NCBI GenBank assembly: GCA_024222295.1
Contig: JAAEPF010000017.1
Span: 310,001 to 374,000 of the forward strand
Source of the DNA: Actinomycetes bacterium
GTDB taxonomy: Bacteria; Actinomycetota; Acidimicrobiia; Acidimicrobiales; Microtrichaceae
Length of the DNA: 64,000 nt
Direction: 5' to 3'
Below are positions 1 through 64,000 of the stretch, in pieces. A program made the translations under genes and the position numbers. Under the pieces are notes generated by a model that ran no database searches, was not told where the DNA came from, and was given only the letters and a program-made list of their open reading frames with translations. Every line of letters starts with the position of its first letter. The first letter of the stretch is position 1.

Positions 1-737
1 CGGCGCATGGCCCGACCGATGTAGTCGTGGGTGTACATCCGTCCAGCGATGCCGCAAAGGAACAGATCGACATCTCGGGCGCGGATCTCGTCGTCGACCA
101 GGTTGGCCGAGCCCTGGTGGTAGATCGTGGCTCCGCCCATCTCGATCGTGATGCCCCATACCCGGCCACATCGGTAGTTGCCGGACCCGAGGTGGTCGAG
201 CGAATCGCAGGTGAGCTCGCCCTCTGCGGGCACCTTCAGCCCGAACAGCAGTTTCGAATGCACCGACGGCGTGAAGGAGAAGGTGAACGGCCCCACCTCG
301 TAGCGCTGGTGGGGATCGACGACCACAGCCCGGTCGGCCATCGAGTGGAGCCCCATCAGGTGTTGCAGCGATGGAGAGCCGTACACGTCGCATCCGTGCA
401 GCGACGCCACGGTGGGCACATCCACCGCGTGGTCGAAATGGGTGTGGCCGACCAGCACCGCGTCAGCTCGCGGCACCAGACGCTCCACCAACCCGCGATC
501 GGACGCCAAGGCGCTGGAGCGCAGCGTTGTGCGTAGGTCGCGGCGCGTCAGGTACGGATCGATGAGAATTGTCGTACCTTCGGCCGACAGAGCGAACCCC
601 GCAGTCCCGAGCCACTGGAGCGACAGGCTGGTCGGCAGCACCTCGGCCGCATCGTGCCAGTTGAGGTCACGCTGCACCGACGGGTCGTCGCGGTGGCGGA
701 GCCGCTTGAGGCGGTCAAGTGCTGGAGTCGGGCTCAT
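1..737 (-). CDS. MBL-fold metal-dependent hydrolase (3' end outside window)
   Basis: The reverse-strand frame opens with ATG at 737 and is still open at base 1, so the C-terminus is missing (about 245 codons present). The N-terminal strand pair with WLGTAGF (residues 42-48) and the HTHFDH metal motif (98-103) identify a metallo-beta-lactamase fold of the UlaG / N-acyl-phosphatidylethanolamine-phospholipase-D-like type, which binds two metal ions and hydrolyses phosphodiesters or lactones. The substrate cannot be read from sequence. It diverges from the SDR gene at 852, with about 110 bases between them. The fold is certain enough; the reaction is not. Confidence 0.8.
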   Translation of the reverse strand, partial: MSPTPALDRLKRLRHRDDPSVQRDLNWHDAAEVLPTSLSLQWLGTAGFALSAEGTTILIDPYLTRRDLRTTLRSSALASDRGLVERLVPRADAVLVGHTHFDHAVDVPTVASLHGCDVYGSPSLQHLMGLHSMADRAVVVDPHQRYEVGPFTFSFTPSVHSKLLFGLKVPAEGELTCDSLDHLGSGNYRCGRVWGITIEMGGATIYHQGSANLVDDEIRARDVDLFLCGIAGRMYTHDYIGRAMR

Positions 738-851
738 CACGGCACAGCATCGCACCACAGCTGAAACCCTGCAGCCGTTGGGGTTGTGGCTGTGCTGGAC
801 TGGCGGCACCCGGTTGCCAGTCGGTGGCCCGCGTTGCATCTGGAGTCCGAA

Positions 852-1634
852 ATGAGCGAAGGCGAATTCGCCGGCAGGAGAGCGGTCGTGACCGGTGGCG
901 ACCGAGGCATGGGCCTCGGCATCGCCACACGGCTCGCAGAACAGGGTGCGGAGGTGTGCCTGGTTGCGCGTGACGCCGACGCGCTGGACGAGGCCCGCTC
1001 CGCGGTGGGGTCGACCGGCGCGAGCTGCACCACGATCGTCGCCGACCTCGCAGACCTCGGCGAAGCAACGGGTGTGGCGGACCAACTCGGCACCACAGGG
1101 CCCTGGGACATCCTCGTGAACGACGCCGGCAATCCGCCCGGACCGGTGCTTGTCGACCTGCCGGTCGAGCTGTGGGACGAGACATTCGGCGTGCACGTGC
1201 GCGCCCCGTTCCTGCTCTCGAAGGCTGTGCTGCCGCAGATGATCGAGCGCGGCGGCGGCGACATACTCAGTATCTCCTCGACCGCCACGGTCACGCCCAC
1301 CCCCGGCCACGGCGCCTACTCCCCGGCGAAGTCCGCTCTCGAGTCGCTCACTCGCAACATGGCGCTCGAGTGGGGGCCGCACAACGTGAAGGCCAACGCG
1401 ATCCAGCCGACAGCGGTGATGACGAAGCTCGGCGAGAAGGTCTGGGGCTCGAAGCCGGTGCAGGCCGACTGGCTGCGCTCCAAGATCCCGATGGGTCGCT
1501 TCGGGGAGGTGTCCGACATCGTCGACCTGGCGCACTACCTGCTCGGTCCGCACAACTCGTTCGTGAGCGGCGCGGTCATCCCGTGCGATGGTGCGATGCG
1601 TACCGGCTACTTCGACAAGCCCGTGCAGCCATGA
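852..1634 (+). CDS. SDR family NAD(P)-dependent oxidoreductase
   Basis: A 260-residue classical short-chain dehydrogenase. The Rossmann glycine motif TGGDRGMG lies at residues 14-21, NDAG at 90-93 (canonical NNAG), a catalytic Ser near 142 and the YxxxK pair at Tyr156/Lys160. The reading frame is open upstream to a GTG at 786, but ATG 852 is preceded by GGAG at a good distance and gives the normal family length. The stop overlaps the next start as ATGA, so it is translationally coupled to the cupin gene. The substrate is unknown; the family oxidises or reduces alcohols and ketones. Confidence 0.87.
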   Translation: MSEGEFAGRRAVVTGGDRGMGLGIATRLAEQGAEVCLVARDADALDEARSAVGSTGASCTTIVADLADLGEATGVADQLGTTGPWDILVNDAGNPPGPVLVDLPVELWDETFGVHVRAPFLLSKAVLPQMIERGGGDILSISSTATVTPTPGHGAYSPAKSALESLTRNMALEWGPHNVKANAIQPTAVMTKLGEKVWGSKPVQADWLRSKIPMGRFGEVSDIVDLAHYLLGPHNSFVSGAVIPCDGAMRTGYFDKPVQP

Positions 1635-2089
1635 GCGGAAGTGAGGCGGCCGGAAAGCTGCCGACGAACGCGGGAGCCAGGCGCCTTGTGGAGGACCTGG
1701 GCCTCGAAACCCACCCGGAAGGCGGGTGGTTCCGGCGGGTGTGGACGGCCCCGGGCAGCTCGACCGATGACCGGTCTGCCGGCTCGGCGATCGAGTTCCT
1801 GATGGAGGCCGGCGCCGGGTCGCGGTGGCACCGCATCGACGCCTCCGAGGTGTGGACACTCGCTCAGGGTGGACCGGTGGTGCTCTCGATGAGCGATGGC
1901 ACCGCAGAGCCGACCGAGGTGGTCGTCGGCGGTCGCACTGGGGTCAACCAGGCCGTGGTGCCGCCCGGCACCTGGCAGGCGGCGCGCACGACCGGCGACT
2001 GGAGCCTGGTGGTCTGCGTGGTCGTGCCGGAGTTCCGCTACGAGGGTTTCGAGCTGGCGCCACCCGGCTGGGAGCCCGGCGCAGTGTGA
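1631..2089 (+). CDS. cupin domain protein, DUF985 (Cupin_5) type
   Basis: A 152-residue protein overlapping the SDR stop by four bases (ATGA). The N-terminal HPEGGWFRR segment followed by a Ser/Thr-rich loop, FLMEAG..SRWHRI and a Trp-rich C-terminal strand are the hallmarks of the DUF985 cupin family. These are small beta-barrel proteins whose biochemical role is mostly unassigned. Coupling to an SDR suggests a small-molecule modification step, but this is inference. Recognition of the family is from sequence pattern only. Confidence 0.75.
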   Translation: MSGSEAAGKLPTNAGARRLVEDLGLETHPEGGWFRRVWTAPGSSTDDRSAGSAIEFLMEAGAGSRWHRIDASEVWTLAQGGPVVLSMSDGTAEPTEVVVGGRTGVNQAVVPPGTWQAARTTGDWSLVVCVVVPEFRYEGFELAPPGWEPGAV

Positions 2090-2180
2090 CCGATGGCGGT
2101 CACGCGGCAGCCGGCCGGCGGGTGTGGTCAACTCTGGCCGACGGACCCGGCCGGGGACCGCCATGACAACGGAGGCACCC

Positions 2181-2606
2181 ATGCCGTCGATCACCGGAAT
2201 CTCACACGTCGACCTCAGCGTCACCGACCTCGAGGCCAGCGAGGCGTGGTACATCGACCTGCTCGACTGCATCCCGCTCTTCGGTGGTCGCAGCGACGCC
2301 AACAAGCTGGACGCCCAGTACATCATGGAGCCGGTTTCGCAGGTCGTGATCGGCCTCGAACAGCATGACGACAACCCCGGCAAGGCGTTCGACGAACGCC
2401 AGGTCGGCCTCGACCACCTGTCGTTCAATGTCGCGTCGCGTGAGGAGCTGGAGGCCTGGTCGGCGTTGCTCGAAGAGAAGGGCATCCCCAACTCCGGCAT
2501 CACCACCGAGGACAACTGGGATGTGCTGGTGCTGCGCGACCCCGACAACATCCAGCTCGAGTTCATCTTCCTGAAGATCACCGGGCCCGACGACATCAAC
2601 CTCTAG
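2181..2606 (+). CDS. VOC family protein (glyoxalase/dioxygenase fold)
   Basis: A 141-residue vicinal-oxygen-chelate protein. Two beta-alpha-beta-beta-beta modules are visible: the first begins ISHVDLSV, the second LDHLSFNV, and the C-terminal strand is IQLEFIF. The two His and the Glu are at the usual VOC metal-ligand positions. ATG 2181 is chosen because GGAGG ends six bases upstream; an in-frame ATG at 2163 would add six residues. Members include glyoxalase I, extradiol dioxygenases and fosfomycin resistance proteins, so the reaction is open. It converges on the antiporter gene at 2624. Confidence 0.78.
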   Translation: MPSITGISHVDLSVTDLEASEAWYIDLLDCIPLFGGRSDANKLDAQYIMEPVSQVVIGLEQHDDNPGKAFDERQVGLDHLSFNVASREELEAWSALLEEKGIPNSGITTEDNWDVLVLRDPDNIQLEFIFLKITGPDDINL

Positions 2607-2623
2607 ACCGGGCCCCGGGCGCG

Positions 2624-3550
2624 TCAGAGGATGACGACCGGGAACAGCACGAGGTAGAGCCCGATGGCCAGCACACCGGTGAGCCGGCCGTGCACCTTGC
2701 TGCGCAGCAACAGCAGCACGGCGAGGGCGACCACTCCGCCAACCATGAGCGTCCCCCAGGCCGCGTCCGATGACACATCGGTCGGGAAGATGAGCGGCCC
2801 GATTCCGAGCGACAGTGTGGCGTCGATCAACGAGGCGCCGATGATCCCGCCGATGGCGAGTGACACCATTCCGGCGCGCACCGCGCGTGCGTTCACGATC
2901 AGCTCGGGCAGCGACGTTCCGAACGCCAGCAGCAGAAAGCTGGTCGCGTACTCCGGCACCCCGAGTTCATCGACCACCCGCCCGAACGCGGTGACCGCAA
3001 CGGTCGCTCCCACGGCCACGACCGCCAGGGCGAGCAGGGTCTTGCCCGCCAACACGGCTGCCCCGGCTCCGCCGCTCGGCGCCTCGGACACCTCCAGGGG
3101 CACATCGGTCGTGTAGCGCAGAACGATCGTGGCAACGATCCACGCACTCACCAACAGTGCGCCGTCGAGGTGCGACAGCGAGCCGTTGCTCATCAAGAGC
3201 GCGCCGAGCCCGAACGCCACCACGGTGAGCCCACCGGCGATCGCCACGAACCGCCGGCTCACGGGGATGGGGCGGATGAGGCACAGTATCCCCAGCACGA
3301 GGGTGATCTGCGTGGCTGCCGAACCGGTCGAGTCGCCGACGTTGAGGTCGCCACGCCCCTCGGCCGAGGCGATGATGCTGTTCGCGATCTCTGGAAGGTC
3401 GGTGCCGATCGCCACGATCGTCAATCCGATGATGTGCGGTGCCAGCCCCACCTTGTGTCCCAGGTCCTCGGCCCAGGTCAGGGCACGCCCACCTGAGAGC
3501 ACCGAGGCGGTCAGGCCTGCGGCGACCAGGAGGAGCCAGAGGGCGATCAT
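2624..3550 (-). CDS. sodium/calcium exchanger family (CaCA) membrane protein
   Basis: A 308-residue integral membrane protein with about ten hydrophobic segments. The two inverted alpha-repeats that define the Ca2+:cation antiporter superfamily are visible: VAIGTDLPEIANS near residues 46-58 and LAFGTSLPELIVN in the second half. Each carries the G-T-x-x-P-E core whose acidic residue binds the ion. Family members expel Ca2+ in exchange for Na+ or H+. The first repeat has Asp where Ser is common (GTDLPE), a frequent variant in prokaryotic members. The ATG start is next to a GGAG. Confidence 0.85.
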   Translation of the reverse strand: MIALWLLLVAAGLTASVLSGGRALTWAEDLGHKVGLAPHIIGLTIVAIGTDLPEIANSIIASAEGRGDLNVGDSTGSAATQITLVLGILCLIRPIPVSRRFVAIAGGLTVVAFGLGALLMSNGSLSHLDGALLVSAWIVATIVLRYTTDVPLEVSEAPSGGAGAAVLAGKTLLALAVVAVGATVAVTAFGRVVDELGVPEYATSFLLLAFGTSLPELIVNARAVRAGMVSLAIGGIIGASLIDATLSLGIGPLIFPTDVSSDAAWGTLMVGGVVALAVLLLLRSKVHGRLTGVLAIGLYLVLFPVVIL

Positions 3551-3563
3551 CTCCGGTGTGCGG

Positions 3564-3932
3564 TCAGCCGGTCGGCTGGTTCAGCTCGACGAGGTTGCCG
3601 GACGGATCGCGCAAGAACGCCTGGAGGCCCGCTCCAATATCGAAGGGGTCGCCGACCTCGATACCGAGGTCGCGCAGAGCGGCGGCGGTGCCTTCGAGGT
3701 CTTGCACCTCGAAGGCCACATGGGAGCCCGAGCTCACCTCATCGAGATCTGGTCGTTCCACGAGGTGCAACTGTGCGTCGCCGACGCCGAGCCAGATGCC
3801 GTTGGCGCCCAGCGACCCAGGGCGATCCACGGGAGCCAGCCCGAGGTGCTCGTAGAACTCGATCGCCGCGGCAAGGTCGGCCACATCGAGTGCCACGTGC
3901 TGTATCCGGTGGACCGGCGCGGGATTGGCCAT
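3564..3932 (-). CDS. VOC family protein (glyoxalase-like)
   Basis: A 122-residue single-domain VOC protein. The motifs IQHVALDV (residues 10-17), HVAFEV in the second module and a C-terminal NLVELNQ supply the expected His/His/Glu metal-binding pattern. A TANNNT hexamer lies six bases before ATG 3932, so the transcript is probably leaderless and the start is well fixed. It lies 13 bases downstream of the antiporter gene start, on the same strand but upstream in transcription, so the two may be cotranscribed. The substrate is not predictable. Confidence 0.8.
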   Translation of the reverse strand: MANPAPVHRIQHVALDVADLAAAIEFYEHLGLAPVDRPGSLGANGIWLGVGDAQLHLVERPDLDEVSSGSHVAFEVQDLEGTAAALRDLGIEVGDPFDIGAGLQAFLRDPSGNLVELNQPTG

Positions 3933-3938
3933 GTCGAG

Positions 3939-3944
3939 ACGGTA
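3939..3944 (-). promoter_or_regulatory. predicted -10 element, leaderless VOC gene
   Basis: TACCGT on the minus strand, six bases before ATG 3932. It matches the TANNNT-N6-8-start pattern repeated through this window. Confidence 0.5.
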
Positions 3945-3950
3945 CTCAAC

Positions 3951-4124
3951 GGCTCGGTCTCCGAGGTCACCTACCTCGGTGGGTACCGCATCATCACGGC
4001 GGATGACCCGGCTGACGCAATCGAGACAGCGGATGACCCGGCTGACGCTATCGAGACGGCCAAGGGCTGTCCGGTGCTCACACTCGGCGGCACCATCGCC
4101 GTCTCCGATTGCATCGAGGTCTAG
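3951..4124 (+). pseudogene. relic of a YCII/DGPF-type protein C-terminus
   Basis: The plus-strand frame ending at TAG 4122-4124 reads like the C-terminal half of a YCII-related (DGPF) protein: LGGYRIITADDPADAIE, then AKGCP, then GGTIAV. In family members this strand-helix-strand forms the end of a ferredoxin-like fold. There is no start codon in frame nearby, and the missing N-terminal half would run antisense through the VOC gene, so this is a truncated relic. A ten-codon in-frame duplication (ADDPADAIET twice) sits inside it. Its TAG and that of the ABC gene on the other strand share one CTAG. Similarity is judged by eye. Confidence 0.55.
4001..4060. repeat. 30-bp tandem duplication, two copies
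   Basis: Copy 1 is 4001-4030 and copy 2 is 4031-4060; they differ at two positions (A/T at the nineteenth base, A/G at the twenty-eighth). The unit starts GGATGACCCGGCTGACGC. It is an exact multiple of three and duplicates ten codons of the YCII relic. Confidence 0.95.
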
Positions 4125-4993
4125 CCGCGGGCCACGGCCACCATCGTCTCCTCGAGGGTGGCCGTGGCATCCGACAACGTCGGGTCGGCGTCGCTGTCGG
4201 CGAGGGCTGACTCGACTGCAGCGCGGTCGCCGGTGAGCACCCGGATCGCCGTGCCCACGACACTGCAGCTGAATCCTGCTTCGTCGAGGAGTCCGAACGT
4301 GGCCGCCCAGTCGGTGCTGTCGACCTTGATCACCGTGCGGTCGCCCACGATCTCGTCGTAAGTGCCGCGCAACACGATGTGCCCCTCGGCCATGATCAGT
4401 AGCCGATCGCACTGGCGGGCTTCATCCATGAAGTGGGTGGTGACCAGCACGCCCACCCCGGCATCGGCTCGGGTGCGGATCAGGTCCCACAGGCGAGACC
4501 GGCTGAGGGCGTCCACGCCGGAGGTCGGCTCGTCGAGCACGAGGAGTTCTGGGTCGTGCTCGAGGGCTGCGGTGAAGGCCACCCTCCGCTGGCGCCCCAG
4601 TGACAGGTCATCCACGGCTGTGCGGCTGTGGCGATCCAGGTCCGATGGAAGGGTTGCCGACGCTGCCTCGACGGAGTCGTGCCCCGCCCCGTAGGACCTG
4701 GCAGTGAAGTCGAGGTTGGCCGCCACGCTCAGGTCGCCCCACAGGCCGAGACCCTGGGGTACGTACCCGATGCGGGCCCTGGTGTGGCGCGACGGGATCT
4801 CGCCGAACTGGGTGATGACTCCTTCGGTGGGTGCGATCAGTCCGAGCGCCTGGCGGATGGCGGTCGTCTTGCCGGCGCCGTTCGCTCCGAGCAGGCCCAC
4901 CACTTCGCCATCGCAAACATCGAAGCTGATGTCGTCATTGGCGGTGAACCTGCCGAACCGCTTGGCCACCCGGGTCAGTTCGAGCTGTTTCAT
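4121..4993 (-). CDS. ABC transporter ATP-binding protein (second ATPase)
   Basis: A 290-residue nucleotide-binding subunit, last gene of a three-gene exporter operon. Walker A GANGAGKT is at residues 36-43, Walker B LLVLDEPTSGVD from about 150, and the H-loop His follows in TTHFMDEA. The signature loop is LSLGRQ (130-135) rather than LSGGQ, so this ATPase half may be catalytically weaker. The start overlaps the stop of the upstream ATPase as ATGA (4990-4993). With its neighbours it resembles the two ATPase halves of RbbA/YhiH split into separate genes, serving an ABC-2 type exporter. The substrate is unknown. Confidence 0.87.
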   Translation of the reverse strand: MKQLELTRVAKRFGRFTANDDISFDVCDGEVVGLLGANGAGKTTAIRQALGLIAPTEGVITQFGEIPSRHTRARIGYVPQGLGLWGDLSVAANLDFTARSYGAGHDSVEAASATLPSDLDRHSRTAVDDLSLGRQRRVAFTAALEHDPELLVLDEPTSGVDALSRSRLWDLIRTRADAGVGVLVTTHFMDEARQCDRLLIMAEGHIVLRGTYDEIVGDRTVIKVDSTDWAATFGLLDEAGFSCSVVGTAIRVLTGDRAAVESALADSDADPTLSDATATLEETMVAVARG

Positions 4994-5826
4994 GCCGCGT
5001 CCTTGGATTCGAGGTGGCGGGCGAGAGTTGCCACGATCACGGCGTCTTCCAGCGCAGGGCGCACCTCGCCGCCCGTGTGGCTCCGGGCTCCGAACCCTCG
5101 AGCCTCGGGTGGCACCCACTGCCTCCAGCGGCTGCCGCGCCTCCAGGCCAGCTCGCGGTCGGTGGGTTCGTCGAGGTCGACAAGGGTGCCCGGCACCGAT
5201 GCGGCCAGTTCGCCGGGCGGTCCCTCGAGCAGTGGGCTGCCGTCGTGGAGGGCCAGCACGGTTGCCGCCCGCTCCGCCTCGTCGATGTAGGAGCTCGCCA
5301 CAACCACGTGCACGCCGCCGGCTGCCGCACTTGCGATCACCCGCCACAGGTCGACGCGGCTGACGGGGTCGACTCCCGTGGTGGGCTCGTCCAGCACGAG
5401 CAGGTCGGGCGAGTGCAGGGTGCCGAGTGCCAGGGCCAGCTTCTGGCGCATCCCTCCCGACAGGTCGCGGGCGAGGCGGTCGGTGAAGCCGGCCAGTCCT
5501 GTCAGGCCGAGTACGAACCCGCGCCTCTCGTCGAGCTCGTCGCCGCCAAGCCCGTAGGCCCGGCCGGCGAAGCGGACATTCTCCGCGACGGTCAGGTCCG
5601 GGTAGAACCCGGCGCCCGTGGGCACGTATCCGATGCGGTGCTGTTCGGTGGGCGAGCGCACCACGCCCTCGTCGGGCATGAGGGCACCCGCGAGCAGCTG
5701 GAGCAGGGTCGACTTGCCGGCCCCGTCGCCGCCCACGACCGCGACGATCTGGCCGGGTTCCACCGAGAGTGAAGCCCCGGCGAGCCGGCCTTTAACACCG
5801 GCGGCGGTGACGCCGTAGGTGGTCAT
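4990..5826 (-). CDS. ABC transporter ATP-binding protein (first ATPase)
   Basis: A 278-residue ATP-binding cassette. Walker A GGDGAGKS is at residues 32-39, a canonical signature LSGGMRQ at 122-128 and Walker B LLVLDEPTTGVD from about 143. The switch position that is usually His appears as Ser-Ser-Tyr (ASSYIDEAE), another deviation. ATG 5826 overlaps the permease stop (ATGA, 5823-5826), so the three genes are translationally coupled. Together with the second ATPase it should form the cytoplasmic motor of the ABC-2 exporter, two complementary half-degenerate cassettes being plausible. Confidence 0.88.
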   Translation of the reverse strand: MTTYGVTAAGVKGRLAGASLSVEPGQIVAVVGGDGAGKSTLLQLLAGALMPDEGVVRSPTEQHRIGYVPTGAGFYPDLTVAENVRFAGRAYGLGGDELDERRGFVLGLTGLAGFTDRLARDLSGGMRQKLALALGTLHSPDLLVLDEPTTGVDPVSRVDLWRVIASAAAGGVHVVVASSYIDEAERAATVLALHDGSPLLEGPPGELAASVPGTLVDLDEPTDRELAWRRGSRWRQWVPPEARGFGARSHTGGEVRPALEDAVIVATLARHLESKDAA

Positions 5827-6944
5827 CGTGCCGCCTCCTCGGGCGCCGTCCCCGGCGTGTCCTCTGTCTCGTCCGAGGCTTGCCCAGCCCGTTCGGCCAG
5901 CTTGCGACGTGCCCGCTTGCTCGGGCCGAGGTCGCGTCGGAACCGGACCAGCGAGAGGCTGAGAACCACCGAGCCGAGTACGGCGAGGGCCACGAACCAT
6001 TCCCACATGGCGGTGAACTCGGTGCCCTTCATCGTGATGTCACGCGCGATCTGCACCCAGTAGGTGAGGGGCAGGAACCAGGCGATCCAGCGCACCCCCG
6101 ATGCCATCGACGAGAGGGGGAACACCATGCCGGAGAGCAACACCTGGGGCAGCGTGACCATGAGTGCCAGCTGGATGGCCTGGCCCTGGGTGTTCGACAG
6201 CGTCGAGATCAGCACACCGAAGCCCAGTGTTGTGAGCAGGAAGAGCGTGCCTCCGAGCATGAACTGCCAGATCGGCCCCACGAATGGCACGTCGAACAAC
6301 AGGGCGCCGAGCAACGTCACCACGACCAGGTCGATCATGCCGATCACGAAGTAGGGAAGCAGCTTGCCGATGATGATGTCGCGGGCGGTGAACGGCATCA
6401 CGGCGAGTTGTTCGAGGGTCCCCATCTCGCGTTCCTTGACCACGCCGAGGCTGGTGATCATGGTGCCCACGAACACGAGGATCAGCCCGATGATCGCCGG
6501 CACCATGTACCACGACGTGTTGAGGTCTGGGTTGAACAGGATCTTCGTGTCCACCTGGAACGGTGCCTGCGCGAGTCCTGTCTCGGCCGCCTGGGCGGAG
6601 AACAGCTGCGACCCGTCGATGAGGGCCAGCGGCGTGTTGCCACCCGTCACGATGGCCACCGACGCCACTCCGTTGCGCAGGTCGTCGGTTGCACTGGACT
6701 CGTCGCCCGACGTGTCCGTCTTCACGACGTTGATCGTCATGCCCTTGTCGGCACCCAGCTTCTCCACCTGCGGGGCGATCTGCTCGGCCTGCGGGCCGAC
6801 GATCTCCACGTCGATGCTGGTCACGTTGAAGCTCGCCGCGTATCCGAAGATCACCAACAGCAGCACGGGCATGCCGAGCATCATGGCGAGGGTGCGCCGA
6901 TCGCGGCGGACCTGGCGGAGTTCCTTCTGGGCCATTGCGAACAT
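5823..6944 (-). CDS. ABC-2 type transporter permease (YhhJ-like)
   Basis: A 373-residue permease, first gene of the operon. It has the ABC-2 layout: a cytoplasmic start (KELRQVRRDRR), a first membrane helix at residues 22-37, a large extracytoplasmic loop to about 165, then five more helices. The conserved REMGTLEQL coupling motif follows the second helix. The C-terminal 40 residues are charged and cytoplasmic. It probably exports a hydrophobic compound, lipid or drug. The ATG lies six bases after TAGCGT, so the operon mRNA is probably leaderless. Confidence 0.88.
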   Translation of the reverse strand: MFAMAQKELRQVRRDRRTLAMMLGMPVLLLVIFGYAASFNVTSIDVEIVGPQAEQIAPQVEKLGADKGMTINVVKTDTSGDESSATDDLRNGVASVAIVTGGNTPLALIDGSQLFSAQAAETGLAQAPFQVDTKILFNPDLNTSWYMVPAIIGLILVFVGTMITSLGVVKEREMGTLEQLAVMPFTARDIIIGKLLPYFVIGMIDLVVVTLLGALLFDVPFVGPIWQFMLGGTLFLLTTLGFGVLISTLSNTQGQAIQLALMVTLPQVLLSGMVFPLSSMASGVRWIAWFLPLTYWVQIARDITMKGTEFTAMWEWFVALAVLGSVVLSLSLVRFRRDLGPSKRARRKLAERAGQASDETEDTPGTAPEEAAR

Positions 6945-6950
6945 GGCCCA

Positions 6951-6956
6951 ACGCTA
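6951..6956 (-). promoter_or_regulatory. predicted -10 element, ABC exporter operon
   Basis: TAGCGT on the minus strand, six bases before ATG 6944. The same hexamer recurs before four other starts in this window. Confidence 0.6.
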
Positions 6957-7068
6957 TGGCGCAGCTTTCTCGGCGCCGCGGACCGGCTGCTGCAGGTCTG
7001 TTCTGCTGCAGGTCGGGGTGCATGCCAGCGCCGCCGTACGCCCGGGACCTCTGTCTGTCCGGCGGCGG

Positions 7069-7074
7069 TATGTT
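7069..7074 (+). promoter_or_regulatory. predicted -10 element, alkyltransferase-like gene
   Basis: TATGTT followed by six bases and GTG 7081, which fits a leaderless start and supports the choice of GTG. Confidence 0.5.
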
Positions 7075-7080
7075 CTGGCC

Positions 7081-7386
7081 GTGCCTGGCGACGCCGTTGA
7101 CCGATCGAGCTGGACGGACTTCGAGCTGGCGGTCGCCGCAGTGCTCGACGACACCGGCCCCGGCGAGTTGCTCACCTACGGCGAGGTTGCTGCAGAGGCC
7201 GGCTTTCCCGGCGCGGCGCGTGCGGTCGGCAACTTCCTGAGGCAGGCCCCCGACGGGGCGTTTCCGTGGTGGAGGGTCGTCACCTCCACGGGTCGGCTGG
7301 CGCCCGGGGCCCCCGGGGAGCACGCGGCCAGGCTCCGCAACGAGGGCGTCCGGGTCAAGGGCAACCACGTCGTCGCCTCTCCCTGA
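7081..7386 (+). CDS. alkyltransferase-like (ATL) DNA repair protein
   Basis: A 101-residue protein with the DNA-binding domain of O6-alkylguanine-DNA alkyltransferases: LLTYGEVAAEAG, an arginine-finger region (AARAVGNFLR) and the active-site strand. That strand reads PWWRVV instead of PCHRVV, so the methyl-accepting Cys is a Trp. Such ATL proteins cannot transfer alkyl groups; they bind O6-alkylguanine, flip it out and flag it for nucleotide excision repair. GTG 7081 is chosen because a -10-like hexamer sits six bases upstream and the length matches the family. It precedes the diadenylate-cyclase-domain gene by 56 bases. Confidence 0.85.
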   Translation: MPGDAVDRSSWTDFELAVAAVLDDTGPGELLTYGEVAAEAGFPGAARAVGNFLRQAPDGAFPWWRVVTSTGRLAPGAPGEHAARLRNEGVRVKGNHVVASP

Positions 7387-7430
7387 CGGCCACACCGCTG
7401 TGTCAACCACCCATCGGGGCGGTGACTACC

Positions 7431-7436
7431 TACTCT
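7431..7436 (+). promoter_or_regulatory. predicted -10 element, diadenylate-cyclase-domain gene
   Basis: TACTCT followed by six bases and ATG 7443; leaderless pattern. Confidence 0.5.
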
Positions 7437-7442
7437 TTGCGC

Positions 7443-8405
7443 ATGGACACCCCACGCCACGTCACCCCGGGCCGGCTCCGACGGCTGCGCGAGGAGCTTC
7501 TCGACGAGGGCGTGCCGGTCGAGGGAGCGACCATTGCCGAGGCCCTGGTCGACGAGATCGACTACGCGATCAGGCCGCCCCGTCACGAGCGGCGCCTCCC
7601 GGCCTACGGCTCGATCGTGCTGCCATCGGTGGACATAAACCTGTGGACCGAGGCGACAGACCTCGATGTATCCCTGAGTCCCGCGACTTCCCGGGCCGAT
7701 GACGACGCCCGCCGGTATGCCGACGGGCGAGTCAGCTTCGCCCTGCGCGGGGTCGATGGTGTGGAGGCCGTGTTGGTGTTCGACCGCTCTGCCGGGTCGG
7801 AGCGCGACCTGGTGATCCTCGCCGAGGCCACGGGCGGCTTTGTCGTGCAGAGGCGTGGTGACGGACAGGTGCGTGTCGTCGGTTCGTTCGGCGTTGCGCG
7901 TTGGGACAGCGGCGAGTGGCATCTCGAGCCACCGTTCGGGTCGTGGCTGCAACGGGCGGCCTGTGGACTCGACGATGACGCGTCGACCTGCCTCGACCGG
8001 TTGCTGCGATTCGCGGTGCATGACCTGGGAGCGTCCGGCATCGGATCCCTGTTGATCCTCGGGGCCTCTGACACGGCGGACTTCGAGGAGCGGATGTCGG
8101 CGCCGCCGCCCCTGCACGTGGACCGTCCCAGTGATCTCGGCCCCCTGAGGCACGTGTTGTCACAGGTCGACGGCGCGGCCCTCTTCCGGCTCGACGGAAC
8201 CCTGGAGCACCTCGGGGTGAGGCTCGTGCCTTCGCCCGAAGCGGAGCGGTCCGTCGATCCGCTGGGCGGCACCCGCCACACAGCCGCGCGCAGGTTCAGC
8301 GCGGATGATCCCGCGGCCGTGGTCATCGCCGTGAGCGAAGGTGGCCCGGTGACGGTATTCCGCCAGGGCCGGGTCATCGGCCGCTCCGACCCCGCCCAGA
8401 CCTGA
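7443..8405 (+). CDS. diadenylate cyclase (DisA_N/DAC) domain protein
   Basis: A 320-residue protein. Residues 180-315 read as a DAC domain: a helical LLRFAVHDLGASGIGSLLIL entry, the DGA motif (243-245), the strand GTLEHLGVRL and the nucleotide-binding GTRHTAARR (276-284), ending VIAVSEGGPVTVF. DAC domains condense two ATP into c-di-AMP. The canonical RHR triad is RHT here. The N-terminal 165 residues are an unrecognised mixed alpha/beta region with no membrane helix, unlike CdaA, and there is no HhH domain, unlike DisA. This may be a soluble cyclase of another architecture or a c-di-AMP/ATP sensor. Activity is unproven. Confidence 0.75.
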   Translation: MDTPRHVTPGRLRRLREELLDEGVPVEGATIAEALVDEIDYAIRPPRHERRLPAYGSIVLPSVDINLWTEATDLDVSLSPATSRADDDARRYADGRVSFALRGVDGVEAVLVFDRSAGSERDLVILAEATGGFVVQRRGDGQVRVVGSFGVARWDSGEWHLEPPFGSWLQRAACGLDDDASTCLDRLLRFAVHDLGASGIGSLLILGASDTADFEERMSAPPPLHVDRPSDLGPLRHVLSQVDGAALFRLDGTLEHLGVRLVPSPEAERSVDPLGGTRHTAARRFSADDPAAVVIAVSEGGPVTVFRQGRVIGRSDPAQT

Positions 8406-8538
8406 GTGTGGCAGCCGCCGACAAGGTGTGCCGGGTGACCTGTCAGGCGGTGGCGGGGATCGAGGCTCGGTAGGGGTTCCGTTCCACGCCGCGGGCCTCG
8501 GCCGCCGCGATGAACACGGCGAACCTCCCGCTGCGCCG

Positions 8539-8569
8539 GGTCCGACCAGTCACTGGCGCGGGACGGACC
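8539..8569. terminator. hairpin between convergent genes
   Basis: Nested inverted repeats: GGTCCG (8539-8544) with CGGACC (8564-8569) outside, CCAGT (8546-8550) with ACTGG (8552-8556) inside. It begins five bases beyond the minus-strand stop at 8575 and lies 134 bases beyond the plus-strand stop. There is no T-tract, as is common in actinobacterial terminators. Bases 8536-8558 closely match 58702-58725, the terminator-like site of another convergent pair. Confidence 0.45.
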
Positions 8570-8574
8570 ATCGC

Positions 8575-9354
8575 TCAGCCTCCGCTGCCTTCGCGCTGGG
8601 CTCGGCCCCTCTGCTTGATGGCCTCGAACCGGCCGGCGATGGCGGCGGCGTCGAAACCGTCGCCATGCCACTCGGTGGCCCGTTCGATCTCGAGCTCCTG
8701 TGCCGTGTCGTTCGGCAGGCCCGCGCCGTCGCGGTAGAGGCCGAGCATGGCCCGCACACCGGGCTGGTCGTTGTTGGCGATCACGGTCGCGATGGCCCGC
8801 GCCGCCGACTGCAGCTCGTCGGGCGCCACAACCTCGACGACCAGTCCGAAGCGAAGCGCTATGTCGGCGTCGATGAAGTCGCCGGTGAGGGTCATCCACG
8901 TGGCGTTGCGCCGCCCGACCGAGCGGGGCAGCAACACGCTCATGCCCCAGAAGGGCAGGATGCCCACCCGGGTGTGGGTGTCCGCGAACGCGGCCTCGGT
9001 GGAAGCCACAGCGATGTCGCAGTTGAGCACCAGCTCCAGGCCTCCGGTGATGGCCGGGCCGTTGACCGCCGCGATCATCGGCTTGGTGCGCCCCGTCCAG
9101 GGATTGCCCAGTCTCGTGTGTGCGAGCACGTCGATCTCTCCACTGGAGAGCGACTTGAGGTCGAGGCCGGCGGAGAACACGGATCCGACTGCGGTGAGGA
9201 TGACCACGTCCACGTCGTTGTCGGCCTCGGCGCGCGCGGAGGCGGCCTTGAGTGCATCGAGGGATGCCAGGTCGAGTGAATTTCGCGCTTGCTCACGGTC
9301 GATCGTGATGGTTGCGATGCGGTCGGAGACCTCGTATCGGATCGTGTCGGACAC
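8575..9354 (-). CDS. enoyl-CoA hydratase/isomerase family protein
   Basis: A 259-residue crotonase-fold protein. The oxyanion-hole segments FSAGLDLKSL (around residues 62-71) and GPAITGGLELVLNCD are intact, and the Glu in GGLEL aligns with the first catalytic Glu of hydratases. The second position, Glu in FGQPE of rat crotonase, is His here (FADTH). Simple hydration is therefore uncertain, and isomerase, hydrolase or decarboxylase chemistry on an acyl-CoA is possible. GTG 9354 is chosen because AGAGG lies about eight bases upstream and it removes a non-homologous extension. Confidence 0.83.
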   Translation of the reverse strand: MSDTIRYEVSDRIATITIDREQARNSLDLASLDALKAASARAEADNDVDVVILTAVGSVFSAGLDLKSLSSGEIDVLAHTRLGNPWTGRTKPMIAAVNGPAITGGLELVLNCDIAVASTEAAFADTHTRVGILPFWGMSVLLPRSVGRRNATWMTLTGDFIDADIALRFGLVVEVVAPDELQSAARAIATVIANNDQPGVRAMLGLYRDGAGLPNDTAQELEIERATEWHGDGFDAAAIAGRFEAIKQRGRAQREGSGG

Positions 9355-9369
9355 GTCGTGTACCTCTCG

Positions 9370-9423
9370 TGCTTGCCCGGCCTCGTCTCGCCCCCGGCCG
9401 GATTGGGTCGAACCGGGCAAGCA
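9370..9423. promoter_or_regulatory. 11-bp perfect inverted repeat upstream of the crotonase gene
   Basis: TGCTTGCCCGG (9370-9380) and CCGGGCAAGCA (9413-9423) are perfectly complementary, with 32 bases between. The element covers roughly -16 to -69 relative to GTG 9354. It could be an operator pair or a leader hairpin; nothing in the sequence decides. Confidence 0.4.
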
Positions 9424-9450
9424 TTGCCGACCCCGGGACCGTTGGCACAA

Positions 9451-9467
9451 CGCCCGGGTGTCGGGCG
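9451..9467 (-). terminator. hairpin after lipoprotein gene
   Basis: CGCCCG (9451-9456), loop GGTGT, CGGGCG (9462-9467): a perfect six-pair G+C stem starting four bases past the stop of the lipoprotein gene. No T-tract. Confidence 0.45.
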
Positions 9468-9471
9468 CGAG

Positions 9472-11184
9472 TCAGCCCGCTTCGGCGTTGGCCGGCACGT
9501 AACGCACGATCCCGAACGCCGTGGTGTGTATGACCCGACCGTCCTGATCCACCATGACCCCCGAGAACAGCGAGTTGTAGCGGCCGGAGCCAGTGCCCCA
9601 GTGGAATGCCGACTCGCCGGTGTCCCAGTCGATTCCCTCGAGCGTCCAGCCGCCATCGCGTGCACCCACGGTGTACACGAGCCCCGAACCGAGCGACATG
9701 ACGGGCACCGAGTTGGCCGACGAGACGTCGTTGTTGACCCATGCCTCGCGCAGCTCCTTCGCGTCCGGGTCCCATTCGAACTTCTGGACGCCCTTCGGGG
9801 TGAACGCCGGGTCGGCACCCGCGTAACCGACGAGGATCCGGTTGCCGAAGGCCGGGAAGTCAGGTGGCGACGATGTCGGCTGGTTGTTGACCACCATCGC
9901 CCCGTAGCCGCCGAGGACCACCGATTGCTCGGTCTGGATCGCCTCGATGGCGTCGTCACCCATGTCAGCGGGAAGCTGCCCGGCGACGCGGTCCGAGGGC
10001 GCGCCCTCAGGCGGCTCCCAACCGTCAGGGATGTCGTCGCGCCACATGAACACCATGTTCATCACGGTGTCGCCGTCGGTGAGCACCATGAAGTGGTCCT
10101 CAGCATCACCGAAGCCCATGAGCGAAGGGGTGGCACCCGATCCGAGGGTGGAGGTATTGGAGTACTGCGCCACCCAGGCGCCGTCGGCTTCGTCGGTGGA
10201 CAGCTTCTCGCCGTCCCAGATCACCTTGTGTGCGTGGTCGAGCGAGACCGCGTAGATGCCACCGTCGGGATCGATGGCGATGCTGTTGCGCACCCAGTCG
10301 GCGCTGCCGGGCCGGTTGCCCGCCTCGGCCATGGCGGCATTGTGGGCAGGGGCTTGCTCGGCGCCGACCAGCTGGATCGCCTCCCAGTCCGAGAAGTCCC
10401 GCGTCACCACCACGAGCCAACCCTCGTCGGTGATCATCGCCACCCGGCCGTCGTAGGTCATGTTGGCGCCGGCGAACTTGCCGCCCACCTCGGGGGGCTT
10501 GACCCACTCGTCGCGCAGCTGGATCTCCGAGTCGGGGTCGTCGGGGTCGACGTCGTTGTAGGCGAGGATCGATTCGGACCCGCCGACGAACAGCGTGTTG
10601 TCGGAATCCAGCATGTAGTACACGCCTGCGAGGCCGACCAGGTAGTTGATGGCCAGGTCGAGTCCGGCGTCCGCGAGGGCTTGGCCCGACAGCGAGTCCA
10701 GCTGGTCGACATGGCCGTCGGCGGTCGCTTCGTCGAGCAGCGTCTTGTCGCCGACCGGCAGTTCCGCGAGCACCTCCAGGGTCTCGTAGTCGAGCTTGGA
10801 GATGCGGTCGCCACCGTTGCTCCAGATCACCCGGGTGCCGTCGGGGTACTCCGGTGAGATGGCCATCCCGAAGTGACCGGGGCCCAGGTGCGTGTACTGC
10901 AGATCGTCCTGTGTCAGGTCCTGTGTCGGCCCGACCGGCCCTGCGTGGACCTGGGTGTCGGACTGCGCCGTGTCGAAGTGCCCGATCGGCACCACGCTGT
11001 CGGCCAGGAAAGGGTTGGGCGGCGGGGGTTGGGGTACATCAGCGCTGCCCCCTCGTGCGGATTCCTCCACATCGCCACCAGAGTCGGGCTTGTCGGGCTC
11101 GGCCGGCTCCTCGCTGGTCGAGCAGCCGGCAGCGATGAACGCCACTGCGAGGCACGCAAGAGAGAAGATTCGAACCCTGGTCAA
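9472..11184 (-). CDS. secreted lipoprotein, probable beta-propeller, function unknown
   Basis: A 570-residue protein with a type II signal peptide: positive start, hydrophobic core and the lipobox AAGC placing the lipidated Cys near residue 20, then a low-complexity Glu/Asp/Pro/Ser linker. The mature part has repeated blade-like units (for example GMAISPEYPDGTRVIW, GGIYAVSLDHAH, GLVYTVGARDGG), suggesting a YVTN/PQQ-like propeller, with four Cys at most. The start is TTG at 11184. It overlaps the preceding stop as TTGA and has AGGGGG five bases upstream, so the unusual codon is well supported. It is coupled to the glycoside-hydrolase-like gene. Confidence 0.75.
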   Translation of the reverse strand: MTRVRIFSLACLAVAFIAAGCSTSEEPAEPDKPDSGGDVEESARGGSADVPQPPPPNPFLADSVVPIGHFDTAQSDTQVHAGPVGPTQDLTQDDLQYTHLGPGHFGMAISPEYPDGTRVIWSNGGDRISKLDYETLEVLAELPVGDKTLLDEATADGHVDQLDSLSGQALADAGLDLAINYLVGLAGVYYMLDSDNTLFVGGSESILAYNDVDPDDPDSEIQLRDEWVKPPEVGGKFAGANMTYDGRVAMITDEGWLVVVTRDFSDWEAIQLVGAEQAPAHNAAMAEAGNRPGSADWVRNSIAIDPDGGIYAVSLDHAHKVIWDGEKLSTDEADGAWVAQYSNTSTLGSGATPSLMGFGDAEDHFMVLTDGDTVMNMVFMWRDDIPDGWEPPEGAPSDRVAGQLPADMGDDAIEAIQTEQSVVLGGYGAMVVNNQPTSSPPDFPAFGNRILVGYAGADPAFTPKGVQKFEWDPDAKELREAWVNNDVSSANSVPVMSLGSGLVYTVGARDGGWTLEGIDWDTGESAFHWGTGSGRYNSLFSGVMVDQDGRVIHTTAFGIVRYVPANAEAG

Positions 11185-12323
11185 GATGGCCCCCTGTGCG
11201 CTGCGGTGACACGGCGCAGCAGGTCCGCCTCGGCCTCGCGGTACGGCGTGCCGTCCGCTTGCAGCCACTCGTGGAACCACTCCTGTTCGCCGCGCACCGG
11301 CCGCAGCCATGAAGCCCACGGGTACTTCGTCTGCGTGCGTCCGTCGACGAGGCCCCAGTTCCAGGCGCCGACACCGTGCTGCGCCAGTACCTCGATCAGA
11401 TCTGCGGTCGAGCCCATCGGTCGAGCCAGCCATTCGGTACAGAGCAGTGGTCGGTCATGTCGGGCGAGGAGTTCGATCGAACGCTCCAGCCGGGGTCGCT
11501 TCAGATAGCTGTGAAATGAGATCACATCACTGCGCGACAGCATCGTGCGATTGATCGGACTCACCCGTTCGGCCGCACCGCTGACGCCCACGAACACGCC
11601 GGCGGTGAGCGGCTGGTCAGGATCGACCGCCTGGCACCAGTCGAACACCTTGTTGAGCAGGCCATCGGCCTTCGAGGACTTGTGGGCGATTTCGAACTGC
11701 GGCCAGGAGATGGCGTTCGGCTGGTCGGGTTCGTTGAATAGGTCCCAAACCTGCACCCGACTGTCGCCTCCGAAGCGCGACACAACCGCCTCCACATAAG
11801 GCCGCAGCGTGTCCCAGCGGCGAGGGTCGGCCAGGACCGCCGCACCGGGGCCCTGCACCCAAGTCGAGTTGTGCACCCCCGGACGCGGCGCCGGTTGTTC
11901 GCCCGGCCGCGGTATCGGGTGCCATACCCCGTCGAACAGCACCGCCATCACGCCGATGCCGTGTCCATCCGCGATATCCAGCACTTCGTCGACGCGGTCC
12001 AGGAACGCCTCGCCGTCGAGCTCCCACATCAGGTCGTGCAGGAACACCCGCACCGAGTTGAACCCGAGATCGGCAGCCCAACCGAGCTCGCGGTCGATCG
12101 TGGTCTTGTCGAACGTGTCGGCCTGCCACATCTCCAGTTGGTTCGAGGCGGTCGACGGGGTGAAGTTGCAGCCGACCAGCCAGCCGGTGTCCTCGCTCCA
12201 CGACTTGGCTCGGGCCGTCGACCAGCGAGCGGTGGACTCGACATGCTGGCTACGCAAGTCAGGCAGGGCGGCCCTTGCAGTGCCGATCCCATGGCGGGCA
12301 ATTGATCCGAACCTGTTGGGCAT
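11181..12323 (-). CDS. glycoside hydrolase, TIM-barrel (GH5-like)
   Basis: A 380-residue protein with the (beta/alpha)8 hallmarks of clan GH-A: a GCNFTPS start strand, SVRVFLHDLMWE, the acid/base segment VWDLFNEPDQPN (Asn-Glu-Pro), and a late strand LLCTEWLARP whose Glu is the candidate nucleophile. Retaining glycosidases of GH5 and related families cleave beta-glucan, mannan or xylan chains. The substrate cannot be assigned. No clear signal peptide is seen, although the first 45 residues are not barrel. It is three bases downstream of a 62-codon gene and coupled by TTGA to the lipoprotein gene, a probable three-gene operon. Confidence 0.75.
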   Translation of the reverse strand: MPNRFGSIARHGIGTARAALPDLRSQHVESTARWSTARAKSWSEDTGWLVGCNFTPSTASNQLEMWQADTFDKTTIDRELGWAADLGFNSVRVFLHDLMWELDGEAFLDRVDEVLDIADGHGIGVMAVLFDGVWHPIPRPGEQPAPRPGVHNSTWVQGPGAAVLADPRRWDTLRPYVEAVVSRFGGDSRVQVWDLFNEPDQPNAISWPQFEIAHKSSKADGLLNKVFDWCQAVDPDQPLTAGVFVGVSGAAERVSPINRTMLSRSDVISFHSYLKRPRLERSIELLARHDRPLLCTEWLARPMGSTADLIEVLAQHGVGAWNWGLVDGRTQTKYPWASWLRPVRGEQEWFHEWLQADGTPYREAEADLLRRVTAAHRGPS

Positions 12324-12326
12324 CGC

Positions 12327-12515
12327 TCAGCTCGCCGTGACGTTTCCTGACAGCGGCACGTTTGCCCAGGAGGTCACCGGCACCTCACAGCCGCCGGGGG
12401 TGATCACCCGGTCCGACTGAGCGACGTCCACGTGCGAGAAGGACACGTCGCGGTCCGGAGCAACGCCCACCGAAACGGGCCCGGAACTGAAGTCGCTCTT
12501 CAGGTGATCAGTCAT
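12327..12515 (-). CDS. small protein of unknown function (62 aa)
   Basis: A 62-residue ORF whose ATG is preceded by GGGGGGA at an ideal distance, one of the strongest ribosome binding sites in the window. It ends three bases before the glycoside-hydrolase-like gene starts. The product is polar, with one Cys (GGCEVP) and no membrane segment or signal peptide. I do not recognise a family. Tight packing and the binding site make it a probable real gene, or a leader peptide coupling translation of the downstream operon. Confidence 0.5.
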   Translation of the reverse strand: MTDHLKSDFSSGPVSVGVAPDRDVSFSHVDVAQSDRVITPGGCEVPVTSWANVPLSGNVTAS

Positions 12516-12625
12516 GTGTTCCCCCCACGATTGCGGCCATGCGCGGCGCACCCTGTTCCCGAGCGCCGGTTATGCGACCTTACCCGGCGTTGTCGTTCGC
12601 TCGCTGTGAACGTCGGTCGGTCTGC

Positions 12626-14125
12626 TCAGTCCGTTGGGAACTGCGGGGCGTTGAGCCAGGCATCGAACTGCGTGGCGAGGTCCATCCCCGACACCTGTTC
12701 GGCCAAGGTGACGAAATCCTGCGTTGTTGCCGTGGAGTACCGGTAGTCGATGTTCCAGGCCCGGAGGGTGTCGAAGAACGCCTCGTCGCCGACGGTCCGC
12801 CGCAGTTCGTGCAGAACGAGTGCGCCGCGCTGGTAGACGGCTCGGGAGAACAGGTTGTCGGGGCCGGGGTCGCCGATCGGTTCGAGCTGCGCCGAGGCTT
12901 CCAGTGCGACGTCCGGGTCGAACGTGGGGTCGAGGTGCTCCTGCCAGAGCACCTCGGAGTAGGTGGCAAAGCCCTCGTTGAGCCAGATGTCCTGCCATCG
13001 CGCCGGTGACACGCTGTTGCCGAACCACTGGTGGGCCAGCTCGTGCACCACGACAGCCTCGATGCCCACCAGGTCCCTGCCGAACACCGACATCGTCTGG
13101 GTCTCGAGCGCGAACCCGAGGAATGCCGGTACGACCACCACTCCGTACTCGTCGAAGGGATAGTCCCCGAAGATCGAGCTGAAGTACTCGATCATCTCGC
13201 CGGTACGGGCGAACGCGGCGGGTGCCTCCGTCATGCCGACCGGGAAGAAGTTGCGGATCGTCACCTCGCCGGCCGGTGGTGGCTCCTCGATCTCGTACTG
13301 ACCGATGACCGCGGTGGCCAGGTAGGTCGCCATCGGCTGGTCCATGTCCCACGCCCAGGTGGTCGTACCGTCGCCGTTGTCGACCAACGGTGCCAGCGAG
13401 CCGTTCGAGGCGACCTCCACACCTTCGGGAACGATGAACTCGAATCCGAATGTGGCCTTGTCGGAAGGATGGTCGTTGGAGGGGAACCAGCTGCGCGCGC
13501 CGTCGGGCTCCGACGTGACGTAGGAGCCGTCGACCGTGTCGTTCCAGCCGAGAGTGAATCCGGTGGATGCCTCGATGACCGGCTGGGGTGTGCCGGAGTA
13601 GTCGACGCTCGTGGTGAATGTGTCGCCTTCGGCAATCGGCTCGGTCGGGGTGACCACCAGCTCGCTCGAGAGTCCGGCGGCCGGTTGCCGCGAGTACTCG
13701 ACGGCCTCGTCGTCCACGTCGACGGCATGCACGGCCAGGCCGTTGAGGTCGAGGTTGAATTGCGACAGGTCCTGGGTGGCAACGGACTCGATGGTGGCCC
13801 GCCCGGTGATGTCGGGTGAGGCCGGGTCCGCCGTGATCGTGATGTCGTAGTGCTCGACGTCGTAGCCGCCGTTGCCCAGCCCGGGGTAGTACGGATCGCC
13901 GATCGTGTCGGCGCCGGGCGTACCCGTCGGGGCCTCGGTCGTTGTGGTGCTGTTCGTGTCCGCGGCGATGTCGGAGTCGGTCCGTTCGTCGGACTCCGCT
14001 GTCACCTGGCGGTCGCCGCCGACGCAACCCGCCGCGAGCACGGCCACGGCAATCGATGCAGCGATGAGCCGCCGGCCAGGGCTGCGGTTGGTGCTCGAGT
14101 GGTTCGAGACGGAACGGTTGGGCAC
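12626..14125 (-). CDS. M1 family metallopeptidase, lipoprotein
   Basis: A 499-residue secreted zinc aminopeptidase-like protein. A lipobox LAAGC ends the signal peptide near residue 34, followed by an Asp/Ser/Thr-rich linker. The catalytic zinc site is HELAHQWFG with the third ligand Glu exactly 18 residues on (WLNEG), the gluzincin HExxH-x18-E spacing. The usual GxMEN exopeptidase motif is replaced by ALETQTMS, keeping one Glu. The C-terminal helical domain of long M1 enzymes is short. GTG 14125 is preceded by TACCTT seven bases upstream, a leaderless pattern. It probably trims peptides at the cell surface. Confidence 0.87.
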   Translation of the reverse strand: MPNRSVSNHSSTNRSPGRRLIAASIAVAVLAAGCVGGDRQVTAESDERTDSDIAADTNSTTTTEAPTGTPGADTIGDPYYPGLGNGGYDVEHYDITITADPASPDITGRATIESVATQDLSQFNLDLNGLAVHAVDVDDEAVEYSRQPAAGLSSELVVTPTEPIAEGDTFTTSVDYSGTPQPVIEASTGFTLGWNDTVDGSYVTSEPDGARSWFPSNDHPSDKATFGFEFIVPEGVEVASNGSLAPLVDNGDGTTTWAWDMDQPMATYLATAVIGQYEIEEPPPAGEVTIRNFFPVGMTEAPAAFARTGEMIEYFSSIFGDYPFDEYGVVVVPAFLGFALETQTMSVFGRDLVGIEAVVVHELAHQWFGNSVSPARWQDIWLNEGFATYSEVLWQEHLDPTFDPDVALEASAQLEPIGDPGPDNLFSRAVYQRGALVLHELRRTVGDEAFFDTLRAWNIDYRYSTATTQDFVTLAEQVSGMDLATQFDAWLNAPQFPTD

Positions 14126-14132
14126 TGCCCCG

Positions 14133-14138
14133 AAGGTA
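14133..14138 (-). promoter_or_regulatory. predicted -10 element, M1 peptidase gene
   Basis: TACCTT on the minus strand, seven bases before GTG 14125. Confidence 0.5.
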
Positions 14139-14149
14139 CCTCTCGCCGG

Positions 14150-14923
14150 CTAGATCTCCGTGGGGCGAAGCTGAGCATCCACTCCGCCGTCGACGAACAG
14201 CACCTGGCCGTGCACGAACGATGCGTCGGGGCCCAACAGGAAGTGCACCGCACCGCCGATCTCGTCAGGTGAAGCGGAAAGGCGGATTCCCGAGGGCATG
14301 GCGTCGACCCCGGCTGCTACCACCGGATCGGCCAGAAGCCCTTCCAGCATCGGGGTTTCCATACGGCCAGGCGCAACGCAGTTGAGCCGGACGCCCGCCC
14401 GGGCCCAGCTCTCGGCCCGCTCGCGGACGCCCAGTGCAACACCGAGCTTCGCGGCGTTGTAGGCGATGGCCGAGCGGTAGTCGGTGCCGTCGGCCGCCGC
14501 CTGGCGTGCTGCGGGTTCGTCACCCGCCATCAGGACGCGGTTGAGTTCCTCGTCGAACGGGCCGTGCGCAGCGCCGATACTGCTGATCGCCACGGCGGAC
14601 CGACCTTCACCGGCAGTCAGGCAACCGAGCAGCTCATCGAGGATCGCGAGCATTCCGAAGTAGTTGACGCTCACAACGTTGGCGGGGTCGGGATCGATTG
14701 GTGTGGTGGCCGCACAGGACACGAGGCCATCGATCGACCCGCCCGAGAGGCGTTCGACCTCGGCCACTGCTTGGCTGCGGCCGTCGGGGGTGCCGAGGTC
14801 GGCGACCACGTCAGCGTCGTGGCGGTCGACTCCGATCACCGATGCGCCCTCAGCGGAGAACCGTCGGGCGAGCGCGGCTCCCAGGCCGGATGCCGAGCCC
14901 GTGACAACGATCGGATTGCTCAC
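14150..14923 (-). CDS. SDR family oxidoreductase (3-alpha-hydroxysteroid dehydrogenase-like)
   Basis: A 257-residue short-chain dehydrogenase with TGSASGLG at residues 8-15, an acidic NAD-binding segment (GVDRHDADV), SSIGA and the catalytic YNAAK. A roughly 28-residue insertion between the catalytic Ser and Tyr (FDEELNRVLM... to TDYRS) is typical of the 3-alpha-hydroxysteroid/carbonyl reductase subgroup. The C-terminal GQVLFVDGG is standard. The true substrate is unknown; steroid or terpenoid alcohols would fit the oxidative gene set of the window. The start codon is GTG. Confidence 0.85.
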   Translation of the reverse strand: MSNPIVVTGSASGLGAALARRFSAEGASVIGVDRHDADVVADLGTPDGRSQAVAEVERLSGGSIDGLVSCAATTPIDPDPANVVSVNYFGMLAILDELLGCLTAGEGRSAVAISSIGAAHGPFDEELNRVLMAGDEPAARQAAADGTDYRSAIAYNAAKLGVALGVRERAESWARAGVRLNCVAPGRMETPMLEGLLADPVVAAGVDAMPSGIRLSASPDEIGGAVHFLLGPDASFVHGQVLFVDGGVDAQLRPTEI

Positions 14924-14941
14924 TGTGTGCTCCTCGAGGGT

Positions 14942-15031
14942 TCAGTTGCCGCCGTGGCCGCCGGGGAACCCCTCGGGCGGCATGCCGCTGTCGGTGCGCA
15001 CGAGCCCCCTCGCCAGGCCCGTGCACACCAT
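14942..15031 (-). CDS. possible small ORF (29 aa)
   Basis: In the 152-base gap between thioesterase and SDR an ATG ORF of 29 codons ends 18 bases before the SDR start. All sense codons end in G or C, as in real genes here, and the product ends in a Gly/Pro-rich tail (PEGFPGGHGGN). There is no strong ribosome binding site and no recognised family. It could be chance. Confidence 0.25.
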   Translation of the reverse strand: MVCTGLARGLVRTDSGMPPEGFPGGHGGN

Positions 15032-15075
15032 AAGCGACCGCTTCGCTGTGTGGCCATGGAGCCCGGCCGGTCAGC

Positions 15076-15996
15076 TCAGTCAGAGGTGAGTCCGTCCAGG
15101 TCGGCGTGCAGGTTGTGCGACATCTCGGCGCGCACGTCGTCGGGGATCACCACCGCGCGCCGGGCCGCCACGTCGAACGCGATGTTGACCACGGAGAAGG
15201 CGCACACCAGCTCGCCGCTTCCCACGTCGTGGACCCAGTGGTTGCTGGTCATGGTCTTCTCGGCGATGTTCGTCTCGACGCCGTAGCTCTGGACGCGCTC
15301 GCCGAGCGCCGGCAGGTGGTGCCAGCTGCCCCGCGTTTCCATCGTGGCCCATCCGATCTTCATGCCGCCCGGCCCTTCGCTGAACGGCCTGAAGTCGCGG
15401 CCCTTGACCGGTGTGCCACCCCAGACGAGTTCGGCAACGAGCCCGGAACGCAGTCGCCCCCTCGGGTCGCATTCCTCGGGGTGGATGACCCGCACCTCGC
15501 GCAACGCACAGTCGCGTTCGCGCAGCACGTCGAGTCCGGGCGCCATCGCGACGGGATCGTCGTCGATGGAGAGGCTCCGCGGCTGCCCGTGCTCGGGGAC
15601 GGCGACGCTCCACCCAGTGGCGGCATCGAGCACCCCCTGCTCGATGGGGAGCGGGTCCCCGCCATCGGCGTCGGCGGGCTGAAGGGTCAGCACGAAGGTC
15701 GCCGCGATGTCACCCGTGTCCGAGTTGGCCAGTTCCTCGTAGAGGCGCACGCGCTCTGCGTCGGCGTCCATCACGCCGCCGCGGACCTCGAGCTGTGCTC
15801 CGAGCATCTGCTCTCGGTGGTGCCGGGTGTAGCGGTCCCGCTGCATGACCGCCTGGCCGGCGCTGGTGGCCAGACCGATCGACTCCGCGATGCGCAGCGA
15901 ACCCGAATGGGCGTGCTCGGCGTAGAAGCGCACGTTCATGTGGCCGAGATGGTCGATCTGGTCCTCGGTGACCTCTGCTGTGTGAAGCTTCTGCAA
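15076..15996 (-). CDS. acyl-CoA thioesterase-like protein, double hotdog
   Basis: A 306-residue protein. The first half has the thioesterase hotdog opening: DQIDHLGHMNVRFYAEHAHSG, where DxxxHxNxxxY is characteristic of 4-hydroxybenzoyl-CoA-thioesterase/FadM-type enzymes. The second half (ALREVRVIHPEECDPRGRL... to VGSGELVCAFSVVNIAFD) looks like a second hotdog. TTG 15996 is the best start: AGGAGG lies eight bases upstream and the product then begins directly at the domain. It diverges from the SCO6745-type gene, with 45 bases between. It would release fatty or aromatic acids from CoA. Confidence 0.78.
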   Translation of the reverse strand: MQKLHTAEVTEDQIDHLGHMNVRFYAEHAHSGSLRIAESIGLATSAGQAVMQRDRYTRHHREQMLGAQLEVRGGVMDADAERVRLYEELANSDTGDIAATFVLTLQPADADGGDPLPIEQGVLDAATGWSVAVPEHGQPRSLSIDDDPVAMAPGLDVLRERDCALREVRVIHPEECDPRGRLRSGLVAELVWGGTPVKGRDFRPFSEGPGGMKIGWATMETRGSWHHLPALGERVQSYGVETNIAEKTMTSNHWVHDVGSGELVCAFSVVNIAFDVAARRAVVIPDDVRAEMSHNLHADLDGLTSD

Positions 15997-16041
15997 CTCC
16001 GGGCCTCCTGTGGTCGCCGGGGAGGATACTTTCGGGCAACG

Positions 16042-16917
16042 ATGAGCACCGACTGGATCGAACTGACGCGCCGGGCCGCGTTCGCCTCCCATCGCCTGAT
16101 CGGCTGGATCTACTGGGATCCGGTAGCGATCGAGCACTACGCGGCCCTCGGGGTCCCCGATGGGATGGGCTACTACATCGCCACCCGCGGAGCCTCGCTG
16201 GCTCCTGCGGGCCCGGGCGCTGTGACGGCCGCGTTCGGGTCCATCCATCCCGGCTTCGTGAAGGCGTCACTCGACATGTGCACCGCTGTCACCACCTTCG
16301 AGGCAGCCGCCGAGGCGCGCAACGCCGGAGTGGTTGCCGGAATCCACGAGTACGCCCCGGAGATCGCCGACGGCCTCGCCGCGTTGGCCGAACCGATGTG
16401 GGCGACCGCCGACTCGCTCGACCCTGCGGGCCGGGTGCTGTTCGCTTCCTTGCGTGACCAGCCGCGCCCCGATGACGCACTGCTGTCAGCTTGGTTGGCA
16501 GTGAACTGTGTCCGGGAATGGCGCGGTGATACACACTGGGCGATGCATATCGCGGCCGATGTCGACGGCACGATGGCCGGCATCCTCGACGGAGCGTGGC
16601 GCAACTACGACGACGACTGGCTGCCCCGTAGCCGTGGTGCCGACGATGCGGCCATGGAAGCGGCGATGAAGAGGCTGCAGGATCGTGGCTTCGCGGCCGG
16701 CGGCGAGGTCACCGACGCCGGTATCGCGTGGCGGGTGAACCACGAGAACGAGCTCGACAGGTTGTGTTCCGGTGGTTGGCAGCACCTCGGTGAGGCCAAC
16801 ACCCTGGCGTTCCTCGACCTGGTGGAGCCGGTCGGCGACCGCTTCATGGAGCGGATCGACGAGACGGCGGGCCCGAAGTGGATGCCCGCCGGACGCGACT
16901 GGCAGACACGCAAGTGA
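16042..16917 (+). CDS. SCO6745 family protein
   Basis: A 291-residue all-helical protein resembling the actinobacterial SCO6745 family. It shares the pattern of an opening RLIGWIYWDPVAIEHYAALG, then GYYIATRGASLAPAGPGAVTA, a helix around SLDMCTA and a Trp-rich C-terminal half. No catalytic residues are known to me for this family. A GGAGGA site lies about 15 bases upstream, with a TACTTT hexamer nine bases before ATG 16042, so either start mode is possible. It overlaps the next gene by GTGA, so the two products probably work together. Confidence 0.65.
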   Translation: MSTDWIELTRRAAFASHRLIGWIYWDPVAIEHYAALGVPDGMGYYIATRGASLAPAGPGAVTAAFGSIHPGFVKASLDMCTAVTTFEAAAEARNAGVVAGIHEYAPEIADGLAALAEPMWATADSLDPAGRVLFASLRDQPRPDDALLSAWLAVNCVREWRGDTHWAMHIAADVDGTMAGILDGAWRNYDDDWLPRSRGADDAAMEAAMKRLQDRGFAAGGEVTDAGIAWRVNHENELDRLCSGGWQHLGEANTLAFLDLVEPVGDRFMERIDETAGPKWMPAGRDWQTRK

Positions 16918-18176
16918 ACGACCGGATCGACCCGATCAGCTCGCTCGACCAACCAGGTCTGGCGGTCATGGCGCGCGAGTACCTGCTGTGTGGGCACCTG
17001 ATCGACCGCGCCGCGATGGGCTACCTGATCGGGCCGTGGGGCCGTGACGGCATGCGCGACATCGCGATCGACGAGTGGATGGGCGCCAGCCCGGTCTACA
17101 CGAACAGGATGCAGCGCCTGCTCGGGTTCGATGGCGACGACGTCGCCACGATCTTCAAGGGCATGCAGTTCGACATCGGTGCGCCACACGAGTTCCTCGA
17201 CTTCCGCTTCACAGTGCACGACGCCGACCACGGGGACTTCCGGCTCGAGCATTGCGGAGCCCTGATGGATGTGGAGCCGATGGGGGAGGAGTTCGTGTTG
17301 GCCATGTGCCATGACATCGAGGACCCCACCTTCGATGCCACGGCCTGTGCAACCAATCCGCGGGCTCGCATGAGGCCGGTGCACCGCCCGCCCCGCCAAC
17401 CGGCGGACCGACACCCTCATTGCGCCTGGACTGTGGTCATCGACCACGGCGCGGAGCCGATCGCCGAAGCGGAAGTGACCGCCCTCATGCGCACCACCCG
17501 CGCCGCCGACGTACCGATTGCGGAGATAGTCGATGACGGTTCTGGCGCCTTGGCCAACTACTCCGGGGAACTGATCGACCCGATCCGAATGGAGGACTTC
17601 ACCGCCGGCGCGCTGGTGGCCGTCATCGACGAGGTGTGCCTCCAGCAGCACCTGCTGGCGATGTCATTCATGCAGGCCGTCGAGCGCCGACACGGCCCCG
17701 AGGCGGCCGCCGAGATGGGTGACCACCAGTTGACGGGCATTGCGGGAATCACGGCCGAGCGGCTGCGCGCAGCGCTGGGGCTCGGCACTGACAGCTCATC
17801 GATGGCCACGGTGTTCGAGCTCCACCCGGCACTGCGCCCTGCCACGTACGTGGATGCCCGGGTCGAGTCCGGCGCGGATGAGGTGACCGTGTCGCTGCAC
17901 GAATGCGCCGCCACATCGGAGGACGGCCACAACTCCTGGATCGGACTGCTCGTTGACGGGCAGCAGCGGCCGGTCGAGGCCATCGCACATGCCGTTGACC
18001 CCACTGCGGTGGTGCAACGTGCGGAACCTCTCGACGGCGCGGTCGCATCATGGAGCGTCACCGCGGGCGACCAACAGCGGGGCGAGCATCCCGAAGTCGG
18101 CGTGACGCGCCTTTCCACGGGGGCCGGATTCAGCTTCGGGGCGCCGTCGGAGGTTGCGGTGCGCCTTCACCGGTGA
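16914..18176 (+). CDS. protein of unknown function, coupled to SCO6745-type gene
   Basis: A 420-residue soluble protein starting at GTG 16914, which overlaps the previous stop (GTGA). The N-terminal half is helical. A central stretch with several Cys/His (EHCGALMDVEP, MCHDIEDPTF, then NPRARMRPVHRPP and HCAWTVVID) is faintly like the metal- or substrate-binding part of L-2-amino-thiazoline-4-carboxylate hydrolases, but this is weak. The C-terminal third is beta-rich. I do not recognise a definite family. It is well supported as a gene by coupling and length. Confidence 0.7.
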   Translation: MNDRIDPISSLDQPGLAVMAREYLLCGHLIDRAAMGYLIGPWGRDGMRDIAIDEWMGASPVYTNRMQRLLGFDGDDVATIFKGMQFDIGAPHEFLDFRFTVHDADHGDFRLEHCGALMDVEPMGEEFVLAMCHDIEDPTFDATACATNPRARMRPVHRPPRQPADRHPHCAWTVVIDHGAEPIAEAEVTALMRTTRAADVPIAEIVDDGSGALANYSGELIDPIRMEDFTAGALVAVIDEVCLQQHLLAMSFMQAVERRHGPEAAAEMGDHQLTGIAGITAERLRAALGLGTDSSSMATVFELHPALRPATYVDARVESGADEVTVSLHECAATSEDGHNSWIGLLVDGQQRPVEAIAHAVDPTAVVQRAEPLDGAVASWSVTAGDQQRGEHPEVGVTRLSTGAGFSFGAPSEVAVRLHR

Positions 18177-18184
18177 CAGCGGTC

Positions 18185-18190
18185 TACGTT
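18185..18190 (+). promoter_or_regulatory. predicted -10 element, FKBP gene
   Basis: TACGTT followed by six bases and ATG 18197; leaderless pattern. Confidence 0.5.
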
Positions 18191-18196
18191 GGCGGC

Positions 18197-18574
18197 ATGC
18201 CAGAGCAAGCACCAAACGTAGAGATCCCGGCCGGCGAGGCCCCACCAGCCGAGCTCCTCATCGAGGACATCGAGGTGGGGGACGGCCCCGAGGCGGTGCC
18301 GGGCCAGCCAGTGGAGGTCCACTACGTGGGCCACGCCTGGTCCACCGGCGACAAGTTCGACGCCTCCTGGGGCCGTGGAGACACCTTCGGCTTCCGTTTG
18401 GGAGCCGGCCAGGTCATAGCGGGTTGGGACCAGGGTGTGGTGGGCATGAAGCTCGGCGGGCGCCGCCGACTGACCATCCCGCCCGACATGGCCTACGGCC
18501 CCGCGGGTGCGGGCGGGGTGATCGGCCCCAACGAGACACTCGTTTTCGTGGTCGACCTGCTCGGCGTCGGCTGA
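18197..18574 (+). CDS. FKBP-type peptidyl-prolyl cis-trans isomerase
   Basis: A 125-residue single-domain FKBP. The family signature is clear: VEVHYVGHAWSTGDKFDASW, then FRLGAGQVIAGWDQGVVGMKLGG, RRLTIPPDMAYGPAG and a closing ETLVFVVDLLGV. These residues form the half-barrel pocket that isomerises Xaa-Pro bonds. There is no signal peptide, so it is cytoplasmic and acts on nascent or regulatory proteins. It is monocistronic, with the convergent P450 gene ending six bases after it. Confidence 0.92.
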   Translation: MPEQAPNVEIPAGEAPPAELLIEDIEVGDGPEAVPGQPVEVHYVGHAWSTGDKFDASWGRGDTFGFRLGAGQVIAGWDQGVVGMKLGGRRRLTIPPDMAYGPAGAGGVIGPNETLVFVVDLLGVG

Positions 18575-18579
18575 GCAGG

Positions 18580-19788
18580 TCAGCTCGACCAGCGCGTGTC
18601 CAGGCGCAGCGGGCCGCGCATGACCGTGCCGCTCGGCGCAGCGGCTGCAGGATCCACCAGCTCCAGATCAGTCAGTCGTGACAGGAGGGCCTTGACGGCC
18701 ACCGCTATCTGGGCCTTCGCGAGGTGTGAGCCGGGGCAGTAGTGGCTGCCCAGACCGAAGGTGAGTACCCGCGGGTTCGTCCTGCCCGGATCGAACTGGT
18801 CGGGATGGTCGTACACAGCAGGGTCGCGGTTGGCCGAGGCGATGCCGAACAGGAGCATCGTGCCCGCAGGCACGTCATGGCCGGCCACGACCACATCGTT
18901 CGGAGCCAACCGCGGCAGCAACGCAAGCGGTGGCTCCCAGCGCAGCATCTCATCGACAGCCGCCGGAATCGACCCGGGGTCGCGCCGCAGTCGCTGCGCT
19001 GAGCCGGGATGGCTGAGCACCGCGTAGAGGGTGTTGCCGAGTCCGTGGTACGAGGTCGTCGCACCGGCCGAGAAAAGGGCGCGCACGTGGCTGCGGATCT
19101 CATCGTCGTCGAGTCGACGGCCGCCGCGCTCGGAGGTGACCATCGACGACAGCTGGTCATCCACGGGGCAGCGGCGCCTGTCCGCCAGCACGGGGTCGAG
19201 GTACTCGGTCAACTCGGCCGCGGCGGCCATCCCGGCCGCCTGGTCGAGCGGGTAGCCGAGAATCCCCAATGCCCAGTCCATGAAGCGGTCGGCTTCGTCG
19301 AAGGGCAGACCCATCCGGTCCGCGAACACGAGGAATGGAAATACGGCGGTGAACTCGGCGACCAGGTCCGCTTCACCCCTCGCAGCGAAGCGGTCGATCA
19401 CGGAGTCCACCAGGGGCGGCAGGGCCCGTTGTGCGTAACGGGCAACGGGGCGTGCGCGCATCTCGCGGGTGGACAGGTCGCGCAGGACATGGTGCTCGGG
19501 GCCATCGAGGCTCTCGAAGGTGACCCCTTGGCACGGCTCGACAGTCATCGCGTAGGTGGGCCCGGCGGGGAGACCCTCGTCGTCGCGAAACGCCGCCTCC
19601 AGGTCGTCGTGGCGGGTGATCAGCTGCATCACGAAGTCGCCGAAACGTATCGGCGCGAGACGGTGCAGGGAGCGGATCCGCGCCAGCTCCGCGTGAAGCT
19701 CCGCCCCGGGCAGACGCCCGCCGCTCGGCCGGACCTCGAGGCCGAAGTCGTGGTCGCTGACAGCCTCGGCCAGCAGTGCTTGCGCCAT
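18580..19788 (-). CDS. cytochrome P450
   Basis: A 402-residue soluble bacterial P450. The I-helix oxygen-binding motif SAGATTSYH, the K-helix ExxR (EMLR) and the haem loop FGLGSHYCPG with the thiolate Cys at residue 351 are all intact. Such enzymes hydroxylate steroids, fatty acids or terpenes with electrons from ferredoxin; no ferredoxin or reductase gene is adjacent. A TANNNT hexamer lies eight bases before ATG 19788. The gene follows the nucleoside hydrolase operon on the same strand, with a 72-base gap. The substrate is not predictable. Confidence 0.93.
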   Translation of the reverse strand: MAQALLAEAVSDHDFGLEVRPSGGRLPGAELHAELARIRSLHRLAPIRFGDFVMQLITRHDDLEAAFRDDEGLPAGPTYAMTVEPCQGVTFESLDGPEHHVLRDLSTREMRARPVARYAQRALPPLVDSVIDRFAARGEADLVAEFTAVFPFLVFADRMGLPFDEADRFMDWALGILGYPLDQAAGMAAAAELTEYLDPVLADRRRCPVDDQLSSMVTSERGGRRLDDDEIRSHVRALFSAGATTSYHGLGNTLYAVLSHPGSAQRLRRDPGSIPAAVDEMLRWEPPLALLPRLAPNDVVVAGHDVPAGTMLLFGIASANRDPAVYDHPDQFDPGRTNPRVLTFGLGSHYCPGSHLAKAQIAVAVKALLSRLTDLELVDPAAAAPSGTVMRGPLRLDTRWSS

Positions 19789-19796
19789 GTGGCGGC

Positions 19797-19802
19797 AGGG
19801 TA
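19797..19802 (-). promoter_or_regulatory. predicted -10 element, P450 gene
   Basis: TACCCT on the minus strand, eight bases before ATG 19788. Confidence 0.4.
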
Positions 19803-19860
19803 GTGCGACAGGATGGGCCGACAGTCCGGTTGGACGGTTCGATCCGGCGGCCCAAGCCGG

Positions 19861-20676
19861 TCAGTGGTGCCAGTGCCCGAATCGCCGCGAGCAGCGTGCC
19901 AGTAGTCCCTTGCCACCGGGACGATCGCCGGGGTGCTTTGCCTGGTCCCAGATGTCCGCGCCGTGGATCGGCATGCCATGGCCGGGCAGCAGGTGGCGCA
20001 CGTCGAGTTCCTTCAGGCGGGCGGCCGTCTCGAGGGCGTCTGCGTAGTCGACGTACTCGGGGTTGAACCAGGCCGTGCCGTCCTGTGTGACCACGGCGTC
20101 GCCGGAGATGAGCGTGGACGACTCGCGATGATGCAAGCAGGTCGAATCGTCGGTGTGGCCGGGTGCGGCGACGGTGGTCCAATTGGGTGCCGACGGCACT
20201 GGGTCACCATCGGAGAGGAAGCCTGCGGGATCGAAGTCCACGGTCATCTGGTTGCCGGCGCCCCAACCAATGCTGCGGGCCTGGCCGAGAAACTCGCGCA
20301 GCCCCCTGAGAGAGAAGGGCTGCTCGCGGTAGACCGGCATGAACCTCACCGACGATTCGATCACCGGGAACGCCCGTGGAAGTTCGCCGGCCAGGTACGA
20401 CTCGCAGCGAGCCGGAAGGTGCACTGCGGCGTCGCATCCCGAAAGCAGGGTCGACACTCCGCCTACGTGGTCGGAGTGACCGTGGGTGCACACCACGGTC
20501 GAGATGTCGGCGGGTCCGGCACCTTCGCTGCGGGACAGCGCCTCGAGCATCTGTGAGGCGACGCTCGGGAGTCCGGGGTCCACCACCACGAGGGCGTCGT
20601 CGGCGGTGATGGCGTAGCTGTTGAAGATCCACTCCGACACCATCGTGACCGGAAGGTCGAACAGGCGGCCTGTCAT
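19861..20676 (-). CDS. MBL-fold metallo-hydrolase
   Basis: A 271-residue metallo-beta-lactamase-fold protein. The zinc motif HGHSDH is at residues 65-70, later ligands lie in APGHTDDS and SGDAV, and the final His in LPGHG: the glyoxalase II / lactonase-like set. It begins with ATG overlapping the TauD-type stop (ATGA, 20673-20676), so it is the third gene of a tightly coupled operon. A hydrolase acting on a lactone or ester made by the upstream enzymes is a reasonable guess. Confidence 0.82.
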   Translation of the reverse strand: MTGRLFDLPVTMVSEWIFNSYAITADDALVVVDPGLPSVASQMLEALSRSEGAGPADISTVVCTHGHSDHVGGVSTLLSGCDAAVHLPARCESYLAGELPRAFPVIESSVRFMPVYREQPFSLRGLREFLGQARSIGWGAGNQMTVDFDPAGFLSDGDPVPSAPNWTTVAAPGHTDDSTCLHHRESSTLISGDAVVTQDGTAWFNPEYVDYADALETAARLKELDVRHLLPGHGMPIHGADIWDQAKHPGDRPGGKGLLARCSRRFGHWHH

Positions 20677-21470
20677 CTCGGTCGGTCCCCCGCGAGGGTG
20701 GTACGCAACAGCCTCCTGTCAGCCCAGTCGTAGTCGTGCACGTGGAAATGCAGCGTGGAGCGGTTGTCCCAGATCACGAAATCGCCGGCCTCCCACTGGT
20801 GGCGGTGCACGAACCGGTCCTGTGTGGCGTGCCTGGTGAGCCTCTTGACCAGGTTCCGCCCCGTGTCATCGGGGAGGCCGAGCACCTCGCGGGTGAAGGC
20901 GTCGTTGACGAACAGTGACGGTCGGCCCGAGATCGGATGGGTGCGCACGACCGGGTGCTCCGCACTCGGCGCCTCGGAAGAGCCGGTGAGCAGGGCAGCT
21001 CCCGTCCCGATATGCAGCGCCCGTGCGTCCGCGATGTCGGCTGCGGTGGCCTCGTCGAGTGCCTCGAGCGCTGCCTCCTGGTCGGCGAAGAGCGTGTCGC
21101 CCCTGCCCGCAGGCAACACCTGCGCCGCGAGCATGGTGATCGATGGTGGCTCGGGCTCGAAGGTCACATCCGAGTGCCACACGGAGGTGGCCTTGATCTC
21201 GGGACCGAGGTTGATGACCTCCACGATCGGCGGGTAGCCGTCGAGGTGGGGGAAGATCGGGTGCACCGTTGGCTCCCCGAGTGCGCTGCTGACCGTCATC
21301 AGGTCGGCTGCGTCGAAGTGGGCGCCGCGGGCCACGAGCACCTTGTGCTCGACAAGTGCGGCCATCAGTTTGTCGCGGGCCGCCTGGTCTGTGAGCGAAG
21401 CCGGATCGAGGCCGTCGACCTCCGCGCCGAGCACGTCGGCACCGGGCGTCACCCGCAGGGTGCGCTTCAC
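20673..21470 (-). CDS. TauD/TfdA-family Fe(II)/2-oxoglutarate dioxygenase
   Basis: A 265-residue dioxygenase. The Fe(II) facial triad is visible as His99-x-Asp101 in VWHSDVTF and His241 in NRSTLHFHVHD. The 2-oxoglutarate-binding Arg follows in ADRRLLRTTLAGDRP. Known members oxidise taurine, 2,4-D, alkyl sulfates or, as LipL, nucleotides. The gene overlaps the nucleoside hydrolase upstream and the MBL gene downstream by four bases each, so its substrate may be a nucleoside- or sugar-linked compound (inference). Confidence 0.87.
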   Translation of the reverse strand: MKRTLRVTPGADVLGAEVDGLDPASLTDQAARDKLMAALVEHKVLVARGAHFDAADLMTVSSALGEPTVHPIFPHLDGYPPIVEVINLGPEIKATSVWHSDVTFEPEPPSITMLAAQVLPAGRGDTLFADQEAALEALDEATAADIADARALHIGTGAALLTGSSEAPSAEHPVVRTHPISGRPSLFVNDAFTREVLGLPDDTGRNLVKRLTRHATQDRFVHRHQWEAGDFVIWDNRSTLHFHVHDYDWADRRLLRTTLAGDRPR

Positions 21471-22432
21471 AGTGTCGCGGTGACCCGTTGGGCGAAGAGG
21501 GCGGCGAACCGATCCACCTCCACATCGAGGGCCACGGAGGTGTTGGGGTTCTTGCCGACGAGCAGCATGCGCAGGATCTCGTTGGTGTACGTCACGGTCA
21601 TCCCCTGCGCGGGCCCGTCGCCGGTTTCGATCTGCACGAGCAGGTCACGACAGCCCACCAGATCGGGATCGATCGCAGCTGCAACCGCGAGTGAGTCGTA
21701 GAGGTGCAGTGAGCCGTCACCGTCATCCGCCGCGCCGCGGATGTCGATCCATGCCTTGGAGCACTCGGCGGCGAACGAAGCCAGCTTCGAGCCGCGCTCG
21801 GCCAGGGCGTCCACCTGGGAGGTGTCGAAGCTGGTCTGGTGGCACACGTCGAGGCCCACCATCGTGATCGGTGCGCCGCTGCCGAACACGCCGTCGGCCG
21901 CCTCGGGGTCCATCCAGATGTTGAACTCCGCGGCCGGCGTGATGTTGCCCCCGCATGTGGCTGCGCCCCCCATGATCACGAGACGATCGAGGTTGGCCGC
22001 GAACGTGTCGTCGGCCTCGATCGCGGCAGCGATGTTGGTCAGCGGGCCGATGGCCACCACGGTGATCTCTCCGGGTGAGTCCGCGACGGTCGAGGTGAGG
22101 AACTCCACCGCCGTCGACTCGGGCAGTGTCAGCTCGGGGGCCAGCCGTGTGAGGCCCTCGCGCTGGTTGAGCCAGCTGGTCTGCAGCGCCCGCTTCTGGG
22201 TATCACGGGGTTCGTGCGCCCCGGCGTGGACTGGCACATCGGGGCGGCCCGCTAGTTGGAGGAGGTGGTTGGCGTTGGACCAGGAGTGCGACACGGGGAC
22301 GTTGCCGTGGGTGAGCGTGATTCCCTCGACGGTCACGCCCGGCGAGCCCAGCGCGTAGAGGATCGCGAACCCGTCCTCCGGATCCGTGCCCAGACTTCCC
22401 ATGCCCGGGTCGGTGTCGATCACGAGTCGCAT
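21467..22432 (-). CDS. nucleoside hydrolase (IunH family)
   Basis: A 321-residue protein with the N-terminal Ca2+-binding DTDPG (residues 5-9), extended by an unusual loop before the second Asp, then VVAIGPLTNIAAAI and EFNIWMDPEAA. These residues hold the metal and the ribose. The C-terminal site, often HDPxAV in group I enzymes, reads LYDSLAVA here, so the leaving-group His is missing. The base specificity or even the reaction may therefore differ. It is the first gene of an operon with the TauD-type and MBL genes. It diverges from the Coq4-like gene, with only 37 bases between the starts. Confidence 0.83.
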   Translation of the reverse strand: MRLVIDTDPGMGSLGTDPEDGFAILYALGSPGVTVEGITLTHGNVPVSHSWSNANHLLQLAGRPDVPVHAGAHEPRDTQKRALQTSWLNQREGLTRLAPELTLPESTAVEFLTSTVADSPGEITVVAIGPLTNIAAAIEADDTFAANLDRLVIMGGAATCGGNITPAAEFNIWMDPEAADGVFGSGAPITMVGLDVCHQTSFDTSQVDALAERGSKLASFAAECSKAWIDIRGAADDGDGSLHLYDSLAVAAAIDPDLVGCRDLLVQIETGDGPAQGMTVTYTNEILRMLLVGKNPNTSVALDVEVDRFAALFAQRVTATL

Positions 22433-22456
22433 GGAGACACTCTGCCACCTCGCGCC

Positions 22457-22462
22457 TACTGT
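22457..22462 (+). promoter_or_regulatory. predicted -10 element, Coq4-like gene
   Basis: TACTGT followed by seven bases and GTG 22470; leaderless pattern within a 37-base divergent intergenic region. Confidence 0.5.
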
Positions 22463-22469
22463 CATCGAC

Positions 22470-23153
22470 GTGGCTGACTCACCCCCTGCACGACCCGACT
22501 CGCCCGAACTGAGCCCCGAACTCACCCAGGCCCTCCTCACGTCGCTTCGGAGATGGACGGTCGACGCATCGGTACCGCTGGCCCACACCCTCCTCGAAGA
22601 GGCCGGGGACGCCGCTCTGGAGGCCTACGACGCGATGGCGCTGGCGAACCCGGCGGCACCCGAACTGCTCGAGGACCGCTACCTCAGCCCCGTCCCCGAC
22701 ATGGACGAGCTCCGTGGCCTTGGTGAAGGCACGCTCGGGCGGGCGTTCGCGCAGCACATCGACGCCAACGGTCTCGACGTGGACAAGCTTCGCGAGTCGG
22801 CCTTCATCGACGCCCACGCGAAACGTGGCGAGGACCAGGGCTACCTGGCAGAGCGGGGATTCCAGCTGCACGACCTCTTCCATGTGCTCACCGGATACGA
22901 CACTTCTCCGCTCGGTGAGGTGAAGGTCGTCTGCTTCACCGCAGCCCAGATAGCGGCACCGTACCCCGTGATGATCATGACGACCCGGCCGCTGCAGATG
23001 GCCTTGTACGAGCCCAACCTGCTGCCGTTCGTCATGGACGCGGTGACCGAGGGATGGCAGCGCGGTCGGGTTGCCGACCAGCTGATCGGCGTGCGCTGGG
23101 AGGACCACTGGGGTGAGCCGCTAGAAGAGCTGCGCACGGCGCATGGGCTCTGA
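22470..23153 (+). CDS. Coq4-like protein
   Basis: A 227-residue helical protein carrying the Coq4 metal motif HDxxH-x11-E: HDLFH at 134-138 and Glu150. The preceding GEGTLGRAFAQHIDANGL matches the conserved GTLG segment of Coq4. Eukaryotic COQ4 acts on the ring C1 position in coenzyme Q synthesis. Actinobacteria make menaquinone, so the role here must differ and probably involves another hydrophobic ring or lipid. GTG 22470 is chosen from the leaderless pattern; an in-frame ATG at 22431 would run into the divergent gene. Confidence 0.72.
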   Translation: MADSPPARPDSPELSPELTQALLTSLRRWTVDASVPLAHTLLEEAGDAALEAYDAMALANPAAPELLEDRYLSPVPDMDELRGLGEGTLGRAFAQHIDANGLDVDKLRESAFIDAHAKRGEDQGYLAERGFQLHDLFHVLTGYDTSPLGEVKVVCFTAAQIAAPYPVMIMTTRPLQMALYEPNLLPFVMDAVTEGWQRGRVADQLIGVRWEDHWGEPLEELRTAHGL

Positions 23154-23243
23154 GGGCGTGCGGTAGGGGGTCCGGTGTGCTCAGGGCAGGCCGGCGTGAA
23201 GGTGCCACCCATCGGCGCACCCTGGGCCTCGCGTCCGTGTCGG

Positions 23244-24167
23244 TCAGCGAAACGGTGCGGCGAGTTGGGCTGCCCAGCCGGTGGGGTAGTCCGGGTCACC
23301 GTTGCCCAGTTCGGCATCGAACTGGCGGTCGGGTACCTGCGCTGATCCGAAAGCGTGGTCCCACACGGCCACGACCGCGCCATAGTTGGTGTTGCCCTCT
23401 GATGGCTCGGTGCTGTGATGCCATCTGTGTCGCTCAGGAGTCGAGAGCACAGCGTTGAGCGGCCCGCTGTCGATGTCGACGTTCGCGTGCTGGATCTGGC
23501 CGTAGGTGCCCCGCGCCACCTGGTAGGCGAGGTCTGCGTCGTGTGAGGGGCCGAGGACGGCGACCACGATCATTTCCCACGTACCGCCGATCCCGAGCTC
23601 GATCGGATGAAAACGCGTGGCGTTGAGCCAGTAGAGGCGCTCCGGGCTGTGGTGCGGCGCATGCAGTTTCCACCCGGCCTTCTCATGCATCACGCGGTGC
23701 ATCGTGTAGTGCCCGAGGTCGAATGCGAGCAACAGCGTCGCGACCTGCAAGGGCAGCGGCAGGCGCGAGAGCAGACCGTCGGTTCCCTTTCGTTTCCGCC
23801 TGCCGCGGATCGCGTTGCGGATCGGTCCGGTCAGCGCTGATGCCGCCGAGCGTCCCCAGCCGTCGGACACGAGCAGGTCGGCTGTGTCGGTGCGCACGTC
23901 GCCGTGGTCCTCGTTCCACTCCTCGCGGAATGGATGGCGCTTCTCCATTCGTGCGATCACAGCGACACCTCCGATGACCAGCCCCGCCACTGCAACTCCG
24001 TCAGCTGCCCGCCTCGGCATCCAGCGCCCGAGCAGCCGGGCAACACGCGGTGCAGCCATCGAACTGGCGGCGAGCCCGCCGTACAGGAGCGCGGCTCGCT
24101 TGCGGGGGCCCGACGGGTCGGGACGCTGCGGAAGGGAACTGCGCTCCGGGCGGGTTGGGTCATGCAT
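23244..24167 (-). CDS. sterol desaturase / fatty acid hydroxylase family protein
   Basis: An about 307-residue membrane-bound di-iron enzyme. The His clusters of the family are present: HYTMH with RVMHE, LHAPHH, and later HRWHH. They are embedded between hydrophobic helices (for example AVAGLVIGGVAVIA and LQVATLLLAFDLGH). Such enzymes hydroxylate or desaturate sterols, fatty acids or carotenoids. The ATG at 24167 gives a sensible length; the frame is open to 24278 and no clear ribosome binding site decides. Electron donors are not encoded nearby. Confidence 0.82.
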   Translation of the reverse strand: MHDPTRPERSSLPQRPDPSGPRKRAALLYGGLAASSMAAPRVARLLGRWMPRRAADGVAVAGLVIGGVAVIARMEKRHPFREEWNEDHGDVRTDTADLLVSDGWGRSAASALTGPIRNAIRGRRKRKGTDGLLSRLPLPLQVATLLLAFDLGHYTMHRVMHEKAGWKLHAPHHSPERLYWLNATRFHPIELGIGGTWEMIVVAVLGPSHDADLAYQVARGTYGQIQHANVDIDSGPLNAVLSTPERHRWHHSTEPSEGNTNYGAVVAVWDHAFGSAQVPDRQFDAELGNGDPDYPTGWAAQLAAPFR

Positions 24168-24338
24168 GGGCCACATCATGGCCGACGTGTCACACGCCCG
24201 TTGTGCGGCCGTGCCGAACGGCAGCCGGGGATCGCGGTTGGGCCAACACGGACGGGGAGTCGAAGCCATGGCAGGCACTGACTTCCATTGGGGAGCGCCG
24301 TTCGCCCCGGTTCACCACTGGCTGGTCGACAACGTGGG

Positions 24339-26579
24339 CTAGCCGTTCAGCGGCTCCAGCCGTGCCGGCACATGCTTGTGGTGGGGGGTTCCGGCGAACC
24401 AGTCGCGGCTGTCGGCATCGGTTAGTTCGTTGGGCGCCACCCCGACCGCCACTGCGTCACCGTCGCCGCCCGGGTGGTCGAGCCCGAAGCCGTTGGGCAA
24501 CGAGATGAACCCGGGCTGCATGCCGTCGTGCAACTCCACGAGCGCTTCGGCTTCACCCGTGGCGGTGATCACCCTCGCCCGCCCGCCGTCGGAGAGTCCG
24601 TACACGGCGGCGTCCTCCGGGTGCACGTGCAGTGCGCCCTCGCGGTCCTTCTTGCGCCAATCGGGGTCGCGGAAGATCGTGTTGGCCGAACTGGATCGCC
24701 GTTCGCCGGCCGCCAGGATCAGCGGCCAGTCAGCCTCGCGATCCAGTGACTCCCCTTCGAGGTCGGCCATCTCGTCCAGCAGCTCGGGCACATCGAGGTG
24801 CACCTTGCCGTCGGCGTGCTTGATCCGCGCCCACGTCTCGTCGTAGTCGTCGACGCTGAACACCACGCCACTGCGGCCGGCCAGGACGGCGTCGAACAGC
24901 TCATCGCCGTTGTCGAACCCGGCACGCCTGATCGACTCGGGGTACATGCCGGCAACTCGCTGCGCCAGCCCCCACATGGCCGCCGGGGCGCGCCCCCCGG
25001 GCAGGGTGGTCCCGAGTGTTTCGTGCAACAACACGGCGAGCAGGCCGCTCAACTCGGGCCGTTGACCCACCGCCGTGAACAACGCAGTGGTGAACTCCTC
25101 GCGCCCCCGCTCGGCTGCTTCGCGCAGCGGCACCACCTCGGCATCGGAGATCGCCCCGAGTTCGCGGCACAGGCGCGTGTGGATCTCCGGCTCGGGCAGC
25201 GTGTCGCCTTCGGGTTCCAGCAACGGCGCGCGCAGCTGGACGGTGTTCTCGGGGAACTCGAGGTTGAAGAACGTGGTCTCCCACTTCTCGAACTGGGAGG
25301 AGGCGGGCAACACGTAGTCGGCGAGCCTCGCGGTCTCGCTCATGGTCACGTCGATCACGACCGAGAACTCCAGGGCCTCGAAGGCCTCCCGCCAGCGCGC
25401 CGACTCGGCCAGGCTGTGGGCGGGGTTGCTCGACTCCACGAGCATCGCCCGGAACCGGTCGGGGTGCTCCGTCGCGATCTCGTCGGGAATCACGTTGCAC
25501 GGCACCAGGCCCGTCACGAGCCGGTGGCCCGTCACGGGAGTGGTGCGGTCGTCGTGGTTGCCGAACAGCGGCCCGAAGATCGTGTGCAGGTTCATGCCGC
25601 CGCGCTTCGCGAAGTTGCCGGTGAGCATGACCGCCAGCTTCTCCAGGTAGCTGTTCATCGTGGAGTGTGGCGCCATCTGGATGCCGAGGTCCTCGAAGAC
25701 CGAGACCGAGTCGGCTTCACCCATCACCCGGGCGACCTGGCGCAGGTCGGCAGGGTCCACACCCGCGCGGCGCGCATAGTCGTCGATGTCGATCCGGGCG
25801 AAGGCCGCCTCAACTGCATCAATGCCCACGGTGCGCTCCGCGATGAACACGGGGTCGATCAGGTCACCCTCGAACAGGGCGGCCACGAGCGCCGCCAGCA
25901 GGAATCCGTCGCCACCGGGTCGGGGAGCGAGGTGGATGTCGGCCAGCTCGGCCGTCTCGCTGCGCTTCGGGTCGACAACGACGAGGGTCCGGTCCTGGTC
26001 CTTCGCGATCTCCTTGAGCAAGACCCGTGCGCGGGGGAAGCCGTGGGACTGCCAGGGGTTCTTGCCCCAGAAGACGGCCACCTGGGCGTGCTCGTAGTCG
26101 CCTGCTGTATGGCAGGTGGAGGCACCGAAGAGGCGGCTGTCGACCCAGAACTCGCCGGTCTTCTCCTGTGCCAGTGCGTTGGAGCTGTAGGTGATGCCCA
26201 GAGCGTCGCGTGTCGAGGAGGAGTAGCCGCCGCCCAGGTGGTTCCCCTGGCCACCACCGCCGTAGTAGAAGATCCTCGAGCCGCCGTGCTCGTCGCGGAT
26301 CCTCGCGAAGCCCTCGGCCACCTCGCGGATGGCCGTGTCCCAGTCGATGCGCTCGTAGCTGCCATCCGGCTGGCGCCTCAGCGGATGGGTGAGCCGGTGG
26401 CGACCGTTCTGATAGTGGTCCAGCCTCAGCGCCTTCTCACACGTGTAGCCCTTCGACTCCACATTGGCCTTGTCGCCACGCACCCGCGCGAACCGCCTGC
26501 CGTCCAGGCGTACTTCCACGCCGCAGTTGGCAGAACACAGGATGCATGCCGTCTGGTGCCACTCGCCGTCGGTTGCCAT
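24339..26579 (-). CDS. molybdopterin-dependent oxidoreductase
   Basis: A 746-residue protein of the DMSO reductase superfamily. The N-terminal CxxCxxxC...C (Cys12, 15, 19 and the Cys of GYTCEK) should bind a 4Fe-4S cluster. The bis-MGD domains follow (VFWGKNPWQSHG, VVVDPKRSETAELAD, MLVESSNPAHSLA) with a C-terminal beta-barrel starting LILAAGERR and a molybdopterin-binding SLPNGFG. No partner subunit or Tat signal is visible, so it is probably a cytoplasmic single-subunit enzyme, formate-dehydrogenase- or assimilatory-reductase-like. An AGGAGA site precedes ATG 26579. Confidence 0.88.
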   Translation of the reverse strand: MATDGEWHQTACILCSANCGVEVRLDGRRFARVRGDKANVESKGYTCEKALRLDHYQNGRHRLTHPLRRQPDGSYERIDWDTAIREVAEGFARIRDEHGGSRIFYYGGGGQGNHLGGGYSSSTRDALGITYSSNALAQEKTGEFWVDSRLFGASTCHTAGDYEHAQVAVFWGKNPWQSHGFPRARVLLKEIAKDQDRTLVVVDPKRSETAELADIHLAPRPGGDGFLLAALVAALFEGDLIDPVFIAERTVGIDAVEAAFARIDIDDYARRAGVDPADLRQVARVMGEADSVSVFEDLGIQMAPHSTMNSYLEKLAVMLTGNFAKRGGMNLHTIFGPLFGNHDDRTTPVTGHRLVTGLVPCNVIPDEIATEHPDRFRAMLVESSNPAHSLAESARWREAFEALEFSVVIDVTMSETARLADYVLPASSQFEKWETTFFNLEFPENTVQLRAPLLEPEGDTLPEPEIHTRLCRELGAISDAEVVPLREAAERGREEFTTALFTAVGQRPELSGLLAVLLHETLGTTLPGGRAPAAMWGLAQRVAGMYPESIRRAGFDNGDELFDAVLAGRSGVVFSVDDYDETWARIKHADGKVHLDVPELLDEMADLEGESLDREADWPLILAAGERRSSSANTIFRDPDWRKKDREGALHVHPEDAAVYGLSDGGRARVITATGEAEALVELHDGMQPGFISLPNGFGLDHPGGDGDAVAVGVAPNELTDADSRDWFAGTPHHKHVPARLEPLNG

Positions 26580-26659
26580 GTCGGTTCTCCTCGGTCGAGC
26601 TGGAAGCTCAGCCTAGGAGCGGGGAACGGGTCGGCGCCGGGCGCGGCGGCCGGGTGGAA

Positions 26660-27199
26660 CTAGCAGGTGCCGCTGTTGCCGAAGACCTGTGTCCAGTAAG
26701 GGGTTCCATCGCCGGCGTTGGCCAGCCCGAGCCCCACATGGTTGAAGCTCGCATTCAGGATGTTGGCCCGGTGCCCCGACGAGCCCATCCAGCCGGTCAT
26801 CACCTCGGGTACGGAGCCGTGACCGGCTGCCACGTTCTCGGCCCAGCCCCACCAGTTGGTGTAGCCGGCAGCCTCTATTCGCTGGCCGGGATTCGATCCG
26901 TTGCTGCCCGTGTGCGACATGTTGTTGTGCAGCGCCTGATCGACCGAATGGGCCCCGGCTGCCTCGTCCAGGTTGGTGCAGTGTGCCAGCGGCTGAGCGC
27001 CGACCGCGGCGCGCTCTGCGTTCAGGCGACCCAGCATCTCAGCCATCCAGGCCTGTACCCCGGGCGGGGCGGGGAGTTGCCCGGCGGGGGGCATCTCCTG
27101 CTGTGGCTGGGTGCCCGGTGTGGTTGGAGGCGGTGGCGCGCAGGCCAGTCCGACAAAGGCGACCATCAACCCCACCACGAGTGCAGATCTACGCGGCAT
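26660..27199 (-). CDS. CAP/SCP domain lipoprotein
   Basis: A 179-residue exported protein. The signal peptide ends in a lipobox (VGLAC, Cys20), then a Pro-rich linker and a CAP domain from about residue 45: LNAERAAVG, AHSVDQALHNNMSHTGSNG, a WAENVAAG helix, and HRANILNASFNHVGLGLA. The conserved His/Glu/His cavity residues are present. Bacterial CAP proteins such as YkwD are surface or secreted; many bind sterols, lipids or metal ions in relatives. The function here is unknown. It is downstream of nothing on its strand and diverges from the monooxygenase gene. Confidence 0.85.
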   Translation of the reverse strand: MPRRSALVVGLMVAFVGLACAPPPPTTPGTQPQQEMPPAGQLPAPPGVQAWMAEMLGRLNAERAAVGAQPLAHCTNLDEAAGAHSVDQALHNNMSHTGSNGSNPGQRIEAAGYTNWWGWAENVAAGHGSVPEVMTGWMGSSGHRANILNASFNHVGLGLANAGDGTPYWTQVFGNSGTC

Positions 27200-27303
27200 G
27201 CCCTCGGATCGGCCATGTGAGGCTCCGAACTTGAGCCGACCGTGGAGACGAATGTGACGCTCGTTTGTGTGCTGTGGAAGCGTTGGTGAGCGGAGGAACC
27301 CAA

Positions 27304-28833
27304 ATGGAACATCTTGATGTGCTCGTGGTCGGAGCGGGACTGTCGGGGGTGGCAGCAGGGCACCACCTCACCGAGAAGTGCCCGTGGGCTTCGTGGGCGA
27401 TCTTCGAGGCACGTGACTCGATGGGCGGCACCTGGGACCTGTTCCGCTATCCGGGGGTGCGGTCCGACTCGGACATGTACACCCTCGGCTTTTCGTTCCG
27501 GCCGTGGACCGACCCGATCTCGATCGCGGACGGCGATGCGATCCTCGACTACATCCGCGAGACGGCGCACGAAGGCGGGATCGACACCCGGATCCGTTAC
27601 CGGCACCGCATCGTGTCGGCTGACTGGAGCAGTGAGGAGTCGGTCTGGCGGATCACGGCCGAACACGCGCCGCCCGAAGGAGGCGGTCCGCCCGAGCGGG
27701 TCGAGCTGACCAGCGGGTTCCTGTTCTCCTGCACCGGCTACTACCGCTACGACGAGGGCTACACACCGCAGTGGGACGGCGTGGACGATTTCGGAGGCGA
27801 CCTGGTCCACCCCCAGCACTGGCCCGAGGACCTCGACTACGAGGGTCGCGACGTGGTCGTCATCGGCAGTGGCGCCACAGCGGTGACACTGGTGCCGGCG
27901 ATGGCCGACTCGGCGGGCCACGTCACCATGCTCCAGCGATCACCGACCTGGATGGCCGCAGGCCCGCGTCACAGTCCGATCTCGAAGCTGCTCAACACCG
28001 GCCTCGCACGCAAACTGCTGCCGAAGCGTTGGGCAGGCTCGGTCACCCGCTGGTTCCACGCAGTGATGTCGCAGCTGTTCTACGGCTTCTGCCAACGGTT
28101 CCCCCGAGCCGCAGCCCGCATGCTGCTCAAGGGTGTCGAGCGCGAGCTTCCGGAGGGCTTCGACGTGCAGCAGCACTTCACGCCGCGGTATGACCCGTGG
28201 GACCAGCGCCTCTGCCTCGTGCCCGACGGCGATCTGTTCCGCGGGATCCGAGAGGGCACGGTGTCGGTGGTCACCGACACGATCGACACCTTCACCGCGA
28301 AGGGCATCAGGCTCGACTCGGGCGACGAACTCGATGCCGACATCGTCGTGGCGGCCACGGGCCTCGAGCTCCTGTTCCTCGGGGGAATCTCCGTGTCACT
28401 CGAAGGTGAACCGCTCGACGTCACCGAGCGCCTCACCTGGAAGGGCATGATGATCGAGGACGTGCCCAACCTGGCGTTCGCGATCGGCTACACGAACGCC
28501 TCGTGGACCCTCAAGTGCGACCTGACATGCGACAGCGTCGCCCGCCTGCTCAACGAGATGCGCGACCGGTCCATGGGGAGCGTCACGCCGAGTTGCGAGG
28601 ACCCAACGGTCACTGCCGAGCCACTACTCGCCCTCGATGCCGGATACATGAAGCGGGCGGCTGACCGCTTGCCGCGCCAGGGCAGCCGGGCGCCCTGGCG
28701 GGTGCGCCAGAGCTACCTTTCGGACTTCCGCGCGATGAAGATGGGGCCGATACTGGACGAGGGCCTGCAACTCGCTCATCCAGGAGCCCGGTGGGGGCGC
28801 CGGGCGGGTGAGCCCGCAGATCGATCCGCCTGA
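27304..28833 (+). CDS. flavin-containing Baeyer-Villiger monooxygenase (EthA-like)
   Basis: A 509-residue NADPH/FAD monooxygenase. The FAD motif GAGLSG is at residues 10-15, the NADPH motif GSGATA near 192, and between them lies the Baeyer-Villiger fingerprint FGGDLVHPQHWP (FxGxxxHxxxWP). MGGTWDLFRYPGVRSDSDMYTLGFSF is the typical substrate-side segment of EthA-type enzymes. They insert oxygen into ketones to give esters or oxidise thioamides. GGAGGA precedes ATG 27304. Eleven bases later the aldehyde dehydrogenase gene starts, so ketone to ester to aldehyde/acid oxidation in sequence is plausible. Confidence 0.9.
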   Translation: MEHLDVLVVGAGLSGVAAGHHLTEKCPWASWAIFEARDSMGGTWDLFRYPGVRSDSDMYTLGFSFRPWTDPISIADGDAILDYIRETAHEGGIDTRIRYRHRIVSADWSSEESVWRITAEHAPPEGGGPPERVELTSGFLFSCTGYYRYDEGYTPQWDGVDDFGGDLVHPQHWPEDLDYEGRDVVVIGSGATAVTLVPAMADSAGHVTMLQRSPTWMAAGPRHSPISKLLNTGLARKLLPKRWAGSVTRWFHAVMSQLFYGFCQRFPRAAARMLLKGVERELPEGFDVQQHFTPRYDPWDQRLCLVPDGDLFRGIREGTVSVVTDTIDTFTAKGIRLDSGDELDADIVVAATGLELLFLGGISVSLEGEPLDVTERLTWKGMMIEDVPNLAFAIGYTNASWTLKCDLTCDSVARLLNEMRDRSMGSVTPSCEDPTVTAEPLLALDAGYMKRAADRLPRQGSRAPWRVRQSYLSDFRAMKMGPILDEGLQLAHPGARWGRRAGEPADRSA

Positions 28834-28844
28834 CAGGAGGCGAC

Positions 28845-30458
28845 ATGACAACGACCAGCGATCCGGTGAATCTCACCGAACAGGTCCAGGGGTCACCCGA
28901 CGGCCTTCCCAGCACGCTCACACCGACCCTCGTGCACCACCTCGGCTCACTGGTTGCCTCGAGTGGCGAAGCGCCCACGGTCACGACCCACGCTCCCTTC
29001 AGCGGCGCACGGATCGCCGAACTACCCCAATGCACCGAGACCGACGTGGTGGCGGCGTCCGAGCGCGCGCGAGCAGCCCAGTCGGAATGGGCCGGTTGGC
29101 CGGTCAGTGAGCGCGCGGCGGTGTTCCTGCGCATGCACGACCTGGTGCTCGACTCCCGTGAGGAGTTGATGGACCTCATCCAGGCGGAGAACGGAAAGGC
29201 GCGCCGAGATGCGTTCCTCGAGGTCGGCGACATCGCCAACACGTGCCGCTACTACGCACGCAGCGCCGCGAAGATCCTCGCACCGAAGCGGCGCTCGGGG
29301 CTGATCCCCGGTCTCACCTCGGTGCAGGAACTCAAGCACCCGGTCGGCGTCGTCACGATCGTGTCGCCGTGGAACTATCCGCTCAGCCTCGGAGCCGGAG
29401 ACACGATTCCGGCGTTGCTGGCGGGCAACGCCGTTGTGCAGAAGCCCGACAACCAGACGGCTCTGGTTGCCCTGTACGCGCTCGACCTGGCCCGACAGGC
29501 CGGGCTTCCGGAGGACCTCTGGCAGATCGTGCTCGGACGCGGAAGCAACATCGGCACGCCGCTGCTCGACATCGCCGACTACGTGATGTTCACCGGCAGC
29601 ACCGAGTCGGGTCGCCGCATCGCTGCCGAGGCGGGCCAGCGGCTCATCGGTTGCTCGCTGGAACTGGGTGGCAAGAACGCCATGCTGGTGCTCGACGACG
29701 CGGACCTCGAGCGCACCGTTGAGGGAGCGGTTCGGGCCTGCTTCTCCTCCAGCGGCCAGCTCTGCATCTCCATCGAGCGCATGTACGTGGCCGACGCCAT
29801 CTGGGACGACTTCGTTCCCCGATTCATCGACGCCGTCGAGGCGATGCGCATGGGCCCCGGCTACGACTTCTCGGTGCAGATGGGCACGCTGACATCCACC
29901 GAGCAGCTCGATGTGGTCGATGCCCATGTGCGCAACGCGATCGACGCAGGCGCCACCCTGCTGGCCGGCGGCAAGGCCCGGCCCGACCTCGGGCCCTACT
30001 TCTATGAGCCCACCGTGCTCACCGACGTGGAAGCACCCATGGCGTGCTTCGCCGAGGAGACCTTCGGACCGGTGGTGTCGCTCTACCGCTACCACGACCT
30101 CGACGAAGCGATCGAGCGTGCCAACGCCACCCGCTACGGGCTCAACGCGAGCGTCTGGAGCGGATCAGGTGCGCGGGGTCGTGCGGTGGCGGCCCGCATG
30201 CACGCCGGCACCGTCAACGTCAATGAGGCCTACGCAGCCGCGTGGGGCAGCATCGACGCCCCGATGGGCGGGATGGGTGATTCGGGCATGGGCCGTCGCC
30301 ACGGCGAGCACGGCCTCGACAAGTACACCGAGGCCCAGACGGTCGCCGAGCAACGACTCTTCAACCTCGCCCCACCCCTGCCACAGCTTGGCGACGGCGG
30401 CTTCGCAGAAGTCATGACCAGAGCGCTGAGGCTAATGAAGAAGGTCGGCTGGCGATGA
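28845..30458 (+). CDS. succinate-semialdehyde dehydrogenase-type aldehyde dehydrogenase (GabD2-like)
   Basis: A 537-residue NAD(P)+ aldehyde dehydrogenase. The pattern matches mycobacterial GabD2: SPWNYPLSLGAGD, the general base in LELGGKNAM and the catalytic Cys in GQLCISIERMYV. TFGPVVSLYRY and AAWGSIDAPMGGMGDSG close the protein. It oxidises an aldehyde to the acid; succinic semialdehyde is the family precedent but not proven here. AGGAGG precedes ATG 28845. It is cotranscribed with the monooxygenase and overlaps the peptidase gene by ATGA. Confidence 0.88.
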   Translation: MTTTSDPVNLTEQVQGSPDGLPSTLTPTLVHHLGSLVASSGEAPTVTTHAPFSGARIAELPQCTETDVVAASERARAAQSEWAGWPVSERAAVFLRMHDLVLDSREELMDLIQAENGKARRDAFLEVGDIANTCRYYARSAAKILAPKRRSGLIPGLTSVQELKHPVGVVTIVSPWNYPLSLGAGDTIPALLAGNAVVQKPDNQTALVALYALDLARQAGLPEDLWQIVLGRGSNIGTPLLDIADYVMFTGSTESGRRIAAEAGQRLIGCSLELGGKNAMLVLDDADLERTVEGAVRACFSSSGQLCISIERMYVADAIWDDFVPRFIDAVEAMRMGPGYDFSVQMGTLTSTEQLDVVDAHVRNAIDAGATLLAGGKARPDLGPYFYEPTVLTDVEAPMACFAEETFGPVVSLYRYHDLDEAIERANATRYGLNASVWSGSGARGRAVAARMHAGTVNVNEAYAAAWGSIDAPMGGMGDSGMGRRHGEHGLDKYTEAQTVAEQRLFNLAPPLPQLGDGGFAEVMTRALRLMKKVGWR

Positions 30459-31129
30459 GAACCCGGCGTGCGGTCATTGCCCGGTTCCTCGCGGTGCTCG
30501 CGCCGACGGTGCTGTTGGCGTCCGCGCTGGCGCCGACCGCATCGGCCGGCCCGTATCCGTGCCGCCCGGGCGAGCCGGGCCAGGTCGAGCTGCGCGACAG
30601 CGAGCCCGAGGGAAGGCCCTACATCCCGGCGTTCCTCGGTCTGCCGCCGTCTCAGCTGAAGTACTTCGCAATGACGACCGCCAACGCGGATGGCAGCACA
30701 GGCCCCTGTGAGTGCGTGCGCCCCCGACCCTGGGGCGAGGGGTTGGCGCCCGAAGCGGTCGCCTCGTTGATAGCGGCGATGGACGCCAAGGAGGCCCAGG
30801 CCATCGCCAACCACGCACTGTTCGGCATACCGGCCGAGCAGGTGCCGGTGCAGAAGCGCACGATCTGGATCCGCGCTGCCTGGCGCAGCAACGACGAGCA
30901 GACCTGCATCTGGAACACACTCGGTCCCGGCTGGGCGGCGCGTCCGGGCCGATCGAAACACCAGAGCGGGATCTCGATCGACATAGAGGACTGGGGCCCA
31001 CGCTTCATCGGTGAGGACGACCGACTTCTCTATGCTCACGGATGGTGTCGTACAGTGCCCGCAGAGCCTTGGCATTATGAGTACAAGCCACTGTTGGACG
31101 CTCAGGGTCAGGGTTCCCGCTGCAAGTAG
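30455..31129 (+). CDS. secreted M15 family (VanY-like) D,D-carboxypeptidase-like protein
   Basis: A 224-residue exported protein: Arg-rich start, hydrophobic core and an Ala-Ser-Ala cleavage site near residue 31. The peptidase M15 zinc site is visible as SKHQSGISIDIED (His169 and Asp176) and EPWHYEY (His207, with Glu204). VanY-type enzymes remove the terminal D-Ala of peptidoglycan stems. Six Cys may form disulfides. Its ATG overlaps the aldehyde dehydrogenase stop, an odd pairing of cell wall and aldehyde metabolism. The activity is inferred from motif spacing only. Confidence 0.72.
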   Translation: MRTRRAVIARFLAVLAPTVLLASALAPTASAGPYPCRPGEPGQVELRDSEPEGRPYIPAFLGLPPSQLKYFAMTTANADGSTGPCECVRPRPWGEGLAPEAVASLIAAMDAKEAQAIANHALFGIPAEQVPVQKRTIWIRAAWRSNDEQTCIWNTLGPGWAARPGRSKHQSGISIDIEDWGPRFIGEDDRLLYAHGWCRTVPAEPWHYEYKPLLDAQGQGSRCK

Positions 31130-31195
31130 GGGTTGTCCGGTTCTGGGTAGTCGGGGGCGGGTGCGGTGACGATGCACTGATCAGAGGGGCAAGCA

Positions 31196-34100
31196 ATGAG
31201 TGACGACCTGCACGTGCCGGAGCATCCGGTCCGTGTCGTGACTGCGACGAGTCTGTATGACGGCCACGACGCGGCCATCAACATCATGCGCCGCATCCTG
31301 CAGTCCCAGGGCGCGGAGGTGATCCACCTCGGGCACAACCGCAGCGTCGAGGACGTGGTCAGGGCGGCCGTGCAGGAAGACGCCAACGCGGTTGCGGTTT
31401 CGTCCTACCAGGGCGGGCACACCGAGTACTTCACCTACCTCGTGAAACGCCTGGCCGAAGAAGGTTCCTCGGGCGTCAGGGTCTACGGCGGGGGCGGTGG
31501 GGTGATCGTGCCGCAGGAGATCGATCAACTCGCCGGCCACGACGTGCGGATCTTCTCACCCGAGGACGGAGCACGGATGGGCCTCGCCCCGATGGTCAAC
31601 ACGATCATCTCCGAGTCCGACGCCGCTCCGGCCACCGACATCGATCTTGACGCCTTGTTGGGCGGATCCGACCGCGCACTCGCTGCAGCGCTCACCGCGG
31701 TCGAGAACGGAGCGGAGCTGCCGGCCTCGCTGGTCGAAGCAGCTGCCGCTCGGCAGGTCCCGGTGCTCGGCATCACGGGCACCGGTGGCTCCGGCAAGTC
31801 GTCGCTCACCGACGAGCTCCTGTACCGCCTGCGCATCGACCAGCAGGACAAGGTGCGCGTCGCTGTACTGGCGGTCGACCCCAACCGGCGGCGCTCCGGA
31901 GGCGCCCTTCTGGGCGACCGGATCCGGATGAACGCGATCGACTCGCCACAGATGTTCTTCCGCTCGGTCGGCACTCGTTCCGCCGCCACGGAAGTGCCAC
32001 CCTGCGTTCCCGACATGGTCACCGTGTTCAGGGCCGCTGGTGCCGACCTCGTGATCGTCGAGACTCCCGGCATCGGGCAGGGCGACGCCGCGATCGTCGA
32101 GCTCGCGGACGTGTCCATGTACGTGATGACTCCCGAGTTCGGGGCGGCGTCGCAGCTCGAGAAGATCGACATGCTCGACTTCGCGGATGTGGTGGCGATC
32201 AACAAGTTCGAGCGGCGCGGTGCCGAGGACGCACTGCGCGACGTCCGTCGCCAGCTCGCCCGCAATCGTGAGCAGTTCGGAGACGACGACCGGATGCCGG
32301 TGTTCGGCACGATCGCAGCCCGCTTCAACGACGACGGTGTGACGGCGCTCTACCAGCACCTGCGTTCGGAACTGGCGGTACACGGCCTCGTGGTCGACGA
32401 CGGAATGCTCGAGGCTGTCGCAGGTCACACACCCAGCAATGTGTCGGTGCTCGTGCCGGGCGACAGGGTGCGCTACCTCGCCGAGGTCGCCGAGACGGTG
32501 CGGGGATACCACGCCGACACCGCCGAGCAGGTCGGGGCGGTACGCAAGGTGGCTCAGCTCGAGGGTGCGATCGCGGAACTGGAGCACGCGGACCTCGACA
32601 CGAGCGACCTGGAGTCTCGTCTCGAGGTGCGCCGCGCCGAGGTGAACCCCTCGAGCACAGCCTTGCTCGAGAAGTTCGCAGCCGACCGCGACCGGCTGGC
32701 AGGCGACGATCGGCCTTCGCGCGAGTCGCTGGCAGGCACGCTGGTGCCGCGACTCGCCATGCCGCACTTCGACGATCCGGCCGAGCTTCTCGGCTGGTTG
32801 CGGCGCGAGAACCTGCCCGGACACTTCCCGTTCACCGGCGGTGTGTTCGAGATGCGCCGCGACGAAGAGGAGCCCACCCGTATGTTCGCGGGCGAGGGTG
32901 GCCCGGAGCGCACCAACACGCGCTTTCACCTGCTGGCCGATGACCAGCCTTCCAGCCGACTGTCCACGGCCTTCGACAGCGTCACCCTCTATGGGGCGGA
33001 CCCGGCGTCGAGGCCCGACATCTACGGCAAGATCGGCACGTCCGGCGTATCGGTGGCGACGCTCGACGACATGAAGGCGCTGTACGCGGGCTTCGACCTG
33101 ATCGACCCCACGACCTCTGTGTCTATGACGATCAACGGGCCGGCGCCGGCGATCCTCGCCATGTACCTCAACACTGCGATCGACCAGCATCCCGAGCTCG
33201 ATCCGGCGGAGGTCCTCACCAAGGTGCGCGGCACGGTGCAGGCCGACATCCTCAAGGAGGACCAGGGTCAGAACACCTGCGTGCTCTCCACCGAGTTCGC
33301 GCTGCGGATGATGGCTGACATCCAGGAGTGGTTCGTGGACAGGAAGGTCCGCAACTTCTACTCGGTGTCGATCTCCGGCTATCACATCGCCGAAGCGGGC
33401 GCGAACCCGATCACCCAGATCGCGTTCACCCTCGCCAACGGCTTCACCTATGTGGAGGCGTACCTGTCCCGCGGCATGTCGATCGACGACTTCGCTCCCA
33501 ACCTGTCGTTCTTCTTCTCCAACGGGATGGACCCCGAGTACACCGTGCTCGGCCGGGTGGCCAGGCGCATCTGGGCAGTCGCGATGCGTGAGCGTTTCGG
33601 CGCCGGCGAGCGCAGCCAGAAGCTCAAGTACCACGTCCAGACCTCGGGGCGGTCACTGCACGCCCAGGAGATGGCGTTCAACGACATACGCACCACGCTT
33701 CAGGCCCTGTGTGCGATCTACGACAACGCCAACAGCCTGCACACGAACGCCTACGACGAGGCGGTCACCACGCCTACCGACGAGTCGGTGCGTCGGGCAA
33801 TGGCCATCCAGCTCATCATCAACCGCGAGTGGGGCCTGGGCGGCAACGACAATCCCAACCAGGGATCCTTCGTCGTGGAGGAGCTCACCGACCTGGTCGA
33901 GGAGGCCGTGTTGGCCGAACTGGAGCGCATCAGCGCCCGGGGCGGTGTGCTCGGCGCCATGGAGACCGGGTACCAGCGCGGCAAGATCCAAGACGAGTCG
34001 ATGCTCTACGAGCACCGCAAGCACGACGGCTCATTGCCGATCATCGGGGTCAACACGTTCCGCCCACCTGACTGGGAAGACGCCGTGCGCGGCGAGATGG

Positions 34101-34330
34101 AGTTGCGTCGCTCCGACGAGCAGGAGAAACAGGAGCGCATCGAGCACATCGAGAGCTTCCGCGCAGCGCATGCGGCTGGCCGCGAACCAGCCCTGGCCGA
34201 CCTGCGCGCGGCGGCCCTTTCAGGGGCTAACACGTTCTCCTCGCTGATGGAGTCGGTGCGTCACTGCACCCTCGGCGAGATCACCGAAACGCTGTTCGAC
34301 GTCGGTGGCAGGTACAGGCGCAACCACTGA
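31196..34330 (+). CDS. icmF: fused isobutyryl-CoA mutase
   Basis: A 1044-residue three-part protein. Residues 10-140 are the cobalamin-binding domain with YDGHDAAIN (His24 the expected lower axial ligand). Residues about 190-420 are the MeaI-type GTPase chaperone (GTGGSGKSS, ETPGIGQGD, NKFERRG). From about 470 to the end is the acyl-CoA mutase barrel (IYGKIGTSGVSVATLDD, HIAEAGANPITQIAFTLANG). This order and length are those of IcmF, which interconverts isobutyryl-CoA and n-butyryl-CoA with adenosylcobalamin and a built-in repair GTPase. It feeds valine or branched-chain carbon into fatty acid oxidation. GAGGGG precedes ATG 31196. Confidence 0.93.
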   Translation: MSDDLHVPEHPVRVVTATSLYDGHDAAINIMRRILQSQGAEVIHLGHNRSVEDVVRAAVQEDANAVAVSSYQGGHTEYFTYLVKRLAEEGSSGVRVYGGGGGVIVPQEIDQLAGHDVRIFSPEDGARMGLAPMVNTIISESDAAPATDIDLDALLGGSDRALAAALTAVENGAELPASLVEAAAARQVPVLGITGTGGSGKSSLTDELLYRLRIDQQDKVRVAVLAVDPNRRRSGGALLGDRIRMNAIDSPQMFFRSVGTRSAATEVPPCVPDMVTVFRAAGADLVIVETPGIGQGDAAIVELADVSMYVMTPEFGAASQLEKIDMLDFADVVAINKFERRGAEDALRDVRRQLARNREQFGDDDRMPVFGTIAARFNDDGVTALYQHLRSELAVHGLVVDDGMLEAVAGHTPSNVSVLVPGDRVRYLAEVAETVRGYHADTAEQVGAVRKVAQLEGAIAELEHADLDTSDLESRLEVRRAEVNPSSTALLEKFAADRDRLAGDDRPSRESLAGTLVPRLAMPHFDDPAELLGWLRRENLPGHFPFTGGVFEMRRDEEEPTRMFAGEGGPERTNTRFHLLADDQPSSRLSTAFDSVTLYGADPASRPDIYGKIGTSGVSVATLDDMKALYAGFDLIDPTTSVSMTINGPAPAILAMYLNTAIDQHPELDPAEVLTKVRGTVQADILKEDQGQNTCVLSTEFALRMMADIQEWFVDRKVRNFYSVSISGYHIAEAGANPITQIAFTLANGFTYVEAYLSRGMSIDDFAPNLSFFFSNGMDPEYTVLGRVARRIWAVAMRERFGAGERSQKLKYHVQTSGRSLHAQEMAFNDIRTTLQALCAIYDNANSLHTNAYDEAVTTPTDESVRRAMAIQLIINREWGLGGNDNPNQGSFVVEELTDLVEEAVLAELERISARGGVLGAMETGYQRGKIQDESMLYEHRKHDGSLPIIGVNTFRPPDWEDAVRGEMELRRSDEQEKQERIEHIESFRAAHAAGREPALADLRAAALSGANTFSSLMESVRHCTLGEITETLFDVGGRYRRNH

Positions 34331-34336
34331 CGCCAG

Positions 34337-34726
34337 TCAGTTGCCGTCGGAGATCCTGGGTTCGATCCCGGCGGCGGCCTCAGCCAACTCGAGCTCGCGT
34401 CGCCGCCACGGCAACACGCCGTCGATCTCGGCGTCGAGGGACAGACTGAGCAGGGTGCGTACCAGCACCAGGATGCCAAGGATCACGACGCTCTCGATCG
34501 ACGTCTCGACCGCAACGGTCTTCACGATGTCGGCAGCGACGAGGATCTCGAGGCCGAGCAGGAGCGAGTGGCCGAAGTCGCGGCGGATCTCCTTGTACAG
34601 GCTGCGCCCGGTCTCGCGCCGCACGACCGACCGCACGAGTGCGGCCAGGCCACCGAGCACGAGCACGGCTACGCCGACGACCTCGAATCCCTTGGCGATG
34701 TTCTCCATCACCTCTTCGAAGCTCAC
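34337..34726 (-). CDS. DUF1622 family membrane protein
   Basis: A 129-residue protein with three hydrophobic segments (GVAVLVLGGLAALV, SLLLGLEILVAADIV, VVILGILVLVRTLLS). The signature RRDFGHSLLLGLEILVAADIVKT is typical of DUF1622, a small inner membrane protein family of unknown function. GTG 34726 is preceded by TAGCGT at seven bases, so it is probably leaderless. It diverges from the patatin gene, with 68 bases between starts, and converges on icmF. Confidence 0.85.
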   Translation of the reverse strand: MSFEEVMENIAKGFEVVGVAVLVLGGLAALVRSVVRRETGRSLYKEIRRDFGHSLLLGLEILVAADIVKTVAVETSIESVVILGILVLVRTLLSLSLDAEIDGVLPWRRRELELAEAAAGIEPRISDGN

Positions 34727-34733
34727 GACCGCA

Positions 34734-34739
34734 ACGCTA
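34734..34739 (-). promoter_or_regulatory. predicted -10 element, DUF1622 gene
   Basis: TAGCGT on the minus strand, seven bases before GTG 34726. Confidence 0.55.
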
Positions 34740-34782
34740 CGGCGGTGGGGTGTCCGCGCCGCGCATATCCGGTCACAGGCCG

Positions 34783-34788
34783 TATCGT
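34783..34788 (+). promoter_or_regulatory. predicted -10 element, patatin gene
   Basis: TATCGT followed by six bases and ATG 34795; leaderless pattern. Confidence 0.5.
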
Positions 34789-34794
34789 CGCACC

Positions 34795-35883
34795 ATGGCA
34801 TCGGTCGAAGACGGCGACTCACAGATCGTCAGTGACGAGAGTCAACCGGTTCGCGTGGCCCTGGTGCTCGGCAGCGGCGGCGCACGCGGCTACGCCCACA
34901 TAGGCGTCGTGCAGGTTCTGGAGGAGTTGGGCGCCGAGATCGTGGCAGTAGCCGGGTCCTCCATGGGTGCCTGCGTCGGCGGTATGTACTGCGCCGGCAA
35001 GCTCGACGAGTTCACTGAGTGGGCGGTCGGCCTCGGCCAGTTCGAGGTGCTCCGGCTCATGGACGTTTCACTGTCGGCCAAGGGTGCGATCAGGGGCGAG
35101 AAGATCTTCAAGGTGGTCGGCGACCTGATCGGCGACGTCGAGATCCAGGACCTCCCCATTCCCTACACCGCGGTGGCGGTCGATCTGCTCGCTCACCGCG
35201 AGGTGTGGTTCCAGCGCGGGCCGCTCGAGGTCGCGATCCGGGCCTCCACGGCGATCCCCAGCTTCGTGCAGCCAGTCAGCCTCGATGGCCGGGTGCTGGT
35301 CGACGGCGGGCTGCTAGACCCGGTACCCGTCGCACCGTTGGCCGCGGCGCACGCCGACCTGATCGTGGCGGTCAGCCTCGACGGTCGTGGACCAGCGCCG
35401 GACCGACCCGTTGCCGTCGACGCGGGCGAGTCGAGTCCGGAGGAACTGAGCACCCGCATGCGTGGCTCGGCCGCCAAGTGGTTCGACAGCGACCTGCTGG
35501 CATCGGTGCGCAAGCGCCTGCCGGATGAGCTGGAGGACTCGGTGCGATCACGGCTCGACACCGACAAGCCGACGCGCCCCTCGAGGCAATCTAGGGCGTC
35601 GCGGCACGACTCGATGGGGTCGGTCGAGGTGATGCAGCTCTCGTTCGAGGCAATGCAGGCTGCTGTCGCCCGCACGCGGCTGGCTGCCTATCCGCCCGAC
35701 GTGATGATCTCGGTACCCCGCAACGCTGCGCGCACCCTCGACATGCACAAGGCTCCCGAGATGATCGAGCTGGGTCGAGCACTGGCCGAGGAGGCCTTCG
35801 CGGGCACTCTCGAGCAGCTACCGTCACCGCCCGAAGCGATGGACACGACCGCGTCGGCCAAGGCCGACGGCACCGCCGACTGA
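34795..35883 (+). CDS. patatin-like phospholipase family protein
   Basis: A 362-residue esterase/phospholipase of the bacterial RssA/YchK type. The oxyanion hole GSGGARG is near residues 25-31, the nucleophile in GSSMG (GxSxG) near 61-65 and the catalytic Asp in VDGGLLDPVP, giving the Ser-Asp dyad. The C-terminal 120 residues are charged and helical, with a Ser/Arg-rich linker, and are not part of the patatin fold. It probably hydrolyses acyl esters of membrane or storage lipids. The start is fixed by the leaderless hexamer. Confidence 0.88.
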   Translation: MASVEDGDSQIVSDESQPVRVALVLGSGGARGYAHIGVVQVLEELGAEIVAVAGSSMGACVGGMYCAGKLDEFTEWAVGLGQFEVLRLMDVSLSAKGAIRGEKIFKVVGDLIGDVEIQDLPIPYTAVAVDLLAHREVWFQRGPLEVAIRASTAIPSFVQPVSLDGRVLVDGGLLDPVPVAPLAAAHADLIVAVSLDGRGPAPDRPVAVDAGESSPEELSTRMRGSAAKWFDSDLLASVRKRLPDELEDSVRSRLDTDKPTRPSRQSRASRHDSMGSVEVMQLSFEAMQAAVARTRLAAYPPDVMISVPRNAARTLDMHKAPEMIELGRALAEEAFAGTLEQLPSPPEAMDTTASAKADGTAD

Positions 35884-35925
35884 TCCAGGCCGACACTCCT
35901 GGGCCGACTGATTGAGGGAGAACCG

Positions 35926-37158
35926 ATGACCACGATCACCGCCGAGGTGGACCCTGGCGAGGTCGGACTCGACAAGGGCCGCCTCGAGAGGCTCGACGCA
36001 CACTTCCAGCGGTTCGTCGACGACGGACGGCTTCCAGGATGGCTGATGGCGGTGTCGCGGGGAGGGCGGGTCGCACACCTGTCGGCGTACGGGCACCGCG
36101 ACCGCGAGGAAGGCCTGCCGATCGAGGCCGACACGATCTTCCGCATCTATTCGATGTCGAAGCCGATCACCTCCGTGGCGGCGATGATGCTGTACGAGGA
36201 GGGGCGCTTCGAGCTGAAGGACCAGGTGAAGTGGTACCTGCCAGAGTTCGGCGACACCCGGGCGTACCGCAGTGGTCCGAGCACCAAGGTGGTGACCGAG
36301 CCGGTCACCGAGCCGATGCGCATCTGGCACCTGCTCACCCACACCGCCGGGCTCACCTACGGCTTCCACTACATCCACCCGGTTGACGAGCTGTACCGCA
36401 AGGCCGGCTACGAGTTCGCTGCACCCAAGGGGGTCACGCTCGCCGAGGCCACGGAGAAGTTCGCATCGTTCCCGCTGCTGTTCCAGCCGGGCACCGCATG
36501 GAACTACTCGGTTGCCACCGACGTCCTCGGCCGCCTCGTCGAGGTGGTTTCGGGCATGCCGTTCGCCGACTTCGTGCAGACCCGCATCCTGGATCCGCTG
36601 GGCATGGACGAGACCGGCTTCTCCCTCGACGGGGAGGACCGCGATCGACTGGCCCAGTTGTACGTGCCGGCACCCGACAGGCAGTGCAGCCCGGCCGGGG
36701 CGTTCGGTCCGGTGCCACGCAACCCACCCGCATTCCCATCGGGAGGCGGAGGCCTCGTGAGTACCGCCGGCGACTACCACCGTTTCTGCCGGATGTTGCT
36801 GGGCCGGGGAGAGCTCGACGGCAACAGGCTGCTCGGCCCCCGGACCCTCGACTACATGGCGCGCAACCACCTGCCCGGCGGGGTCGACCTCGAGGCGTAC
36901 GGTCAGTCGACGTTCGCGGAGACGAGCTTCGACGGAGTCGGGTTCGGCCTCGGCTTCTCGGTGGTCGAAGACCCGGCTGCGGTGAAGGTGGTCGGTAACG
37001 CCCGTGAGTACGGATGGGGTGGCGCTGCCAGCACTGCATTCTGGGTGGATCCCGAGGACGACATGATCGTGCTGTTCATGACCCAGCTGTTGCCCTCGAG
37101 CACGTATGCCATTCGCCCCCAGCTGCGTCAGCTGGTTCAGCAGGCTGTCATCACCTGA
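35926..37158 (+). CDS. serine hydrolase, class C beta-lactamase fold (esterase-like)
   Basis: A 410-residue protein of the beta-lactamase/EstB/PBP4* family. SMSK (SxxK, nucleophile Ser near residue 78) and YSVATD (Tyr of the YxN motif) are visible, and YGWGG stands where HxG is usual. There is no signal peptide, arguing for a cytoplasmic esterase or transesterase (LovD/EstB-like) rather than a true lactamase. GGGAG precedes ATG 35926. It lies 42 bases after the patatin gene, so the two esterases may share a transcript. Confidence 0.87.
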   Translation: MTTITAEVDPGEVGLDKGRLERLDAHFQRFVDDGRLPGWLMAVSRGGRVAHLSAYGHRDREEGLPIEADTIFRIYSMSKPITSVAAMMLYEEGRFELKDQVKWYLPEFGDTRAYRSGPSTKVVTEPVTEPMRIWHLLTHTAGLTYGFHYIHPVDELYRKAGYEFAAPKGVTLAEATEKFASFPLLFQPGTAWNYSVATDVLGRLVEVVSGMPFADFVQTRILDPLGMDETGFSLDGEDRDRLAQLYVPAPDRQCSPAGAFGPVPRNPPAFPSGGGGLVSTAGDYHRFCRMLLGRGELDGNRLLGPRTLDYMARNHLPGGVDLEAYGQSTFAETSFDGVGFGLGFSVVEDPAAVKVVGNAREYGWGGAASTAFWVDPEDDMIVLFMTQLLPSSTYAIRPQLRQLVQQAVIT

Positions 37159-37236
37159 ATCAAGGCGTGTCGACGCGGTCCCGCGCCGTCGGCCGCCGCG
37201 TGTGCACGAGCGGGGTGAGTCACCACGCACGCCACT

Positions 37237-37269
37237 CTGGAGTCAGGCTGGTGTGCTCGCTGACTCCAG
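37237..37269. terminator. inverted repeat between convergent genes
   Basis: CTGGAGTCA (37237-37245) and TGACTCCAG (37261-37269) are perfectly complementary, with a 15-base loop. The position, 80 bases after the plus-strand stop and in a convergent intergenic region of 285 bases, fits a transcription terminator. There is no T-tract. Confidence 0.35.
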
Positions 37270-37327
37270 TTCCCTTCTCGAGTCGCTCCGCGTCGGTGTG
37301 ACGCTCAGCTCCTCGGGGAATGAGGAT

Positions 37328-37393
37328 GAGTGGCTCGGCACAGGGCGGCCGGGTGAGGCCGAGTGGCTCGGCACAGGGCGGCCGGGTGAGGCC
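37328..37393. repeat. 33-bp perfect tandem repeat, two copies
   Basis: 37328-37360 and 37361-37393 are identical and a further GAGTG follows. The unit begins GAGTGGCTCGGCACAGGG. It lies in the convergent gap downstream of the serine hydrolase and Rieske genes; no credible protein reads through it. Confidence 0.95.
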
Positions 37394-37443
37394 GAGTGAC
37401 GCTGGCGGCGACTGGGCGCGGGTGCGGGCGCGGGTCGTTGGGG

Positions 37444-38658
37444 TCAGTAGTCCTCGACGAAGCGGTCGAGGGCGTCGGACACGGCCAGGCCTTCGGGTAC
37501 GTCGGCCTCGCCGATGGCCAGGTCGACCGAGCGGTGGAAGTGGTGGATCAGGCGCTCGTGCCAGCCGATCTGGAACGGCCGGGCCCCGGGCGACGACACC
37601 GACTCCTGGATCGGACCCATGTTGGCGGTGTCCTGGGCCATGACGGTCTCGAACAGCTGCATGCGCATGGCGTGCTCGTCGGGCACGTCGTCGCCGGCCC
37701 ACTCGGGGGCGTACCAGCGCAGCTCGAGCTCGGTCTTGTCGAGCCCGCGTGGCCACATGCACAGCCAGGTGAAGGCGCCGGTGTCCATCGGCACCACGAG
37801 GTTGGGGAAGACGGCGAACGAGGTGGAGGTCTGCCGCCACAGCTCCGGCACCCGCGGATTGTCGTTCTCCTCCGACACCATCGGCATGTCGCGCAGCTCT
37901 TCCTTCTTCTCCACATTGAGGCGGCCATGGCCGTTGGGGAGCATCGCGAAGGTGACCGACTGGTCGTTGTAGAGCAGTGCTGCGTTGTCCGGATGGATGG
38001 TGCGTATGTGGTACACCTCGGAGAACGCGTCGACCATGAGCTTCCAGTTGCAGTTGAGTTCGTAGGTCTGCGTGCCGACGAGCCGCTGGTTGGGTCCGTC
38101 GATCTCCACCATCTGCTCCGCCAGCGGGCCGAGGAAGTCGAGCAGCGGCTCGGCGTTCTCGTCCTCGTTGAGGAAGATGAACCCCTCCCATGTCTCGCAG
38201 CGCACGGGGACGAGGCCGAGTTCTTCTCGGTTGATGTCCGTGAAGCTGCGCTCGTCGGGCACGGCCTTGAGTTCGCCGTCGGTGCCGTATGACCACGAGT
38301 GGTACTGGCAGGTGAGCCGCTTCGCGGTTCCGCACTCGTCGCGGGTCACGGGTGCTCCGCGGTGCCGGCATGCGTTGTAGAAGGCACGTACCTGCCCGTC
38401 CTCACCTCGCACGATCACGATCGGTGCCCCGGTGTGGGTGAACAGCCGGTAGGAGCCCGGATCGGGTAGTTCCGACTCGTGACCGGCGAACACCCAGGTG
38501 CGCCCGAACACGCGCTCCATCTCGAGGTCGTACATGGCCTGCTCGGTGTAGCGGCCGGTCGGGATCGTCGGGATCGGAATCGCCTCGTCGAGCGGCGACG
38601 TACGAGCCTTCTCGACCTCCATCTGCTCTCGGATCCTGGTCTCGAGTGCTGCGTCCAT
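37444..38658 (-). CDS. Rieske non-haem iron oxygenase, alpha subunit
   Basis: A 404-residue aromatic-ring-hydroxylating-type oxygenase. The Rieske 2Fe-2S ligands are in CRHRGAP and, after 17 residues, CQYHSW. The mononuclear iron site is in DAFSEVYHIRTIH (Glu/Asp-x2-His-x4-His). It would add oxygen to an aromatic or quaternary-amine substrate with electrons from a reductase that is not encoded nearby. Its ATG shares one base with the upstream stop (TGATG at 38656-38660), so it is coupled to the upstream gene. The substrate is unknown. Confidence 0.9.
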   Translation of the reverse strand: MDAALETRIREQMEVEKARTSPLDEAIPIPTIPTGRYTEQAMYDLEMERVFGRTWVFAGHESELPDPGSYRLFTHTGAPIVIVRGEDGQVRAFYNACRHRGAPVTRDECGTAKRLTCQYHSWSYGTDGELKAVPDERSFTDINREELGLVPVRCETWEGFIFLNEDENAEPLLDFLGPLAEQMVEIDGPNQRLVGTQTYELNCNWKLMVDAFSEVYHIRTIHPDNAALLYNDQSVTFAMLPNGHGRLNVEKKEELRDMPMVSEENDNPRVPELWRQTSTSFAVFPNLVVPMDTGAFTWLCMWPRGLDKTELELRWYAPEWAGDDVPDEHAMRMQLFETVMAQDTANMGPIQESVSSPGARPFQIGWHERLIHHFHRSVDLAIGEADVPEGLAVSDALDRFVEDY

Positions 38659-39581
38659 CAGGTTCTCCCTCTTTGCGAGTTGTGGTCGTTGGGCCGAAGG
38701 CGGTCGAGATTCTCCCACGGCGCCATGGTCAGGCTGATCTCGTCCTCGAAGACCAGTACGTGCACCGGCTCAGGTTCCAGGAGCTCGGCCCACGGTGTGT
38801 TGTCCTCGAGTTCGTAGCACTCCGGCTCCACCCGCCGCTTGCGCGGGTCGTGCATGCCGGCGTCGTACCAGGTGCGGTCACACATGCCGTTGCACCAGTA
38901 GATGAAGTCGTTGGCGGCGGCCCATTCGGCGTGCGGGCTGACCCGCGGGGCGAGGCGGTCGAGGTCGTCGCCCTCGGGCATCTCGATCGTGCAGCGCAGC
39001 GCCTCGGGGTCGTCGCCCACCTGGGTCACGATCTGGCTGCCGGTGCGTGCGTGCTGGACCGTGCTCTTCGGGGTGATGATGTCGACTGGGTCCATGGACA
39101 GCTCGGAGGACCGGGCATCGAACACGAGGTAGCGCGGGATGCCGGCGCTGTCGGCCACGAAGACCGACCATTCGGCGCGCAACCCGGTGGCGATGCCTCC
39201 GACCTCGTAGTAGTTGCAGGTGATGAGGTACTCGGGCTCGTCGCCGTCGAGGCATCTGATCCGAGTGGGTGGCATGTCCGGTGGCAGCGAGAGCGCGTCC
39301 GGCAGGTCGGCCACCCGGTCGGCCTTGACCTTCCACACCACGTAGACCGACGGCGGCTCGGCCTTGACGATGAACTCCATCAGCGGCTGTTGCCTGCCGA
39401 GGGCGATCAGGATCGCTTCCCGAAACGCCATGCCGGAGTAGAGGAACCGCTTGACCGCCTTGCGGCCGCGCAGGCCGTCCTCGGTGAGCGGCTTGTACAG
39501 CGCGCTGAAGCGGTTGGCCGAGGTTCTCACAGATTCGTTCGTCGCTCCGGTGGACACTGGCTCAGATCCTCTGGTAAACAC
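38658..39581 (-). CDS. hypothetical protein, possible acetoacetate-decarboxylase fold
   Basis: A 307-residue soluble protein coupled by TGATG to the Rieske gene. The core (FIVKAEPPSVYVVWKV, then YLITCNYYEVGGIATGLRAEW, then PRYLVFDARSSELSMDP) loosely resembles acetoacetate decarboxylase-like proteins. The resemblance is by eye and weak, and I see no certain catalytic Lys. The C-terminal third has a Cys/Trp-rich stretch (FIYWCNGMCDRTWYD). GTG 39581 is chosen because TAGGTT lies eight bases upstream; GTG 39557 with AGAGGA upstream is the alternative. It diverges from the 571-residue carotenoid oxygenase gene. Confidence 0.65.
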   Translation of the reverse strand: MFTRGSEPVSTGATNESVRTSANRFSALYKPLTEDGLRGRKAVKRFLYSGMAFREAILIALGRQQPLMEFIVKAEPPSVYVVWKVKADRVADLPDALSLPPDMPPTRIRCLDGDEPEYLITCNYYEVGGIATGLRAEWSVFVADSAGIPRYLVFDARSSELSMDPVDIITPKSTVQHARTGSQIVTQVGDDPEALRCTIEMPEGDDLDRLAPRVSPHAEWAAANDFIYWCNGMCDRTWYDAGMHDPRKRRVEPECYELEDNTPWAELLEPEPVHVLVFEDEISLTMAPWENLDRLRPNDHNSQRGRT

Positions 39582-39589
39582 CGTTAACC
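39573..39589. promoter_or_regulatory. possible operator over the divergent start
   Basis: GGTAAACACCGTTAACC is an imperfect palindrome (six of eight positions per arm). It spans the predicted +1/GTG of the minus-strand gene and lies 31-47 bases before ATG 39620 on the other strand, so one repressor could control both. The motif is AT-rich for this genome. Confidence 0.35.
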
Positions 39590-39595
39590 AACCTA
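39590..39595 (-). promoter_or_regulatory. predicted -10 element, Rieske operon
   Basis: TAGGTT on the minus strand, eight bases before GTG 39581. Confidence 0.35.
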
Positions 39596-39619
39596 GTCGA
39601 AACCATTTGGGGGATAACC

Positions 39620-41335
39620 ATGCCAGTTCCGGGTTGCATGAACTCAGCGCCGCACAAGGATTTCGAGCTGGAAGTCGTTTCCGGCGAGTGGCCCGACGAC
39701 ATCAGCGGCGACGTGGTGTGGTCGAGCCCGAACAACTCCCACAACCTGCCGTACGCGATCTTCGACTGGGGTGCGATCGTTCGCCTGTCGCTCGAGCCCG
39801 GCAAGCGAGGCGCCGCGGATGGTCGCTTCAGATGGGACCACAAGGTCATCCAGAGCCCCGGAAAGCGCCTGTATGACCGTCACTCGGACCAGTTCAGCAC
39901 CGGCGCGCTCGGTTGGGTCTCGCCCTTCGGTGCTCCCAACTGCGCCAACACCGCGCCGCTGCCCTGGGGAGACCGCCTCTACACCACGTGGGACGCCGGC
40001 CGTCCGGTCGAGCTGGATCCGGTGACCATGGAGTTCATCGCAGAGGTCGGCCACGTCGACTCCTGGGGTGGCCAGTCCATGGACATGCCCGGCATCCACC
40101 CGTTCCTGTTCTCCTCGGCGCACCCGGTCGCCGATCCCGAGCGCCACTGCCTGTGGACCGTGAAGATGAGCCCCGTGTTCGAACCGACGTTCGGCATGCA
40201 GCCCGCCGTCGTGCAGTGGGACCGCGACGGCACCACCGTGAAGTACTGGCCACTTGACGGCATCAGCTTCGGTGGCTCCGTGCACACGCTCAGCCAGACC
40301 CGCGACTGGGTGATCCTGTGTGACTCCGGCAACTTCAAGGCCGACCCCGACGAGATGCTCGGCGGCGAGCGCACCGTGACCACCGACGACGAGGTGCCCG
40401 TGTGGCTGGTTCGCAAGGACGCCCTCGAAGGGCTGCCCTCGGGCACTCCGATCAAGCCCCACTGCTTCACCATGTCGCCGCCCAACGGGCACTACTACGC
40501 CCGCTACGACGACACCGACGGCATCTCGGTGGTCTGGGAGGGCATGGACCTCATGGACCTCGCCCTCTACATGAAGCCCGACGACAACGACGTCAACGGC
40601 AACCCCGTCGACCCCGCCGCGATCGGCCTCTACAACATGGCGATGGCACCCGAGACGATCACAGAGATCACCTTCGAGCCTGAGACCGGCAAGGTGCTCG
40701 AGCAGGGCATCTACAAGGAGGACTGGACCTTCAACCTCCAGCTCTCCGGCATGGACTGGAGCCTCGAAGGCCTCAACAAGCCGTCCCTGCACCACGTCAC
40801 CTACCAGGGCTGCCGGCCCGGCAACATCTCCGAGCGCGCAGCCAAGATGTACGAGGGCCGCATCGACCTCGACCAGGTCCGCGAGGAGACCCCGGGCGTC
40901 CTTGCCACCTTCGAGCGGGGCAGCATGGAGCTCAAGAGCCGCTGGGAGTACAAGGACACCAGCGACCACATCACCTCGCCCACCTTCGCGCCGCGCGATG
41001 CCGGCAAGCCGACCTCTGACACCTACGAGGGCACGAACGCCGGTGGCCACGACGGCTACGTCGTGCAGCCGGTCCTCTCCGACGGAGGCATCCGCGTCGA
41101 CCTGTTCGACGCAGCCAACGTGGGCGCCGGCCCGATCGCCACGCTGAAGGGCACCAACAACGAGACCGTGCCGGTGATCCTCCACTCGGCCTGGATGCCG
41201 CAGCTGTCGGGCCGTGCCGATGCCGACCGCCTGCGATTCGCCGACGAACTCAGCGACGAGGCGATGGCGACCGTGCCCCAGGAGTTCCACTCCTCGATCC
41301 ACGAGGTCGCCGCGGAGTGTGACGAGCTGCTCTGA
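39620..41335 (+). CDS. carotenoid oxygenase family protein (571 aa)
   Basis: A 571-residue beta-propeller dioxygenase of the carotenoid-cleavage/lignostilbene dioxygenase family. Candidate iron-binding His residues occur at the four family positions: PGIHPFLFSSAHP, GSVHTLSQ, IKPHCFTM and near the end VILHSAWMP. These enzymes cleave polyene or stilbene double bonds with O2. It is longer than usual (about 480-500), with extra sequence around residues 300-440. GGGGGA precedes ATG 39620. Divergence from a Rieske operon suggests breakdown of a plant- or algal-derived polyene or phenylpropanoid, as inference. Confidence 0.8.
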   Translation: MPVPGCMNSAPHKDFELEVVSGEWPDDISGDVVWSSPNNSHNLPYAIFDWGAIVRLSLEPGKRGAADGRFRWDHKVIQSPGKRLYDRHSDQFSTGALGWVSPFGAPNCANTAPLPWGDRLYTTWDAGRPVELDPVTMEFIAEVGHVDSWGGQSMDMPGIHPFLFSSAHPVADPERHCLWTVKMSPVFEPTFGMQPAVVQWDRDGTTVKYWPLDGISFGGSVHTLSQTRDWVILCDSGNFKADPDEMLGGERTVTTDDEVPVWLVRKDALEGLPSGTPIKPHCFTMSPPNGHYYARYDDTDGISVVWEGMDLMDLALYMKPDDNDVNGNPVDPAAIGLYNMAMAPETITEITFEPETGKVLEQGIYKEDWTFNLQLSGMDWSLEGLNKPSLHHVTYQGCRPGNISERAAKMYEGRIDLDQVREETPGVLATFERGSMELKSRWEYKDTSDHITSPTFAPRDAGKPTSDTYEGTNAGGHDGYVVQPVLSDGGIRVDLFDAANVGAGPIATLKGTNNETVPVILHSAWMPQLSGRADADRLRFADELSDEAMATVPQEFHSSIHEVAAECDELL

Positions 41336-41404
41336 CCTGGCGGCCCGAGGGGCCAATTCAGCAGATCCTGCAACCGATTGCCCCTGTGCGGTGTTCTATT
41401 GGGT

Positions 41405-41962
41405 GTGAGCACGCGCGTGGGCCGACGACTGGCCACCGACCTCGAAGGCGGGTTCGTCGACCTTGTCGACGCCCACGGGTCCATGGTGTTGTCGATCGGT
41501 GCGCGCCTGGGTGATCCCCAGGCTGCCGAGGACGTGCTGCAGGACACGTTCCTGCGGGCGTGGCGTGCCTTCGAGTCCGGCAGCACGGATCCCACGGACG
41601 TCGACCTGCGGCCCTGGCTAGCGACCATTGCGCTCAACCTGGTGCGCAACGAGAGACGCCGGCGCGGCCGCAAGCCCGTTGGTGAACTGTCCGATGACAC
41701 TGCGCGTGCGATCGGGTCCGACGGCCCAGGTCCCGAGCAAGAGGCCATGGAGTCGATCGGTGGCAGTCCGCTCGTGGCGGCGCTGCGCTCCCTGCCCGAC
41801 GTCCAGCGTGAAGCCGTGGTGTTGCGCCATGTCGTCGGCCTGAGCACTGGCGAAACGGCCGAGGCCATGGATTGCCCACAGGGAACCCTGAAGTCCCACC
41901 TCTCGCGGGGTCTGGCCGACCTGCGGACCCAACTTGCCCACCAGCAGACGGAGGAACCATGA
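41405..41962 (+). CDS. ECF-type RNA polymerase sigma factor
   Basis: A 185-residue sigma-70 family protein with only regions 2 and 4. Region 2 is seen in LGDPQAAEDVLQDTFLRAWRAF, with RPWLATIALNLVRNERRRR behind it. Region 4 is REAVVLRHVVGLSTGETAEAM followed by GTLKSHLSRGLADLR, the helix-turn-helix that reads the -35 element. The usual anti-sigma partner is missing; instead the gene overlaps (ATGA) an alkylguanine transferase with an Ada zinc domain. This sigma factor may thus answer to DNA alkylation. GTG 41405 is the probable start. Confidence 0.87.
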   Translation: MSTRVGRRLATDLEGGFVDLVDAHGSMVLSIGARLGDPQAAEDVLQDTFLRAWRAFESGSTDPTDVDLRPWLATIALNLVRNERRRRGRKPVGELSDDTARAIGSDGPGPEQEAMESIGGSPLVAALRSLPDVQREAVVLRHVVGLSTGETAEAMDCPQGTLKSHLSRGLADLRTQLAHQQTEEP

Positions 41963-42735
41963 GCAACAGCGATCCGGTACTCGAAGGGCTGCGGGGCCTT
42001 GCGGTGGCCATGACGGACGAGCTGCGCGACTCGGTGCTTGACGGTGTCGGTCTGGCCGACAACCACTGCGTGCTCGACAGCGAGATCGGCGAGGTCCGCG
42101 TGGCCTTCAACCGACACGGGGTCTCGTTCCTGAGCGACGCCACCGACCCCGAGGAATTCGCCCGGCGCTTCGCTGACCGACTTGGTGGCCGACCGCTGGG
42201 TGCAGAGGCGTCGCCTCCGAAGGGATTGACGGCAGCACTGCGCACCGGACGCGGGCGTGCCGTGGACGCCGACCTGCGGACCATGTCCGACTTCCAGCGG
42301 CTCGTGCTGCAGGCGGCGCGGGGCATCCCGGTGGGGGAGGTGCGCCCGTATTCGTGGGTAGCCCAGCGGATCGGGCGACCGAATGCCGTCCGAGCGGTCG
42401 GCTCGGCGCTCGGGGCCAACCCGGTTCCGATCCTGATTCCCTGCCACCGGGTGATCCGTTCCGATGGTGCTACCGGGCAGTACCTGTTCGGCAGCGACAC
42501 CAAGGACGCACTCCTGCGCGACGAGGGCGCGAACCTCGACGAGGTCCGGGACCTGCACGCACGCGGCTACCGCTACGTGGGCAGCGACAGGACCGGCATC
42601 TTCTGTGACCCGAGCTGCCACTCGGCGCGTCGCATCACCGAGTCGGACCGTGTCCTGCTGCGCGGCCAGGATGCCGCAGAGTCAGCCGGCATGCGTCCCT
42701 GCAAGCACTGCCAGCCCGTTCCCGCCGCGGCATAG
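41959..42735 (+). CDS. O6-alkylguanine-DNA alkyltransferase with C-terminal Ada zinc domain
   Basis: A 258-residue fusion. Residues 35-100 form the N-terminal MGMT-like region, 108-195 the alkyltransferase domain with active-site PCHRV (Cys162) and arginine finger NAVRAVGSAL. Residues 204-253 form an Ada-type zinc domain, YVGSDRTGIFCDPSC with ligands Cys216, Cys220, Cys248 and Cys251. In Ada the zinc domain, which takes methyl groups from phosphotriesters, is N-terminal; here the order is reversed and the AraC helix-turn-helix is absent. The ATG overlaps the sigma factor stop, so it may act as a methylation-sensitive partner of that sigma factor. Confidence 0.87.
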   Translation: MSNSDPVLEGLRGLAVAMTDELRDSVLDGVGLADNHCVLDSEIGEVRVAFNRHGVSFLSDATDPEEFARRFADRLGGRPLGAEASPPKGLTAALRTGRGRAVDADLRTMSDFQRLVLQAARGIPVGEVRPYSWVAQRIGRPNAVRAVGSALGANPVPILIPCHRVIRSDGATGQYLFGSDTKDALLRDEGANLDEVRDLHARGYRYVGSDRTGIFCDPSCHSARRITESDRVLLRGQDAAESAGMRPCKHCQPVPAAA

Positions 42736-42745
42736 CCGACAGGCG

Positions 42746-43150
42746 TCAGGAGGCTGCTGACTCGTAGTCGCTGATCGCCTCCTCGGTGGGGCCGATCAGG
42801 CTGGCAACGTTGGGGTAGCCGGCGTAGGGGGCGAGCATGATCAGGCACTCGCGGAGCTCGTCTGGGGTCAGCTCGCCGCGCTTGAGCGCCGCGGTTGACT
42901 GGATCTTCCAGGTGTCGGGCTCGCCGCGTGCTGCGATGACTCCCATGATGAGCAGTCGACGCGAGTCGATGGAGAGCACGTCGCGGTCCCACACCTCGGC
43001 GAAGAGGCTCCTCATCATCACGTCGTAGAAGGCCATCGTGCCCTCTGGCAGGTCGACGACGTCGCCTGCGTAGACCTTGCGGATCATCTCCTGTCCCCGC
43101 TCGTACTGCGACGGCCCGTCGCCGGCGCCTGTTGTGCTGTCGTCGGCCAT
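42746..43150 (-). CDS. carboxymuconolactone decarboxylase (AhpD-like) family protein
   Basis: A 134-residue helical protein similar to 4-carboxymuconolactone decarboxylases: DVLSIDSRRLLIMGVIAARGEPDTWKIQSTAALKRG followed by ECLIMLAPYAGYPN. The AhpD-type CxxC thiol pair is absent, so a decarboxylase or binding role is likelier than peroxidase. It starts one base after the DMT transporter stop and is the last gene of a three-gene operon headed by the 485-residue carotenoid oxygenase. A GGGAG precedes ATG 43150. Confidence 0.83.
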   Translation of the reverse strand: MADDSTTGAGDGPSQYERGQEMIRKVYAGDVVDLPEGTMAFYDVMMRSLFAEVWDRDVLSIDSRRLLIMGVIAARGEPDTWKIQSTAALKRGELTPDELRECLIMLAPYAGYPNVASLIGPTEEAISDYESAAS

Positions 43151-43151
43151 G

Positions 43152-44228
43152 TCAGCTCCCGTCGGATTCGCGGCCGGCATCCGGCGCGGCCGCCTCGGCG
43201 GGAACGTTACGGTCCGCGCCACCGGTCCTGCGAGCGCGCCCGCTCACAGCCACGAACATCCCGGCCACGACGAGTGCGCCGCCGAGCAGTTCCGTGCCGC
43301 TCGGCAGTTCCGAGAGCAGCATCCAGCCGAAGCCGAGGGCAAGCACGGGGGCGAAGAGTCCCATGAGGGTGCTGGTGGCTGCGGGAATGAAGTGGGCGGA
43401 GTGCATCATCATCAGCCGCCCGAGGAACGGGCCACATGCGGCGGCCGCTGCGGCGAGCCCGATGACAGCGATGGGCAGGCCCATCGCGCCGACGAGCGCG
43501 CCGGGCACCAGGGCCACGATCGCGGCGGCGATCCACAGACGCAGCGCGTTGACCACCACGGGGTGGATGCGCTCGATCCAGCGGCGGGTGATGACCTGCA
43601 TGGATCCGAAGCAGGCCGCGGAGCCCAGCCCCCACAGCACCGCAACCCCTGCCGAGGCGCCGCCGACCCCCTGCATCACCGCCAGGCCGAGGAGCGCGAG
43701 CAGAGCCCCGCCCAGGAATCGCCGGCCCACCTTCTCACCCAACCAGATGCGCGCCAGCAGCGCAGCAAACAACACCTGCATCTGGATGAGCAACTGGGCG
43801 ATCGACACCTCGAGGCGCGTGATCGCCTCGCTGGCGGTCCAGTTGGCCACTGCGGCTATCAGTCCCAACAGGATCCCGACGCCGATGGTCAGCTGCATCG
43901 ATGTTGCACGGGCCATCGCCGGCTGCTCGGTCCGGAGCGGATCAGCGGCCTCCACATCCACCTCGGCCAGGCCACCCACGCTGTCGACCGGCTCGCGGTC
44001 GTTTCCCCGAATCGCGGAGAAGATGCTGCCGAAGGTATTCAGGATGGCCGCGGAGACCAGGAGTGCGACGACCACGTATTCGGGCTCGGCGCGGTCGGTC
44101 GCGACCTTGTAGGGGATGACGCCCATGGCGCTACCCACTGCGGCGCCGAATGCGAGGAGCAGGCCCCAGGTGACGGGGTCGGTCGGACGCAGCCTGGCCG
44201 GGGCGCCGGTGCGGTCGGTGCTCGGCAC
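43152..44228 (-). CDS. EamA/DMT superfamily transporter
   Basis: A 358-residue membrane protein with about ten helices in two EamA repeats. Examples are WGLLLAFGAAVGSAMGVIPY at the start, AQLLIQMQVLFAALLARIWLGE closing the first half and APVLALGFGWMLLSELP in the second. A hydrophilic loop (residues 75-105) separates helix two from the rest. EamA proteins export or import metabolites such as amino acids or small organics. It follows the carotenoid oxygenase by four bases and may transport its substrate or product. The start codon is GTG. Confidence 0.87.
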   Translation of the reverse strand: MPSTDRTGAPARLRPTDPVTWGLLLAFGAAVGSAMGVIPYKVATDRAEPEYVVVALLVSAAILNTFGSIFSAIRGNDREPVDSVGGLAEVDVEAADPLRTEQPAMARATSMQLTIGVGILLGLIAAVANWTASEAITRLEVSIAQLLIQMQVLFAALLARIWLGEKVGRRFLGGALLALLGLAVMQGVGGASAGVAVLWGLGSAACFGSMQVITRRWIERIHPVVVNALRLWIAAAIVALVPGALVGAMGLPIAVIGLAAAAAACGPFLGRLMMMHSAHFIPAATSTLMGLFAPVLALGFGWMLLSELPSGTELLGGALVVAGMFVAVSGRARRTGGADRNVPAEAAAPDAGRESDGS

Positions 44229-44232
44229 CCGC

Positions 44233-45690
44233 TCAGCTGCCGAGCTTCAACCCGGGCATCCAGGAGCCGTGGAAGCCCTCGGGTACCCGCTGGGGCATCT
44301 GGATGCGGGCAACCGGGCCGGCGGCGAGGTCGCCTGCGGACAGGATGATCAGTTCTGCGGCGTAGTTGACCTTGTCGTGCATGAAGCCCATCACGTACCC
44401 GTCTTCCTCGCGGTCCGAGGCCGGGTTGGGTGCGTAGGTGAACTCGGTGACGTCGCCACGGCCGGCCACGGAGAACACGTCTTCTTCGCCGGTTTCGAAG
44501 TCGAATCGCACCACCCGGTTCATGAGGTCGGGGCGGGTGCGCTCGAGGCCCATCTCGGTGCCGAGCATGTAGGCGTATCGGTAGTCCCGGCCCATCCTGT
44601 CGGGGTGCACGATCGGGAACTCGACGTTGCGGTCGTGCACCTGCTCGTTTCGCACGTCGCCGCCGGCCGCCAGGGGGATCACGTAGCGATTCATGCGGGC
44701 GATCGGTCCGCCGCCGTCCTCCGCTGCCACGTCATCCTCCACCGAGTCGGCACGGCAGCCGTCGATCACGATCTCGCCGCCGCGCTCGTAGGCGTTCGAG
44801 AAGTGGAAGACCCACCCGAGGTCGGCTTCGAACCACTTCGCCTCGGAGGCGCCGCCGTCGCGGGGCACCACTATGAACTGGGCGCCGTTCTCGGGTCGCC
44901 ATGTCATGGCCGGCCCGCCGTGCTGGATGGCGTGCATCACGTCCCAGACCGCCGGGGCGTAGAGGAACACCGCGTAGTTCTCGGTGATCATGAAGTCGTG
45001 CATCATCACCGGTGCCGGTACCTCGATCTCCTCCTTCACCACGAGGCGGCCCGAGGCGTCGACCTTGTAGTAGGTGAGAAACGGTGGCAGCGGCCGGTAG
45101 GCGAAGCCGAACATCTCACCGGTGTGCGTGTCGATGTGCGGGTGTGCGGTGAAGGCACCCTTGAGCTGGCCGTCGAAGTTGTACTCGCCCACCGTGTCGA
45201 GCGAAGCGGTGATCTCGGTGGGCTTGCCGGCCTCGTAGAGCGCCAGGATCTTCTCCGCGTGGCGCACCACGTGGATGTTGGCCATGTTCTTGCCACGGCC
45301 GACGCGCTCCATGGCCTCCTCGTCGGGCGGGTTGACGTCCTGCATGCCACCCCACACCGCGTGGCCCTTCTCGCGCTCGTAGAGCAGGCCCTTGCCGAGG
45401 ATCCACCGGTTGCGGTAGCTGGCGACACCATCCTGCAGGCCGACTGCGTGGATCATCCCGTCGCCGTCGAACAGGTGGTAGCGCCCCCGTGGCTCGAACT
45501 GCTGGTTGGAGCCATTGCGCATGTAGGTGCCGTCGAGCTCGGTGGGAATCCGGCCTTCGATGACTTCGCATCGGTCGACGGTGAGCTCGGTGGTGATCGG
45601 GATCATGTTCCCGCTCAGGTACGGATTCTCGCCGATCTGTTCCCAGTCGAGGTCTGTAGTCGGCTCTACCGGTGTCGCCTGGTCTGTCAT
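44233..45690 (-). CDS. carotenoid oxygenase family protein (485 aa)
   Basis: A 485-residue carotenoid-cleavage/lignostilbene-dioxygenase protein of normal family length. The four iron-binding His are visible in AFTAHPHID, VMMHDFMI, WVFHFSNAYE and, at the C-terminus, GFHGSWMP. The opening GRIPTELDGTYMRNGSN and FDGDGMIH are also characteristic. It would split a polyene, apocarotenoid or stilbene into two aldehydes. GAGGGTGAG precedes ATG 45690. It heads the operon with the DMT transporter and the decarboxylase-like protein, a compact uptake-and-cleavage unit by inference. Confidence 0.9.
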   Translation of the reverse strand: MTDQATPVEPTTDLDWEQIGENPYLSGNMIPITTELTVDRCEVIEGRIPTELDGTYMRNGSNQQFEPRGRYHLFDGDGMIHAVGLQDGVASYRNRWILGKGLLYEREKGHAVWGGMQDVNPPDEEAMERVGRGKNMANIHVVRHAEKILALYEAGKPTEITASLDTVGEYNFDGQLKGAFTAHPHIDTHTGEMFGFAYRPLPPFLTYYKVDASGRLVVKEEIEVPAPVMMHDFMITENYAVFLYAPAVWDVMHAIQHGGPAMTWRPENGAQFIVVPRDGGASEAKWFEADLGWVFHFSNAYERGGEIVIDGCRADSVEDDVAAEDGGGPIARMNRYVIPLAAGGDVRNEQVHDRNVEFPIVHPDRMGRDYRYAYMLGTEMGLERTRPDLMNRVVRFDFETGEEDVFSVAGRGDVTEFTYAPNPASDREEDGYVMGFMHDKVNYAAELIILSAGDLAAGPVARIQMPQRVPEGFHGSWMPGLKLGS

Positions 45691-45807
45691 CTCACCCTCG
45701 TTGCCTGGTCGCGCAATGTGCAGGATCAGAAGTTAACAACGTTCATCCCGGGCGCCCAGCGCGACTGGTCACGTTCCTGCACAGCTCGAGTGTGATTGGG
45801 TGGGCCG

Positions 45808-46710
45808 ATGGCGATTCTGAACTACGGCTCGCTCAACGTCGACCACACCTACCACGTGCCTCACCTTGTCCGCCCCGGCGAAACCATCTCGGCAACCACG
45901 TTCGACGTGGCCCCCGGTGGAAAGGGAGCCAACCAGTCGGCCGCGGCCGCGCTGGCGAGTGCGTCAGTGACCCACATCGGTCAGGTGGCTGAGGGCGGCC
46001 GCTTCCTCATCGACGAGTTGTCGGCGCGCGGCGTCGACACCAGCGGAATCCGGCTGGGCGATGTGCCGACCGGCCGGGCGATCATCCAGGTTGACGACGC
46101 GGCCGAGAATTCGATCGTGCTCTTCAGCGGCGCCAACCGCGCGTTCGCACCGGGCGACGTGGACAGCGCACTGGATTCGGCGTTCGAACGGTTGCCCGGC
46201 GAGGAGAGTGCCGGTGGCCATGTGTTGCTGTTGCAGAACGAGGTGGCGCACGTCGGCCACGCAATCGCAACGGGCCATGAACGCGGGCTCTCGGTGTGTC
46301 TGAATCCCGCACCGATGACTCCGGCCGTGGCGGACTATCCACTCGAGCTGGTCGACACACTCGTGGTCAACGAGGTCGAGGGCGCCGCCCTTGTGGGTGG
46401 TGAGGCAAACGAGGAGATCTTCGAGAACCTCGTTGCTGCCTATCCGCATGCCGCCGTGATCCTGACCGTGGGCGCCGACGGTGTGTACGCAGCGCAGGGC
46501 GCCGAGGTGGTCAGGGTCGAGGCCGAACGCGTGGAAGTGGTGGACACGACGGGGGCGGGTGACACATTCATCGGCTACTACCTCGCCCGCCGCCAGGTCG
46601 GCGACGGCTTCGAGGGTGCGCTGCGGATCGCCAACCATGCAGCGGCCCTGGCTGTCGGCCGCCAGGGGGCGATGCCCTCGATCCCAGCACTCGCGGAGGT
46701 CCTGGCCTGA
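45808..46710 (+). CDS. PfkB family carbohydrate kinase, ribokinase-like
   Basis: A 300-residue sugar kinase. The two PfkB signatures are clear: PGGKGANQSAAAA near residue 36 (substrate lid) and VVDTTGAGDTFIGYY near 248, with the catalytic Asp and anion hole. VLLLQNEVA and NPAPMTP match ribokinase. It phosphorylates ribose or a related pentose at O5 with ATP. ATG 45808 has GGGTGGG about seven bases upstream. It converges on the acyl-CoA ligase gene, only one base separating the two ends. Confidence 0.87.
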   Translation: MAILNYGSLNVDHTYHVPHLVRPGETISATTFDVAPGGKGANQSAAAALASASVTHIGQVAEGGRFLIDELSARGVDTSGIRLGDVPTGRAIIQVDDAAENSIVLFSGANRAFAPGDVDSALDSAFERLPGEESAGGHVLLLQNEVAHVGHAIATGHERGLSVCLNPAPMTPAVADYPLELVDTLVVNEVEGAALVGGEANEEIFENLVAAYPHAAVILTVGADGVYAAQGAEVVRVEAERVEVVDTTGAGDTFIGYYLARRQVGDGFEGALRIANHAAALAVGRQGAMPSIPALAEVLA

Positions 46711-46711
46711 T

Positions 46712-48301
46712 TCAGCGGAGGTGTTCGCGGACCTGGCGACGGTGGAGCTTGCCGTTGTCGCCGCGGGGGAGTGACTCGGTCATCCGGATCTCCGAGGGGC
46801 ACTTGAAGCCAGCCAGGTGTTCGGCGCAGTGCGCCGCCAGTTCGTCCAAGAGGTCATCTGGTGCCGTGGCTCCGGCGGCATCATTCAGCTCGACCACTGC
46901 CAACACCCGCTCGCCGAGGTCTTCGTCGGCCACTCCGAGGACTGCCGCGTCGCGCACCGCCGGGTGGGTCAGCAGCACGGCCTCGGTCTCGGCGGGGTAC
47001 ACGTTTACCCCGCCTCGCAGGATCAGGTCATCCGACCGGTCGGTGACGAACAGCCAGCCGTCGTCGTCGAGGTAGCCGATGTCGCCGACGGTGAAGTACC
47101 CGCCCCTTCGCGCCCGCTCGGTCTTGTCGGGGTCGTTGAGGTACTCGAAGTCGGCGCCTTCCACCCGAACGATCTGGATCTCACCGGCGATGCCGGGCGC
47201 GCACTCGACACCGTCGTCATCCGCGATGCGCACGTGGTTGGCCGCCGGGGGCTGGCCGACGCTGCCCGGGTGCTCCAGCCATTCCTTGGGACCTATCGAG
47301 GCAGCGGCGCCTTCGGTGGCGGCGTAGTACTCCCAGATCACCGGGCCGAACCAGTCCAGCATGGCTGCCTTGGTGGCAGGCGGGCAGGGGGCGGCCCCGT
47401 GCAGCACATAGGTGAGCGATGACACATCGGCTGCAGCCCGCTCCGCATCGGGCAGTTGGAGCAAGCGGTGGAACATCGTGGGCACCATGTGCGTGTGGGT
47501 GATGCGGTGCCGCTCGATCAGCCGCAGCGCCTCGGAGGCGTCCCAGCGGTCCATCAGCACGACCCCTACTCCCGAAGCCAGCGGGGCGAGCAGGCTGAAG
47601 CTCATCGGACCACCGTGGTGCAACGGTCCGGTGCAAAGGTTGCGCTGGCCGGTGCCGGCAGCGTACTTCGGGGCGTCGGTGATGGCCTTCAGTCCCGTCG
47701 AGTAGTTGGTGGGCCTCACCACGCCCTTGGGGAACCCGGTGGTGCCCGATGTGTAGAGCATCCGCGTGCCCGCGGAAGGGTCCTCGATGTCGTCACCCGG
47801 CTGGCCGGCGAGCAGGTCCTCCCAGGGTTCGAATCCAGCGGGCGGAGATGTGTCGTCGGTGCCGATGGCGATGCGTGCCCTCAACGTGTCGCACCGGGCC
47901 GCCGTTTCGACAGGCAGGTCTCCCAGTGCGGCGTCCGCGATCAGTGCGGTGGCGCCGCAGTCGCCCACGATGTGCGCCGCCTCCGCGGGGGTCAGGTGCC
48001 AGTTGACCGGAGTCCAGCGCAGGCCACCGCGCAAGCATCCCTGCACGGCCTCCACCATCTCGACGCGGTTGCGGCACATGATCGCCACCGAGTCGCCCGG
48101 CTCCACACCGCGGGCCCGAAGGACTCGCACCATCGCATTGGCGTTCGCGTTCAGCTCTGCGAACGTACGGTCGCCTCCGGGGGAGGTGACTGCCGGCTCG
48201 TCGCCGATCACCTGAGCCCAGAGCGCAACCGACATGCCGACACCTGCGGCCTCGGTGCGCTCCTCCAGCGTCGGCATTCGGACCCCGGGCGTGTCGGCCA
48301 T
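46712..48301 (-). CDS. acyl-CoA synthetase (AMP-forming)
   Basis: A 529-residue ANL-superfamily ligase. The ATP P-loop YTSGTTGFPKG, the adenine motif YYAATEG, the hinge region TVGDIGYLDDDGWLFVTDR and the C-terminal catalytic Lys in NGKLHRRQ are complete. It activates a carboxylic acid to the acyl-adenylate and then acyl-CoA. It is the last of five minus-strand genes (from 53440), 13 bases after the D-aminoacylase-like gene, and would channel the acid released by the amidohydrolases into beta-oxidation-type steps. Confidence 0.9.
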   Translation of the reverse strand: MADTPGVRMPTLEERTEAAGVGMSVALWAQVIGDEPAVTSPGGDRTFAELNANANAMVRVLRARGVEPGDSVAIMCRNRVEMVEAVQGCLRGGLRWTPVNWHLTPAEAAHIVGDCGATALIADAALGDLPVETAARCDTLRARIAIGTDDTSPPAGFEPWEDLLAGQPGDDIEDPSAGTRMLYTSGTTGFPKGVVRPTNYSTGLKAITDAPKYAAGTGQRNLCTGPLHHGGPMSFSLLAPLASGVGVVLMDRWDASEALRLIERHRITHTHMVPTMFHRLLQLPDAERAAADVSSLTYVLHGAAPCPPATKAAMLDWFGPVIWEYYAATEGAAASIGPKEWLEHPGSVGQPPAANHVRIADDDGVECAPGIAGEIQIVRVEGADFEYLNDPDKTERARRGGYFTVGDIGYLDDDGWLFVTDRSDDLILRGGVNVYPAETEAVLLTHPAVRDAAVLGVADEDLGERVLAVVELNDAAGATAPDDLLDELAAHCAEHLAGFKCPSEIRMTESLPRGDNGKLHRRQVREHLR

Positions 48302-48314
48302 AGTTCGTCCGTTC

Positions 48315-50030
48315 TCAGCCGGCGCCGTTGGCATGCCTGGCGGTGCCACCACGGAGCAGCCTGCCGGGCAGGTCCCCGCCCTCGGGAATGCGGTCGCCCT
48401 CGGAGTCCCGCAGCATGGTGCCGTTGACGATCACGGCATCCACGCCGACCGGGTCGGCCAGCAGGCGCTCCGCCCCGCCGGGAAGGTCGGCGACGCGTCG
48501 CAGCGGCTTGTGGCCCACCGTTTCTGGATCGAATACCACCACGTCGGCCGGTCGCCCCTCGGCCAGTACGCCGCGGTCTGCGAGTCCGACCAGTTCGGCG
48601 GGCCGCTGGGTGAGTGCGTGCACGGCCGCCTCGAGCGGCAGCGCTCCCTCGTCGCGCACCCAGTGGCCGAGCAGGTGGGTCGACCAGCAGGCATCGCATA
48701 GCTGGTCGGCGTGTGCGCCGGCGTCGGAGAGCGTGATCACCGTGTGCGGGTCCTGGATGAGGTCGCGCACTTCCTCCTGGTCGTGGTTGAGGAAGGCGAA
48801 GCGGAACCGCGTGGTGAGGTCGGACTCCAGGGCGAGGTCGAGCGCCAGGTCTTCGGGGTCCACACCCCGCTCGGCGGCGAGTTCCTCGAGCCCCCGCTCC
48901 TCGATCGACGGGTCGGGGTCGTGGCGCGAAACCAGTGCGCGCTTGGCCCACCCGGCGTTGACGTTCTTGGCATCGGGCGCCGACTCGGCACGGAACCGTT
49001 CCCGGAACGCAGGATCGGCGTAGGCCTCGGCCTTGGCGGCCCGGTCGGCGTTGCGAACCTCTCCGAAGCAGTCGAGCAGCTCGAACGGGTACGGCTCGTC
49101 GAAGCGAAAGTCGAACATGATCGGCCGGCAGGCCACCTGCGGCACGATGCGGAGTCCGTCTGCCTGCTGGGCCGCTGCGGTCTCGAGGTAGCCGTGGTGC
49201 TTGCCCTTGCCGGTCATCCCGGCCAGCAGCGCCGTCCATGTGATCGTGATGTCGTGACGCCTGGCCAAGTCTTCGAACTCCTCATTGAACAAGCCCCGGC
49301 CCATCGCTGCCTGCAGGAACCGGGCACCCTCGCCTGACACCGCCCCCACGAGCGCGTCGACCTCGTCGAAGTCGGCGAGCCGACTCGGCACCGGCTTGCC
49401 GCCGTGGCCGTGGTGGGTGGCAGCAACAGAGGTGCTGAACCCGATTGCCCCGGCCTGCACCGCTTCCCGGGCGAGGTCCGCCATCTCGGCCACTTCGGCC
49501 TCGTTGGCGGTGCGCTCGGTGGAGTCGGCGCCCATCACCCAGAGGCGCAGGGGTGTGTGGCCGACGAGCGCAGCCACGTTGATGGCGGTGCCTCCGGATT
49601 CGAGCGCGTCGAGGTACTCCGGGAAGGTCACGAACGGCCACTGCTCGCCGAGCCCGGCCGACAGCGCCTCGAACGACATGCCCTCGACCTTCTCGAGCGT
49701 GCGCATCGCAGTGTTGCGGTTCTCGGGCCGCATGGGTGCGATTCCGAACCCACAGTTGCCCACGATCGCGGTGGTCACCCCGTGCCAGGGCGAGCAGGTG
49801 AAGCGGTTGTCCCACATCGCCTGCGCGTCGTAGTGAGTGTGGATGTCGACGAACCCCGGGCACACGACCCTGCCAGTGGCGTCGATCTCCTCGGTGGCCG
49901 TGCCGTCGAGGTCCTCGCCGATCGCAGCCACCCGTGCATCGCGGATTGCCACGTCCGCGGCGTAGCCGGGTGCGCCGGTGCCATCGACCACGGTGCCCCC
50001 GCGGATCAGCATGTCGAACTGTTCGCTCAT
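48315..50030 (-). CDS. N-acyl-D-amino-acid deacylase family amidohydrolase
   Basis: A 571-residue amidohydrolase of the D-aminoacylase/DAN family. The metal site shows HTHYD in GFVDIHTHYDAQ (around residue 64), the Cys ligand in GNCGFG, a VGHTPLR strand and the catalytic Asp in LSDAGAHAD. The N- and C-terminal segments form the composite beta-sandwich. Such enzymes hydrolyse N-acyl-D-amino acids or cyclic amides. It follows the PF04909-type amidohydrolase by 37 bases in a catabolic operon, so an amide or lactone intermediate is likely. Confidence 0.88.
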   Translation of the reverse strand: MSEQFDMLIRGGTVVDGTGAPGYAADVAIRDARVAAIGEDLDGTATEEIDATGRVVCPGFVDIHTHYDAQAMWDNRFTCSPWHGVTTAIVGNCGFGIAPMRPENRNTAMRTLEKVEGMSFEALSAGLGEQWPFVTFPEYLDALESGGTAINVAALVGHTPLRLWVMGADSTERTANEAEVAEMADLAREAVQAGAIGFSTSVAATHHGHGGKPVPSRLADFDEVDALVGAVSGEGARFLQAAMGRGLFNEEFEDLARRHDITITWTALLAGMTGKGKHHGYLETAAAQQADGLRIVPQVACRPIMFDFRFDEPYPFELLDCFGEVRNADRAAKAEAYADPAFRERFRAESAPDAKNVNAGWAKRALVSRHDPDPSIEERGLEELAAERGVDPEDLALDLALESDLTTRFRFAFLNHDQEEVRDLIQDPHTVITLSDAGAHADQLCDACWSTHLLGHWVRDEGALPLEAAVHALTQRPAELVGLADRGVLAEGRPADVVVFDPETVGHKPLRRVADLPGGAERLLADPVGVDAVIVNGTMLRDSEGDRIPEGGDLPGRLLRGGTARHANGAG

Positions 50031-50067
50031 GGCTGTCTGCCCATTGCGTCCCCCGTGGGCCCGCCGC

Positions 50068-51234
50068 TCAGGAGACGTCGGCCGGCTGCAACGGCACGTC
50101 GAGGCCGTAGAGCTCCACGCAGTTGTCGCGCAGGATGCGCCGCATCTGGTGCCCGGTCAGCTTGGCGGTGTGCTCGCCCAGTAGTTCCTTGGACAGCGGC
50201 CAGGTCGAGTCGGAGTGCGGGAAGTCGTTGGCCCACATCAACTGGTTCTCGTCGATCAGGTCCAGCATCGAAAAGGCGGTCCAGTCGTCCTGGAAGGTCA
50301 GCTTGATGTTGTCGCGGAAGTACTCCGAGGGGAGCTTCGAGAGCTCCTGGGTCTTGTTCCAGAAACGGTGCCGCTTGTAGATGTGGTCCATCCGGTAGGC
50401 GTAGTGCGGCGCCCAGCCGGCGTCGGACTCCACGCCCACCACCTTGAGGTCGGGGAAGCGTTCGAACACGCCCGAGAAGATGAGCATCCCGATGATGTCC
50501 TGCACGGACCGCACCACGTTGAGCAGCGCGTTGATCTTCGGCCCGCGGTGCCCCGAGTAGGACTTGTTGGTGAGGATGTGGAAGCACAGCGGCAGGTCGA
50601 GTTCGACCGCCTTGGCCCACAGGCGGTCATAGGACGGGTCGTCGTAGTCGGCCGTGCCGGGCATGCCTGACATCATCACGCCCACGTGGCCGGCCTCGCC
50701 GATGGCCTCGAGTTCCTCGGCCCCACCTTCGGCATCCGCGACCGCAGCCTGCCCGCAACCGAAGAGTCGGTCGGGGGCGAACGAGCAGTAGTCGGCGAGC
50801 CAGCGGTTGTATGCCTCCATGCATGCCCGTCGGTACTCCAGGTCCTCGTGGCCGCACAACGGCATGCCGACGGTGGCGTAGAGGATCTCGGCGACCACGC
50901 CGTCGCGGGCCTGGTCGGCGAGTCGGGTCGACGGATCCCAGCCCGAGCGGTGCCAGTCCTCGAAGTCGCGGCCGCTGAAGGTCATCTCCGATGACTCCTC
51001 GCCGGCTGCTGCCACCAGGCCCATCGGCACCGACATGGCGTCCATGCCCGGGATCACGTACAGGTCGCCGCGCTTGTCGTCGTGCACGATGTGCGGAGCA
51101 CGGTCACGGAACGCGGGGTCGATGTAGTTGGCGTAGCAGTCGGGCGGCTCGGTCACGTGCGAGTCGGCCGAGACATACCCGTAGCCGAGCTCTGCCGGCT
51201 CCAGCGCAGGAGCGCGCGTTTCAGTGGCGGTCAT
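50068..51234 (-). CDS. amidohydrolase family protein (ACMSD-like, PF04909 type)
   Basis: A 388-residue TIM-barrel metal-dependent hydrolase/decarboxylase. The first-strand motif is SADSHVTEP (Asp-x-His), a later His is in LCFHILTN and the catalytic Asp in MWANDFPHSDS. Family members include ACMSD and gamma-resorcylate decarboxylase, and many actinobacterial paralogues lie in steroid or aromatic degradation clusters. GAGGGGGA precedes ATG 51234. It lies eight bases after the SDR stop. A second, diverged family member heads the same operon. Confidence 0.87.
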   Translation of the reverse strand: MTATETRAPALEPAELGYGYVSADSHVTEPPDCYANYIDPAFRDRAPHIVHDDKRGDLYVIPGMDAMSVPMGLVAAAGEESSEMTFSGRDFEDWHRSGWDPSTRLADQARDGVVAEILYATVGMPLCGHEDLEYRRACMEAYNRWLADYCSFAPDRLFGCGQAAVADAEGGAEELEAIGEAGHVGVMMSGMPGTADYDDPSYDRLWAKAVELDLPLCFHILTNKSYSGHRGPKINALLNVVRSVQDIIGMLIFSGVFERFPDLKVVGVESDAGWAPHYAYRMDHIYKRHRFWNKTQELSKLPSEYFRDNIKLTFQDDWTAFSMLDLIDENQLMWANDFPHSDSTWPLSKELLGEHTAKLTGHQMRRILRDNCVELYGLDVPLQPADVS

Positions 51235-51242
51235 GGTCCCCC

Positions 51243-52145
51243 TCAGATCCCGATCTTGTGCGCCGGTGGAAGCTCGGAGCGTTCGATGGCGTCAGCACGG
51301 CGGTGCAGCAGCTCGGCTGTGTCGTCGAGGTCATGGGCGATGATGAACCTCCGCTCGATCGCGCCGTCGACTGCGAACTCGCCGAGCGCCGGCATGTCGG
51401 CCACCTTGGGCTCGTGGCCGGTCGCCGAGGCGATGCGGTCCTTCAGCTCCTCGAAGGTGAACGACTTGCGGCCGGTGCCCTCGCCCTTGCGCTGCAACTC
51501 GTCGGGGCGGTTGCGCGAGGCCGTGTAGAGGCCGGTGTCCATCAGCCCGCCGGAGGGATAGAACACCGACGCGTTGATCGGGACGCCTTCCTTGGCGAGG
51601 TTGAGCTGGAGTGCCTCGGTGAAGCACGACACAGCGGCCTTGGACGCCGCATACACCGATGCGGTGGCCACGGGTGCGAACCCGCCGTCGCCGGAGGAGG
51701 TCATGATCACCTGGCCGGGCTCGCCGGACTCGATCATGCGTGGCACGAACTCGCTCACGCCGATGGCCACGCCGAACACGTTCACGCCGAAGCACCAGCG
51801 CCAGTCATTCGGTTCCTGCTGCCATGGCAACCCGCCGCCACCGGAGGTGACCCCGGCGTTGAGGAACAGCAGGTTGCAGCGGCCGTGGTTGGAGAAGACA
51901 TGCTCGGCGAGAGCCGCCGTCGACGCCTCATCGGACACGTCGGTGCGCACACCTTCGACCTTGCCCAGCTCGGAGAGCTCGGCCACGGTCGAATCGAGTG
52001 CGGACTGCTCGATGTCGGCGATCACCACGGTGGCGCCGCGCTTCAGCAGGGCTGTGGCGATCGAGTAACCCATGCCGCTGGCGCCGCCCGTGACCACGGC
52101 CACCGCGCCCGAGGGGTCGATGGGGGAGGGAACTGATTCGCTCAT
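51243..52145 (-). CDS. SDR family NAD(P)-dependent oxidoreductase
   Basis: A 300-residue short-chain dehydrogenase with TGGASGMG near residues 19-26, NAGV at about 95, SSGDGG with the catalytic Ser, and YAASK. The acidic end of the second strand (ADIEQ) suggests NAD+. Its ATG shares a base with the upstream stop (TGATG at 52143-52147), so it is coupled to the amidohydrolase at the head of the operon. It would oxidise an alcohol intermediate of the pathway. Confidence 0.87.
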   Translation of the reverse strand: MSESVPSPIDPSGAVAVVTGGASGMGYSIATALLKRGATVVIADIEQSALDSTVAELSELGKVEGVRTDVSDEASTAALAEHVFSNHGRCNLLFLNAGVTSGGGGLPWQQEPNDWRWCFGVNVFGVAIGVSEFVPRMIESGEPGQVIMTSSGDGGFAPVATASVYAASKAAVSCFTEALQLNLAKEGVPINASVFYPSGGLMDTGLYTASRNRPDELQRKGEGTGRKSFTFEELKDRIASATGHEPKVADMPALGEFAVDGAIERRFIIAHDLDDTAELLHRRADAIERSELPPAHKIGI

Positions 52146-53440
52146 CAGGCGCTGTCTCCGGGCCAGGGGATCCCGTAGTCGTCGAACCACCAGCGCGCCT
52201 CGCGGATCGCGTTGGGCGGTGTGCGCAGGTCGGGGTCCTGGTTGAGCTGCTCGGGTGTGGGGCCGACCTTCTCGGCGATCCCCTCCAGCGCGGGCAGGTC
52301 GAGGTCGTAGCACTCGACTGCGTTGAGCCCGAGCATCAGGCGGGTGTCCTCGATGGAGATCTGTTGGAAGTCGGTCTCGAGGCGCTCCTTGGTGTGGGGC
52401 CAGGAGCCTTCGGGGTGCGGGTAGTCGGTGCCCCACATGAGGGCATCGATGCCGTTGACCCAGCGGCGGCGCAGTTCTTCCTTGCTCATGGTGGAGGCGC
52501 CGATGAACACGTTGGTGCCGATGTACTCAGAGGGCAGCCGCTTGATGATGCCCTTGGTGAGGGCGTTGAGCTTCTTGACCTTGGGGTTGGCGCCGAAGCT
52601 GGTGTCGGCCTTCCAGAGCAGGTCGCCCAACCAGTAGGAGCCACACTCGACCGGCACGTACTTGAGGTCGGGGAACTTGTCGAACTTCCCCGACAGCAGC
52701 AGCTGCCACAGCGTGCGGTGGGTCCAGAACGGCACCTCGAGCACGAACTGGGCGAGGTTGTCGTTGTAGGAGTCCCAGTCGCCCTCGCCGGAGTGGGTGT
52801 GCACGACGAGGCCGGCCTCGGCGCACGCGGCCCAGATCGGGTCGTACATGGGGTGGCCGTAGGACGGGTTTCCGTGCCACAGCGTCGGGATCATGATCCC
52901 CTTGATGCCGGGCTTGCCGGCGAGCCACTCGACTTCCTTGATGGACTCCTCGACCGAGTGCATGATCGGCACGAGAGCCACGCCGGCGCGGCGGGGCGGG
53001 TTGGTGGCGCAGAAGTCCACGAGCCAGCGGTTGTGCGCACGGGCGCCGGCGAACGCAAGGTCGGGGTTCTTGATCTGCCCGGCCGCAAGCCCGGCTCCGA
53101 ACGGCGGTGACTCCTGGCCTGTGACGGCATCGCCGTCGGCGAAGATCACCTCGCCTGCGATCCCGTCGGCATCGAGTTCCTTGTCGCGGATCTCGGGGTC
53201 GTACGCGCCCTGGAGGCCCTCGGCGTTGGCGCTCTCCCACTTCTCGACGTACTCGCCGTTGGTCTCTTCCATCAGACGACGGTGGTCGTGGCGTTGCACC
53301 ACCCACTCGTCGAACTGGGGATGGAACTTCGACTCGAGGTGGTCGCGGTATTCCTCCACCTGGAGTCCGGCGTGGGTGTCGGACGACACGATCACGTAGG
53401 GCTTGTTGGACGTGTCGACGCCCTCGGTCGGATTCGGCAT
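52145..53440 (-). CDS. amidohydrolase family protein (PF04909 type), operon head
   Basis: A 431-residue TIM-barrel amidohydrolase. It has SSDTHAGLQ in the first strand (Asp-x-His), LVVHTHSGEGD in mid-barrel and MWGTDYPHPEGSWP carrying the catalytic Asp. The N-terminal 120 residues hold an extra lid region before the second strand. A good GGGGGA precedes ATG 53440. It is the first gene of the five-gene operon running to 46712 and starts about 125 bases from the cluster of TetR half-sites, so it is probably the primary target of the divergent regulator. Confidence 0.87.
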   Translation of the reverse strand: MPNPTEGVDTSNKPYVIVSSDTHAGLQVEEYRDHLESKFHPQFDEWVVQRHDHRRLMEETNGEYVEKWESANAEGLQGAYDPEIRDKELDADGIAGEVIFADGDAVTGQESPPFGAGLAAGQIKNPDLAFAGARAHNRWLVDFCATNPPRRAGVALVPIMHSVEESIKEVEWLAGKPGIKGIMIPTLWHGNPSYGHPMYDPIWAACAEAGLVVHTHSGEGDWDSYNDNLAQFVLEVPFWTHRTLWQLLLSGKFDKFPDLKYVPVECGSYWLGDLLWKADTSFGANPKVKKLNALTKGIIKRLPSEYIGTNVFIGASTMSKEELRRRWVNGIDALMWGTDYPHPEGSWPHTKERLETDFQQISIEDTRLMLGLNAVECYDLDLPALEGIAEKVGPTPEQLNQDPDLRTPPNAIREARWWFDDYGIPWPGDSA

Positions 53441-53521
53441 TGCTTCCCCCGTTTGGATCTGGATGCCTGTTGCCCGATGGCGCCGGTGGGCGGGTCGAGC
53501 GATCTAGTCTCTATAACGCTG

Positions 53522-53565
53522 TTCAAGACCCTTGCACACTCTTGTACACCGTGCAAGACTTGCAC
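53522..53565. promoter_or_regulatory. predicted TetR operators in divergent promoter region
   Basis: GTGCAAGACTTGCAC (53551-53565) is a perfect 15-base palindrome, seven-base arms about one base. CTTGCAC at 53531-53537 pairs again with GTGCAAG at 53551, and TTCAAGACCCTTGCA (53522-53536) is a degenerate second palindrome centred 29 bases away. CTTGTACAC at 53541 is a further half-site. A TATAGA -10-like hexamer for the leftward operon lies at 53512-53517. The size and position match TetR-family operators that repress both divergent units. Confidence 0.6.
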
Positions 53566-53636
53566 ACCGTTACAGAGAACGGCGGCGGGATCAACCCCCT
53601 GTTTGCCTGGTCGTGACAGATACGCCCATTTCACAG

Positions 53637-54323
53637 ATGACAGCACCAGCAGCACCCACCGACACCGGCACAGCCACGAGCAGTGCAGACCGGGCGAAGA
53701 CCACCCATGCGGGGCTGGGAGCCGACGATGTCGTGGAGGCGGCGCTGGCCATCGTGGAATCCGACGGCGGCGACGCCCTCACGATGCGGCGACTGGCATC
53801 CGACCTCGGCGTCACCACCACCACGATCTACTGGCACATCGGAAACCGCGATGAGTTGGTGCTGGCGCTGATCGGCAAGATGGCCGACCGCCTGGCCGAT
53901 GCCGAAGTGACCGGCGACACCGCGCAGCAACGGGTCACCTCCGCGGCCACCAACATCTGGCGCAACGCGCTCGAACACCGCAACGTCACCGCCCTCGCGA
54001 GCCAGGTCGGCGCCACCACCTTGTTGGAGCTGCCACTCGAGGTGGCACTGCTGGCCGAACTGGAAGCGGCCGGCCTGCGCGGCCACGCAGCCCGTGACGC
54101 CATGCGCTCGATACTGATGTGCATCGCCGGGTTCCTGATCGGGGCGTGGCGCTCCGATGACCGCGTGCCCGAAGACCTGCGGGCCACTGCGCTTTGGGCC
54201 AAGGTCAGCGACGACCGCGTGAGCGCCGAGTCGACCTCGGCGATGGCCAATCCGGGCGACCTGGAGCCGGTCTGCGAGATGACACTCGCAGCGGTGGTCG
54301 CCGGGCTGGTGCCGGGCGACTGA
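53637..54323 (+). CDS. TetR family transcriptional regulator
   Basis: A 228-residue repressor. After a Ser/Thr/Ala-rich arm the helix-turn-helix is clear: VVEAALAIVESDGGDALTMRRLASDLGVTTTTIYWHIGNRDELVLALIGKM. The C-terminal ligand and dimer domain is all-helical and resembles the TetR_C group with Trp-rich helices (AGFLIGAWRSDDR). GTG 53613 is an alternative start adding eight residues. It lies divergently to the amidohydrolase operon across the half-site cluster, so it probably autoregulates and represses that operon until a pathway intermediate binds. Confidence 0.88.
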   Translation: MTAPAAPTDTGTATSSADRAKTTHAGLGADDVVEAALAIVESDGGDALTMRRLASDLGVTTTTIYWHIGNRDELVLALIGKMADRLADAEVTGDTAQQRVTSAATNIWRNALEHRNVTALASQVGATTLLELPLEVALLAELEAAGLRGHAARDAMRSILMCIAGFLIGAWRSDDRVPEDLRATALWAKVSDDRVSAESTSAMANPGDLEPVCEMTLAAVVAGLVPGD

Positions 54324-54379
54324 CAACGAAGAGATCTCGGGAGAGACGACGAAGGGTCCGGGAGGACGGACAACCAACG

Positions 54380-54400
54380 CCGCCGGGTGCAGCCCGGCGG
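54380..54400 (+). terminator. strong hairpin between tetR and decarboxylase genes
   Basis: CCGCCGGG (54380-54387), loop TGCAG, CCCGGCGG (54393-54400): a perfect eight-pair G+C stem. It lies 57 bases past the regulator stop and just before the GGGGG ribosome binding site of the next gene. It may end the regulator transcript, or attenuate or insulate the downstream operon. Confidence 0.45.
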
Positions 54401-54420
54401 AAGTACCAGGGGGAATGAAC

Positions 54421-55191
54421 ATGACAGATGCACCGATGACACGCCCGGGTGAGGTGATGGGCATACCCAAGCTCGTCATCAAGTACCCGACCGACATGGA
54501 CCGCATCGCGGATCTGCTGCCACCTGGCATGACGCCGCACGGCGATCCGATCGTGCAGATCGGCATCTACTGCGTGCCCGTGCTCGGCGAGCCCGAGTTC
54601 GGCATCAGCACCAAGGTGCCGGCCACCTGGGGCGGACTGGACGGTCAGTACAGCCTCGGCATCGGCATCGACCAGGAAGCGGCCATCTTCGGCAGCCGAG
54701 AGACCAACGGCCAGCCCAAGTTCCCCTGCTCCATCAAGTACTTCCGGCTCGGCGACAAGGTCCAGGCCCGCGCCACGCACCAGGGCTACACGTTCGCCAC
54801 CTACGAGGGCACCGTGTCGGGCGAGCGCGACGTCGACGGCCAGGAGGTCGAGGACAACGAGTGGTGGATCAAGGTATCCCGCGCCGTCGGGGGCGCGGAG
54901 AAGCAGTACGACTTCCCGCCCCACGTCGTGAGGGTTCGCACCGCCGGCATCGCGAAGTACGTCGAGACCCTCGATGGCGACTTCGCCCTGCACCACAGCC
55001 CTTGGGACCCGCAGGCCGAGCTGCTGCCCATCAAGGGCGAGGCAACCGCCGAGCTGGTGACCACCCAGCACACCGCCCGCGAGATCACGCTCGACGAGCC
55101 GCTCGACCCCGACGCCTTCTGGCCCTATGCCGACACCATCGGCGGGTCGCGGTTCCTCGGCGAGCGCGGCGCGCCGCCCGCGAGGCCCTGA
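54421..55191 (+). CDS. acetoacetate decarboxylase family protein
   Basis: A 256-residue protein of the ADC fold. The motif RETNGQPKFPCSIKYF aligns with the active-site segment of acetoacetate decarboxylase, the Lys in QPKF being the candidate Schiff-base residue. IADLLPPGMTPHGDPIVQIGIY is the usual N-terminal strand region. ADC-like proteins decarboxylate or hydrate beta-keto and related acids. ATG 54421 is preferred over ATG 54415 because the GGGGG site then has normal spacing. It heads a plus-strand run with a thioesterase, Rieske oxygenase and CoA ligase. Confidence 0.82.
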   Translation: MTDAPMTRPGEVMGIPKLVIKYPTDMDRIADLLPPGMTPHGDPIVQIGIYCVPVLGEPEFGISTKVPATWGGLDGQYSLGIGIDQEAAIFGSRETNGQPKFPCSIKYFRLGDKVQARATHQGYTFATYEGTVSGERDVDGQEVEDNEWWIKVSRAVGGAEKQYDFPPHVVRVRTAGIAKYVETLDGDFALHHSPWDPQAELLPIKGEATAELVTTQHTAREITLDEPLDPDAFWPYADTIGGSRFLGERGAPPARP

Positions 55192-55215
55192 CGGCCGGAT
55201 CCGGGGAGACCGCAG

Positions 55216-55692
55216 ATGGCCGACGAGCCGGAGATCATCGATCCGATCCCGCTGCACGAGATGCTCGGGCTCGAGTTCGAGCGCCCGGAGTTCGGGGAGC
55301 GCACCGCCGACGTGTCCATGCCGGTGCGCCGGGAGGCCTTCGGGTTCACCGGCAACCTGCACGGTGGCGCGATCGCCACCCTCGTCGACCTCTCCTGTGC
55401 ACTCGCGGCTGCCCAGTTCAGCGGCTTCGACCCGATGAAGGAGTCACTGGTCACCGCCGACATGCATGTCCGCTACCTGGGCCGGCCCAAAGCCGAGAAG
55501 GTCGTGGCGCGCTCCGAGGTGGTGAAGATCGGCAGCCAGCTGATCGTCGTGGAGTGCAAGGTGATTGGCGGCACCAACGACGACGGCGAGGACCACGTGA
55601 TAGCGGTCGCCGACTTCTCCATGATGAAGGTGCCGGTGCGCAGGCCGCTGTCGCCCGACATCGTGGTCGAGCCCGGCGACCCGGAGTTGTAG
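55216..55692 (+). CDS. PaaI family thioesterase
   Basis: A 158-residue hotdog thioesterase. The key element GFTGNLHGGAIATLVDLSCALAA (HGG with the Asp helix) and VTADMHVRYLGRP are typical of the PaaI/YdiI subfamily, which hydrolyses aryl- or acyl-CoA and protects CoA pools during aromatic degradation. A GGGGAG lies upstream. It starts 24 bases after the decarboxylase gene and is probably in the same operon. Confidence 0.87.
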   Translation: MADEPEIIDPIPLHEMLGLEFERPEFGERTADVSMPVRREAFGFTGNLHGGAIATLVDLSCALAAAQFSGFDPMKESLVTADMHVRYLGRPKAEKVVARSEVVKIGSQLIVVECKVIGGTNDDGEDHVIAVADFSMMKVPVRRPLSPDIVVEPGDPEL

Positions 55693-55767
55693 GCAGGGTG
55701 CTGTGACATCCGCAGTATGGGAAACGAGAGGAATCCGCCGTACGGTACGGATTCGACAGGGGGAACG

Positions 55768-56823
55768 ATGACCGACACAGATCCGAAGCCACCGACACGC
55801 TACGAGGACGTGATCCCGCAGCGCCTCGATGACCCGCTCATCGACCGGCGCGCCTCGCGCACCCGTGGATTGCCGCTGGCGATCGAGGAGCTGCCCTACG
55901 AGGTCGAGAACCGGCCCGAGCCGCCACCGGTACCCAACGGCTGGTACGCGCTGGCCGGATCGTCGGAGATCGAACCCGGTGAGGCGCTGTCGGCGATCGC
56001 GTGCGCCCGGGAGCTCGTGGTGTTCCGCGGCGCCGACAACGGAGAGGTCAGCGTGCTCGACGCACACTGCCCGCACCTCGGCGCCCACCTCGGCGGGGGC
56101 GAGATCAAGGGCGACACGATCGCCTGCCCCTACCACGGTTGGCAGTTCGAGGGGTCCGGCCGGTGCGTCGAGATCCCCTACAGCGACTCGCGGATCCCTT
56201 CCAAGGCCTGCGTGAAGAGCTACCCGTCACGCGAGATCAACGGGATGATCCTGTTCTGGTACCACGCAGGTGGGGCGGAGCCCAACTACGAGGTGCCGGA
56301 GATCCCGGAGCTCGACGACGCCGACTACGGCGAGCCGCACATCTTCGAAACCGAGTTCCACTCGGCGCTGCAGGACATGGCGGAGAACAACGTCGACTAC
56401 ACGCACTTCCACTTCGTGCACCGGCGCGCCGCCCTGGATGACTCGACCTCGAAGTTCACCACAGACGGTCCGTTCTCCAAGGTGGTCGAGGTGTTCGACG
56501 AGGAGGGCCTGATGCCCTTCACCCGGTGGACCTATGGCCCGGGCATCGCATACCTGCGGGTGCCCGACCTGATGACGGTTCTCACGGCCACAACCCCGAT
56601 CGACCGACGCCACGTGCGGCTGCTCTGGCAGTTCTACCTGCCCTCTGCGATGGAATCGGTGGCCGACGACATCGTGGACGGCGTGACCGGGTCCTACGGG
56701 GTGACCGCGGATGTGCCCATCTGGCGCGACAAGGTGTTCCGCGACCAGCCGGTCCTGGTCAAGGGCGACGGTCCGGTGCACAAGTTCCGCAAGTGGTACG
56801 CCCAGTTCTACGAGGGCAACTGA
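55768..56823 (+). CDS. Rieske non-haem iron oxygenase, KshA-like
   Basis: A 351-residue oxygenase component. The Rieske cluster ligands are in CPHLGAHLGGG and CPYHGWQF, 17 residues apart. The catalytic iron site is ENNVDYTHFHFVH (Asn/Asp, His, His). Its overall layout and size resemble 3-ketosteroid 9-alpha-hydroxylase oxygenase (KshA) and cholesterol-type Rieske monooxygenases more than the 404-residue paralogue at 37444. GGGGGA precedes ATG 55768. The cognate reductase is not in the window. A steroid or terpenoid ring substrate is a reasonable but unproven inference. Confidence 0.89.
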   Translation: MTDTDPKPPTRYEDVIPQRLDDPLIDRRASRTRGLPLAIEELPYEVENRPEPPPVPNGWYALAGSSEIEPGEALSAIACARELVVFRGADNGEVSVLDAHCPHLGAHLGGGEIKGDTIACPYHGWQFEGSGRCVEIPYSDSRIPSKACVKSYPSREINGMILFWYHAGGAEPNYEVPEIPELDDADYGEPHIFETEFHSALQDMAENNVDYTHFHFVHRRAALDDSTSKFTTDGPFSKVVEVFDEEGLMPFTRWTYGPGIAYLRVPDLMTVLTATTPIDRRHVRLLWQFYLPSAMESVADDIVDGVTGSYGVTADVPIWRDKVFRDQPVLVKGDGPVHKFRKWYAQFYEGN

Positions 56824-56880
56824 GCCGACCCGACCAACTGCGGCGCCGTGGCGGCGACGCGCAATACAGTGCTGGGCCTC

Positions 56881-58599
56881 ATGGCAGCAGAACCATCCCC
56901 GGGTCAGATCAGCTACGAGGAGGCACTCGCGCAGGTGACGGCGCCGGGCCAGCTCTTCGAGGTCGGCCCGATGGAAGTGGCGGGGCGCGAGATGCCGGGG
57001 TTCGTGAACGCTCCGCATACCCTCAAGGCGCTGTTCGACCTCGCCCGTGGCCATGGAGACAAGACCTTCCTCGTCTACGAGGACGAACGGTGGAGCTTCG
57101 ATGAGACCTTCGCCCGCGTCGATGCGCTTGCTTCCGGCCTGGTCGAGAGGTTCGGGGTGGAGCCGGGTGACCGCGTGGCGATCGCCATGCGCAACCTGCC
57201 CGAGTGGGTTGTGTCATTCGCCGCGGTCACCTCGATCGGTGCGGTCTCGGTGTCGTTCAACGCGTGGTGGGTGACCGAGGAGATCGAGTACGCCCTTGAC
57301 GACGCCGCGCCCAAGGTGGTGATCGCGGATGAACAGCGGGTCGAGCGCGCAGCCGCTGCTTGTGCCGACCGGGGTATCACACTGCTGGGAGTGCGCTGTG
57401 GCGCGCTGCCCGACGGTGTCGTCGCCTGGTCCGATGCTCTCGACGATGGCGCGCCGATGCCGGAGGTCGACCTGACAAGCGACATGGACGCCACGATCCT
57501 CTACACCTCCGGAACCACAGGGCACCCCAAGGGAGCGGTGTCGTCCAGCGGGGCGATCATGCAGGCGCTGGCCGGGTTCAGCTGCCGTGCGATGGCCGAG
57601 ATCGCGCGGAAGGCCTCGACCCCGGCCGCAACCGATGACGGTGCAGACCGCCCGAAGCGGCGTCCGCCGGTGTTCATCCTCGTGGTGCCGCTGTTCCACG
57701 TGACCGGATGTGTGCCCGTGATGCTCGGATCGTTCCTCGGCGGCTACAGGCTCGTGATGATGCACCGCTGGGAGCCCCAGCGCGCACTGGAGCTCATCGA
57801 GCGCGAGCAGGTCACGCAGTTCGTGGGTGTGCCCACGCAGAGCTGGGACCTGCTGGAGTGTCCCGAGTTCGCCCGCTACGACACCTCGAGCCTCGAGAAG
57901 ATCGGCGGGGGCGGTGCGCCGGCCCCGCCGAAGCTGGTGCGGCGCGTCGAGGACAGCTTCGCCAGCGGCGGGCCGACGATCGGCTACGGCATGACCGAGA
58001 CCAATGCCTACGGCCCTCAGAACACGGGGGATGACTACCTGGCGCACCCCACATCGACTGGTCGGGGGACGCCGATCCTGTCGCTCGAGGTGCGCGATGT
58101 CGACGGCGGCGCGGTGCCGGCCGGTGAGCTCGGTGAGATCTGGATGGGTGGGCCGCACCTGATCCGCGGCTACTGGAACCGGCCCGAGGCGACGGCCGAG
58201 ACGATCGTCGACGGGTGGTTGCGCACCGGCGACCTGGGCCGTCTCGACGACGACGGCTTCCTCTACATCGAGGATCGTGCCAAGGACATGGTGCTGCGCG
58301 GCGGAGAGAACGTGTACTGCGCCGAGGTGGAAGCAGCCGTCTACGAGCACCCGGCCGTCTACGAGGCAGCCGTGTACGGCCTGCCCCACGAGCGGCTGGG
58401 CGAGGAGGTGGTCGCGACCATCCGGCTCAAGGAAGGGGAGTCGCTCGACGGTCCGGGGCTGCGCTCCTGGCTGTCGGAGCACCTGGCGGCGTTCAAGATC
58501 CCGTCGCGCATGCGTTTCACCACCGAGGAGCTACCGCGCAACGCCTCGGGCAAGATGCTCAAGCGCCAGATGCGCGACGAGGACCTCGATTCGTACTGA
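56881..58599 (+). CDS. fatty acyl/aryl-CoA ligase (AMP-forming)
   Basis: A 572-residue ANL ligase. The P-loop YTSGTTGHPKG, the adenine motif GYGMTETNA, the hinge RTGDLGRLDDDGFLYIEDRAKDM and the catalytic Lys of ASGKMLKRQ are all present. FILVVPLFHVTGC lines the acyl tunnel, as in FadD-type ligases. ATG 56881 is preferred; GTG 56848 would add 11 residues. A TACAGT hexamer sits ten bases upstream of ATG, possibly a promoter of its own. It follows the Rieske gene by 57 bases. Confidence 0.9.
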   Translation: MAAEPSPGQISYEEALAQVTAPGQLFEVGPMEVAGREMPGFVNAPHTLKALFDLARGHGDKTFLVYEDERWSFDETFARVDALASGLVERFGVEPGDRVAIAMRNLPEWVVSFAAVTSIGAVSVSFNAWWVTEEIEYALDDAAPKVVIADEQRVERAAAACADRGITLLGVRCGALPDGVVAWSDALDDGAPMPEVDLTSDMDATILYTSGTTGHPKGAVSSSGAIMQALAGFSCRAMAEIARKASTPAATDDGADRPKRRPPVFILVVPLFHVTGCVPVMLGSFLGGYRLVMMHRWEPQRALELIEREQVTQFVGVPTQSWDLLECPEFARYDTSSLEKIGGGGAPAPPKLVRRVEDSFASGGPTIGYGMTETNAYGPQNTGDDYLAHPTSTGRGTPILSLEVRDVDGGAVPAGELGEIWMGGPHLIRGYWNRPEATAETIVDGWLRTGDLGRLDDDGFLYIEDRAKDMVLRGGENVYCAEVEAAVYEHPAVYEAAVYGLPHERLGEEVVATIRLKEGESLDGPGLRSWLSEHLAAFKIPSRMRFTTEELPRNASGKMLKRQMRDEDLDSY

Positions 58600-58708
58600 G
58601 CCCCGGGCGCAGTCGGTGCTGGCTGACCCAATGGCGCATGGCCCGGTCCCTGGTTCGCATGGGTCCGCCCTCACCGCACCCATGGTGGGACCTCGTGTGG
58701 TCCGGGTC

Positions 58709-58730
58709 CGCACCAGCCACTGGCGGTGCG
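58709..58730. terminator. hairpin between convergent genes
   Basis: CGCACC (58709-58714) pairs with GGTGCG (58725-58730), and inside, after one bulged A, GCC pairs with GGC about an ACT loop. It lies 14 bases past the minus-strand stop at 58745 and 110 past the plus-strand stop. No T-tract. Bases 58702-58725 nearly repeat 8536-8558. Confidence 0.5.
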
Positions 58731-58744
58731 TTGAACGGCCGTGC

Positions 58745-59914
58745 TCAGACCATGTCGACGGGGCCGAGCTCCATGCCGAGCATGATGCGCCCCGCCAGCT
58801 CCGCGCTGCGGTCCCAGTCGAACACGACGTGGCCCTTGAGCACCTCGACGTCGCGCTGGATGCGCTGCAGCGGTGAGGATTCCGAATAGACGCTGGCTCC
58901 CGAGCCCTCGCACACCGTGGAGATCGCCGAGCGGGAGCTGGCCACCACCGCGGCAGACGCAAGCCTCGCGGCGCCGCGATGGTCGATCGTCGCGCCTTGC
59001 GCCGAAGATGCGGCAACCTCGAGTTCATCGACCGTGGAGCGCCAGTAGGCGGCCGCGGACCGTACCTCTGCAGTCGCCGCCGACAGCCTGACCCTCGCCG
59101 CCGGCTGGTCTGCCTGGCGGTCGCGGAGGGTGTAGGCCAGCACTCGCTCCCGCATGCGGGCCGAGAATATCTCCACGGCTGCCTCCGCCGCGCCCAGTGC
59201 AGAGGCGGATGCGACGAGACCGAGCACCGCCATCAGCGGCAGCGTGTCCATCGGGTCGTCGCCGATCCCGCAGTCGAGCATCCGGTCGCCGGGGATCGTG
59301 AACTCGCCAGCCACGTCGAGTCCGTCGACCACGACCCTGTTGCTGCCGGTGGCCCGCATGCCGGAGGTGAACCACACGTCCTCGACGGTCACCGAGTCGA
59401 TGGGCAACATCGCGAACCGGGTCGCGAACCCACCCTCGGCCAGTGATGCCTCATCCACGGCGTGCACCATCACCCATTCCCCGTGGTTCACTCCCGTGGC
59501 CCAGTCCCAGCTGCCCTTGAGGCGGTAGCCGCCGTCGGTGCGGGTGAGCTTGCCCGTGGGGGCGAGCGGCGCCGGAATGAACGTGAATGGGCGGTCCGCG
59601 AACAACGCGGCCTGCGCCGGCTCCGGGAACCGGGTGACGAACCAGTTGTGCAACATCAGGAACGACACGGTCCACGCCGTGGCCGGGCAGCCGCGCGCAA
59701 GCGTCCGCGTGACCTCGCCCAGGGTCCTGAGGTCGAGCCCCATGCCTCCCCAGCGCGTCGGCGAGACGATCCCGAACAGCCCCGACTCCTCGACGGCTTC
59801 CATCACCGTCGGAGTCACGGTGCGGCTTGTCTCCGCATCCGCGGCTTCGGCGGCCAGCAACGGTGCCAACTTCCCAGCCCGCTTGATGGCCTCGCCGCTG
59901 TCGTATGTCTCCAC
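58745..59914 (-). CDS. acyl-CoA dehydrogenase-fold flavin monooxygenase (HsaA-like)
   Basis: A 389-residue protein of the acyl-CoA dehydrogenase fold. The order is that of group D flavin-dependent monooxygenases such as HsaA: an N-terminal helical domain with FGIVSPTRWGGMGLD, a beta-domain with GGYRLKGSWDWATGVNHGEWVMV, and a C-terminal four-helix bundle. HsaA-type enzymes hydroxylate phenolic rings, for example in cholesterol degradation, using reduced flavin from a reductase. GTG 59914 lies seven bases after TAGGTT, a leaderless pattern; the longer frame upstream is not homologous. True dehydrogenase activity is an alternative. Confidence 0.82.
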   Translation of the reverse strand: METYDSGEAIKRAGKLAPLLAAEAADAETSRTVTPTVMEAVEESGLFGIVSPTRWGGMGLDLRTLGEVTRTLARGCPATAWTVSFLMLHNWFVTRFPEPAQAALFADRPFTFIPAPLAPTGKLTRTDGGYRLKGSWDWATGVNHGEWVMVHAVDEASLAEGGFATRFAMLPIDSVTVEDVWFTSGMRATGSNRVVVDGLDVAGEFTIPGDRMLDCGIGDDPMDTLPLMAVLGLVASASALGAAEAAVEIFSARMRERVLAYTLRDRQADQPAARVRLSAATAEVRSAAAYWRSTVDELEVAASSAQGATIDHRGAARLASAAVVASSRSAISTVCEGSGASVYSESSPLQRIQRDVEVLKGHVVFDWDRSAELAGRIMLGMELGPVDMV

Positions 59915-59921
59915 GAGGGAG

Positions 59922-59927
59922 AACCTA
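59922..59927 (-). promoter_or_regulatory. predicted -10 element, HsaA-like gene
   Basis: TAGGTT on the minus strand, seven bases before GTG 59914 and two bases past the stop codon of the SMR gene. Confidence 0.55.
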
Positions 59928-59928
59928 A

Positions 59929-60255
59929 TCAGGCCTGAAGCTCGGAGAATACGTTGATGACCACCACGCCGCCCACGATCATCAGCACGCCCACAACGGC
60001 TGCGGGGTCCAAGGACTGGTGGAACACCAGCCAGGAGATCAGCACGATCAGGGCAGTTCCTACTCCGGCCCAGATCGCGTAGGCGATACCGAGCTCGAGG
60101 GTCTGCACGGCCAGCGACAGCATGTAGAGCGAGAGGCCATAGGCGCCCAGCGAGATAACCGAGGGCCACAGCACCGAGAAGCCGTTGCTCTCCTTCAGCA
60201 ACGACGTACCGATCACTTCGCTGATGATCGCAACGCCGAGGTAGATCCAGGCCAT
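59929..60255 (-). CDS. small multidrug resistance (SMR) efflux protein
   Basis: A 108-residue four-helix membrane protein. MAWIYLGVAIISEVIGTSLLK contains the essential membrane Glu (residue 13, Glu14 of EmrE), and AYAIWAGVGTALIVLISWLVF is the family signature of the third helix. Dimers exchange protons for cationic or guanidinium compounds. ATG 60255 has TAGCGT seven bases upstream, so a leaderless start is likely. The HsaA-like gene follows, but with its own promoter-like hexamer. Confidence 0.92.
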   Translation of the reverse strand: MAWIYLGVAIISEVIGTSLLKESNGFSVLWPSVISLGAYGLSLYMLSLAVQTLELGIAYAIWAGVGTALIVLISWLVFHQSLDPAAVVGVLMIVGGVVVINVFSELQA

Positions 60256-60262
60256 GGGAGCG

Positions 60263-60268
60263 ACGCTA
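60263..60268 (-). promoter_or_regulatory. predicted -10 element, SMR gene
   Basis: TAGCGT on the minus strand, seven bases before ATG 60255. Confidence 0.6.
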
Positions 60269-60313
60269 ACGGCCACGTCGCAGCGGGCCGGGTTCTTCGC
60301 CGGCCCGGTGACG

Positions 60314-61030
60314 TCAGGTGGCGGTCACCCGCTGACCGGTTAGCCGGTCATAGACGGGCCGGGCTGCGGCGGCGGCGGTCCGCACCCGTTGGTCGGGCGG
60401 CGGGGGCGGCCCCTCGGGCAGGTCGGTGGGGGCCTGGAAGCCCGAACTGTCGGCCACACCCTTGTACCAGTCGCGCCAGTGCACCCACTGCGGCACCATG
60501 CCCGGCTCCCACGTGAGTGCCTCGGGGTCGAACCCGAGGCCGATCGCTTCGCACCAAGCCTCGATGATCCCAGCCGGGTCCGATGCGAGGTCGTCCGCCT
60601 CGATCACGGGGCCGGGCACGACATCGAACGCGCGTCCGAGTGCCTCGTAGCCCGCCTCGTCGTCGGTGAAGTCAGGCCACATGCGCCACAGCGACGACAA
60701 GGCCGCCAGCGGCTCGCGGGCTAGGTAGGAATTGGTGAACTGCCCGAGGAAGGTGGCCGAGATCGCGTCGGTCACGTGGTACGCCATGTCCTTGATGAAC
60801 ACGGGCCGCGTCTCGGCCGCTGCCAGTAGGTCTGCCAGCACCGCTTCGAGCCCGGCTCCCGGCTCGATCCCGTCGAAGCGGTCGCTGCGCCGCTCGGGCG
60901 AGAAGTAGTAGCGGGCGGAGAACGGTTCGTCGAACACCTCGTGGTCGCCGCGCTCGATCATCATCCTCTCGAAGGCTGTCGAGCGTGACCGTGGGGTCGT
61001 CCACAGCGCAATGATGCGATGGCGTGCCAC
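60314..61030 (-). CDS. sulfotransferase-like protein
   Basis: A 238-residue P-loop protein. WTTPRSRSTAFERMM at residues 10-24 is the 5'-phosphosulfate-binding loop type found in bacterial sulfotransferase-like proteins. PVFIKDMAYHVTD and YLAREPLAALSSLWRMWPDF (an RxP/3'-phosphate-like segment) follow. It may transfer sulfate from PAPS to a small molecule, but the acceptor is unknown and some homologues are annotated only as hypothetical. GTG 61030 lies six bases after TAGCGT. Confidence 0.75.
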   Translation of the reverse strand: MARHRIIALWTTPRSRSTAFERMMIERGDHEVFDEPFSARYYFSPERRSDRFDGIEPGAGLEAVLADLLAAAETRPVFIKDMAYHVTDAISATFLGQFTNSYLAREPLAALSSLWRMWPDFTDDEAGYEALGRAFDVVPGPVIEADDLASDPAGIIEAWCEAIGLGFDPEALTWEPGMVPQWVHWRDWYKGVADSSGFQAPTDLPEGPPPPPDQRVRTAAAAARPVYDRLTGQRVTAT

Positions 61031-61036
61031 GGTCCC

Positions 61037-61042
61037 ACGCTA
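61037..61042 (-). promoter_or_regulatory. predicted -10 element, sulfotransferase-like gene
   Basis: TAGCGT on the minus strand, six bases before GTG 61030. Confidence 0.6.
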
Positions 61043-61100
61043 CGGGACCGGCACCCGGCCGGATGGTTGACTGGCAGCACCGCCGATCGGGAGGTCCACC

Positions 61101-61793
61101 GTGTATGCAGTCGCCACATTCGTAATCGTCGCGGTCATCTCGATGCTGTTCACCCGCCTGGCGACGGGCGCCCTCATCGCAACCGGGCTACCTCCGGAGG
61201 TCGCAGCGTTCCAGGCGCGCTCGGCATTCACCGGCGCCGGTTTCACGACGGTCGAAGCGGAGAACGTCGTGAACCACACCGTGCGGCGACGTGTAATCGC
61301 GACCACCATGCTCGTCGGGAACCTCGGCACCCCGACCCTGATCGTGACCGTGTTGATCGGCCTGATCGGTCCGGGCCCGGCTGACACGACCGAGCGCCTC
61401 GTCGTGACCCTCGGTTCGCTGGTGGTGCTGCTGGTCCTGCTCAGTCTGCGCCCGGTCACGCGCTTCTTCGTGGGGATCGGCGAGCGCTACGCACAGCGGC
61501 GGTTGATGCCTGCGATCGGAACCGAACCGACGGAGCTGTTCGAGGTGGGGAATGGCTACGTAGTGGCGGAGGTGGGTGTTGCCGAGCACCCGGAGCTGGG
61601 CCCGCGCAGCCTGCGCGGGCTGGACGCAGCGCTCCCCGGGCTCAAGCTGCTGGGGGTACGACGGCGATCGGGCAAGGGTCTGCTCGTCGAACCCCCGGAG
61701 GACCTCGACCTCGGCGCCGGTGACTCACTGGTGGTGTTCGGCTCGAGGACACGGGTCGATGATCTGTCGGTCGGTCGGGCAACCCCGGACTGA
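61101..61793 (+). CDS. membrane protein with C-terminal TrkA-C (RCK_C) domain
   Basis: A 230-residue protein. Three hydrophobic segments (residues 1-20, about 67-90, 100-120) are followed by a cytoplasmic domain from about 140 (LFEVGNGYVVAEVGV to AGDSLVVFGSRTRVDDL) that matches TrkA-C, a ligand-sensing domain of K+ channels and transporters. Between the first and second helices lies SAFTGAGFTTVEAE, like a Trk/Ktr selectivity-filter loop. It may be a small ligand-gated ion transporter or a regulator of one. GTG 61101 has GGGAGG seven bases upstream. Confidence 0.75.
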   Translation: MYAVATFVIVAVISMLFTRLATGALIATGLPPEVAAFQARSAFTGAGFTTVEAENVVNHTVRRRVIATTMLVGNLGTPTLIVTVLIGLIGPGPADTTERLVVTLGSLVVLLVLLSLRPVTRFFVGIGERYAQRRLMPAIGTEPTELFEVGNGYVVAEVGVAEHPELGPRSLRGLDAALPGLKLLGVRRRSGKGLLVEPPEDLDLGAGDSLVVFGSRTRVDDLSVGRATPD

Positions 61794-61888
61794 CGCCGGT
61801 CACGTGTCGCGGAAGGCGGCCATCGCCATGTCGGCGGCCGCATTGCCGGCGCCGCGCCCAGGGGTGGGGATATCCCTACGGCAACGTG

Positions 61889-61969
61889 ATGTCGAAGCTG
61901 GGTCTCGATGAGGGGTCCCATGCCAACCGGCGGGTGCTGGCGGTGCTGCGCTGGCTCGAATCCGGTTGA
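61889..61969 (+). pseudogene. relic of a LuxR/NarL-type response regulator C-terminus
   Basis: In the 212-base gap a frame reads MSKLGLDEG followed by NRRVLAVLRWLE and stops at 61967-61969. This is the closing pattern of actinobacterial NarL-type regulators (KLGL...HRRVLAVL). Upstream the frame loses any helix-turn-helix sense, so it is a decayed end. It could be a 26-codon ORF by chance; recognition is by eye. Confidence 0.4.
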
Positions 61970-61992
61970 GCCGGCTCGCGGCCACTCGTCGG

Positions 61993-61998
61993 TAGCGT
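61993..61998 (+). promoter_or_regulatory. predicted -10 element, TerB/Coq4-like gene
   Basis: TAGCGT followed by seven bases and ATG 62006; leaderless pattern. Confidence 0.6.
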
Positions 61999-62005
61999 GG
62001 TTGCC

Positions 62006-63019
62006 ATGAGTGACGACCCACATTCCAGCGGCCTCGGGGGTTGGTCGACCGAGGCATCCACAGCGGTCCTTGCGGCCATGTGTGACGTGGCCGCACAGGA
62101 CTCCCACGAGACCGACACGGCCGAGCGCCTCGTGGCGTCTGCCGCCGAGCACCTGTTCGGCGTCGACTTCGACCCGTCGGCGCATCCCGCCGGTTCGCCA
62201 GCGCAGCTCGCCGCGGTCCTTGCTTATGACGACCACCGCTTCTTCGCCGCCCAGATGCTCGTGCTGATGCCATACGCCGACACATCGGTGAGCGACGCGG
62301 AATCGGCGAGGGTGGCGGAGTACGCGGAGGCGATGGGTGTGCACCCGGACACGCTGGCGGACCTGCAGAAGGTGCGCGAGGGGCACATCAAGCGTTTGCT
62401 GATCGACTACTTCCGCCGCGCCGCGGCCGACGTGAAGATGCCGGGCGACACCCGCGGGATCGTGCGGCGCACCCTCGACGAGATCCACCAGTACGTCGGC
62501 GACCCCAAGATGACAGCCAAGTTCCTGCCGCTCGAGCAGTACCCGCAGGGCACTCTCGGGCGGACCTTCTTCGACTTCTACCGCGCCCGGGGCTTCTCGT
62601 TGCCGGGCGAGAAGCACAGCCTCGGCGACGAAGTGGTCACCCACGACTGCTGTCACATCCTCGGCGGGTTCAACACCGACGGTGCCGGAGAGATCAACGT
62701 GGCCGGCTTCGAGGCCGGCATGAAGCGCGACCAATTCGGCTGGGAGCTGATGATGGAGGTCATCGTGGACTTCCAGCTCGGAATCGACTTCGGCGTCGGG
62801 CTGGTGGGGTACGTCCCGAAGACCGGTGAGCTCGACCCGGACCTGGTGATGATCGGAGTCCGCCGCGGCCTCGAGTGCAACGTCGACATCATGGGTCCCG
62901 GATGGGAATTCTGGGACAACGCGGGGCGTCAGGTAACAGAGCTGCGCCACCAGTACGGCATAACCGGGGTCGACACGGTGCTGATGGACCCGCCCGACCA
63001 TCCGGCCACCGCCGACTGA
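62006..63019 (+). CDS. TerB-like / Coq4-like fusion protein
   Basis: A 337-residue protein. Residues 65-140 resemble a TerB-type acidic helical domain (VLMPYADTSVSDAESARVAEYAEAMGV). Residues 170-330 carry the Coq4 features: QGTLGRTFFDFYRARGF and HDCCH (213-217) with Glu229, exactly HDxxH-x11-E. It is the second Coq4-motif protein in the window, after the one at 22470. A metal-dependent action on a hydrophobic ring compound is the family precedent; ubiquinone synthesis itself is unlikely in an actinobacterium. ATG 62006 is preferred over GTG 61997 because of the leaderless hexamer. Confidence 0.68.
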   Translation: MSDDPHSSGLGGWSTEASTAVLAAMCDVAAQDSHETDTAERLVASAAEHLFGVDFDPSAHPAGSPAQLAAVLAYDDHRFFAAQMLVLMPYADTSVSDAESARVAEYAEAMGVHPDTLADLQKVREGHIKRLLIDYFRRAAADVKMPGDTRGIVRRTLDEIHQYVGDPKMTAKFLPLEQYPQGTLGRTFFDFYRARGFSLPGEKHSLGDEVVTHDCCHILGGFNTDGAGEINVAGFEAGMKRDQFGWELMMEVIVDFQLGIDFGVGLVGYVPKTGELDPDLVMIGVRRGLECNVDIMGPGWEFWDNAGRQVTELRHQYGITGVDTVLMDPPDHPATAD

Positions 63020-63031
63020 GCCGCCCCCAAC

Positions 63032-63037
63032 TACGGT
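63032..63037 (+). promoter_or_regulatory. predicted -10 element, PhyH dioxygenase gene
   Basis: TACGGT followed by seven bases and ATG 63045; leaderless pattern. Confidence 0.5.
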
Positions 63038-63044
63038 ACGCCCG

Positions 63045-63863
63045 ATGGAACGTGCCGCACCGCCGCTGCTGGATGGCAACCATCCGGTTCGCGACGCGGT
63101 GGTCGAGGAGTTCCGACGAGATGGCCATTGCATGGTGCCCGGGCTCGCCTCCGAGGCGGAGGTCGAGCAGTGGCGGCCCCTGATCGAACGCGTCGCCATG
63201 GAGGCTGCGTGGGACAAGCGGCCGCTCGAGGAACGTGACACCTACGGAAAGGCCTTCCTCCAGTCGCTCAACCTCTGGAAGGTCAACAGTGCCATCGCGC
63301 AGTTCAGCCTGGCGCCACGGTTCGCCTCGGTCGCCGCACAACTGTTGGGTGTGGATGCGGTTCGCATATACCACGACCAGGCCTTGCTGAAGGAGCCAGG
63401 TGGCGGACCCACGCCGTGGCACCAGGACCAGTACTACTGGCCGCTCGACACCGACCGATCGGTGACGATGTGGATGCCGCTGGTCGACCTGCCCTCCGAG
63501 GTCGGCTCGATGACGTTCGTATCGGGAAGTCACCTGGCGGGAGACCTGCGGGGTCGGGCCATCAGCGACGAGTCCGACGCCGAGTTCGCCGAGCTGGTCG
63601 ACTCCCGTGGGCTGCCCACCGCCACCCATGGCGCGCTGGGGGCGGGTGACGCGACATTCCACGCCGGCTGGACGATCCACTCGGCCGGTGCGAACCCGAG
63701 CGAAGTGATGCGCACCGTGATGACCGTCATCTACGTCGCAGACGGAGCACGAGTGGCGACGGACCTGTCCGAAGCGCGCGAGTTGGATCGCATGCTGTGG
63801 CTCGGTGGCGCCGAGCCCGGCGAGCTCATCCAGAGCGAACTGAACCCGGTGGTGTGGCCGTGA
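63045..63863 (+). CDS. phytanoyl-CoA dioxygenase (PhyH) family protein
   Basis: A 272-residue Fe(II)/2-oxoglutarate oxygenase. The iron ligands His126-x-Asp128 are in PWHQDQYYWPLD, the distal His is in GWTIHSAGANPS and the 2-oxoglutarate Arg in VMRTVMTVIY. MWMPLVDLPSEVGSMTFVSGSH is the family core. Such enzymes hydroxylate phytanoyl-CoA or diverse small molecules. It overlaps the next oxidoreductase gene by GTGA, suggesting hydroxylation followed by dehydrogenation of one substrate. Confidence 0.89.
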   Translation: MERAAPPLLDGNHPVRDAVVEEFRRDGHCMVPGLASEAEVEQWRPLIERVAMEAAWDKRPLEERDTYGKAFLQSLNLWKVNSAIAQFSLAPRFASVAAQLLGVDAVRIYHDQALLKEPGGGPTPWHQDQYYWPLDTDRSVTMWMPLVDLPSEVGSMTFVSGSHLAGDLRGRAISDESDAEFAELVDSRGLPTATHGALGAGDATFHAGWTIHSAGANPSEVMRTVMTVIYVADGARVATDLSEARELDRMLWLGGAEPGELIQSELNPVVWP

Positions 63864-64000
63864 CGGTGCGGTGGGGAATCTGCGGCACGGGCCGCATCGC
63901 AACGAAGATGGTCGGTCAGCTCGCGCAGATCGGTGACGCCGAAGTCGTGGCGGTGGCCTCCCGTACGTCCGGACGTGCGCAGCACTTCGCTGATCGGCAC
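63860..64000 (+). CDS. Gfo/Idh/MocA family oxidoreductase (N-terminal part only)
   Basis: Starts at GTG 63860 overlapping the PhyH stop (GTGA) and runs off the window after 47 codons. VRWGICGTGRIATKMV (GxGxxA nucleotide loop) and EVVAVASRTSGRAQHFA are the typical opening of NAD(P)-dependent Gfo/Idh/MocA sugar or inositol dehydrogenases. The substrate part is missing. Confidence 0.8.
   Translation, partial: MTVRWGICGTGRIATKMVGQLAQIGDAEVVAVASRTSGRAQHFADRH

Follow-up and report, generated by a model that had tools for sequence, protein, structure and literature searches.

The window, by which we mean the whole 64,000-nucleotide stretch of DNA analysed, carries two overlapping genes on its forward strand. 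The first (41405–41962; GTG start, TGA stop at 41960–41962) encodes a protein of 185 residues, close to the approximately 200 expected of an ECF sigma factor, in which Pfam finds regions 2 and 4 above cut-off (Sigma70_r2, E 3.7e-13; Sigma70_r4_2, E 1.3e-13). The second (41959–42735) encodes a 258-residue protein, the partner, which consists of an N-terminal element, an alkyltransferase and an Ada-type zinc domain. Its ATG at 41959 overlaps the sigma stop codon (ATGA), and the partner is therefore, as would be expected of a functional anti-sigma factor, adjacent to and probably co-transcribed with its sigma gene. A longer sigma protein starting at TTG (41378) is unlikely, because this codon lies inside the predicted promoter described below. 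The pair is flanked upstream by a carotenoid oxygenase gene on the same strand and downstream by a gene of the carboxymuconolactone-decarboxylase family on the opposite strand; Pfam finds no sigma regulator in either, and thus no regulator-like gene lies beside the pair. Two carotenoid-oxygenase (RPE65 family) genes are present near the operon, at 39620–41335 and 44233–45690, and the one directly upstream is very divergent (84 versus 428 bits).

Pfam assigns partner residues 111–190 (42289–42528) to the DNA-binding and catalytic domain of MGMT-type alkyltransferases (DNA_binding_1, E 6.2e-29), and PDB sequence matches link this domain to the C-terminal domain of Ada (1sfe) and to human AGT. 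As in other O6-alkylguanine transferases, an arginine finger and an acceptor cysteine within PCHRV are present; residue alignment places them at R145 and C162 (codon 42442–42444), roles that we take over from known alkyltransferases. The Ada-type Cys4 zinc domain follows at residues 197–253 (42547–42717; Ada_Zn_binding, E 1.2e-10), with cysteines C216, C220, C248 and C251. In the PDB, residues 196–255 match residues 18–76 of E. coli Ada (N-Ada) in 1adn; the matched stretches differ by one in length, so that the alignment, known by its end points, contains a gap. If the gap falls between the two cysteine pairs, C216 and C220 correspond to Ada C38 and C42, and C248 and C251 to Ada C69 and C72. 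On this alignment C216 (codon 42604–42606) is probably the counterpart of Ada C38. All five cysteines are found where the earlier note had placed them, with the zinc site C-terminal to Cys162 in PCHRV, and the reading frames and Pfam matches agree in every detail with its description of an ECF sigma gene overlapping a 258-residue protein by ATGA. An AlphaFold model of the partner, built from a two-row alignment, was set aside (mean pLDDT 49).

Both E. coli Ada and the partner join an Ada-type Cys4 zinc domain and an O6-methylguanine transferase in one protein, and the partner would, like Ada, be a damage sensor that boosts its own gene. It differs from Ada in that the zinc domain is C-terminal rather than first, in that Pfam finds no AraC-type helix-turn-helix (HTH), and in that a separate sigma factor is encoded in the operon. 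In Bacillus subtilis, AdaA and AdaB spread the Ada functions differently over proteins; AdaA keeps the AraC HTH and there is no sigma factor. The proposal that a separate sigma factor takes the place of the missing Ada HTH needs qualifying: the alkyltransferase domain itself binds DNA, so that this function did not merely pass to the sigma factor. No known anti-sigma domain was found in the partner by Pfam, and none of 58 proteins, some of them partial, contains HxxxCxxC, which we take to be the zinc motif of ZAS anti-sigma factors. The ZAS proteins ChrR and RshA, as far as the available part of a review describes them (PMC8999054), are likewise cytoplasmic partners encoded beside a sigma gene and use cysteine/zinc chemistry as a switch; the window's partner differs in consisting of an alkyltransferase and an Ada zinc domain, without HxxxCxxC, and its signal would be DNA methylation rather than oxidation.

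We then asked how far this arrangement extends, since the earlier note had called for its conservation to be checked. Profile searches covering 397 genomes of the window's order, 396 of its phylum and, for a further phylum member, 394 from that member's class, together with one named genome locus and plasmid records, yielded 55 loci with the alkyltransferase-then-zinc architecture. A sigma gene lies upstream in 54 of these, the window included, and the pair is thus conserved far beyond close relatives, from the order to Streptomyces, with the partner in the place of the anti-sigma gene and translational overlap, as that note had it. Carriers number at least 15/397, 28/396 and 6/394 genomes (the window's genome belongs to the first two sets), and include Pseudonocardia dioxanivorans, Rubrobacter radiotolerans, Nonomuraea gerenzanensis and Streptomyces. 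One row, L091, repeats L083 (R. radiotolerans; a contig of 149,806 bases in either case) and was left out of the 55; L093 and L096 are near copies. Two loose matches to the zinc pattern that have no sigma gene, L020 and L170, were not counted among the zinc loci, the zinc match of L020 lying upstream of the transferase. Three distant alkyltransferases were found in viral contigs, none with a sigma match. We conclude that the arrangement is real, widespread though sparse, and specific.

The spacing of the two genes was a 4-nt overlap in 30 of 42 pairs, and ranged from −11 to +28 in the others; this count takes in L045, which has no zinc domain, and leaves out L047 and L048. At L048 the partner gene looks frame-broken downstream of its sigma gene, and the C-terminal part alone was scored; at L206 the sigma gene is again upstream of the partner. 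The single exception to sigma linkage, L047/L180 in genome G332, is a zinc-domain alkyltransferase with neither a sigma gene nor the N-terminal element, and is possibly a natural case of loss. Four sigma-linked members (L045, L203, L204 and L205) lack the zinc domain while retaining the transferase residues, sigma gene and promoter, from which it follows that the pairing can do without the zinc domain.

In the 46 standard sigma-linked zinc proteins, R145, C162, H163, E189 and the four zinc cysteines are kept without exception (46/46). Because these residues are retained, both repair chemistries, on O6-methylguanine and on methylphosphotriesters, look intact at the sequence level in these proteins. 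When seven Streptomyces-type proteins are added, all five cysteines are kept in 53/53 of those scored. The zinc protein is the sole Ada_Zn match (E 0.001) in 36 of 42 carrier genomes, a second match occurring within long open frames in the other six; misses in this count are possible because the genomes are drafts. That most carriers have no other Ada_Zn protein fits replacement of an Ada-type sensor. In E. coli, Ada is known to become active once the cysteine of its zinc site is methylated, and one could suppose that the partner likewise is inert until Cys216 is methylated, whereupon it helps the sigma factor or holoenzyme to start the operon, touching both sigma and DNA. The presence of the corresponding cysteine in 53/53 proteins and the lack of another Ada_Zn match in the window's genome speak for such a co-activator; the missing AraC-type HTH and the zinc-less members, which still have sigma and promoter, speak against it, as does the structure of the promoter region.

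Eight nucleotides before the sigma start lies a predicted ECF promoter, TGCAACC-N14-GGTGTTC (41369–41396, forward strand), identified as a conserved motif. A relaxed form of this motif was present upstream of the sigma gene in 24/25 loci of a first set, 14/14 of a second and 13/18 Rubrobacter-like loci, and in 0/34 sigma genes beside plain alkyltransferases. In 200 first-order Markov shuffles the maxima for these four sets were 2, 1, 2 and 2, values that test chance and not the choice of pattern, because the sequences, those of the second set among them, had already been viewed when the promoter patterns were drawn up. Having a conserved ECF-type −35/−10 element just before its sigma gene, as autoregulated ECF operons do, the pair probably switches itself on, and we infer that the window's sigma factor recognizes the TGCAACC/GGTGTTC promoter. 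Upstream of the −35 block, no position between −60 and −4 exceeded 0.17 bit (48 rows), and nothing there thus points to an Ada-box-like operator in a constant position. A co-activator would be expected to fit poorly with this lack of a conserved operator beside the promoter, and we consider it distinctly unlikely that the partner acts in that way.

The exact promoter pattern has a single match in the window's genome, the pair's own promoter. Allowing up to two mismatches gave 53 sites (10 for a control pattern), and among the 30 whose context was examined no convincing second target was found; the coding test applied to these loose sites is crude, as real promoters also overlap long frames. 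In 22 genomes a strict pattern (GCAACC-N13..15-GGTGTT) matched 43 sites, against 12 for the reversed control, and 11 of the 43 were the sigma genes' own; in the remaining 11 genomes the promoter of the sigma gene thus escaped the strict pattern. Further strict-pattern sites, each no more than 10 nt from a potential start, occur at L133, L110, L128 and L135. The one at L133 (near 1532) precedes the ATG of a zinc-ribbon-like ORF by 5 nt and marks a possible second target in genome G108. Most simply read, the sigma factor serves chiefly its own operon, although a looser regulon is possible.

Alkyltransferases of a simpler kind are also found next to sigma genes. Among 76 contrast loci, picked non-randomly from search hits and including one duplicate row (L011 and L161 are the same place), nearly all encode relatives without a zinc domain, and a sigma gene lies upstream in 34; set beside this figure, the 54 of 55 found for the zinc architecture exceeds what chance would give. 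This second family, in which a sigma gene stands beside a plain alkyltransferase, comprises L009–L012, L026, L090 and 28 of the 38 loci L141–L178. In the sigma tree its members form one clade (33 rows, support 100/98) that excludes the window's sigma factor; the zinc-type sigmas, with those of Streptomyces and one zinc-less member, make up 48 rows, two of them the same Rubrobacter gene, with moderate support (87/86). Sigma clade thus agrees with partner type. A promoter of the form CTCAC-N12..17-CGTT/CGTC precedes 25/34 plain loci, and 0/25, 2/14 and 1/18 loci in the three zinc-type sets, so that the window's sigma factor differs from the sigmas of the plain alkyltransferases found here in both clade and promoter.

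The plain pairs may be ECF122, a group for which 6-O-methylguanine DNA methyltransferases in the gene neighbourhood and an unknown mechanism are listed (Casas-Pastor 2021, via the available part of PMC8999054). The window pair resembles that group, with whose description alone it was compared, in that an alkyltransferase gene stands beside an ECF sigma gene; the description in PMC8999054, in the part available, mentions no zinc domain, whereas the window's partner carries one. The earlier note had known of no description of the arrangement. This holds for the zinc-bearing form, for which we found none, but the linkage of alkyltransferases to sigma factors is already in print as ECF122 (PMC8999054, as far as available). 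Beyond that remark we found no account of the zinc-domain fusion, its promoter or its mechanism in the open-licence literature.

An alternative is that the sigma factor obeys some other signal, or its own transcription alone, and that the repair protein is simply its main target and has no regulatory role. The linkage of zinc-less alkyltransferases to sigma genes in 34/76 loci would be accommodated by this explanation, as would the listing of the ECF122 association under unknown mechanism in the accessible text of the review (PMC8999054). Similarly, in Corynebacterium glutamicum, cg0186 is upregulated on overexpression of sigH (cg0876), according to the part of the report available (PMC4510997), an example of an alkyltransferase in a sigma response without any fusion. 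Set against this is the observation that neither of the window's flanking genes is a regulator by Pfam, together with features of the partner to which we now turn.

Approximately residues 1–39 of the partner (41959–42075) form an N-terminal element, in which relatives show a pattern like LxxLxxxxPxxLxxRV; we regard this element as a candidate sigma contact. A profile was trained on 42 linked proteins; of 15 others that are linked (L091, one of these, duplicates a training row), 14 scored 8.6–40.6 bits and the last, L095, −3. Sigma-less relatives, L047 included, gave at most 6.7 bits or no score in 17/17 cases, and plain linked proteins at most 9.5 bits in 20/20, so that the ranges touch, the lowest linked score (8.6, L094) being below the highest plain linked one. 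The element therefore goes with sigma linkage, a correlation rather than independent evidence, which has to be read with the greater distance of the sigma-less relatives in mind. Were the repair protein a mere target, this association would not be expected, nor would the sole zinc protein without a sigma gene, L047, also be expected to be without the element.

The Streptomyces-type loci bear on the same question. In their partners R145 is kept in 0/7, the four zinc cysteines and C162 in 7/7, and in 7/7 (L093–L096, L201, L202 and L206) a separate alkyltransferase gene follows. At L206 the R145 position is a gap and the N-terminal half of the transferase is unrecognized. What is constant across partner variants is the sigma gene and, L095 excepted, the N-terminal element. 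That Streptomyces keeps a partner without the arginine finger despite having a separate alkyltransferase next door argues against a partner with no regulatory role, and, taking the evidence together, we think it unlikely that the partner is a target alone. At L095 (7350–8693), on a plasmid of Streptomyces sp. NBC_00212, a 448-residue ORF joins sigma region 4, the alkyltransferase and the Ada zinc domain, followed by the separate alkyltransferase, with a VlmB-like gene and a PLP decarboxylase nearby. This natural fusion may have decayed, because region 2 was undetected at E 0.01 and the N-terminal element scores −3.

Several Streptomyces modules lie within gene clusters. At L096/L217, genes for metK, metF, an adenylosuccinate-lyase family protein, an FAD/NAD(P)-binding protein and an adenylate-forming enzyme are found beside the module, and L093 and L094 have the same genes as far as their stretches reach. 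Of this set, the 11 kb around L201 (L212) contain the adenylate-forming gene alone, and the 19.9 kb around L202 (L213) contain none. Genes of these kinds, those near L095 included, are typical of products with an N–N bond or azoxy group, and DNA alkylators are known among such products. The Streptomyces modules would on this basis serve self-protection in clusters whose products may alkylate DNA, an interpretation to which L213 lends no support.

The conserved pairing of sigma factor and repair protein suggests that the repair protein itself signals DNA damage to the sigma factor. In our view the best explanation, to which we would give a probability of about 0.5, is a self-contained alkylation-response operon in which the partner, as alkylation sensor, gates its own sigma factor. 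Using the TGCAACC/GGTGTTC promoter, the sigma factor would chiefly transcribe the two genes of its own operon. The partner would repair O6-methylguanine through Cys162 and DNA methylphosphotriesters through zinc-bound Cys216, in each case by irreversible self-methylation. In the unmethylated protein, the N-terminal part would keep the sigma factor bound; methylation of Cys216, and probably also of Cys162, would loosen this grip and free the sigma factor, which would then direct synthesis of new repair protein. Once the damage had been removed, partner left unmethylated would capture the sigma factor again.

That the partner acts as a brake is a logical argument: a sigma factor that transcribes its own gene needs one, and the partner is the sole candidate in the operon. 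The same argument, and it is argument only, tells against a partner without regulatory role, as an unrestrained, self-promoted sigma factor would lock on. We infer repair activity, binding of partner to sigma, inhibition in the ground state and methylation as the trigger; the two genes could instead be co-inherited as neighbours for simple co-expression. A fuller version, in which a suicidal repair protein is the anti-sigma factor and releases its sigma by self-methylation, and in which Streptomyces has split it into a repair-impaired sensor and an enzyme that in several loci are self-protecting, is one we hold tentatively, at somewhat short of even odds.

To our knowledge, how actinobacteria without an Ada/AraC regulator sense alkylation is largely an open question. 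For this question the module supplies an answer that can be put to the test: its promoter is defined, two cysteines of the partner are candidate switches that accept methyl groups, and one element is a candidate for contact with sigma. Alkyltransferase-linked ECF sigma factors are known in print as an association (PMC8999054, in the part available); for the zinc-bearing, autoregulated form we found no description in the open-licence literature searched. If our reading is true, the chemistry of DNA damage would directly control a sigma factor here, and a possible mechanism would be at hand for sigma factors linked to alkyltransferases. The module also draws attention to genes that may confer self-protection within natural-product clusters, where the products may be DNA alkylators.
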